From the NCBI GenBank assembly GCA_013140465.1, contig JABFST010000132.1, positions 1-30,590 on the forward strand: DNA of 30,590 nt, given 5' to 3'. Position numbers and translations under genes: made by a program. Shown here piece after piece: positions 1-30,590 of this stretch (position 1 is its first letter; each line of letters begins with the position of its first letter). The DNA is from Methylococcaceae bacterium. GTDB lineage: Bacteria; Pseudomonadota; Gammaproteobacteria; Methylococcales; Methylomonadaceae. Below the pieces are notes generated by a model that worked only from the letters and a program-made list of their open reading frames with translations, searched no databases and was not told where the DNA came from.

Positions 1-584
1 GGCATACGCCCTAGCAAGGTGTCCAACACAATGCGGCCCGTGGGCGTAGGTTTAATATCACCCGCGCCTATCGGGGTGGATGGGTTGACAATCACTAGCG
101 GCAACTTATACCTATCCGTCAGTTGTTGCACGGCTTGTTCGGCAAGAAATTTGGAGCGTTTGTAATGCCCTGTCATTAAGCACAATGAAGACGGCGTGGT
201 TTCATCGGCAGCACTGCCATCTTGGTTAAAGCCCAGCGTAGCGACGCTGCTGGTATAAACCATGCGGCCCACGCCAGCCTCTGCGGCTGCTAGGATCAGC
301 GCTTGCGTGCCTTGCACATTGATCGCGTACATAACTTCGGGGTCGGGTATCCACAAACGGTAGTCAGCCGCAACATGGAACAAATTCTGGCAGCCGCTGA
401 CCGCACGTTTTAATGACGCGCTATCGCGCAAATCGCCAACACAGATGTCCACGGGATAATTGTGAAGATTACGGCGGTCACTATTTGCGCGTAGCAACAC
501 ACGCACCTCATGCCCTGCCGCCAATAGATGGCGCATAACCGCCGAACCCAGAAAACCATTTGCCCCAGTCACCAGTGTTTTCAT
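1..584 (-). CDS. hpnA: Hopanoid-associated sugar epimerase HpnA (partial)
   Basis: An NAD-dependent epimerase/dehydratase of the extended short-chain dehydrogenase family. I read it by translating the minus strand from the ATG at 582-584; it is open to the left edge, so only about 194 N-terminal residues are present. The Rossmann motif TGANGFLG is at residues 6-13, the catalytic YxxxK appears as HYKRSK, and the stretch VNPSTPIGAGDIKPTPTGR is characteristic of HpnA proteins found in hopanoid gene clusters. The exact substrate of HpnA is not settled; it is named for its association with hopanoid lipid synthesis. The gene is transcribed away from the repeat-rich gap at 585-1512. Family assignment is firm; the HpnA subtype rests on motif resemblance. 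Confidence 0.85.
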   Translation of the reverse strand, partial: MKTLVTGANGFLGSAVMRHLLAAGHEVRVLLRANSDRRNLHNYPVDICVGDLRDSASLKRAVSGCQNLFHVAADYRLWIPDPEVMYAINVQGTQALILAAAEAGVGRMVYTSSVATLGFNQDGSAADETTPSSLCLMTGHYKRSKFLAEQAVQQLTDRYKLPLVIVNPSTPIGAGDIKPTPTGRIVLDTLLGRM

Positions 585-719
585 TTATAGCACTCCAAAT
601 TTCATAGATTGGGCGAGTGCCGAAGGGCTTGTGGCGTTATCGGCAAGTTGTTGCAAATCGTTTGTTATTCGCTAGTTTGGCAGCAATTTTTCCGTTGCTT
701 TAGGTGGCGAAAAGGCTTA

Positions 720-737
720 TTAGCCAAATTTGGCTAA
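720..737. promoter_or_regulatory. 18-bp perfect palindrome upstream of hpnA
   Basis: TTAGCCAAATTTGGCTAA is a perfect inverted repeat. A related imperfect palindrome, TTGCAAATTTGGCAA, follows at 750-764. Two similar dyads with centres about 28 bp apart, 135-180 bp upstream of the hpnA start, could form an operator pair. This is inference; no promoter elements were resolved nearby. Confidence 0.35.
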
Positions 738-910
738 AGTGGTGAGAATTTGCAAATTTGGCAATACTTTAACGCGTCACAATACCACGGTATGTTCGCT
801 ATCGCACATAAACCTTAGGATGGATTTGGGCAATGCCTTTGGAGATTAGGCAACAACACGATTTTGCTAAACAGCGCGTAAGACGTGTGGCTGAGGGTGG
901 ATAAGGGTTA

Positions 911-1047
911 GAGACTGTGAAAGTATTTCAAATACTCACAAAAGGTGCTTTTTATTTTCGTAAGTCTTTGTTTTAAATATAGACTTGAGTGAAGGACATG
1001 TTTTTTCAGTCCGATGAGCAAGCTTACGTTAATTCTTTCACAGTCTC
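911..1047. mobile_element. MITE-like element, 137 bp
   Basis: The ends are a perfect 13-bp inverted repeat, GAGACTGTGAAAG at 911-923 and its complement at 1035-1047, extending to 17 bp with one mismatch. The interior is AT-rich and has no coding potential. GTTA directly flanks both sides (907-910 and 1048-1051), a possible 4-bp target duplication. The end sequence resembles terminal repeats of the IS256 family, but that family usually makes 8-9 bp duplications, so the parent element is uncertain. Confidence 0.5.
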
Positions 1048-1192
1048 GTTAGAGACAGAAAACGCGTAATGTAGATTTGTTGTGGGGGCTTGTGAAAATA
1101 TTTATATGCGAGGGGCTTTGGCGTCTCCCACACTAATTAGCATCAATGGTTTAAAAAGCGTAACTATTCAGAGCGACTTCTAATAAGTCAAA

Positions 1193-1284
1193 TTTACCGT
1201 AGGCTGAGCGGAGTCTTTACCGTAGGCTGAGCGGAGTCTTTACCGTAGGCTGAGCGGAGTCTTTACCGTAGGCTGAGCGGAGTC
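1193..1284. repeat. Four tandem 23-bp units inside the MITE
   Basis: Four identical 23-bp units start at 1193, 1216, 1239 and 1262. The core GGCTGAGCGGAGTC of each is complementary to sequence at 1304-1317. The copy number could vary between strains. Confidence 0.85.
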
Positions 1285-1317
1285 GAAGCCGGTTTGTTCG
1301 CTTCGACTCCGCTCAGC
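1272..1317. repeat. 18-bp stem hairpin inside the MITE
   Basis: The segment 1272-1289 is perfectly complementary to 1300-1317, leaving a 10-nt loop. The left arm is the end of the fourth 23-bp unit and the right arm begins the 20-bp tandem array, so the two arrays are inverted relatives joined by this hairpin. Confidence 0.8.
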
Positions 1318-1371
1318 GAACGGCTGATCCACTCAGCGAACGGCTGTTGTGCTCAGCGAACGGCTGTTGTG
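1312..1371. repeat. Three tandem 20-bp units inside the MITE
   Basis: Units at 1312-1331, 1332-1351 and 1352-1371 share CTCAGCGAACGGCTG; the second and third are identical and the first differs at its 3' end. Confidence 0.8.
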
Positions 1372-1512
1372 CCCCGGATGCTGAATAGTTACTAAAAAGC
1401 AAGATAGCTTTTAGGTGGGCTTAATACTTTCACTGCCTCTTAGGGCAAACCCACGCTACCTGTTTAGACACGCCAGATTAGGGTGATGGCTTATGCCTAA
1501 GGAAGGCATGTA

Positions 1513-1773
1513 TTATCGCCGACGTCGTTGTACTGTTTGCGGATCTACGGTAATCGGGCGGTAAATCTCTACCCGGTCGCCCTCTTTAACAGGCGTGTCC
1601 AAACTGGCAATTTTGCCGAAAATGCCGACTTTTTGGCTGTCCAGGTTTATTTCCGGGTACAGTTTCAGTAAGCCGGACAACTGGATGGCATCGGCGAGGG
1701 TGCTGTTGTCCGGCACTTCCAGACGCATCCACAATTGCCTGTCCACTTCTGCATAACACACACCAACATTCAT
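1513..1773 (-). CDS. rnfH: RnfH family ubiquitin-like protein
   Basis: An 86-residue protein of the RnfH/UPF0125 family, which adopts a ubiquitin-like beta-grasp fold and is often encoded at the end of rnf operons. Its role with the Rnf complex is not established. The N-terminal segment MNVGVCYAEVDRQLWMRLEV and the later VGIFGKIASLDTPVKEGDRVEIYRPI are typical of the family. It ends in a short basic tail, QRRRR. It starts 14 bp after the rnfE stop and is the last gene of the operon. A small 6-bp hairpin at 1493-1509 follows the stop, without a convincing T-run. Confidence 0.9.
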   Translation of the reverse strand: MNVGVCYAEVDRQLWMRLEVPDNSTLADAIQLSGLLKLYPEINLDSQKVGIFGKIASLDTPVKEGDRVEIYRPITVDPQTVQRRRR

Positions 1774-1787
1774 AACAGCCTCCTAGG

Positions 1788-2474
1788 TTATTCGGTAACA
1801 GCGACCACAGGCACGCTCACCTCAGCAGGTTTTGCCGCCAGTTTTTGGTCTATTAGGCGTTTGCCTACAATTAAAAAAGCCAACATGATAAAACCGCCCG
1901 GCGGCAAGGCCATCAGCAAAAAGCCTTGGTAGTGCGGGATGACAGTCATTTCCAAAAAGGTAAACGATTCGCCCAGCAATACCGAGGCATGGGCAAATAA
2001 AGTGCCGTTGGCGGCGATTTCCCTGACTGCGCCTAAAGCCACTAACACGCCAGTAAAGCCCAACCCCATCATCAGCCCATCCCACAAAGCCAGTTTGACG
2101 GGTTGTTTGGAAGCAAAGGCTTCGGCACGCCCCAACAGCGCACAGTTGGTGACGATCAGGGCTATGAACAAGCCCAGCACTTTGTAGAGTTCATGGGCGT
2201 AGGCATTCATTAAAATATCCACCAGTGTCACCAAGGCGGCAATCAGCAGCACAAAAATGGGGATGCGTATTTCATTGGGGATTAAATGCCGCGCCAGCGA
2301 AATAAGGCCGTTAGAGGCAATAATCACCGCCAAGGTTGCCAGCCCCATGCCCAAGCCGTTGGTGGCTGTGCCAGTCACTGCCAGCAACGGGCAGAGCGCC
2401 AGATTTTGGCTAAAGACAATGTTGTTGTTCCATAAGCCGTCTAGGGCGATTTTGCGGTAAGTGTCTGAGAACAT
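1788..2474 (-). CDS. rnfE: Rnf complex membrane subunit RnfE
   Basis: A 228-residue polytopic inner-membrane subunit of the Rnf complex, paired with the homologous RnfA to form the membrane core for electron transfer across the membrane. About six hydrophobic segments are visible. The motifs NNNIVFSQNLALCPLLAVT near the N-terminus and LFIALIVTNCALLGRAEAFA in the middle carry the conserved cysteines (NLALCP, VTNCALLG) that mirror those of RnfA and are thought to hold an iron-sulfur site between the two proteins. Length matches the family. It lies 55 bp after rnfG and 14 bp before rnfH. Confidence 0.95.
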   Translation of the reverse strand: MFSDTYRKIALDGLWNNNIVFSQNLALCPLLAVTGTATNGLGMGLATLAVIIASNGLISLARHLIPNEIRIPIFVLLIAALVTLVDILMNAYAHELYKVLGLFIALIVTNCALLGRAEAFASKQPVKLALWDGLMMGLGFTGVLVALGAVREIAANGTLFAHASVLLGESFTFLEMTVIPHYQGFLLMALPPGGFIMLAFLIVGKRLIDQKLAAKPAEVSVPVVAVTE

Positions 2475-2529
2475 GGCCTTAATCCTGTTAAAGTGGCGTA
2501 GGGTAAGCTGTTATGCAAAACGGTCTGAT

Positions 2530-3243
2530 TTATTCCGGCCCCAGCAACTGCGCTTGCCGTGCCTTAAACAACTGCAAGCCCCGGTTGATGGCTTGTACGG
2601 ATTTGCGCGGGGTAATCGTAGCACCCGCAAATTGGTCAAACACGCCACCGTCTTTTTTGACGGCCCATTGTGCGGGCGTTAAATTGGCTAAAGACCTTCC
2701 GACAAACGCGTGTATCCAATCCGATTTTGCCACTTCAATCTTGTCGCCTAGCCCTGGGGTTTCTTTATGGCTTAACACCCGCACCCCCAAAATCGTGCCG
2801 TCTGTGGCGATGCCGATAATCATGTTGATGGCCCCAGAATAACCGTCGGGGGCGGTCAACTTAAAACACACGGCGGTGGTTTTGCCGGATTTTTTGGCCA
2901 GATAAACAATGGTTTCCGCCGCGCCGATGTTAAATTCACTGGAGGCGACGGTGAGCGTGTCTTGCAGCAAGTCATTGTCATGCCAGTCGGCGGGGATGAC
3001 TTCAGCCAGCGAGGCGTTGAGGTCTTCGTCCAAACGTTGTTGGATGGTGCTTTCGGTGCTGCAATTGGTGACCCCCAACAAAATACTGGCGATCAGGGCA
3101 AACCCTGCCAACACGCCGGTTTGAAATTCCAGGCGGGGGCGCAAACCAGCGAGATGGCTGGGTTCTAGCCAATCGCGTAGCCATTGTTGGTAGTGGGCGA
3201 ATTGGCTTTGCCAACGCTGTAGGGTTTCTGGGCTAGGTTTCAT
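2530..3243 (-). CDS. rnfG: Rnf complex flavoprotein RnfG
   Basis: A 237-residue membrane-anchored, periplasm-facing flavoprotein carrying covalent FMN. The FMN attachment motif (S/T)GATxT appears as AGATIT at residues 206-211, with Thr211 as the predicted attachment residue. A single transmembrane helix lies at about residues 40-60. The first 40 residues are a tryptophan- and charge-rich cytoplasmic extension, which makes the protein roughly 30 residues longer than E. coli RsxG. It follows rnfD by 91 bp, a gap that contains a small repeated hairpin. Ribosome binding site upstream of the ATG is weak. Confidence 0.93.
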   Translation of the reverse strand: MKPSPETLQRWQSQFAHYQQWLRDWLEPSHLAGLRPRLEFQTGVLAGFALIASILLGVTNCSTESTIQQRLDEDLNASLAEVIPADWHDNDLLQDTLTVASSEFNIGAAETIVYLAKKSGKTTAVCFKLTAPDGYSGAINMIIGIATDGTILGVRVLSHKETPGLGDKIEVAKSDWIHAFVGRSLANLTPAQWAVKKDGGVFDQFAGATITPRKSVQAINRGLQLFKARQAQLLGPE

Positions 3244-3303
3244 AGCTTAGGCTCAATGGGTTGTGTTGATTTTGTGCCGTTGCGTTGGCTAGGCTATCAC
3301 CGA

Positions 3304-3334
3304 CACGGCAACGTCTAAAGCCGTTGCACTCCGG
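3304..3334 (-). repeat. REP-like hairpin in the rnfD-rnfG gap
   Basis: On the minus strand this reads GGAGT followed by the stem GCAACG, an 8-nt loop and CGTTGC. It begins 1-2 bases after the rnfD stop codon. The same hairpin occurs six times, in two orientations, at 7232-7507. Inside an operon it could act as a stabiliser or attenuator between rnfD and rnfG. Confidence 0.75.
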
Positions 3335-4408
3335 CTAAGATTTGGAAATCTCCAACGGCTTGCCCTTGCGGTCGCGTCCATAAATGCGCGGATGGATGTA
3401 ATGGTCTATCAACGGGGTTGCGGCATTCATCAACAGCACGGCAAAACCTGCGCCTTCAGGGTATGCGCCCCAAGTGCGGATAACGTAGATCAACAAGCCA
3501 CAACCTGCGCCAAACACCAATTGTCCGGCTGGGGTGTTGGGCGAGGTGACGTAATCGGTGGCGATAAAAAAAGCCACGCACATCAGTGCGCCCGAATTTA
3601 AGTGCAACCAAGGGCTGGCATAATGTTCGCTGTCCCAAAGATGGAACACACTGGCGAGCAAGGCCACTGTCAGCAATAACGATACGGGGATAAACCATTG
3701 GATAATGCCTTGCCGCAACAGCCAGACGCCGCCAAAAGCCAGTAATACTGTAGAAGTTTCGCCCAAGCTGCCGCGCGTCCAGCCGATCATATTCAGCGTG
3801 CCGGAATAGTCTTTTAAAATGTCCGATAACAAATGGTGTTGGGAAAATTCGGTTTTGATATAGCCCAAAGTGGTTGCGCCTACGCGGGCATCGGTAGGGC
3901 TTAAACCTGCGAAAGTGATGTTAAAGCTGTCAATAAAGCCCGGCGAATGGCTAAAAAACAACGGCGACACATCGACAAACGTGGTCATTTCAATAGGGAA
4001 GGAAATCAGCAGCGCGACCCTGGCAAGCATCGCCGGATTAAACAGGTTTTGCCCCAAGCCGCCATATACTTGTTTGCCTAAGATGATCGCCAAACCAGAG
4101 CCGACCACACCTATCCACCACGGCGCAAACGGCGGCAAAGTCATCGCCAATAACCAGCCCGTCAACAAAGCCGAGCCATCCATCAACACGGGAATGGCTA
4201 AACGACCGCTCAGGCGTATGCAAAATGCTTCAAAAAACAGTGCCGATGCCACGGTGATAATGAACAAATTCAACGCGGGCCAACCAAAACACCATAGGCC
4301 AAACGCCGTGGCGGGCATTAACGCCAACACCACTTGCCACATAATTTTGCTGACGCTGGTTTTAGCCCCGATATGCGCGCCACTATTGGGTTTCTGGGTT
4401 TTTATCAT
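3335..4408 (-). CDS. rnfD: Rnf complex membrane flavoprotein RnfD
   Basis: A 357-residue polytopic membrane subunit (NqrB/RnfD family) carrying covalent FMN. The attachment motif is visible as VGATTLG at residues 176-182, with Thr179 as the likely FMN residue. About ten hydrophobic segments are present, and the stretches LMDGSALLTGWLLAMTLPP and NLFNPAMLAR are family hallmarks. The start codon overlaps the rnfC stop in an ATGA arrangement at 4405-4408, which implies translational coupling. Length is close to that of E. coli RsxD. Confidence 0.95.
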   Translation of the reverse strand: MIKTQKPNSGAHIGAKTSVSKIMWQVVLALMPATAFGLWCFGWPALNLFIITVASALFFEAFCIRLSGRLAIPVLMDGSALLTGWLLAMTLPPFAPWWIGVVGSGLAIILGKQVYGGLGQNLFNPAMLARVALLISFPIEMTTFVDVSPLFFSHSPGFIDSFNITFAGLSPTDARVGATTLGYIKTEFSQHHLLSDILKDYSGTLNMIGWTRGSLGETSTVLLAFGGVWLLRQGIIQWFIPVSLLLTVALLASVFHLWDSEHYASPWLHLNSGALMCVAFFIATDYVTSPNTPAGQLVFGAGCGLLIYVIRTWGAYPEGAGFAVLLMNAATPLIDHYIHPRIYGRDRKGKPLEISKS

Positions 4409-5892
4409 GCGACACTCTCCTGTTCGGCTTTCAGCCGTTCGCGTTCGGCTTTAGCCGCGATCCGGGCCTGTTCTTCTTCCAGTTGCTGACGGGCAATGCG
4501 TTCCATACGCGCGTTGCGGTCATCCATTAAGCGTTTGGTTTGTTCGGACTTGTGCTGCGCCTGTTGTCTGGCGGCAACCGCGCCCGAGGCATATTTAAAG
4601 TATTGCACCAAGGGGATGTTAGACGGGCAGATATACGAGCAACAGCCACAGCTGATGCAGTCTTTTAAGCCCAAATCAACCGCCACATCCAATTGGTTGA
4701 TGCGGATATTATTCGCCATATCCACAGGCCGCAGACCTGCCGGACATACCGTGACACAACTCGCACAGCGGATGCACGGTTGTTCGGCACTGTCTTTCAA
4801 TTCGGGTGCGCTTAAGGCCAATACCCCGCTAGTCGCTTTAACCGTGGGCAAACCCGTATGCGGCAAGGCATCGCCCATCATCGGCCCGCCCATAATAATG
4901 CGGGCGGTGTGCGCCGCGTCCACTTGGCAATAGGCAAACAATTCCGAGATCAGCGTGCCTAGTGGCACTAACACATTCATCGGTTTAGACACCGCTCCGC
5001 CTGACACCGTGACCACCCGGCTGACCAACGGTTGCCCCAAACGGATGGCTTTGTGTACTGCTTGCGCCGTACCGACATTGTGGATAGTCACGCCAACTTC
5101 CGAAGAACGGCAGCCGACCGGGACTTCTTTGCCCGTTACATACCGGATTAATTGGCGATCCCAACCCATCGGATAACGGGTGGGGATTTGCCGGACTTCA
5201 ATACTGGGGTAAGGCAGGGCGGCGGCTTGCATGGCCTGATAAGCCGCAGGTTTGTTGTCTTCAATTGCGACCACAGCGCGTTCGGTGCGCATTCCGTGCA
5301 GCATCAAACGCACCCCGTCTATGATTTGCGCGGCGCATTCCTGCATTAAGCGGTCATCGCAACTTAAATACGGCTCGCATTCGGCACCATTAATAATCAG
5401 CGTGTCGATATGGTTTTCGCGCCCCATGTTCAGTTTGACCGCCGTGGGAAAAGTCGCCCCGCCCAAACCGACTATGCCCGCCGCACCCACGCGCAAGCTG
5501 ATGTCTTCAGGCTCCAGCAGAAACGGGTCTTCGGGTGGGCAGAGCTTGACCCATTCATCGTTGCCATCGGTTTCCAACACGATCATGCGTATTGGTAAGG
5601 CCGACGGATGCGGGGCAGGGTAATCATTAACATCGACAATCACCCCCGAACTGGGGGCATGGACAGGTGCGGAAATCATGCCTTGGCTGTAGGCCAACAA
5701 CTGTCCCTTAAGCACTTTGTCACCGACACGGATTAACGGTTCGGCAGGTTTGCCAACATGTTGCTGCAAGGGGATATACAGTTTTTTCGGCAACGGAAAG
5801 CTATACACAATCGGCTGGTGGGCGGTGGCGTCTTTATGTTGTTCGGCATGGACACCGCCTTGGATACGCGGTTTGCTAAAAAAACTTAACAT
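4405..5892 (-). CDS. rnfC: Rnf complex NADH-binding subunit RnfC
   Basis: A peripheral cytoplasmic subunit, 495 residues from the ATG at 5890-5892, which oxidises or reduces NAD(H). The start was chosen because family members begin with a sequence like MLSFFSKPRIQGGVH; a longer reading frame to 5949 adds 19 unlikely residues. The glycine-rich NADH/FMN site VGLGGATFPTAVK is at residues 141-153. Two 4Fe-4S ferredoxin clusters follow, with cysteines at 373, 376, 379, 383 and 412, 415, 418, 422. The tail is a short charged coiled-coil-like helix instead of the long repeat tail of E. coli RsxC. It overlaps rnfB by 7 bp and rnfD by 4 bp. Confidence 0.95.
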   Translation of the reverse strand: MLSFFSKPRIQGGVHAEQHKDATAHQPIVYSFPLPKKLYIPLQQHVGKPAEPLIRVGDKVLKGQLLAYSQGMISAPVHAPSSGVIVDVNDYPAPHPSALPIRMIVLETDGNDEWVKLCPPEDPFLLEPEDISLRVGAAGIVGLGGATFPTAVKLNMGRENHIDTLIINGAECEPYLSCDDRLMQECAAQIIDGVRLMLHGMRTERAVVAIEDNKPAAYQAMQAAALPYPSIEVRQIPTRYPMGWDRQLIRYVTGKEVPVGCRSSEVGVTIHNVGTAQAVHKAIRLGQPLVSRVVTVSGGAVSKPMNVLVPLGTLISELFAYCQVDAAHTARIIMGGPMMGDALPHTGLPTVKATSGVLALSAPELKDSAEQPCIRCASCVTVCPAGLRPVDMANNIRINQLDVAVDLGLKDCISCGCCSYICPSNIPLVQYFKYASGAVAARQQAQHKSEQTKRLMDDRNARMERIARQQLEEEQARIAAKAERERLKAEQESVA

Positions 5893-6452
5893 AAGGCATT
5901 GCCCTCCGCGTTGTCGGCAAACAGCGGTTTGGGTTTGTTCCAACGCCAATTGCGCAAAGTGACTTCAATCGGGTGCATCTGCAAACACTCGGTGGGGCAG
6001 ACTTCCACACATTTTTTACAACCGATACAAGCATCGGCAACTACTGCGTGGATTTGTTTGGGCGCACCCACTATTGCATCCGTAGGGCAGACTTTAAAAC
6101 ACCGCGTACAGCCCGTGCAGGTGGCTTCGCTGACGCGTGCGACCAGCAGCTCGGGTTCTTTAACCGTGCTTAAATCCAGTTCCAAACCCAACAAAGTGGC
6201 AATTTGTTCTGCCAACACACTGCCGCCGGGCGGACATAACGTTGCCGTGGCCTTGCCTTCCGCCAACGCTTCGGCGGCGGGGCGGCAGCCCGGAAAACCG
6301 CATTGCCCGCATTGCGAACCCGGCAATAACGATTCCAACTCATCAACAATCGGGCTGGATTCTACTTTTAAATACTTGCCGGCGATGCCTAGCAACAAAC
6401 CCAAAAACAACCCTAATAAGGTCAGGCAAACAATGGCGGATAACACATACAT
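5886..6452 (-). CDS. rnfB: Rnf complex ferredoxin-like subunit RnfB
   Basis: A 188-residue iron-sulfur subunit that passes electrons from ferredoxin into the complex. The ATG at 6450-6452 puts one N-terminal membrane helix at residues 4-26, as in the family; the longer frame to 6551 would run through rnfA. The 4Fe-4S domain has Cys48, 51, 56 and 73 (CGQCGFPGC...LCPPGG), followed by two bacterial ferredoxin-type motifs with Cys112, 115, 118, 122 and Cys142, 145, 148, 152. It starts 13 bp after rnfA and overlaps rnfC. Confidence 0.95.
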   Translation of the reverse strand: MYVLSAIVCLTLLGLFLGLLLGIAGKYLKVESSPIVDELESLLPGSQCGQCGFPGCRPAAEALAEGKATATLCPPGGSVLAEQIATLLGLELDLSTVKEPELLVARVSEATCTGCTRCFKVCPTDAIVGAPKQIHAVVADACIGCKKCVEVCPTECLQMHPIEVTLRNWRWNKPKPLFADNAEGNALC

Positions 6453-6465
6453 GGCTAATTTCCTG

Positions 6466-7050
6466 TCACACTTTGCTGTTAAGTCCGGCAAAACCCATAA
6501 ACGCCAGCGATAAAATCCCCGCCGTGATAAACGCAATCGGCGTACCTGCAAACAACACGGGTACTGCCATCAACGCCAAGCGTTCGCGCAAGCCCGCAAA
6601 CAACACCATCACCAAGGTAAAGCCCAACGCCGAGCCAAAACCAAAAATCAGGCTGTCCATAAACCCATACTGCTCTTGTACGTTTAGCAAGGCCACCCCC
6701 AATACCGCACAATTGGTGGTGATGAGCGGCAAGAATATCCCCAAAATTTGGTACAACACCGGGCTGGTTTTATGCACCACCATTTCCGTAAACTGCACCA
6801 CGGCGGCAATCACCAAAATAAACGCCAGAATGCGTAAAAACTGGATGTTAAACGGCGCGAGGATGAAATGTTCCAGCAACCAACTGGTAATGGCTGCCAA
6901 AGTGAGGACAAAGGTAGTTGCCAAGCCCATGCTTAAAGCGGCATCGAGTTTTTTAGACACGCCCATAAACGGACAAAGCCCCAAAAACTTCACCAACACC
7001 ACGTTATTGACCAAGGCCGTGCCTAATAGAAGAAGTAGATAGTCACTCAC
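6466..7050 (-). CDS. rnfA: Rnf complex membrane subunit RnfA
   Basis: A 194-residue polytopic membrane subunit, first gene of the operon. I place the start at the GTG at 7048-7050, giving [16 protein letters not shown], because it matches the family N-terminus and length and has an AAGGGA Shine-Dalgarno sequence a few bases upstream; the ATG at 7098 would add 16 atypical residues. Conserved motifs [15 protein letters not shown] and [15 protein letters not shown] carry the two cysteines matched in RnfE. Six transmembrane segments are predicted. Confidence 0.95.
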
Positions 7051-7231
7051 GATTGTTCCCTTTGGAATGAAAGGCTGTTGAAAATAATCAAGCAGCATTT
7101 ATGCCAAGCGTTGGGATGGCGGGCGGGACGCGCATTTACGCGTATTCAGCAAGGTTTATGCTGTTGTATGTAATACATCGCAGGGTGCTTAGTGGTGCGT
7201 GCTGTCGTAAAGCTGACAAAAGTGAATAAAC

Positions 7232-7507
7232 GGAGTGCAACGGCTTCAGACGTTGCCGGGTTGGCGTTAAAACCGAGAAAGCAAGGTCTAAAGCCCTTGC
7301 ACTCCGCTAAACCCAACGCCAGCAAATAAGCTGGAGTGCAACGGCTTCAGACGTTGCCGGGTTAGCGTTAAAACCGAGCAAGCAAGGTCTAAAGCCCTTG
7401 CACTCCCCAGAACCCAACGCCAGCAACTAAACCGGAGTGCAACGGCTTCAGACGTTGCCGTGTAAGCGTTAAAACCGAGCAAGCAAGGTCTAAAGCCCTT
7501 GCACTCC
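7232..7507. repeat. BIME-like array: three 101-bp tandem units of paired hairpins
   Basis: Units start at 7232, 7333 and 7434 (period 101 bp). Each has a forward hairpin, GGAGT then stem GCAACG/CGTTGC (7232-7257, 7333-7358, 7434-7459), and an inverted partner with stem GCAAGG/CCTTGC ending in ACTCC (7281-7305, 7382-7406, 7483-7507). The two stem types differ by a compensatory C-G to G-C change while the loops are near-identical, which points to selection on structure. The arrangement resembles REP pairs (BIMEs) mobilised by RAYT transposases; no RAYT gene is in the window. The rest of the 7051-7613 gap shows nothing else recognisable. Confidence 0.8.
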
Positions 7508-7613
7508 GCTAAACCCAAAGCAGCAACTAGACCCCGTCGGCAAACCCTTTTCAGGAAATCTACTACACTTGTTAGTAACCAATCTATTTCCTAAACCCGA
7601 CACCCTCATCACA

Positions 7614-8564
7614 ATGGAACAACTCACCGACCTCAAAGCCATACTCCACTCCAAACGCGCCAATATTTACTACCTAGAAAAATGCCGGGTCATGCAAAAA
7701 GACGGGCGCGTCCTCTACCTCACCGAAGCCAAAGACGAAAATTACTATTGGAACATCCCCATCGCAAACACCACCGTCATCCTGCTGGGTACAGGCACGT
7801 CCATCACCCAAGCCGCAATGCGCATGTTAGCCAGTGCCGGGGTGTTGGTCGGATTTTGCGGCGGCGGTGGTACGCCGTTATTCTCAGGCAGCGAAATCGA
7901 ATGGCTCACCCCACAAAGCGAATACCGCCCCACCGACTATGTGCAAGGCTGGCTAAGTTTTTGGTTTGACGAAAGCAAACGCCTAGCCGTAGCCAAAACC
8001 TTCCAACAACAACGCACCAGCTATTTGCAGCGAATTTGGGCAAAAGACCGCGACCTAAAAGCCGAAGGCTTTTATGCCGACGACCCCGCCCTCAGCAACG
8101 CCCTGTCAGCCTATAGCGACCAACTGCCAAGCGCACAAAAAGTCGGCGACCTGCTACAGCGCGAGGCCCTGCTCACCAAACAACTCTACCGCTATGCCGC
8201 CAAAGCCACCCAATACGGCAACTTTGTCAGGGAACGCGAAGCCACCGACCTTGCCAACGGCTTTTTAAACCACGGCAACTACCTAGCCTACGGACTTGCC
8301 GCCACCACACTGTGGGTGTTGGGCATCCCCCACGGATTTGCCGTCATGCACGGCAAAACTAGGCGCGGTGCGCTGGTGTTTGATGTCGCCGACCTAGTCA
8401 AAGATGCCATCGTACTGCCGTGGGCGTTTGTCTGCGCCAAAGAAAAAACCACCGAACAAGAGTTCCGCCAACAAATCCTACAAAAATTTACCGAACATAA
8501 AGCTTTGGATTTTATGTTCGAACAGGTTAAGCAAGCGGCCTTAAACGGCGACGACCAAACGTAA
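7614..8564 (+). CDS. cas1: CRISPR-associated integrase Cas1, type I-F
   Basis: The metal-dependent integrase that inserts new spacers into the CRISPR array, 316 residues from the ATG at 7614. This start gives MEQLTDLKAILHSKRANIYYLEKCRV, which aligns with the N-terminus of type I-F Cas1; a TTG 45 bp upstream would only add unrelated residues. Subtype I-F hallmarks include YYWNIPIANTTVILLGTGTSITQAAMR and VGFCGGGGTPLFSGSEIEWLTPQSEYRPTDY. The active-site region HGKTRRGALVFDVADLVKD supplies the conserved histidine and two aspartates, and an upstream glutamate lies in the NFVREREATD region. It looks intact. In typical I-F loci cas2-3 follows directly; here 689 bp with vapBC intervene. Confidence 0.96.
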   Translation: MEQLTDLKAILHSKRANIYYLEKCRVMQKDGRVLYLTEAKDENYYWNIPIANTTVILLGTGTSITQAAMRMLASAGVLVGFCGGGGTPLFSGSEIEWLTPQSEYRPTDYVQGWLSFWFDESKRLAVAKTFQQQRTSYLQRIWAKDRDLKAEGFYADDPALSNALSAYSDQLPSAQKVGDLLQREALLTKQLYRYAAKATQYGNFVREREATDLANGFLNHGNYLAYGLAATTLWVLGIPHGFAVMHGKTRRGALVFDVADLVKDAIVLPWAFVCAKEKTTEQEFRQQILQKFTEHKALDFMFEQVKQAALNGDDQT

Positions 8565-8588
8565 AGCCATGCCATCCCAGAACTACTA

Positions 8589-8960
8589 TCAGTGTCCAAC
8601 AAGCCAATGGTTGCCAACGGACTGGGCAACCGCCGCCAAACGCTTATCGCGTGTCCAAAGCCAAGTATTGGGCGTTAAGCTGACGGATGCCAACAGATGC
8701 AAATCAACCCAACCTATCCCTTTACCCATCAGTTGTTGAGCCTGCAAATAATGCAACACTTCATCATGACCCGCTTCAATCACCTGTGGCAAACATTGCC
8801 AAAGGCCCAGCAAAGCTTCACGGTTACGCAAGTGACCACAAGCCAGTTCGCCAATAACCATGGGATGAATGCCCACTTGTCCCTGTTCCAACAAGCGCAC
8901 CAAGGCTTCATCTTTGGCACGCAAATGATCTACCCATACCGAGGTATCCACCAAAACCAT
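8589..8960 (-). CDS. vapC: VapC-type PIN-domain toxin
   Basis: A 123-residue PIN-domain ribonuclease of the VapC type, expected to cleave RNA when released from its antitoxin. The acidic active-site residues are all visible: Asp5 (LVDTSVW), Glu38 (IGELACG), Asp86 (GWVDLHLLAS) and Asp105 (TRDKRLAAVA). The gene lies 5 bp downstream of its antitoxin gene on the same strand and converges with cas1, whose stop is only 24 bp away. The pair sits inside the cas operon, opposite to the cas genes, and is most likely a later insertion. Which RNA it cuts cannot be told from sequence. Confidence 0.92.
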   Translation of the reverse strand: MVLVDTSVWVDHLRAKDEALVRLLEQGQVGIHPMVIGELACGHLRNREALLGLWQCLPQVIEAGHDEVLHYLQAQQLMGKGIGWVDLHLLASVSLTPNTWLWTRDKRLAAVAQSVGNHWLVGH

Positions 8961-8965
8961 AAGGG

Positions 8966-9166
8966 CTACCCGACCAAATCCGATTGCCGTCTTGGCATGG
9001 CTGCCAGTTCTGGTTCGCTACCGCCCAATATCGCCAAACGGCGGGCACTTTCGCGTTCAATCAACGCCTTCAAGCCTTCCCTTAACAACGCCGTTTTTTC
9101 GTTGATACCCGTCAACTCAACTGCCTTTGCATATAACTCATTATCTATATTCAATGTCGTACGCAT
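8966..9166 (-). CDS. vapB: VapB-type antitoxin
   Basis: A 66-residue antitoxin. The N-terminal MRTTLNIDNELYAKAVELTGINEKTALLREGLKALIERE is a ribbon-helix-helix type DNA-binding domain of the kind found in VapB proteins; the C-terminal part, rich in Arg, Glu and Pro, should wrap VapC. A strong Shine-Dalgarno AGGAGG precedes the ATG. The intergenic region upstream (9167-9253) is shared with cas2-3 transcribed in the other direction, so VapB binding to its own operator might also affect cas2-3 expression. Confidence 0.88.
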   Translation of the reverse strand: MRTTLNIDNELYAKAVELTGINEKTALLREGLKALIERESARRLAILGGSEPELAAMPRRQSDLVG

Positions 9167-9198
9167 AACACCTCCTGATGAACGATTTAACCTGCGCC

Positions 9199-9204
9199 AT
9201 TATA
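9199..9204 (-). promoter_or_regulatory. -10 element of the vapBC promoter
   Basis: The minus strand carries a perfect TATAAT 33 bp before the vapB ATG. No good -35 hexamer is seen at 17 bp. It lies in the 87-bp divergent gap between vapB and cas2-3. Confidence 0.45.
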
Positions 9205-9253
9205 TGTCGATTTTCATGCCGTTTAGCGTGTTTTCAAATAGGAACCAACACCT

Positions 9254-9823
9254 ATGATGGTCACATTCATCAGCCAATGCCAAAAAAAAGCCCTTAGCCG
9301 CACCCGCCGCGTATTAGATGCCTTCGCCAACCGCATCGGCGACAACACCTGGCAAACCGTCATCACCGAAGACGGCCTGATCGCCGTTAAAACCCTGTTA
9401 CGCAAAACAGCCACCAAAAACACGGCGGTGGCTTGCCATTGGCAGCGGTCAAGAAGCCGGAGTGAGTTGGTTTGGGTGGTGGGCAATCGGCGGTGTTTTA
9501 ATGCGGAGGGGATTGTTCCAGTGAATAGCACGCGCAAAAATTTGGCCAATAGCCATTGGGAAAATGATTGGCAATATTTACCCGTGATTAAGGCGTTGAT
9601 CGCTATAGCTGCTTTATTGCACGATTGGGGCAAAGCTACCGCGTTGTTTCAAAAGAAATTGAATACAGGGACTCTGCTGGGCGACCCGTTGCGGCATGAG
9701 TGGATTTCTTGCCTGTTGTTGAATGCGTTGGTGCAACAAGCAGGAAATTCAGATGAAGGTTGGTTACAGTTATTGGTTGGTTACAGTTATTGGTTAGTGG
9801 CGAACTCAATGAACAGGCATTAA
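9254..9823 (+). CDS. cas3: Cas2-3 fusion, N-terminal piece (frameshifted)
   Basis: This frame encodes the N-terminal part of the type I-F Cas2-3 fusion: the Cas2 domain (about residues 1-95, beginning MMVTFISQCQKKALSRTRRVLDAF) and the start of the Cas3 HD nuclease, with the HD motif LLHDWGKA at residues 121-128 and LRHEW at 146-150. After Trp170-Leu-Gln-Leu-Leu-Val the frame is shifted by a 17-bp tandem duplication (9761-9794), and 14 foreign residues lead to a stop at 9821-9823. The product would be 189 residues instead of about 1116. AGGA lies 10 bp before the ATG. The Cas2 part, needed with Cas1 for spacer uptake, is intact; the HD nuclease is incomplete. Confidence 0.9.
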   Translation: MMVTFISQCQKKALSRTRRVLDAFANRIGDNTWQTVITEDGLIAVKTLLRKTATKNTAVACHWQRSRSRSELVWVVGNRRCFNAEGIVPVNSTRKNLANSHWENDWQYLPVIKALIAIAALLHDWGKATALFQKKLNTGTLLGDPLRHEWISCLLLNALVQQAGNSDEGWLQLLVGYSYWLVANSMNRH

Positions 9824-12621
9824 CACAAACCGTTATCACCAACAACAGCAAGCCTTTGGACAATTTACCGCCTATTGCCCAACTGGTTGGTTGGCTAATC
9901 TTAAGCCATCATCGCTTGCCTTACCGAGCCGAACCCAAGCTGGATGCCAATCAAGGCAAAGAAAGTATCGATAAACTTTTAAAAGGTATTACCGCAACTT
10001 GGGGCTATCAGAATAAAAACGACGATGAAAAACGCTTGAAAGCCTGTTTTGAATTTCCAGAAGGTTTGCTTAGCCAATCTAAGCCGTGGTTAAAACAACT
10101 GCAAAAATGGTCAGCCAAACTTTGGCAAACCCAGCCACAAATCCAAAACTTATTAGATAACGGCGGCTACCGTGTGGTGTTGCACCACGCTCGTTTGAGC
10201 ATCATGCTGGGCGACCATTATTACTCTTCTTGCGTTGCCGATCCCCATTGGCAAAGCAGCATTTCCTTGCTTGCCAATACCGATAAACACCGCAAACCTA
10301 AGCAGAAACTAGACGAACATTTGGTACGCGTAAGCGAACAAGCCTTAAAAATTAGCCAAACCTTATCACGTTTCAGTACCGATATGGCTGTGGCTTATGA
10401 CATCAAAAACTTAAAGCAAAAAAGCCCTAAAGGGTACGAATGGCAAGACAAAGCGGTTGAAAAAATCAGCCAATTTAAAATCCAGACTCAAAACCAAGGC
10501 GGTAAAAATCACGGCTGGTTTATCGTCAATATGGCAAGTACAGGTTGTGGCAAAACCATTGCCAACGCCAAAATCATGCGGGCATTATCAGGCGACGGTG
10601 ACAGCCTACGCTTTATTCTGGCCTTAGGATTGCGTACCTTAACCTTGCAAACAGGGGATGAATATAAACACCGTATCGGTTTAAGCCCCGATGAGTTGGC
10701 GGTACTGATTGGTTCGGCAGCGGTCAAAGAACTGCATGAACAATCCAAGCAAAATAACGAAGAGCTGCCGTCTTATGCCGAATCAGGATCGGAATCGTTG
10801 GAAACTTTATTGGCGGAAGAGCTGGATTACGACGACTCGCCTACCGCTGATTTCCTTGATGTGCTGTTTCCCAAACATGACCGCATACTGGCTGATAAAA
10901 ACAAAGCCTTTTTATACAAGCCCGTTTTGGCTTGCACCATAGACCACATTATCGCCGCCACCGAAACCCTGCGTGGCGGCAAATATATGTTGCCTTGCTT
11001 ACGGCTATTGTCATCGGATTTAGTGATTGATGAAGTGGATGATTTTGATGGCAAAGACTTAATAGCCATTGGTAGGCTTATTCATTTGGCGGGCATGTTA
11101 GGCCGTAAAGTGATGATCTCATCCGCCACCATCCCGCCCGCCGTGGCAGAAGGATTTTTTAACGCCTATCAAGCGGGTTGGACATTGCACAGCCATTTCA
11201 GGGACGCGCTACCCCTAGTGGCTTGCGCGTGGGTGGATGAGTTTGGCAGCCAAGTCCAAGCACTTGATTATCACGATACGGCAACCCGCTGCCAAAATTA
11301 CCGCACAGTCCATCAAGCCTTTATCGCCAAGCGAGTCATCCACCTTCAAAAACAACCCGTTAAACGCAAAGCGATGATTGTCCGCTGTGATGAAGCCTTG
11401 GCGGCAAAAAAAGATTTTCAGTCTGTGTATTTTGAAAGCATCAAACAAACGGCTATGGGCTTGCATCAACACCACCACACCGTCGATAAAACCACAGGCA
11501 AACGGGTGTCGTTTGGCGTTATTCGTGTTGCCAATATTCCGCCGTGTGTCGAACTGAGCCAATTCCTTTTGCAAGCTGACTGGGGCGCAACAGCTCCTAA
11601 AATCATGGCCTACCATAGCCGCCAAGTGCTGTTATTGCGCCACCAGCAAGAAGCGCATTTGGGCGCGGTGTTAAAACGCAAAGAACAAAACGGCGCAATG
11701 CCCGACGCTTTCAATCATGCCATTGTTCGGGCGCATTTACAAAACACCACCGCCCAAGACGTGCTGTTCATCGTGGTGGCGACCCCTGTCGAAGAGGTTG
11801 GCAGAGATCATGATTTTGATTGGGCCATCATCGAACCGTCGTCCTACCGTTCCATCATCCAACTTGCCGGACGGGTGCGCCGCCATCGGGGCGGCGTGAT
11901 TGAACACGCCAACATCGCTATTATGCAATACAACCTCCGAGCCTTGCGCCATATCGCTACGCTCAAAGATTACACACCTGCAAACTGGCAACGCAACGGC
12001 ATACCCGTCTTTTATAGGCCGGGTTACGAGGTGAAATCATTAAAACTGGTTACGCCTGATGTTTGCCAACTGCTGGATGAAGCCGCCTTGAATGCCGCTA
12101 TCAACGCCATTCCCCGCATCCAACAACCCGACATCATCCGCCCTAACCAGCAGTTGGCAGATTTGGAGCATCAAGCCCTAAACAACAGCCTGACCCACTA
12201 CCAAAGCAAAGGCCCGCAAGGCTTGCAAGCGTGGTTAAGTGAATGCTGGTGGCTAACAGCCGTGCCGCAACAAATCAACCGCTTCCGCGATAGCAGCCAA
12301 GACACCACGCTGTATTTGCTTTGGCAAGACGGCAAACCAGTGTTTTGCGACAGAACCGAACGCGGTGATTTTGTGCCTTTTGGGGATAGGGCCAACATCA
12401 AGCCCGCGCCGCCCTTATCAGCAGTTGAACAAAGCCGATTATGGTTGACCAGGGATTATGAAGCTGCACTGCGCGAACAATTGCAGAACACCGAGGAAGA
12501 AGGCGAAGACGACGCGTTAATGATGAAAAAATCAAAACGCTATGGGGAAATCACCTTTCGTGAGGAAAATCGGGGCTGGGTTTATTCCGACCAGTTCGGC
12601 TTATTTCTGCGTAAAGGGTAG
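9760..12621 (+). CDS. cas3: Cas2-3 fusion, HD remainder and Cas3 helicase (frameshifted)
   Basis: The continuation of cas2-3 in another frame. Without one 17-bp copy, 9254-12621 would be a single frame of about 1116 residues, near the usual size for I-F Cas2-3. This piece holds the rest of the HD domain (SHHRLP at residues 49-54) and a complete superfamily 2 helicase: Walker A STGCGKT around residue 260, DEVD box LVIDEVDDFDG around 420, motif III SATIPP around 452, and motif VI IIQLAGRVRRHRGG around 700. It would unwind and degrade DNA marked by the Csy complex. The only start near the 5' end is a TTG at 9760 without a well-placed Shine-Dalgarno sequence, so independent translation is doubtful; the first internal ATG lies far inside. 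Confidence 0.92.
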   Translation: MVTVIGWLQLLVSGELNEQALTQTVITNNSKPLDNLPPIAQLVGWLILSHHRLPYRAEPKLDANQGKESIDKLLKGITATWGYQNKNDDEKRLKACFEFPEGLLSQSKPWLKQLQKWSAKLWQTQPQIQNLLDNGGYRVVLHHARLSIMLGDHYYSSCVADPHWQSSISLLANTDKHRKPKQKLDEHLVRVSEQALKISQTLSRFSTDMAVAYDIKNLKQKSPKGYEWQDKAVEKISQFKIQTQNQGGKNHGWFIVNMASTGCGKTIANAKIMRALSGDGDSLRFILALGLRTLTLQTGDEYKHRIGLSPDELAVLIGSAAVKELHEQSKQNNEELPSYAESGSESLETLLAEELDYDDSPTADFLDVLFPKHDRILADKNKAFLYKPVLACTIDHIIAATETLRGGKYMLPCLRLLSSDLVIDEVDDFDGKDLIAIGRLIHLAGMLGRKVMISSATIPPAVAEGFFNAYQAGWTLHSHFRDALPLVACAWVDEFGSQVQALDYHDTATRCQNYRTVHQAFIAKRVIHLQKQPVKRKAMIVRCDEALAAKKDFQSVYFESIKQTAMGLHQHHHTVDKTTGKRVSFGVIRVANIPPCVELSQFLLQADWGATAPKIMAYHSRQVLLLRHQQEAHLGAVLKRKEQNGAMPDAFNHAIVRAHLQNTTAQDVLFIVVATPVEEVGRDHDFDWAIIEPSSYRSIIQLAGRVRRHRGGVIEHANIAIMQYNLRALRHIATLKDYTPANWQRNGIPVFYRPGYEVKSLKLVTPDVCQLLDEAALNAAINAIPRIQQPDIIRPNQQLADLEHQALNNSLTHYQSKGPQGLQAWLSECWWLTAVPQQINRFRDSSQDTTLYLLWQDGKPVFCDRTERGDFVPFGDRANIKPAPPLSAVEQSRLWLTRDYEAALREQLQNTEEEGEDDALMMKKSKRYGEITFREENRGWVYSDQFGLFLRKG
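9761..9794 (+). repeat. 17-bp tandem duplication that breaks cas2-3
   Basis: TGGTTACAGTTATTGGT occurs twice head to tail (9761-9777 and 9778-9794). Seventeen bases is not a multiple of three, so the second copy shifts the frame. Removing one copy restores DEGWLQLLVSGELNEQAL and a continuous reading frame to 12621. Confidence 0.95.
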
Positions 12622-12673
12622 GTTTTGCGGGGTGGGTAACGCTGTTCTGACCACTACGTTTGCGGTTAAAGGA

Positions 12674-12698
12674 GGGCAAACGATAAAGCTGTTTGCCC
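12674..12698. terminator. Hairpin downstream of cas2-3
   Basis: GGGCAAAC (12674-12681) pairs with GTTTGCCC (12691-12698) across a 9-nt loop. There is no T-run, so it may be a dispersed repeat instead of an intrinsic terminator. It sits 53 bp after the cas2-3 stop in a 296-bp gap before the HAD gene, which would separate the transcripts. Confidence 0.4.
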
Positions 12699-12917
12699 AT
12701 CCAACGCACTTAAATAAGCTGCCTGTGCGGCAGAGAAATCAATTGCTAACTTGTTGAGTACTATTTTCTAAGCTGTCTTTTCGACAGACCTAAAATTGTA
12801 CTCTAAAACTTTAGGGTGTCACTTAAATTTTATTTTAACTTTTTAAGTACTATGGTGTTGTTTATTGAGAATCCATCATGTAAACTTCATCCATCAGTCA
12901 CCAAGTGAAATTCTAAA

Positions 12918-13766
12918 ATGAGCAAAAAATTGAAACCTATTGTCGCCGCCATCTATGACTTTGACGGGACATTATCACCACGCAACATGCAAGAATATGA
13001 ATTTATTCCGAAACTTGGCATGTCAGCTAAAGATTTTTGGAGTGAATCCAAAAAATTAGCGGAAGAACAAAAAGCAGATGCCATCCTCGCGTATATGAAA
13101 TTAATGCTGGATAAAGCCAAAGCAAACAACATCAAGATCAATAAAAAAGAGTTTTCAGAATATGGCTCAGCCGTGGAGCTTTTCAATGGTGTAGAGCAAT
13201 GGTTTTCCATTATTAACGCTTATGCAAAATCACAAGGCATCCAAATTGAACACTTCATTATTTCATCTGGGTTAAGGGAAATAATTGAAAGTACTTCCAT
13301 TGCCAAAAACTTTAAAAAAATTTACGCATCAGGATTTATGTATGACCAACATGATGTTGCGGTTTGGCCTGCACTAGCCATCAATTACACAACTAAAACC
13401 CAATACATATTTCGCATCAATAAGGGGAGTTTGGATGAATCAGACAACAGTCTTATTAACCAATATGTACCTGATGAAGACAGGCTAATCCCGTTTGCCA
13501 ATATGATTTTTATCGGTGACGGTGAAACGGATATTCCCTGTATGCGTTTGGTTAAAGACAAAGGCGGACATTCAATTGCTGTTTATAGGCCGCGAATGAA
13601 AGAAGCAAAAGAAAAAGCAAAACAATTAGTTAATGAACATCGCGCCCATGCAGCCATTAAAGCTGATTACAAAGAAAACGGCGAGATGTTCAAGCTAGTC
13701 TGTTCAATTATCGACAAAATTAAAGCAAACGAAAACTTCAAACAGGTATTACGAGGCAATACATGA
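12918..13766 (+). CDS. HAD-family phosphatase-like protein inside the cas operon
   Basis: A 282-residue member of the haloacid dehalogenase superfamily, resembling phosphoserine phosphatase-like hydrolases. Motif I is YDFDGT with nucleophile Asp14 and acid/base Asp16; motif II is IISSG at 114-118; Lys160 or Lys169 can serve as motif III; motif IV is IGDGETD at 199-205. All catalytic residues are present, so it is probably an active phosphatase on an unknown substrate. It is not a core type I-F gene. Its ATG follows a 296-bp AT-rich gap and its stop overlaps the csy1 start (ATGA at 13763-13766), so csy1-4 would be transcribed and translated downstream of it. Its base composition is clearly more AT-rich than the cas genes, suggesting a separate origin. 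Confidence 0.85.
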   Translation: MSKKLKPIVAAIYDFDGTLSPRNMQEYEFIPKLGMSAKDFWSESKKLAEEQKADAILAYMKLMLDKAKANNIKINKKEFSEYGSAVELFNGVEQWFSIINAYAKSQGIQIEHFIISSGLREIIESTSIAKNFKKIYASGFMYDQHDVAVWPALAINYTTKTQYIFRINKGSLDESDNSLINQYVPDEDRLIPFANMIFIGDGETDIPCMRLVKDKGGHSIAVYRPRMKEAKEKAKQLVNEHRAHAAIKADYKENGEMFKLVCSIIDKIKANENFKQVLRGNT

Positions 13767-15010
13767 ATAACGTAAGTTCTTTCTTAAATGACCGCAAAGC
13801 CGCATGGCTAAAAGCCAAGCTCAAACCAACCCAAAGCCAAGAGGAACAAGCCAAACTACACATAGAAGCCAACGAGAGGTTTGCGTTGGCAAATTGGTTG
13901 CCCGATGCCGCCAGACGCGCACCGCAGCTAACAATGGTCAGCCATCCAGGCAAATTTAGCCATCCCAGCGCCAAAACTTCGCCAGTGATTGCTCATAATC
14001 TACAAGCCAACGATGGCTATTTACGGACGGGTAACGTTAATTATGAATTGGATGTGTTTGGTAATGCAGCGGCGATGGATGTCTATAAATTCCTCTGCCT
14101 GACACTGTCTGACGGCAAGACAGTATTGGCACATTTGGAAACGGATAGCCCCGAGATTACCAAGTTGTTTACCTTGCCAACGGCAAGCTATGAAGATTTA
14201 AAGCAAGGTCTCATCAGCATCAAACAATTGGATACCACAAGCAAAACCGACCATTTGGTCAAACAAGTCTATTTTCCTGTCGATAACGATTACCACCTAC
14301 TTTCCTTGCTAACCCCGTCGGGATTACTGACGCAAGTTAAAACCCGCATTGACCGTATGCGATTCTCTGACGAAACCAAACAGGCCAAAGAATGCCGTAA
14401 GAAAAAAGAACACCACGAGACTGGTTTTGACGATGTGTTAAATTTAACAGTCACTGCCTTTGGTGGCACACAGCCGCAAAACGTCAGTGTCTTAAATAGC
14501 CAAAATGCTGGACGCGCTTATTTACTGGCGAGCTTCCCACCCAGTTTTAAACAACGGCAAATCCGCTTGCCTAGCCATGATTTCTTCCGCAACAGCTTAC
14601 GCGCGAAAACCTTTAAAGATGCTTATTTGCCACTCGATAAGCTCATCCACACCGATGTCAACAATGTTGCTGTCCGGCAGGGCATACAAAATTGCCTGAA
14701 ATTCATCATCGACCAAGCATTGCAGCGTGTATTTAGCATACGCGCTTACGCTGTGGGTTGGTCACAAACCGAGCATTACCAAAGCTTACCAGCGGCGCAA
14801 CGGATTTGGCTGGACGATGCCTATCTGGAACAACGCGAACAGCAAGACGACTGGCTAGACACCGTGGTGGCGGATTTTGCCCGCTGGATGCTGGATACCT
14901 ACGAATACTTATTTAAAGACAGTTATAGCAACTTAAGCGACCACGAATTGCGCGAAGTGCGCGGCCTCGTAAAACAAGCCGTCGCCGCCGACCAGGAGTT
15001 TTTCAAATGA
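13763..15010 (+). CDS. csy1: Csy1 (Cas8f), large subunit of type I-F effector
   Basis: A 415-residue Csy1/Cas8f protein. In the type I-F surveillance complex this subunit pairs with Csy2 at the 5' handle of the crRNA and reads the PAM. I recognise it from its place in the conserved csy1-2-3-4 order and from segments such as RFALANWLPDAARRAPQLTMVSHPGKFSHPSAK and YLLASFPPSFKQRQIRLPSHDFFRNSL, typical of the family. No catalytic site is expected. The start overlaps the HAD stop and the stop overlaps the csy2 start, each by 4 bp, indicating translational coupling. It looks complete. Confidence 0.94.
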   Translation: MNNVSSFLNDRKAAWLKAKLKPTQSQEEQAKLHIEANERFALANWLPDAARRAPQLTMVSHPGKFSHPSAKTSPVIAHNLQANDGYLRTGNVNYELDVFGNAAAMDVYKFLCLTLSDGKTVLAHLETDSPEITKLFTLPTASYEDLKQGLISIKQLDTTSKTDHLVKQVYFPVDNDYHLLSLLTPSGLLTQVKTRIDRMRFSDETKQAKECRKKKEHHETGFDDVLNLTVTAFGGTQPQNVSVLNSQNAGRAYLLASFPPSFKQRQIRLPSHDFFRNSLRAKTFKDAYLPLDKLIHTDVNNVAVRQGIQNCLKFIIDQALQRVFSIRAYAVGWSQTEHYQSLPAAQRIWLDDAYLEQREQQDDWLDTVVADFARWMLDTYEYLFKDSYSNLSDHELREVRGLVKQAVAADQEFFK

Positions 15011-15927
15011 GCATCAGACAATTGTTATTACTGCCCAAAATTAGCATCCACAATGCCAATGCCATGAGCAGCCCCTACACCATCGGTTTTCCGGCAATGA
15101 CCGCATGGTTAGGAGCAATTCATGCCCTGCAACGGCATTTGCACCAGCACGGCTTTCCCGAAGTGCAATTAGCCGGAGTTGCCGTTGTGTGCCATCAGTT
15201 CGATTTGCAGACTTACCAAGGCCCCAACGATTTCGTCCAGTCCATTATCGGTACAGCCAATCCGTTGGATAAAGACGGCAGCCGTCCAGCGTTTATTGAA
15301 GAAGCCCGCTGCCATCTGCAAGTGTCGTTGTTGGTGGAATATTTCGGTGTGGACAGCGATGACCGCGAACTGTTGGTGGCAACCGCTAACCAACAATTGC
15401 AGCGCATGAAAATAGCGGGTGGCGATGTCTTGTCCGCAAATGCGCTTGAGGTCTTAGCTGTGGATGAAGACGACGATAACGACCTCAGAAAAGTCCTTAA
15501 AAAACTCATGCTGGGTTATGTCCTAATCGAGCGTCGCGATTTGATGCAACAAACCATGCACGAAGAAAACAAAGACGCGCTGGACGCTTTGCTGGATCAC
15601 CTTAAGCTCATGCACCGCGCCCAGCAAGATGACGATGGCAAAGTGACTTGGACCAGCAAACGTAAAACGGCGGGGTGGCTGGTGCCCATAGCCACAGGTT
15701 TTCAGGGCATATCCGAACTGGGTACAGCCAAAAACCAACGCGATCCCAACGTCCCGCACCGCTTCGCTGAAAGCGTGGTCACGCTTGGCGAATTTGTCAT
15801 GCCTTACCGCATTAACAACCTAAACGACATGCTCTGGCAAACCCATGTCGATCTGGAACAAAACTTATACCTTTGCCAAACCCTTTCAACCGCAACTTAT
15901 TCAACCTCAAACATCTTTGGAGCATAA
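15007..15927 (+). CDS. csy2: Csy2 (Cas5f), type I-F effector subunit
   Basis: A 306-residue Csy2/Cas5f protein, a RAMP-fold subunit that caps the 5' end of the crRNA with Csy1. The N-terminus SIRQLLLLPKISIHNANAMSSPYTIGFPAMTAWLGAIHALQR is characteristic of the family, where the NANA...G.P..TA.LG..HAL pattern is conserved. Starts in an ATGA overlap with csy1; ends 4 bp before csy3, whose Shine-Dalgarno sequence lies within the last codons of csy2. Confidence 0.95.
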   Translation: MSIRQLLLLPKISIHNANAMSSPYTIGFPAMTAWLGAIHALQRHLHQHGFPEVQLAGVAVVCHQFDLQTYQGPNDFVQSIIGTANPLDKDGSRPAFIEEARCHLQVSLLVEYFGVDSDDRELLVATANQQLQRMKIAGGDVLSANALEVLAVDEDDDNDLRKVLKKLMLGYVLIERRDLMQQTMHEENKDALDALLDHLKLMHRAQQDDDGKVTWTSKRKTAGWLVPIATGFQGISELGTAKNQRDPNVPHRFAESVVTLGEFVMPYRINNLNDMLWQTHVDLEQNLYLCQTLSTATYSTSNIFGA

Positions 15928-15931
15928 ACTC

Positions 15932-17035
15932 ATGGCAACTAAAAACGACGCAACTGTATTGGCTTTTGAAAAAAAACTTGTGCCTTCTGACGGCTATTTA
16001 TACGGCACAACTTGGAACAAAGGTCGAGAAGCTGACGCTATTCGCCGCAACCCCGAACGGCTTAAAAAATATCAAGAAGAACAGCAACAAAAGCCGAAAG
16101 AAGAGAGAACACCGTTGTATCAATCTACGCCGCTTAAATTGAACGAAAAATCCGTGCGTGGCACTATTTCTAACCGACTAAAACCGACCATTCAAAACGA
16201 TCCGCTAAAACTCAACGCCGAAGTTGAAAAACCCAACTTACAAAAAGTTGATGCCTGTGCCTTGGGCGAACACCAAGACACCTTGCGCTTATCGTTCACT
16301 TTGAAAGTGTTGGGTGGCATCGACAAACCTTCCGCCAGCAACGGCCCCCTATTTAACGAACGCTACCCCGTTGCTGCACTAGCCTATGTCGAACAAACAG
16401 GCTTTACCGAATTGGCAAAACGTTACGCCATCAACATAGCCAATGGTCGCTACCTCTGGCGCAACCGCGTTGGCGCAGAAAAAATTGAAGTCGTTGTCAG
16501 CATTGGAGACAGCCAGCCGTTGATCTTCGACGGCAAACAATTTTCGCTACGCGACTTCAATACCGATAGCCCCGCTTTGCAAACCTTAGCCGACCAAATC
16601 GCCTTGGCACTCAGTGGTAAACTGCCTTATTTGCTCATCACCGTAGAAGCCTACGTCCTGATTGGTAACGCCCAAGAAGTATATCCCAGTGAAGAACTAG
16701 TATTGGACAAAGGCAAAGGCGATAAAAGCAAAATATTGTACGAAGTGAACGGTGTTGCCGCTTTGCACTCACAAAAAATTGGCAACGCTTTGCGTACCAT
16801 TGACACTTGGTATCCCAGCTTTGCCGATGTCCAAATTGGCCCCATCGCTATCGAACCCTATGGTTCAGTCACCAACCTTGGCAAAGCCTTCCGAAATCCA
16901 AAAGAAAAAGCCGACTTTTATACTTTGTTCGACCGTTTTGCCTTAGGCGAAAAACTCACCGACCCCAACCAAGAACATTACGTTATGGCGGTGTTGGTGC
17001 GCGGGGGCGTATTTGGACAAAGCGGCAAGGAATAG
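15932..17035 (+). CDS. csy3: Csy3 (Cas7f), backbone subunit of type I-F effector
   Basis: A 367-residue Csy3/Cas7f protein. Six copies normally form the helical backbone that holds the crRNA spacer. The ATG at 15932 was chosen: it gives MATKNDATVLAFEKKLVPSDGYLYGTTW, resembling family members, and is preceded by GGAG 10 bp upstream. A longer frame from 15845 would overlap csy2 extensively. Segments such as GRYLWRNRVGAEKIEV and YEVNGVAALHSQKIGNALRTIDTWYP are conserved in the family. It is somewhat longer than the Pseudomonas protein. Confidence 0.95.
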   Translation: MATKNDATVLAFEKKLVPSDGYLYGTTWNKGREADAIRRNPERLKKYQEEQQQKPKEERTPLYQSTPLKLNEKSVRGTISNRLKPTIQNDPLKLNAEVEKPNLQKVDACALGEHQDTLRLSFTLKVLGGIDKPSASNGPLFNERYPVAALAYVEQTGFTELAKRYAINIANGRYLWRNRVGAEKIEVVVSIGDSQPLIFDGKQFSLRDFNTDSPALQTLADQIALALSGKLPYLLITVEAYVLIGNAQEVYPSEELVLDKGKGDKSKILYEVNGVAALHSQKIGNALRTIDTWYPSFADVQIGPIAIEPYGSVTNLGKAFRNPKEKADFYTLFDRFALGEKLTDPNQEHYVMAVLVRGGVFGQSGKE

Positions 17036-17038
17036 GTC

Positions 17039-17680
17039 ATGAACTATTTTCTGGAAATCACCTTACTGCCTAATCCCGAAGTGGGCATACATTTCCTCTG
17101 GTCAAAAGTCTACCAACAACTCCACCTAGGCTTAGTGGCAATGCAAGACGACCAAGGCCGTGTGCCGATGGGGGTGGCGTTTCCTGAGTATGTGCAAGGC
17201 GAAAAATACAGCTTGTTGGGCAGCAAATTACGCGTGTTTGCAGAACACGAAGCCACCCTAAGCCAATTTAACGCCAGCCACTGGTTAGCTCGCCTGAGTG
17301 ACTATGTCCATTGCACCAGCATCCGCCCCGTGCCCGCAAAAATAACGGGTTACGCCATCTACCAACGCGAGCAGCCGAAAACCAACAAAGAACGCTTGGC
17401 GAGGCGGTATGCCAAGCGTCACGGCGTGGATATGCACACGGCATTGTTCGGGGAGATTGGCCTGACCGTAACGCCACCCCCTGACAAGGATTACAAAACC
17501 CAGTTCCGCTATTGTGAGCTACCGAAAAAAAGCGTCCCAACCCCGTTTATCCGCCTAAAAAGCTTAAGTGGTGGGCAGACGTTTTGTTTGTGGATTAAAA
17601 AAACGCTGGTGTCAGCACCGTCGGCAGCGGCATTTAGCAGCTATGGCTTAAGTGCTGTCGCCACAGTACCGGAGTTTTGA
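17039..17680 (+). CDS. csy4: Csy4 (Cas6f), CRISPR RNA endonuclease
   Basis: A 213-residue Cas6f ribonuclease that cuts the CRISPR transcript at the base of each repeat hairpin and stays bound to the 3' end of the crRNA. The catalytic His29 is in the same place as in Pseudomonas aeruginosa Csy4 (VYQQLHLGLVA). The active-site serine is Ser175 or Ser177 (RLKSLSGGQTF), and the arginine-rich helix KERLARRYAKRH at 117-128 should bind the repeat stem. It is about 26 residues longer than the Pseudomonas protein, mostly in a stretch around 133-163. It starts 3 bp after csy3 and the array leader follows its stop. Confidence 0.95.
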   Translation: MNYFLEITLLPNPEVGIHFLWSKVYQQLHLGLVAMQDDQGRVPMGVAFPEYVQGEKYSLLGSKLRVFAEHEATLSQFNASHWLARLSDYVHCTSIRPVPAKITGYAIYQREQPKTNKERLARRYAKRHGVDMHTALFGEIGLTVTPPPDKDYKTQFRYCELPKKSVPTPFIRLKSLSGGQTFCLWIKKTLVSAPSAAAFSSYGLSAVATVPEF

Positions 17681-17688
17681 TTTGTATT

Positions 17689-17717
17689 GCCAATTGCCGC
17701 AATAGGCAGATTAACAA
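17689..17717 (+). other. Degenerate CRISPR-repeat-like sequence after csy4
   Basis: Nine bases past the csy4 stop, the sequence contains TTGCC-GCAATA-GGCAG followed by ATTAACAAA. The CRISPR repeat has CTGCC-GCACA-GGCAG followed by CTTAGAAA. The stem is kept (with one U-G pair) and the loop has one extra base. It is in the same orientation as the array but 190 bp upstream of the first true repeat and not followed by a spacer-repeat unit. It could be a Csy4-bound element in the csy mRNA 3' region or a relic repeat; chance similarity is possible. Confidence 0.45.
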
Positions 17718-17732
17718 AATAGAGTTGTTGAC

Positions 17733-17760
17733 AAGCTGGCTATTCCCGCATAGCCAGCTT
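17733..17760. terminator. Hairpin in the CRISPR leader
   Basis: AAGCTGGCTA and TAGCCAGCTT form a perfect 10-bp stem with an 8-nt loop, and flanking GTTGTT/AACAAC could lengthen it with a bulge. No T-run follows. It may end csy transcription before the array or be a leader structure. Confidence 0.45.
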
Positions 17761-17906
17761 AACAACCCATTTTGACCCAAGTTTTTAACGCTTTTTAAAA
17801 ATATAGATAAATCAGCCAGTTGCATAATAGTGTTTTAGGGATGGGGTAAACCCGTTAAATCTTCTGTATACTGCTATGCGGCTGGCTTTAGGGGTGTTTA
17901 AGGTCA
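17761..17906 (+). promoter_or_regulatory. CRISPR leader
   Basis: AT-rich sequence directly before the first repeat. A -10-like TATACT lies at 17867-17872, 34 bases before the first repeat, but no convincing -35 is seen. It should hold the pre-crRNA promoter and the site where new spacers are added. Leader placement rests on the repeat orientation and the adjacent csy4 gene. Confidence 0.6.
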
Positions 17907-20900
17907 GTTCACTGCCGCACAGGCAGCTTAGAAAGGGAGCGGGTTATAAACCTGTTTTTTGGTCTTGTTCACTGCCGCACAGGCAGCTTAGAAACCACAA
18001 ATTCAAGAAAGCGGATTTTCTGGAAAGGTTCACTGCCGCACAGGCAGCTTAGAAACAACACTATTTCTTGCCACTCACCAATTTTTATGTTCACTGCCGC
18101 ACAGGCAGCTTAGAAATGTCGAACCTCATTTATAGAATCCTGAATTGTGTTCACTGCCGCACAGGCAGCTTAGAAATCCGCCATTGCATGTAACTGGAAC
18201 ACATTCTAGTTCACTGCCGCACAGGCAGCTTAGAAACTGATGAGGGATTTTGAGAATTGGGTACACAAAGTTCACTGCCGCACAGGCAGCTTAGAAAGAA
18301 TGTGAAAATAGGCGTGGTTTGAATATGAGGTTCACTGCCGCACAGGCAGCTTAGAAAATCAACTGTTCGTACTGAACCAACCGGACAAGGTTCACTGCCG
18401 CACAGGCAGCTTAGAAATCCCTACAACGTCTCGTTTTTCAAATGTAATCGTTCACTGCCGCACAGGCAGCTTAGAAAATAGTGGAAAGAATCAGGAAAGC
18501 CAAGAAAAAGTTCACTGCCGCACAGGCAGCTTAGAAATTAAACTAGTTTCTTCAATAGCTACAGATACCGTTCACTGCCGCACAGGCAGCTTAGAAAAAC
18601 AGGGGCAGATTAAACCCCAGCTGAAACATGTTCACTGCCGCACAGGCAGCTTAGAAATGAATTAGTTTTGAGAAACGATTTATTGTTTAGTTCACTGCCG
18701 CACAGGCAGCTTAGAAATGTGTTGACCAGTCCGTATCCTGCACTGCTCCGTTCACTGCCGCACAGGCAGCTTAGAAAGGACAAAGTGCCGCCATAGGGAC
18801 ATGATGAGTGTTCACTGCCGCACAGGCAGCTTAGAAAAGCCTGGGATAAGGTTTGGGCCGCACCGGCTAGTTCACTGCCGCACAGGCAGCTTAGAAAAAA
18901 ATCATGGATAACACTTCGTCCTGAGAAACGTTCACTGCCGCACAGGCAGCTTAGAAAATAACAGTCCTGCATTTCTAGGTAGGTTACACGTTCACTGCCG
19001 CACAGGCAGCTTAGAAAATTGACGACCTCCAAACAGAGTTTGGCGTGCTGTTCACTGCCGCACAGGCAGCTTAGAAAATAAAGAAGGACCTGCACAGGCT
19101 AACTTTAGGGTTCACTGCCGCACAGGCAGCTTAGAAAATCCTCATGCGTTCAGGGCTTTGTACGGGACGCGTTCACTGCCGCACAGGCAGCTTAGAAAAA
19201 TAAAAATACGCGCTTGTGCCGTAAAACTCAGTTCACTGCCGCACAGGCAGCTTAGAAATTTAATATCAGGTCTTGTATTTCTTTCATGTTGTTCACTGCC
19301 GCACAGGCAGCTTAGAAATTATAACTAGCACCTCCCTTGCTAATTTCAGGGTTCACTGCCGCACAGGCAGCTTAGAAAATATGCCAGCGTAGACACCAAT
19401 ACCTGCCCTGGTTCACTGCCGCACAGGCAGCTTAGAAATTTAATTCAAGGGAAAGTATCGGTAAATTTGTGTTCACTGCCGCACAGGCAGCTTAGAAATA
19501 ACAGGCTTAATATCGCATTAACCATCACCAGTTCACTGCCGCACAGGCAGCTTAGAAAGGATTACCACACCCATACGCGATCAATTTGTGGTTCACTGCC
19601 GCACAGGCAGCTTAGAAACAGTATGCTCATCGCCGCCCAGTGCCGCCGTGGTTCACTGCCGCACAGGCAGCTTAGAAAAGTTATTCAGGGTGGACATGCC
19701 CCGCGTAGATGTTCACTGCCGCACAGGCAGCTTAGAAAAGTTCGAGGAAAAAAAGAAGGCCAAGCTTGACGTTCACTGCCGCACAGGCAGCTTAGAAAAG
19801 TTCGAGGAAAAAAAGAAGGCCAAGCTTGACGTTCACTGCCGCACAGGCAGCTTAGAAATATTAATTTCATACTTTCATCATTCATTTTACGTTCACTGCC
19901 GCACAGGCAGCTTAGAAATTAATTGAGCTACTTTCTTTTGGCTTGCTTCCGTTCACTGCCGCACAGGCAGCTTAGAAATCAGTCCACACGGCCTTGCCGT
20001 TTTGTCTAAAGTTCACTGCCGCACAGGCAGCTTAGAAAGAAAAAAGAGAAAACTATGACAGACAAACAAAGTTCACTGCCGCACAGGCAGCTTAGAAATA
20101 TTCTTAATTACTAAAAAAGCCCCAGCAATAGTTCACTGCCGCACAGGCAGCTTAGAAAAGATTTAATAGACTTATGCCAGAGCTTGGTGAGTTCACTGCC
20201 GCACAGGCAGCTTAGAAAGCTTAAAAACGAATCATCCGTAGTTGCTGGAAGTTCACTGCCGCACAGGCAGCTTAGAAAATAACCGGAGAAAAACGAAAAA
20301 TAGGCGCAGCGTTCACTGCCGCACAGGCAGCTTAGAAACGGCGGCTATTTTGGTGATGCCTAAGGTGGGCAGTTCACTGCCGCACAGGCAGCTTAGAAAA
20401 TGTGCTTTTATTTGGGTTATTTCAATCTGTTGTTCACTGCCGCACAGGCAGCTTAGAAAGATTTATTGTATTTTGTACACATATATTTTGTGTTCACTGC
20501 CGCACAGGCAGCTTAGAAAGTAATGTGATCTTTAGCCCGCTCCGCCAAAAAGTTCACTGCCGCACAGGCAGCTTAGAAATCACTCCAAAAAAAGACCTTG
20601 CTGAACTACATGTTCACTGCCGCACAGGCAGCTTAGAAAAGCGTGCCGTTTACAACCGCCCAACGCTGGAAGTTCACTGCCGCACAGGCAGCTTAGAAAA
20701 TTTGCTGCCACTTTTGATAAATAGCCGTGCGGTTCACTGCCGCACAGGCAGCTTAGAAACCGTGCAATTTTTCTTGTTACCAGACATCGCGGTTCACTGC
20801 CGCACAGGCAGCTTAGAAATTGCGCTTTTTTCTCATGCGTGTAGCCTATCTAGTTCACTGCCGCACAGGCAGCTTAGAAACAAATAATAATTTTAAACGG

Positions 20901-22863
20901 GCGCCTTTTTAGGTTCACTGCCGCACAGGCAGCTTAGAAATCAGAGCCGCCAAGGCTTGGCCTGTTTTGGTTGTTCACTGCCGCACAGGCAGCTTAGAAA
21001 AAAGAATCACCCACGCTACCAAGGCACTTTTGGTTCACTGCCGCACAGGCAGCTTAGAAAGCGTGGCTCATTTTTTTTAAGTGCATATTGATGTTCACTG
21101 CCGCACAGGCAGCTTAGAAAAGCAAAGGGACATTCGCAAAAATAAAACTGCTGTTCACTGCCGCACAGGCAGCTTAGAAAATGAACATACCCGGCATCAT
21201 AAAATCGGCATCGTTCACTGCCGCACAGGCAGCTTAGAAACTTTTGTGCTTGAGTTCTTGAATACTGGCTTAGGTTCACTGCCGCACAGGCAGCTTAGAA
21301 ATTGGTGCTAATTGTGCATTGAATGCCAAAAAGGTTCACTGCCGCACAGGCAGCTTAGAAATACAGACTAGAAAGCCAAAGCTTTGTGTATGAGTTCACT
21401 GCCGCACAGGCAGCTTAGAAAAGAGGATGCTTGCTTGAGGTTTTATAGCCTTCGTTCACTGCCGCACAGGCAGCTTAGAAAAATAAACGCAACCCAAACA
21501 GTGTCACCAGCTAGTTCGCTGCCGCACAGGCAGCTTAGAAATAGTTTTTTATTTTCTTCAGCCGCCGGGGTTTGTTCACTGCCGCACAGGCAGCTTAGAA
21601 AAGAAAAGTATTAGGTCTCGGAGAATTTGAGAAGTTCACTGCCGCACAGGCAGCTTAGAAAATAGAGAATCACCTCCTCGGGATATTGCTTGCGTTCACT
21701 GCCGCACAGGCAGCTTAGAAATAGCGGAAAACAAACCAATGCTTAATGTAGCTGTTCACTGCCGCACAGGCAGCTTAGAAAGAAAGCGAAATGAATGCTG
21801 AAGAGGAAAGCAAGTTCACTGCCGCACAGGCAGCTTAGAAATATGGAAAAGCATTTGAGAAAGTGTTCTAAATGTTCACTGCCGCACAGGCAGCTTAGAA
21901 AAGATACAAGCCACGCATATAACGGCCTAAGTTGTTCACTGCCGCACAGGCAGCTTAGAAAGTTCTAAACAGCTCGTTGCAGTCTCTGGGTGTGTTCACT
22001 GCCGCACAGGCAGCTTAGAAAACATTAACGCGGGTAATCGCAGCAATCCTAAAGTTCACTGCCGCACAGGCAGCTTAGAAAGTAAAAGACTCTTTCCCGC
22101 CCGTGTGCGCACTGTTCACTGCCGCACAGGCAGCTTAGAAAGTTTGATTCTGGTTACGCTGGACATAGTAGTTGTTCACTGCCGCACAGGCAGCTTAGAA
22201 ACTGTATCTCCGTACCATTCAGCTGATTTAGCTTGTTCACTGCCGCACAGGCAGCTTAGAAAATGCTTGCAGCTCACGCATAGGTAAAACAGTAGTTCAC
22301 TGCCGCACAGGCAGCTTAGAAAAGCCGCACACATGCAAATCATTGCCCCTGTAAGTTCACTGCCGCACAGGCAGCTTAGAAAACATCAATATTTTCAGCT
22401 GATCCAAGGTTTGAGTTCACTGCCGCACAGGCAGCTTAGAAACCTTAGCTGGCGATTTTGCACACCTTTCCTGAGTTCACTGCCGCACAGGCAGCTTAGA
22501 AAAGATGCTCATGGGTCGGCAAGCCACGGATTACGTTCACTGCCGCACAGGCAGCTTAGAAATTAATACTAAAATCTTTTTGCCGTTTAAGCGGGTTCAC
22601 TGCCGCACAGGCAGCTTAGAAAAGTATCAACAAACTCACTCAGGGTGTGAGGTGGTTCACTGCCGCACAGGCAGCTTAGAAAGTAATAGAGTAGCCGACC
22701 GATGGTGTAATGGCGTTCACTGCCGCACAGGCAGCTTAGAAAATTAGAAAACTGCACAATGACTTGACTACCGTCGTTCACTGCCGCACAGGCAGCTTAG
22801 AAAGATGGCTGGTTTGAGCTGGGATCAATTAAAATGTTCACTGCCGCACAGGCAGCTTAGAAA
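17907..22863 (+). CRISPR. Type I-F CRISPR array, 83 repeats and 82 spacers
   Basis: The repeat is 28 nt, with a CTGCC/GGCAG stem around a GCACA loop and a tail ending GAAA, nearly the same as the Pseudomonas I-F repeat. Repeats begin at 17907 and end at 22863. From repeat spacing I count 82 spacers: 73 of 32 nt and 9 of 33 nt. All repeats look identical except the 61st (21514-21541), which has A to G at 21518. Two neighbouring spacers (19739-19770 and 19799-19830) are identical. The terminal repeat is not degenerate. The orientation agrees with processing by the csy4 product and a leader on the left. Confidence 0.99.
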
Positions 22864-22901
22864 ATACTCGAAGCGAATTTAGTTGTAGGCAATGGTGCTA
22901 T

Positions 22902-22930
22902 ACCTGCGAGGTTTTATAAACCTCGCAGGT
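22902..22930. terminator. Strong hairpin after the CRISPR array
   Basis: ACCTGCGAGGTTT pairs perfectly over 13 bp with AAACCTCGCAGGT across a 3-nt loop, 38 bp after the last repeat. A short CTTT follows. It may terminate the pre-crRNA, or be a dispersed repeat. The rest of 22864-23108 shows nothing else apart from the hairpin at 23051-23092. Confidence 0.55.
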
Positions 22931-23050
22931 CTTTAGCCTGCCACTCATGAGAAGTTACGAGGATTTAGCGTAAACATGCCAAAAATTTGAGCAAATCTGT
23001 CTAGCTAAGAGCCATGTAGGAGAACAAAGGGGCTGCAATCAAAACGCATA

Positions 23051-23092
23051 AACTTTGAAGGCTTACCATCTGGGCGGCAAGCCTTTAAAGTT
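23051..23092 (-). terminator. Terminator-like hairpin after the PEP-CTERM gene
   Basis: AACTTTGAAGGCTT and AAGCCTTTAAAGTT form a 14-bp stem with one mismatch and a 14-nt loop. It lies 16 bp past the minus-strand gene's stop. Short T-runs follow on the minus strand. Confidence 0.5.
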
Positions 23093-23108
23093 GCTAGAGA
23101 CCTCGTGT

Positions 23109-23792
23109 TTAGCTTAGCCGTCGGCGCAGGGCGATTGCCAAGCCGCCCAAACCAATGCCTAGCATCACCGACAAACCTAGCTCTGGCACGCTGTTGGCAC
23201 TGACAAACTGAAAATCATCTGCCACCCAATGGCCGGAGTCTGGCACCAGCTCGCGCCTGTCGATGCGATACCCAGTAATGCCGCTTAAGCTGGCAAATAG
23301 GCTGGTATCGACAAATGCCAATGGTTCGGGTAAGCCAACAAAATTATCGACCAAGTCAAAAACCACCGAGGCCAATGGGGTAGTACCAGCCAAAGCGAAG
23401 ATGGTGACTTGGTCAGCACCGCCCTCAGTAAATCCATAATATTGGTTACGCCCAAACCAGGCACCCATTAGGACTTGGTCGGTGGTAATAGTCAGTCCGG
23501 TGTCGCCATTTTGGTTAGTGACAAAATATTGGCCTGAATGCGGCAAACCAAATAAAGGACCGTTGGGGGCATCAACACGGTATTGGTTGCCGACCACGGA
23601 AAATCGGCTGTCCCAAGTAATGCCTTGATAGCTGAGGCTGCTGGTGGGATTGGTAAAGGCTAAGCCCGAGGCCGAATTTTGGGCGGGCGGCAACAAGAGG
23701 TCGTCAAATGTTGCCACAACACTGGCGTAACTCATCGGGGTGACGAATAGGCTGGCTATCAGCCCTCGTTTTAGTATAGATAATAAATTCAT
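23109..23792 (-). CDS. Exported protein with PEP-CTERM-like sorting signal
   Basis: A 227-residue protein with a signal peptide (residues 1-23, MNLLSILKRGLIASLFVTPMSYA) and a C-terminal tail SVPELGLSVMLGIGLGGLAIALRRRLS that has the layout of a PEP-CTERM sorting signal: short VPE motif, hydrophobic helix, basic end. The usual proline after VPE is replaced by leucine. The body is rich in Gly, Asn, Ser and aromatic residues and resembles beta-sandwich extracellular proteins of unknown function. Such proteins are recognised by exosortase and exported to the surface. AAAGG precedes the ATG. The gene stands alone. Function unknown. Confidence 0.65.
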   Translation of the reverse strand: MNLLSILKRGLIASLFVTPMSYASVVATFDDLLLPPAQNSASGLAFTNPTSSLSYQGITWDSRFSVVGNQYRVDAPNGPLFGLPHSGQYFVTNQNGDTGLTITTDQVLMGAWFGRNQYYGFTEGGADQVTIFALAGTTPLASVVFDLVDNFVGLPEPLAFVDTSLFASLSGITGYRIDRRELVPDSGHWVADDFQFVSANSVPELGLSVMLGIGLGGLAIALRRRLS

Positions 23793-23851
23793 GATAGGAC
23801 CTTTGGGTTAGGCACATAGGGCCGATGCTAAACAGTCAACAACAGCCCCAT

Positions 23852-23887
23852 AGGCTGGATTAGGGGTTTTATGCCAAACCCCAGCCT
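23852..23887 (-). terminator. Terminator-like hairpin after terB-like gene
   Basis: AGGCTGG plus GGGGTTT on one side pair with AAACCCC and CCAGCCT on the other, with a small TA-rich bulge. It lies 14 bp beyond the TerB-like stop on the minus strand. Confidence 0.4.
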
Positions 23888-23900
23888 GGGCCAGTTAGGG

Positions 23901-24353
23901 TTACAACTCAAATTCCGCCGGATCCACTGCCAATTCTTTGGCGATTCTAACGGCGACTTTCTTTTCTTGGGCATCAAAATTGCCATCCGACGAAGCGATG
24001 GCGATAATCATGCGCACCAACAAACGCGCGGCTTCCGAGTTTGTCTTTAGCTTGCCTAATGCCTGATATGCCTTGGCTTCGCCTATGTCTTTATCAAACT
24101 CCAACTGCCCGACATAATCTTGAAACGCTTTAATCACATCGCTAGTCGTGAATACCGACAAGGCATCATTGTTTTCAATGAACTTAATCATTTTTTGTTT
24201 TTCTTCGGAACTGATGCTGCCATCCGCCATAGCCACCAGCGCCGAGCCCGCCATTGCGGCATTTAAAAAGTCTTTGTTTTTAAACTTTAACGCCTCTGTT
24301 TTTAACTCGCTGGCTTTGGCTTTTAATTGGCTTAAAAAATTATCGAAACTCAT
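23901..24353 (-). CDS. TerB-like tellurite resistance family protein
   Basis: A 150-residue soluble helical protein of the TerB family. Two acidic repeats characteristic of TerB metal-binding sites are visible: MADGSISSEEKQKM at residues 42-55 and SSDGNFDAQEKKVA at 121-134. The first 28 residues form a Lys-rich amphipathic helix. TerB proteins occur in tellurite-resistance and stress operons; their biochemical role is not established. AGGAG precedes the ATG at a good distance. It is 2.4 kb from the Ter-associated biosynthetic genes, on the same strand, with an R-M system between them, so a functional link is plausible but unproven. Confidence 0.85.
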   Translation of the reverse strand: MSFDNFLSQLKAKASELKTEALKFKNKDFLNAAMAGSALVAMADGSISSEEKQKMIKFIENNDALSVFTTSDVIKAFQDYVGQLEFDKDIGEAKAYQALGKLKTNSEAARLLVRMIIAIASSDGNFDAQEKKVAVRIAKELAVDPAEFEL

Positions 24354-24519
24354 GGTGTGACTCCTGTGGTTTAAAATTGTTTTAGTGTAGCGTAATTCGG
24401 GGGTGGATGTTAGTGATTAAGGTAACATGTTGGTCGTGTTTAGCGATTGACCACACCCGCACGCGTCGGTTCGCCAGCAAGCCATAAATAAAGCTTGGTT
24501 CAATCTATATCTTCTGATT

Positions 24520-24548
24520 GGGAATTATATCCCGTGGAAATATATCCA
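24520..24548 (+). promoter_or_regulatory. Two operator boxes (C-boxes) before the controller gene
   Basis: Two dyads, GGGAATTATATCCC (24520-24533) and TGGAAATATATCCA (24535-24548), lie 15 bp apart, 42 bp before the controller ATG. They overlap a plausible promoter: TTGGGA at 24518-24523, 17 bp, TATATC at 24541-24546. A third copy of the same box sits at the methyltransferase promoter. This is the layout of an autoregulated controller of an R-M system. Confidence 0.7.
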
Positions 24549-24590
24549 TCACAAAACTAACATACCCCGATACACACAAGGGCTTAAGGT

Positions 24591-24839
24591 ATGGATGAAC
24601 AATACAAAAAAACACAACTGGTATTATTTGGCCAAAGCTTAAGAAATGTCCGCATCCAAAGCGGACTATCCCAAGAAGAGTTGGCAGAACGCGCTGGTTT
24701 AGACCGGAGTTATTTGGGCGGCATCGAACGGGGTGAACACAATTTGGCACTTATTAATATTATTAAAATTGCCCAAGCCCTTGAGCGGCATCCCCACCAA
24801 TTATTAGAAATATTCGCTAAAACAAAGGAAAAATTTTAA
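24591..24839 (+). CDS. R-M controller protein (Xre-type regulator)
   Basis: An 82-residue helix-turn-helix protein of the Xre/Cro type. The domain runs from about residue 12 to 72: LFGQSLRNVRIQSGLSQEELAERAGLDRSYLGGIERGEHNLALINIIKIAQALE. Size and sequence match C proteins that time the expression of type II restriction-modification genes. AAGGG lies 8 bp before the ATG. Its stop shares one base with the endonuclease start (TAATG), so the two are cotranscribed and coupled. It should bind the boxes at 24520-24548 and 26699-26712. Confidence 0.9.
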   Translation: MDEQYKKTQLVLFGQSLRNVRIQSGLSQEELAERAGLDRSYLGGIERGEHNLALINIIKIAQALERHPHQLLEIFAKTKEKF

Positions 24840-25780
24840 TGGCTGTTATTGTTGCCGAATATCTGGGTATTAGAACCGATCAAGGGTTTACTGTATCGGT
24901 TCCCGCCATTTCAAAAAACTCAAATAATCCAGATAAGCCCACTCTTTCTTGCCCCTTTAAAAACTCACATTGCGATAAAGCCAAACGAGGCGATAAGCCT
25001 GTTTGTTCCGTTAGGAATGTAAAGACACAAGAATTATGGATAGTGTGTTCGCATCGCTTGTGCGCCACCCATAAAGGCACGGCAAAAAGGCCGATTGCCC
25101 TTAATGAACATCAAAAAACGGTACTGCACAATGTAGCAAAAGAAATTTTTGACCCCGAAATTACCCGACAAGAGGTTTTGGTAAAAAGGGAAGTGGCCAT
25201 TCCTGTTAGCCCAGACAGTGACTACTCAGCGGACTATGTCATGTGGCGACGTAACCCTAAAATAAACGCTGGCTATAATGCTGACCGCCCAGTAGTGCTT
25301 GAAATGCAAGGCGGAGGAGAAACAACCAGCACAGGCGATTTAACCAAGCATATCACTCATTGGGAACAAGGGCTTGTAGCCCTAACTGAACCCGTCAACA
25401 AAACGGCTCCGTTGGTGACAAATGCTTGGAGACGGCAACAAGAGCAATTTTTGGTTAAAGGCAATGCCGCCATGCTAACAGGCGGACGAATCGTGTTTTG
25501 TGTAGGGCCAATGATTTATCAGTATTTGTTGCCTAGACTACAAGCCACAACCATTTTCCCGGATTTAAAAAATGCCAACTGGACACTGGCTTTGCTGACT
25601 TTTGTTGAAGATAAATCAGACAACGCTTTTATACCCGCTTGCGCACCGCAATCCATACCCTTAAAAATCGATTCTGAACAATCGCTATTTACAAATTACA
25701 GTTTTTTCATACAAGCCATCACTAATCAAGGCACTGCTTGCAATTCCCTATTTGCAGAACCTTTTGAAGATTTGCTTTGA
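24839..25780 (+). CDS. NotI-like type II restriction endonuclease
   Basis: A 313-residue protein that I identify as a NotI-family endonuclease. The cysteine cluster typical of the NotI iron site is present: Cys38 (SCPF), Cys45, Cys56 (PVCSVR) and Cys70 (LWIVCSHR). The PD-(D/E)XK core appears as Asp132 (SADYVMW) followed 23 residues later by Glu155-Met-Gln157 (VVLEMQGGG), the spacing and Glu-X-Gln form seen in NotI. It follows a controller gene and converges on a cytosine methyltransferase, as expected of a type II system. NotI cuts GCGGCCGC; the site of this enzyme cannot be inferred from sequence. Its 3' end overlaps the methyltransferase 3' end by 55 bp. Confidence 0.8.
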   Translation: MAVIVAEYLGIRTDQGFTVSVPAISKNSNNPDKPTLSCPFKNSHCDKAKRGDKPVCSVRNVKTQELWIVCSHRLCATHKGTAKRPIALNEHQKTVLHNVAKEIFDPEITRQEVLVKREVAIPVSPDSDYSADYVMWRRNPKINAGYNADRPVVLEMQGGGETTSTGDLTKHITHWEQGLVALTEPVNKTAPLVTNAWRRQQEQFLVKGNAAMLTGGRIVFCVGPMIYQYLLPRLQATTIFPDLKNANWTLALLTFVEDKSDNAFIPACAPQSIPLKIDSEQSLFTNYSFFIQAITNQGTACNSLFAEPFEDLL

Positions 25781-26682
25781 GCCGCTTGTTGCCATTCGGC
25801 ATCTACCAGTACAATCCGTTCCCCTAACCATCGTGCGACATGCACACAAACGGCATTACCTACTGCCCTGTATCTATTTCCGTCCAACCTTTCGGAAAAC
25901 CCTGAAGAGTCTCGCACTCGGAAGGCATCAAGCGTCTTACATACAGCATCTGCGCTGCCTCTGCTGTCGAGGGTGTAGCTTTCGCCGTCGTTTCGCCATC
26001 CTTTAGCTTGGGGGCCTGCGGAGGGCTTGCGTCCAATTCCAGCATGTTGGAACACATAGTGATCTGGGTTTGTAGAATGTTTTGTAGCGGCAGAGGCAAG
26101 GGTTTCTGGCGTATCTGGGCGCGATCCAAAAGGGATTGCAAATGGTTGGGGTTCAAAAAGTACTTGCGCGGAGCGGAGGTTTCCAAGACTGCCGACAAGG
26201 TAGACCCGACGACGACGTTGGGGTGTTCCAAAATATTTTGCATCAAATACTCGCCACGAAACACCATACCCGAGTTCATCCAATTTTTTGATGAGAATTC
26301 GGAAATCTTCCCCTTGGTGGCTGTTGAGCAAGCCGGGAACATTTTCAATAATGACCCATCTGGGTTTGTGGTGGGAGATAAGTTCACCATATCTGTAAAA
26401 CAGTCCACTTCTTTCACCTTCTAAGCCCTTTCTTTTGCCTTGATTAGCAAGCGACAAATCCTGACAGGGGAAACCGCCACACCATAATTGCGCCTCAACC
26501 GGAATATTTTGAGGGGATATTTGCTTAATATCGCCATATAAGCTGACATGAGGCCAATGCTTTTTTAGCACTTTTTGGCAAAACGGGTTTATTTCGCATT
26601 GAAAAACGACTTCCATACCTGCTTGCTCTAACCCTAAGTCGAAACCACCAATGCCAGCAAAAAAAGAAGCGACTTTAAGCAT
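25726..26682 (-). CDS. DNA cytosine-C5 methyltransferase of the R-M system
   Basis: A C5-cytosine methyltransferase of 318 residues from the ATG at 26682 (322 from 26694). Motifs in order: I (FFAGIGGFDLG) for S-adenosylmethionine, IV (GGFPCQDLS) with catalytic Cys73, VI (ENV, 113-115), VIII (QRRRRVYLVG) and X (RAVGNAVCVHVARWLG). The target recognition domain between VIII and X is short. I prefer 26682 because a promoter and GGGGG Shine-Dalgarno-like stretch fit it, and MLKVASFFAG is a usual N-terminus. It should protect the host from the NotI-like enzyme. It is tail to tail with the endonuclease gene, overlapping by 55 bp. Confidence 0.93.
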   Translation of the reverse strand: MLKVASFFAGIGGFDLGLEQAGMEVVFQCEINPFCQKVLKKHWPHVSLYGDIKQISPQNIPVEAQLWCGGFPCQDLSLANQGKRKGLEGERSGLFYRYGELISHHKPRWVIIENVPGLLNSHQGEDFRILIKKLDELGYGVSWRVFDAKYFGTPQRRRRVYLVGSLGNLRSAQVLFEPQPFAIPFGSRPDTPETLASAATKHSTNPDHYVFQHAGIGRKPSAGPQAKGWRNDGESYTLDSRGSADAVCKTLDAFRVRDSSGFSERLDGNRYRAVGNAVCVHVARWLGERIVLVDAEWQQAAQSKSSKGSANRELQAVP

Positions 26683-26698
26683 ATTATCCCCCATAAAT

Positions 26699-26712
26699 GG
26701 GTATTATATCCA
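26699..26712 (-). promoter_or_regulatory. C-box at the methyltransferase promoter
   Basis: GGGTATTATATCCA on the plus strand matches the two boxes ahead of the controller gene (shared core GGATATA-T-CC on the minus strand). It covers the -10 element, so bound controller protein should repress the methyltransferase. Confidence 0.65.
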
Positions 26713-26731
26713 TCAAAAGAATAATCATCAA
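26703..26731 (-). promoter_or_regulatory. Methyltransferase promoter
   Basis: On the minus strand TTGATG (26726-26731) is followed after exactly 17 bp by a perfect TATAAT (26703-26708). Transcription would begin near 26696, just ahead of the chosen ATG at 26682. Confidence 0.65.
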
Positions 26732-26791
26732 CCTAACAAGCCCTTACTTGGGTCTATAAAACAACCCTGCACACTTAGTGAAAACCTAACT

Positions 26792-27727
26792 TCACACCGA
26801 CCACTCCGCCACTTCCTGCAATGACACGGCGTTTTTAAGCCCATAACTGGCTTCGCGGCTGAGGATGCCAGCCGCCCATTGTTGGTGGGTGGCTACTTCG
26901 CACATGGCGTTGTGCATTTTAAACACGGCGGGGGCTTCTTGGGCGCATAGCCGCACTGCCATATCGTAGTCTTCTTTGTCTACGGCATAGCAGTGTTCTA
27001 TGGCGGGGACTTGGCTAGGGTGAATCGCGGTTTTGCCTATCAAGCCATGCGCCAAGTCCAGTTGGATTTCTTTTTGCAAGGTGGCGACATCATCCAAATA
27101 TTCAAACACAGGCGCGGACAAGGCAAAGCCGTAAGGCTTAAATATTGTCACCAATTGCGCAATCACATGGGCCAGCGGCGTGTCGTATAAAGTCAGTGCG
27201 CGTGGCCTGCGCAAGCCTAGCAGATTCATCAAGTCGTTGCCGCCTATCCTAAGCATCAGCACGCGTTCGGCGATGTCGGGCTGCAACAAGGCTTGGCGCA
27301 ATTCGATCATAGCGTGGCTATCAAATACTTCTGGGGTTTCGAGCGTGGGCATGGCTTTAAACGGCGTGCCTTTCAGTTGGTCAAAATAAGCATGGAACAC
27401 GCTTTGGTTAAACTTGGGCAGCACAAAGCCATCAATTTTGTCGATGTCTGGCAAATCTAATAACCTAGCCAAAATCTCGGGATTGCGGGCGCGGATAAAG
27501 CGGAACCGGCTGTGTGATTCCCGAAAGCCTTGCAAGCACAAGCCGATATGGCGTACACAGCTGTCTACATCGGCGGCCGAGACCGCATCTTCAGTGCAAA
27601 ATATCATCGCCCGCAACATGGCGTATTTATCGCCATTGGCAATGTCGATAATGTCGCGGCGATTGCCCGGCATGTATAAGGGTGCGCCCATTTGCCAAGG
27701 TGAGATCAGTTTTGTGTGCTTGTTCAT
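26792..27727 (-). CDS. HpcH/HpaI aldolase/citrate lyase family protein of Ter module
   Basis: A 311-residue TIM-barrel protein related to citrate lyase beta subunits and HpcH/HpaI aldolases. The ATG at 27725-27727 overlaps the upstream stop (ATGA); a longer frame to 28033 runs through that gene. Recognisable segments are GAPLYMPGNRRDI, LRAMIFCTEDAVS, RIGGNDLMNLLGLRR and GKTAIHPSQVPAIEHCY, containing the Arg, Glu and Asp positions of this family's metal and substrate site. In Ter-associated gene neighbourhoods this aldolase is encoded with a phosphoribosyltransferase, HAD and StiP-like protein and is proposed to build a nucleoside-like metabolite. It is the last gene of the operon. Confidence 0.85.
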   Translation of the reverse strand: MNKHTKLISPWQMGAPLYMPGNRRDIIDIANGDKYAMLRAMIFCTEDAVSAADVDSCVRHIGLCLQGFRESHSRFRFIRARNPEILARLLDLPDIDKIDGFVLPKFNQSVFHAYFDQLKGTPFKAMPTLETPEVFDSHAMIELRQALLQPDIAERVLMLRIGGNDLMNLLGLRRPRALTLYDTPLAHVIAQLVTIFKPYGFALSAPVFEYLDDVATLQKEIQLDLAHGLIGKTAIHPSQVPAIEHCYAVDKEDYDMAVRLCAQEAPAVFKMHNAMCEVATHQQWAAGILSREASYGLKNAVSLQEVAEWSV

Positions 27728-28812
27728 AATGCTCTCTCGTTGATTAATGCGACCGCTCGGTAGGGCAAATCGGGGATAACGGTAATGGGTATGGCTTTGG
27801 CGGCTGCCAGCCAGCGCAAATGTTGCGTGGCTTCGGCAGTGTCGTCTTGCAACAACAAGGCTCTGGCCTCGCGGCGCAGCAAGACCCGGGTGGCTTCGCC
27901 TATGCCGGGCTTGATGCTGTTGGCGTGACGGATATGGTAACGCGCACTTAGTTGTGCCAAGCAGTGTGCCGAAACCGCCTGTAACTGCGCCGGATCCGGC
28001 GGCGTGTGCGGCAGGTCTGCGCCACGTTGCCAAACGCCTTCGACTGCCGCCAGCACGGTGTTGACAAAATAAGCCGATAAATCATATCCGGCAAACTGCG
28101 CATAATACAAACAGCTGTGAAAATCGCCGGGCTGGGCCTGGTCGGGCCGATACACGGTGCGGCTGATTAAGCCAGACACCGTGGCGTTTAAAATGCACGA
28201 AGGTATCAGATAATCCTCGCAGGTAGCGGCAACGGCGGCATAACCGCACAAATCGGTCAGCACATACAACTCAGGTGCCAGCACGATGCCATCACTTTTT
28301 GCAAAAGTTTGTAAACTCGCGCACAGTTGCCGCGCGATCACGCCTTTACCTGTCCAGCCATCGACAAACACCACGCTTTCGGCGGGGTGATTCTGCACGA
28401 TATAGCGGAGTGCATTGGCATCTATACCCACGTCCCTGAGGATGGAAATCGAATAATGAGCCGCATCCCGCGCAAAATACCGCGCTAAGATATGTTTGAG
28501 CAATACGCCAATTGGCGTACCCGCACGCGCTAATGACACCAAGGTAATCCCCTGCGGGCGGGTGCGGCAAATAGCCCGCGCCAACACCAACAAATGCTGG
28601 GCGAGTTTATCTTGGTTGCTGTCCAAAGCACGCCGGAACAGTTCGATATAATCATCCGGCGGCAACGCTTCATGGGTCAGCAACTGCGAATAATGCTGTT
28701 GCCCCGATTGGATCAGGGTTTCTTTAAGGTGGACAGGGGTGTCGGGCAAATCGACGGGATTGAGCAAAAACGCGACATCTTCCGTGCCGTAACTGCCAGT
28801 AAAATGCGTCAT
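27724..28812 (-). CDS. StiP-like phosphoribosyltransferase-fold/PELOTA protein of Ter module
   Basis: A 362-residue protein of the StiP family found in Ter-linked operons. The N-terminal part has a phosphoribosyltransferase-like fold, with VSLARAGTPIGVLL at 92-105 and a PRPP-loop-like VVFVDGWTGKGVIARQL at 147-163. The C-terminal third (SIKPGIGEATRVLLRREARALLLQDD onward) is the position of the PELOTA-type RNA-binding domain of this family. Some databases call the family a cysteine protease; I see no evidence for that here. It overlaps both neighbours by 4 bp (ATGA), indicating tight coupling. Confidence 0.8.
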   Translation of the reverse strand: MTHFTGSYGTEDVAFLLNPVDLPDTPVHLKETLIQSGQQHYSQLLTHEALPPDDYIELFRRALDSNQDKLAQHLLVLARAICRTRPQGITLVSLARAGTPIGVLLKHILARYFARDAAHYSISILRDVGIDANALRYIVQNHPAESVVFVDGWTGKGVIARQLCASLQTFAKSDGIVLAPELYVLTDLCGYAAVAATCEDYLIPSCILNATVSGLISRTVYRPDQAQPGDFHSCLYYAQFAGYDLSAYFVNTVLAAVEGVWQRGADLPHTPPDPAQLQAVSAHCLAQLSARYHIRHANSIKPGIGEATRVLLRREARALLLQDDTAEATQHLRWLAAAKAIPITVIPDLPYRAVALINERAL

Positions 28813-29558
28813 GACTTAAACGCCAACGCCGTGGACAATTGGGTGTTTTTAGGGATGAGCGCATAATCGCACAAAGCCATAAACGGCGCGTCGGAATTGC
28901 TGTCGCCAGCACCAAAAGTGACTAAATTCGGGTGTTGGCGTTGGTATCGTTCTAGCAAATAGCTGACTGCGCTGGCTTTGTTGATAATTTTTGGCAATAC
29001 CGCCAAGTTGTTGCCGTTCAAATGCCAGTATAAGCGCCCGTCCACTATCGCAGGATGGTTTTTGATATGGCTGTCCAATAGTGCTTGTAAGGGTTGTTCC
29101 GTGCCGTCTTGATGTTTGATGACGCCATACCAGGTCGTGTCAAAATCGCTTACCAAGTGGGGCTTGTAACCCCGATCGCGTTGGCAATGAATCACCAAAT
29201 CCGTCCACAAATCCAGTAATAAGGCATGGTACTCAGGCAAAGCACGCATCATGCCCTCCATCCAATACGCATCTATATGGCGATGTTTGTCTAAAATAAC
29301 CGCACCGTGGTTAAGCACCACTTCTTCCTGAAAAGTCAGCATCACGCGTGCAAACGCATAAGCATCGCGCCCCGTGACCGGAACAATTTTAAAACCTTTC
29401 GCCAGCCATTCCCATAACCATTGTTGCTGGTGGGTCGCAAACGAATGCGGCGTGCCGTCAGGCAAATGGGTACGCGCGGCTAATTGGGGATGGTCGGGGC
29501 ATTTTCTAAGGGTTTGGAACAAGGTGTCATCAAGGTCTAAAAAAATGTAACTTTGCAT
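28809..29558 (-). CDS. HAD-family phosphatase of Ter module
   Basis: A 249-residue HAD-superfamily protein starting at the ATG 29556-29558 (MQSYIFLDLDDTLFQT). Motif I DLDDT supplies Asp8 and Asp10, motif II is PVTGRD, and motif IV is FGAGDSNSDAPFM near the C-terminus; the region between forms a cap domain as in sugar- or nucleotide-phosphate phosphatases of the Cof type. It overlaps the upstream phosphoribosyltransferase gene by 29 bp and the StiP-like gene by 4 bp. Probably removes a phosphate from an intermediate of the module; the substrate is unknown. Confidence 0.87.
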   Translation of the reverse strand: MQSYIFLDLDDTLFQTLRKCPDHPQLAARTHLPDGTPHSFATHQQQWLWEWLAKGFKIVPVTGRDAYAFARVMLTFQEEVVLNHGAVILDKHRHIDAYWMEGMMRALPEYHALLLDLWTDLVIHCQRDRGYKPHLVSDFDTTWYGVIKHQDGTEQPLQALLDSHIKNHPAIVDGRLYWHLNGNNLAVLPKIINKASAVSYLLERYQRQHPNLVTFGAGDSNSDAPFMALCDYALIPKNTQLSTALAFKS

Positions 29559-30590
29559 GGTGTGGAGTTTGCGGCAGAAGTTCAAAGCGGGCACTGATGG
29601 CGTTCCAAGCTTGTAGCCTATCCAGCAATGGCGCGTTCAACGGGGTTTCATGACAGAGTATGATAGCCTGATACTCACTAGGGTTGAGGTTGTAGACAAA
29701 ATTAACAATATCGTCTTCATAGTTGTCGGTAAATTGGCACACCGAGGCAATATCATTGCCCAGATGGATAGGCGAGCGCGTCGTGCTTTGTACCTTAACC
29801 GGATAGCCTTGGATTTCCAGGGCGCGGCCTAACAAATAGGCAGGGGCGTTACATTCTCCCGTCCCCAACACCAAGACTGGGCGGGTATCGGGTTGCGGGC
29901 TTAGATACGGCCTTAATTGCGCCAGCATATCAGCCTCCCAACGGATAGGCCGGGTCATCCCCAAACGTCCGGGCCAGGCCAGCAAATGTTTTTTGCACGC
30001 GCCGTTACCCGACACATTAACGCTGATGCTGTCTATAGCATGATTATGGTGGTCTTCAAAACGCAGCACGCCTTCCCGAAAACACACCCACTCCACCGCC
30101 ACGCCTGTTTGTGCCTCTAAGGCGGCACGGTCGTCGGCATGGGCAAAATTGACCAAACTGACGATAAACACTTTAGCAAGCTTAGGATTTACGGCTTGAT
30201 AGGCTTTAATCAAGCGCAAAAAGGTGTTGCCCGTGCTGATTTCGTCGTCGATCAGCACCAAGGTATCTGCCGTCAAAAACCGCTGCCTGTCCTCAGGCTG
30301 GCTAGGATAATACAGAAAAAAGTCAGTGGCGTGACTATGCGCCTCTTCAAACGCCAGCCGCTCTATGCCCGACAAAAAATACCGCGTCGTCTGCATAAAC
30401 AAGGCATTTTTTACGCCCTCAAAACAAGCCGCTTCAAACACCCCATAACCCAACCCGGTTGCGGTTTCCGCCATGACCAACCACAGCGAATGCTGCCCTA
30501 CGCCACTGCTAAGCACGCGCCGCGCCAAAGCCCGGTAGGACCACGCCATCATTTGGGGGCTGACCGGATAATGCTTGCCCAACACTTTAC
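29530..30590 (-). CDS. Phosphoribosyltransferase with TRSP-type C-terminus (partial)
   Basis: About 352 residues are visible; the gene is open at the right edge. An ATG-like start (GTG) at 30585 is not the true start, because the frame continues upstream (KVLGKHYPVSP is internal in relatives). The PRPP-binding motif VLIDDEISTGNTF is at visible residues 110-122. The C-terminal part, with VLVLGTGECNAPAYLLGRALE and STTRSPIHLGND, matches the TRSP domain fused to phosphoribosyltransferases in Ter neighbourhoods. It is the first visible gene of the four-gene operon and should attach a ribose phosphate in the proposed nucleoside-like product pathway. Confidence 0.85.
   Translation of the reverse strand, partial: KVLGKHYPVSPQMMAWSYRALARRVLSSGVGQHSLWLVMAETATGLGYGVFEAACFEGVKNALFMQTTRYFLSGIERLAFEEAHSHATDFFLYYPSQPEDRQRFLTADTLVLIDDEISTGNTFLRLIKAYQAVNPKLAKVFIVSLVNFAHADDRAALEAQTGVAVEWVCFREGVLRFEDHHNHAIDSISVNVSGNGACKKHLLAWPGRLGMTRPIRWEADMLAQLRPYLSPQPDTRPVLVLGTGECNAPAYLLGRALEIQGYPVKVQSTTRSPIHLGNDIASVCQFTDNYEDDIVNFVYNLNPSEYQAIILCHETPLNAPLLDRLQAWNAISARFELLPQTPHHAKLHFFRP

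What the first reader, a model, noticed from the sequence alone, without database searches (positions are those of the whole stretch)
9254..12621. Cas2-3 is broken by a 17-bp tandem duplication inside the HD nuclease domain
TGGTTACAGTTATTGGT is repeated head to tail at 9761-9794. Everything before is in one frame, everything after in another; deleting one copy gives a continuous 1116-residue Cas2-3. All other cas genes are intact and the array has 82 spacers. As read, the cell would make a 189-residue Cas2 domain with a partial HD, and no full helicase-nuclease. Short tandem duplications are reversible by slippage, so this could be an on/off switch for interference, a way to keep Cas2 for adaptation while silencing Cas3, or recent decay.
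Basis: seen in the sequence. Interest (0 to 1): 0.85.

Follow-up and report, generated by a model that had tools for sequence, protein, structure and literature searches.

The report
Recently broken CRISPR Cas2-3 nuclease gene
In the CRISPR locus of a bacterium that is probably a methane-eater, the gene for the DNA-cutting enzyme carries a 17-base stutter that splits it in two, most likely a fresh loss-of-function mutation, while the target-finding genes and a small RNA-type regulator beside them look intact.

Summary
Observation confirmed. An exact 17-bp tandem duplication (9758-9795) splits a type I-F cas2-3 gene in a MAG, probably a methanotroph, into two frames: 9254-9823 (Cas2 plus the start of HD) and 9760-12621 (the rest). 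Intact relatives exist: a 1116-aa protein 98% identical, and a Methylovulum locus with one 1114-codon frame. None of 15 relatives aligned at the site has the extra copy. Neither piece shows decay (dN/dS 0.06 and 0.09, like csy genes). So the break is very recent, or an assembly error; no reads were available.

A switch finds no support: no repeat at this site in those relatives, and cas2-3 frame breaks (5 of 98 relatives) are not denser per kilobase than csy breaks. Keeping Cas2 for adaptation is unlikely, not excluded.

It is of the known CreA/regulatory kind; 19 of 34 such gaps have one. In Acinetobacter such a guide needed the Csy complex, not Cas3, so the surviving effector may keep a regulatory job. 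Mostly ordinary.

The parts
7569..8564 (+). cas1 (type I-F), intact
   Evidence: TIGR03637 488 bits, PF01867
9254..9823 (+). cas2-3 piece A: Cas2 domain, linker and first part of the HD domain (HDWGK at residue 123), 189 aa; about the last 15 residues have no match in Cas2-3
   Evidence: PF21384 E 9.3e-40 at residues 1-79; TIGR02562 model positions 1-175; matches 8flj_M 2-175
9758..9795 (+). exact 17-bp tandem duplication, 2.24 copies, that shifts the frame
   Evidence: absent in the 15 relatives aligned
9760..12621 (+). cas2-3 piece B: rest of HD (SHHRLP at residue 49 of the piece), helicase domains and C-terminal part, 953 codons without a stop
   Evidence: TIGR02562 707 bits at model 196-1026, PF22590; matches 8flj_M 204-1071
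12711..12738 (-). second repeat-like element of a mini-CRISPR (5 mismatches to the array repeat)
   Evidence: hairpin -8.0 kcal/mol against -8.6 for the array repeat
12739..12764 (-). 26-nt spacer-like sequence of the mini-CRISPR
12765..12792 (-). first, more degenerate repeat-like element
   Evidence: the stretch 12757-12792 folds at -9.3 kcal/mol
12828..12855 (-). likely target of the mini-CRISPR guide: CC (12855-12854) then 26 nt of which 18 match, the first 8 all
   Evidence: best of 3704 CC sites on both strands of the window; next best by total 14 of 26 (ranking by seed)
12918..13766 (+). HAD-family phosphatase gene overlapping the csy1 start
   Evidence: PF12710 E 2.1e-12; no match in the 150 relatives searched
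13763..15010 (+). csy1
   Evidence: TIGR02564, PF09611
15007..15927 (+). csy2
   Evidence: TIGR02565, PF09614
15932..17035 (+). csy3, 367 aa, 29 residues longer than in L032
   Evidence: TIGR02566 391 bits; alignment with L032
17039..17680 (+). cas6f (csy4)
   Evidence: TIGR02563, PF09618
17907..22863 (+). CRISPR array, 83 repeats, 82 spacers

Best explanation
A recent slippage-type 17-bp tandem duplication inactivated cas2-3 in this lineage, or in the part of the population that the MAG represents. Shown: the frame is split inside the HD nuclease domain, so no single frame encodes a whole nuclease-helicase. Inferred: piece A makes a Cas2 plus partial HD protein, piece B makes little or nothing, interference is lost and efficient spacer acquisition with it. 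Csy proteins and crRNAs should still form a DNA-binding complex. A mini-CRISPR beside the broken gene probably still guides that complex to a site upstream of the HAD-csy genes, so the effector may keep a regulatory function that does not need Cas3.
For: Duplication and frames. Intact relatives: P0001, 1116 aa, 98% identical to piece B, and L032, one frame of 1114 codons. None of 15 relatives aligned at the site has the extra copy. Recent: window-specific residue changes against P0001, polarised with P0002, are 0 in A and 6 in B, P0001-specific 1 and 5, 3 in B unassigned; dN/dS against L032 is 0.063 (A) and 0.088 (B), csy1-3 0.058-0.107. HD split: piece A matches 8flj (PaCas2/3) up to residue 175, piece B from 204. 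Mini-CRISPR and target. [quoted passage not shown]
Against: No reads, so an assembly error is not excluded. The same truncated product was not found in another contig (397 proteins matched, 120 listed, highest identity 92% over 72% of the query). The genome is 83% complete in 507 contigs, so a second Cas3 cannot be fully excluded; a search with piece B gave only one weak hit (35% identity over about 100 residues) outside this contig. The recency data fit an error just as well. Transcription or action of the mini-CRISPR is not shown; the promoter-like site before it is no rarer than chance.
Confidence: 0.63

Rival explanations
1. Assembly or sequencing error: the organism has one copy and an intact Cas2-3.
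For: Single MAG, no reads, read type unknown, 507 contigs; the relatives aligned are intact at the site; no decay in either piece; the truncated product is seen nowhere else.
Against: Short-read assemblers tend to collapse rather than create tandem copies (recalled). Such events are rare in the part of the assembly looked at: in 174 kb only one other duplication of period 10 or more inside a frame of at least 100 codons, with a period of 12 that keeps the frame. One residue just after the duplication also differs from P0001 and L032, which a mere copying error of the assembler would not explain, though it may be an unrelated polymorphism.
Confidence: 0.22
2. A reversible on/off switch (contingency locus) for interference through gain and loss of the 17-bp unit.
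For: A two-copy direct repeat can revert by slippage (recalled); the gene is otherwise kept without decay. One other broken relative, L021, has a 4-bp tandem unit (CAAG) at one of its two lesions, so short tandem duplications may recur as a cause of breaks.
Against: The repeat is absent at this site in the 15 relatives aligned; cas2-3 breaks per kilobase in relatives are like those of csy genes; the tandem scan at the lesions of L030, L091 and L094 found none and at L088 only a 3-bp unit.
Confidence: 0.06
3. A selected split: the 189-aa Cas2 protein supports spacer acquisition while Cas3 is silenced.
For: Piece A holds the whole Cas2 domain and linker. In the PaCas1-2/3 structure the Cas1 integration sites lie about 80 and 100 angstrom from the HD domain (PMC12259127, passage). 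Cas2-HD pieces of 143-310 aa also occur elsewhere, some on long contigs.
Against: [quoted passage not shown] The low dN/dS of piece B says that Cas3 was under selection until very recently.
Confidence: 0.05
4. Piece B is still made by an internal start or by ribosomal frameshifting, giving some active enzyme.
For: Piece B is open from 9760 and has TTG codons at 9760, 9790 and 9856 ahead of the SHHRLP motif.
Against: Its first ATG is codon 149, at 10204, beyond SHHRLP; the HDWGK part lies only in piece A; by eye no slippery heptamer lies in the overlap of the frames.
Confidence: 0.04

Closest known systems
Type I-F Cas2-3 (Cas3f), e.g. Pseudomonas aeruginosa 5b7i/8flj
   Same: Domain order and sequence; the two pieces cover TIGR02562 positions 1-175 and 196-1026 of 1110
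   Different: Encoded in two frames; no intact product
Frame-broken cas2-3 in other I-F loci (L021, L030, L088, L091, L094)
   Same: cas2-3 in more than one frame in otherwise recognisable loci; L021 has a 4-bp tandem unit at one lesion
   Different: Other positions; no 17-bp duplication; L094 also has a broken cas1 and L021 a large internal deletion, so some may be poor assemblies
CreTA / CreA mini-CRISPR in the cas3-csy1 gap of Acinetobacter I-F loci (PMC10097628)
   Same: Two repeat-like elements, short spacer-like sequence, CC-flanked partial match nearby, same gene gap, opposite in direction to what lies under the target
   Different: No toxin RNA identified here; a HAD gene and csy1 follow the target; the spacer is its own
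Regulatory mini-arrays of type I systems (Shmakov 2023, NAR; not held; content recalled, reference entry seen)
   Same: Standalone repeats with a spacer that partly matches a cas-gene promoter (recalled)
   Different: Not compared directly

Membership tests
Type I-F CRISPR-Cas locus | cas1, cas2-3 fusion, csy1-3, cas6f and an array with 28-nt repeats | tested here: met
   (cas2-3 present but split)
Functional Cas2-3 | one continuous frame covering Cas2, HD, helicase and C-terminal domains | tested here: not met
Functional Cas2-3 | nuclease-helicase activity in vivo | not testable with these tools
   needs an interference assay
Phase-variable contingency locus | repeat tract at the site conserved or variable among relatives | tested here: not met
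   absent in the 15 relatives aligned
Phase-variable contingency locus | mixture of on and off alleles in one population | not testable with these tools
   no reads
Regulatory mini-CRISPR / CreA | two degenerate repeats flanking a short spacer, hairpins kept | tested here: met
Regulatory mini-CRISPR / CreA | spacer partly matches a PAM-flanked site nearby | tested here: met
Regulatory mini-CRISPR / CreA | transcribed, processed and loaded into the effector | not testable with these tools
   promoter-like site 12822-12795 on the minus strand, 1 found, 0.6 expected in shuffles
CreTA | a toxic RNA (CreT) under the target site | not tested
   no assay and no search for one

The most novel reading that the evidence does not exclude
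Cas3 is the expendable half: mini-CRISPR regulation, which needs Csy but not Cas3, holds the Csy effector in place after the nuclease is lost, so that the locus turns into a binding-only, self-regulating RNA-guided repressor carrying 82 guides.
Probability: 0.12. Interest if true: 0.6.

Novelty: new member of a known kind. Interest (0 to 1): 0.3.

Why it matters
If real, it is a natural, very recent Cas3-null beside intact effector genes, array and regulatory guide. That is a clean case to ask whether guide-based regulation or addiction keeps effector genes after interference is gone, and how long such loci last. The survey of the same gap in relatives (19 of 34 with a repeat pair, each of the 19 with a partly matching CC-flanked site) suggests that such regulation is common in this group of I-F loci.

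Tried and rejected
Self-targeting as the cause: the array was compared with the held own genome in three overlapping stretches that together cover it. Outside this contig the best hit is 24 bases at 92%, E 0.3 and 0.04; the others are weaker. No sign of autoimmunity, in an 83% complete genome.

Viral targets: no exact match in viral contigs for pieces of the first three spacers, 3 of 82, and no match of the whole array in the phage collection at E 0.01. Uninformative.

A frame break in csy3, suspected from the 396-aa ORF at 15845, was rejected: reading from 15932 the gene is open, with an in-frame insertion against L032.

Enrichment of breaks in cas2-3: 5 of 98 unique relatives (7 partial set aside) against cas1 1 of 86, csy1 2 of 67, csy2 1 of 62, csy3 0 of 57, cas6f 0 of 51 (partial set aside: 6, 15, 4, 4, 2). 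Scaled by gene length cas2-3 gives about 1.5 and the csy genes about 1.3 breaks per 100 kb (my arithmetic). The csy breaks were not inspected and may be partly alignment effects.

A link between mini-CRISPR and broken cas2-3: of the six broken copies the window and L088 have a repeat pair with a target, L021 one repeat-like element; L030 has no csy1 in its locus, and L091 and L094 have short gaps. Too few to test.

Catalytic residues of the HD domain: the papers looked at for them (listing, passages of PMC13381967) gave no list that I could use, so the motif names HD and SHHRLP rest on recall.

Papers: of PMC10097628 part 1 of 8 and passages; passages only of PMC12259127, PMC5059440, PMC9458426, PMC12737573, PMC10651486, PMC11035748 and PMC13381967; Shmakov 2023 is not held. 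For a cas3 duplication or switch in print I saw only the listings (20, 15 and 12 rows) and an empty answer; no title pointed to one, and this is no proof of absence.

Full report
What was checked. Two genomes of its genus hold cas2-3 loci that are identical over the 300 bases compared to public Methylococcaceae and Crenothrix MAG contigs (L004 and L042, L005 and L037), and the nearest named locus is from a Methylovulum sp. MAG, L032, so it is probably a methanotroph. The 17-bp duplication is there, exact, a run of 38 bases at period 17 (9758-9795). The frame from 9254 ends at 9823; the rest is open in another frame from 9760 to 12621.

Intact relatives. P0001, a protein of 1116 aa from a 12.3-kb public contig, is 98% identical to piece B; piece A matches its residues 1-174 and piece B residues 169-1116. 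L032 has one frame of 1114 codons. In a DNA alignment of the site with 15 of the relatives none has the extra unit. Of 104 loci other than the window's own two records in which both pieces found a match, 102 have the best matches in one frame; L088 and L094 do not. This test sees only the best match of each piece: L021, L030 and L091 pass it but are broken further on. Four of the loci repeat another by sequence.

Is it recent? Against P0001, polarised with P0002, 168 columns of piece A hold 0 window-specific and 1 P0001-specific change; 935 columns of piece B hold 6 and 5, with 3 unassigned. The last 21 residues of A and first 18 of B were left out; just after the duplication the window has one more residue that differs from P0001 and L032. 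dN/dS against L032 is 0.063 and 0.088 for the pieces (9758-9813 left out), 0.144 cas1, 0.107 csy1, 0.094 csy2, 0.058 csy3 and 0.162 cas6f. There is no sign of decay, so the break is very young, or is an error.

Is it an error? Reads are not at hand. In 173,928 bases of this genome (window without the array, plus 20 contig stretches chosen by number) there were 31 rows of exact tandem duplications of period 7-120; inside frames of at least 100 codons only two have a period of 10 or more, this one and one of 12. What was looked at is about 5% of the assembly. The truncated product was not found elsewhere: 397 proteins matched piece A; of the 120 listed the highest identity is 92%, over 72% of the query.

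What the pieces are. Piece A holds the Cas2 domain (PF21384) and the start of the HD domain, with HDWGK at residue 123; piece B holds SHHRLP, the helicase domains and the C-terminal part. Neither has a whole HD domain. That these two motifs are catalytic is recalled.

A switch, or a split for adaptation? Frame breaks were called in cas2-3 of 5 of 98 unique relatives, and in 3 of 237 csy gene copies (csy1 2 of 67, csy2 1 of 62, csy3 0 of 57, cas6f 0 of 51; partial copies set aside). Scaled by length the rates are about equal (my arithmetic). At the lesions scanned for tandem units there was none in L030, L091 and L094, a 3-bp one in L088 and a 4-bp one in L021, so a short tandem duplication may be the cause in L021 too. 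Of 23 short Cas2-HD proteins inspected, some on contigs of over 100 kb, several run out of homology before their end, as a frame break would give, and several end while still matching, as a contig end would. On adaptation, PMC12259127 (passages) puts the HD domain far from the Cas1 sites, while Vorontsova 2015 (title only) says I-F acquisition needs all interference components.

The neighbour that matters. The gap after cas2-3 holds a mini-CRISPR on the minus strand: repeat-like 12792-12765, spacer-like 12764-12739, repeat-like 12738-12711. Both repeat-likes keep the hairpin. The spacer-like sequence matches, after a CC, 18 of 26 bases at 12853-12828 with the first 8 perfect, the best of 3704 CC sites of the window; the next best by total has 14 of 26. 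Of 34 cas2-3 to csy1 gaps of 100-2500 bp (window and 33 relatives after dropping 4 duplicate loci; 50 of 86 loci have gaps under 100 bp and were not searched) 19 have a detectable repeat pair, 15 on the minus and 4 on the plus strand, and each of the 19 has a CC-flanked partial match within the gap that none of 300 shuffled spacers reached. The spacers mostly differ from locus to locus together with their targets; a few, such as L017 and L022, are alike. 15 of the 34 gaps gave no pair. This is the CreA kind described for Acinetobacter I-F (PMC10097628). There CreA lost its antitoxic function without the Csy complex, but not without Cas1 or Cas3. So here loss of Cas3 need not disturb that regulation, whereas loss of Csy would. 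That is inference; no transcript is shown.

Verdict. The finding is real in the sequence and most likely a young loss-of-function mutation of a known kind. The switch reading has no support here. The regulatory mini-CRISPR beside it is the more useful observation, and it too is a member of a known kind.

Noticed in passing
8589-9166: Antisense PIN/VapC-like gene (8589-8960; PF01850; NCBIfam VapC model at 27.8 bits, below its cut-off of 80) with a 66-aa ORF upstream (8966-9166, VapB-like by position only, not scanned) sits between cas1 and cas2-3; in L032 cas1 and cas2-3 overlap directly.
   Followed up: partly
12918-13766: HAD-family phosphatase gene between the mini-CRISPR target and csy1, overlapping csy1; no match in the 150 relatives searched; relatives at 95% (unnamed contig) and 75% (Methylovulum psychrotolerans) exist.
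   Followed up: partly
12711-12855: Mini-CRISPR with a partly matching CC-flanked target; similar elements in 18 other I-F loci.
   Followed up: yes
15932-17035: csy3 is 29 residues longer than in L032, by an insertion near the N-terminus rich in charged residues.
   Followed up: no
19711-19830: Spacers 31 and 32 are identical, a duplicated repeat-spacer unit.
   Followed up: no
7225-7526: Three tandem copies of a 101-bp unit upstream of cas1.
   Followed up: no
L088, L091, L094, L021, L030: cas2-3 frame-broken in other I-F loci, among them Mitsuokella multacida DSM 20544, Nitrosomonas sp. Nm34 and Snodgrassella sp. CFCC 13594; L021 shows a 4-bp tandem unit at one lesion.
   Followed up: partly
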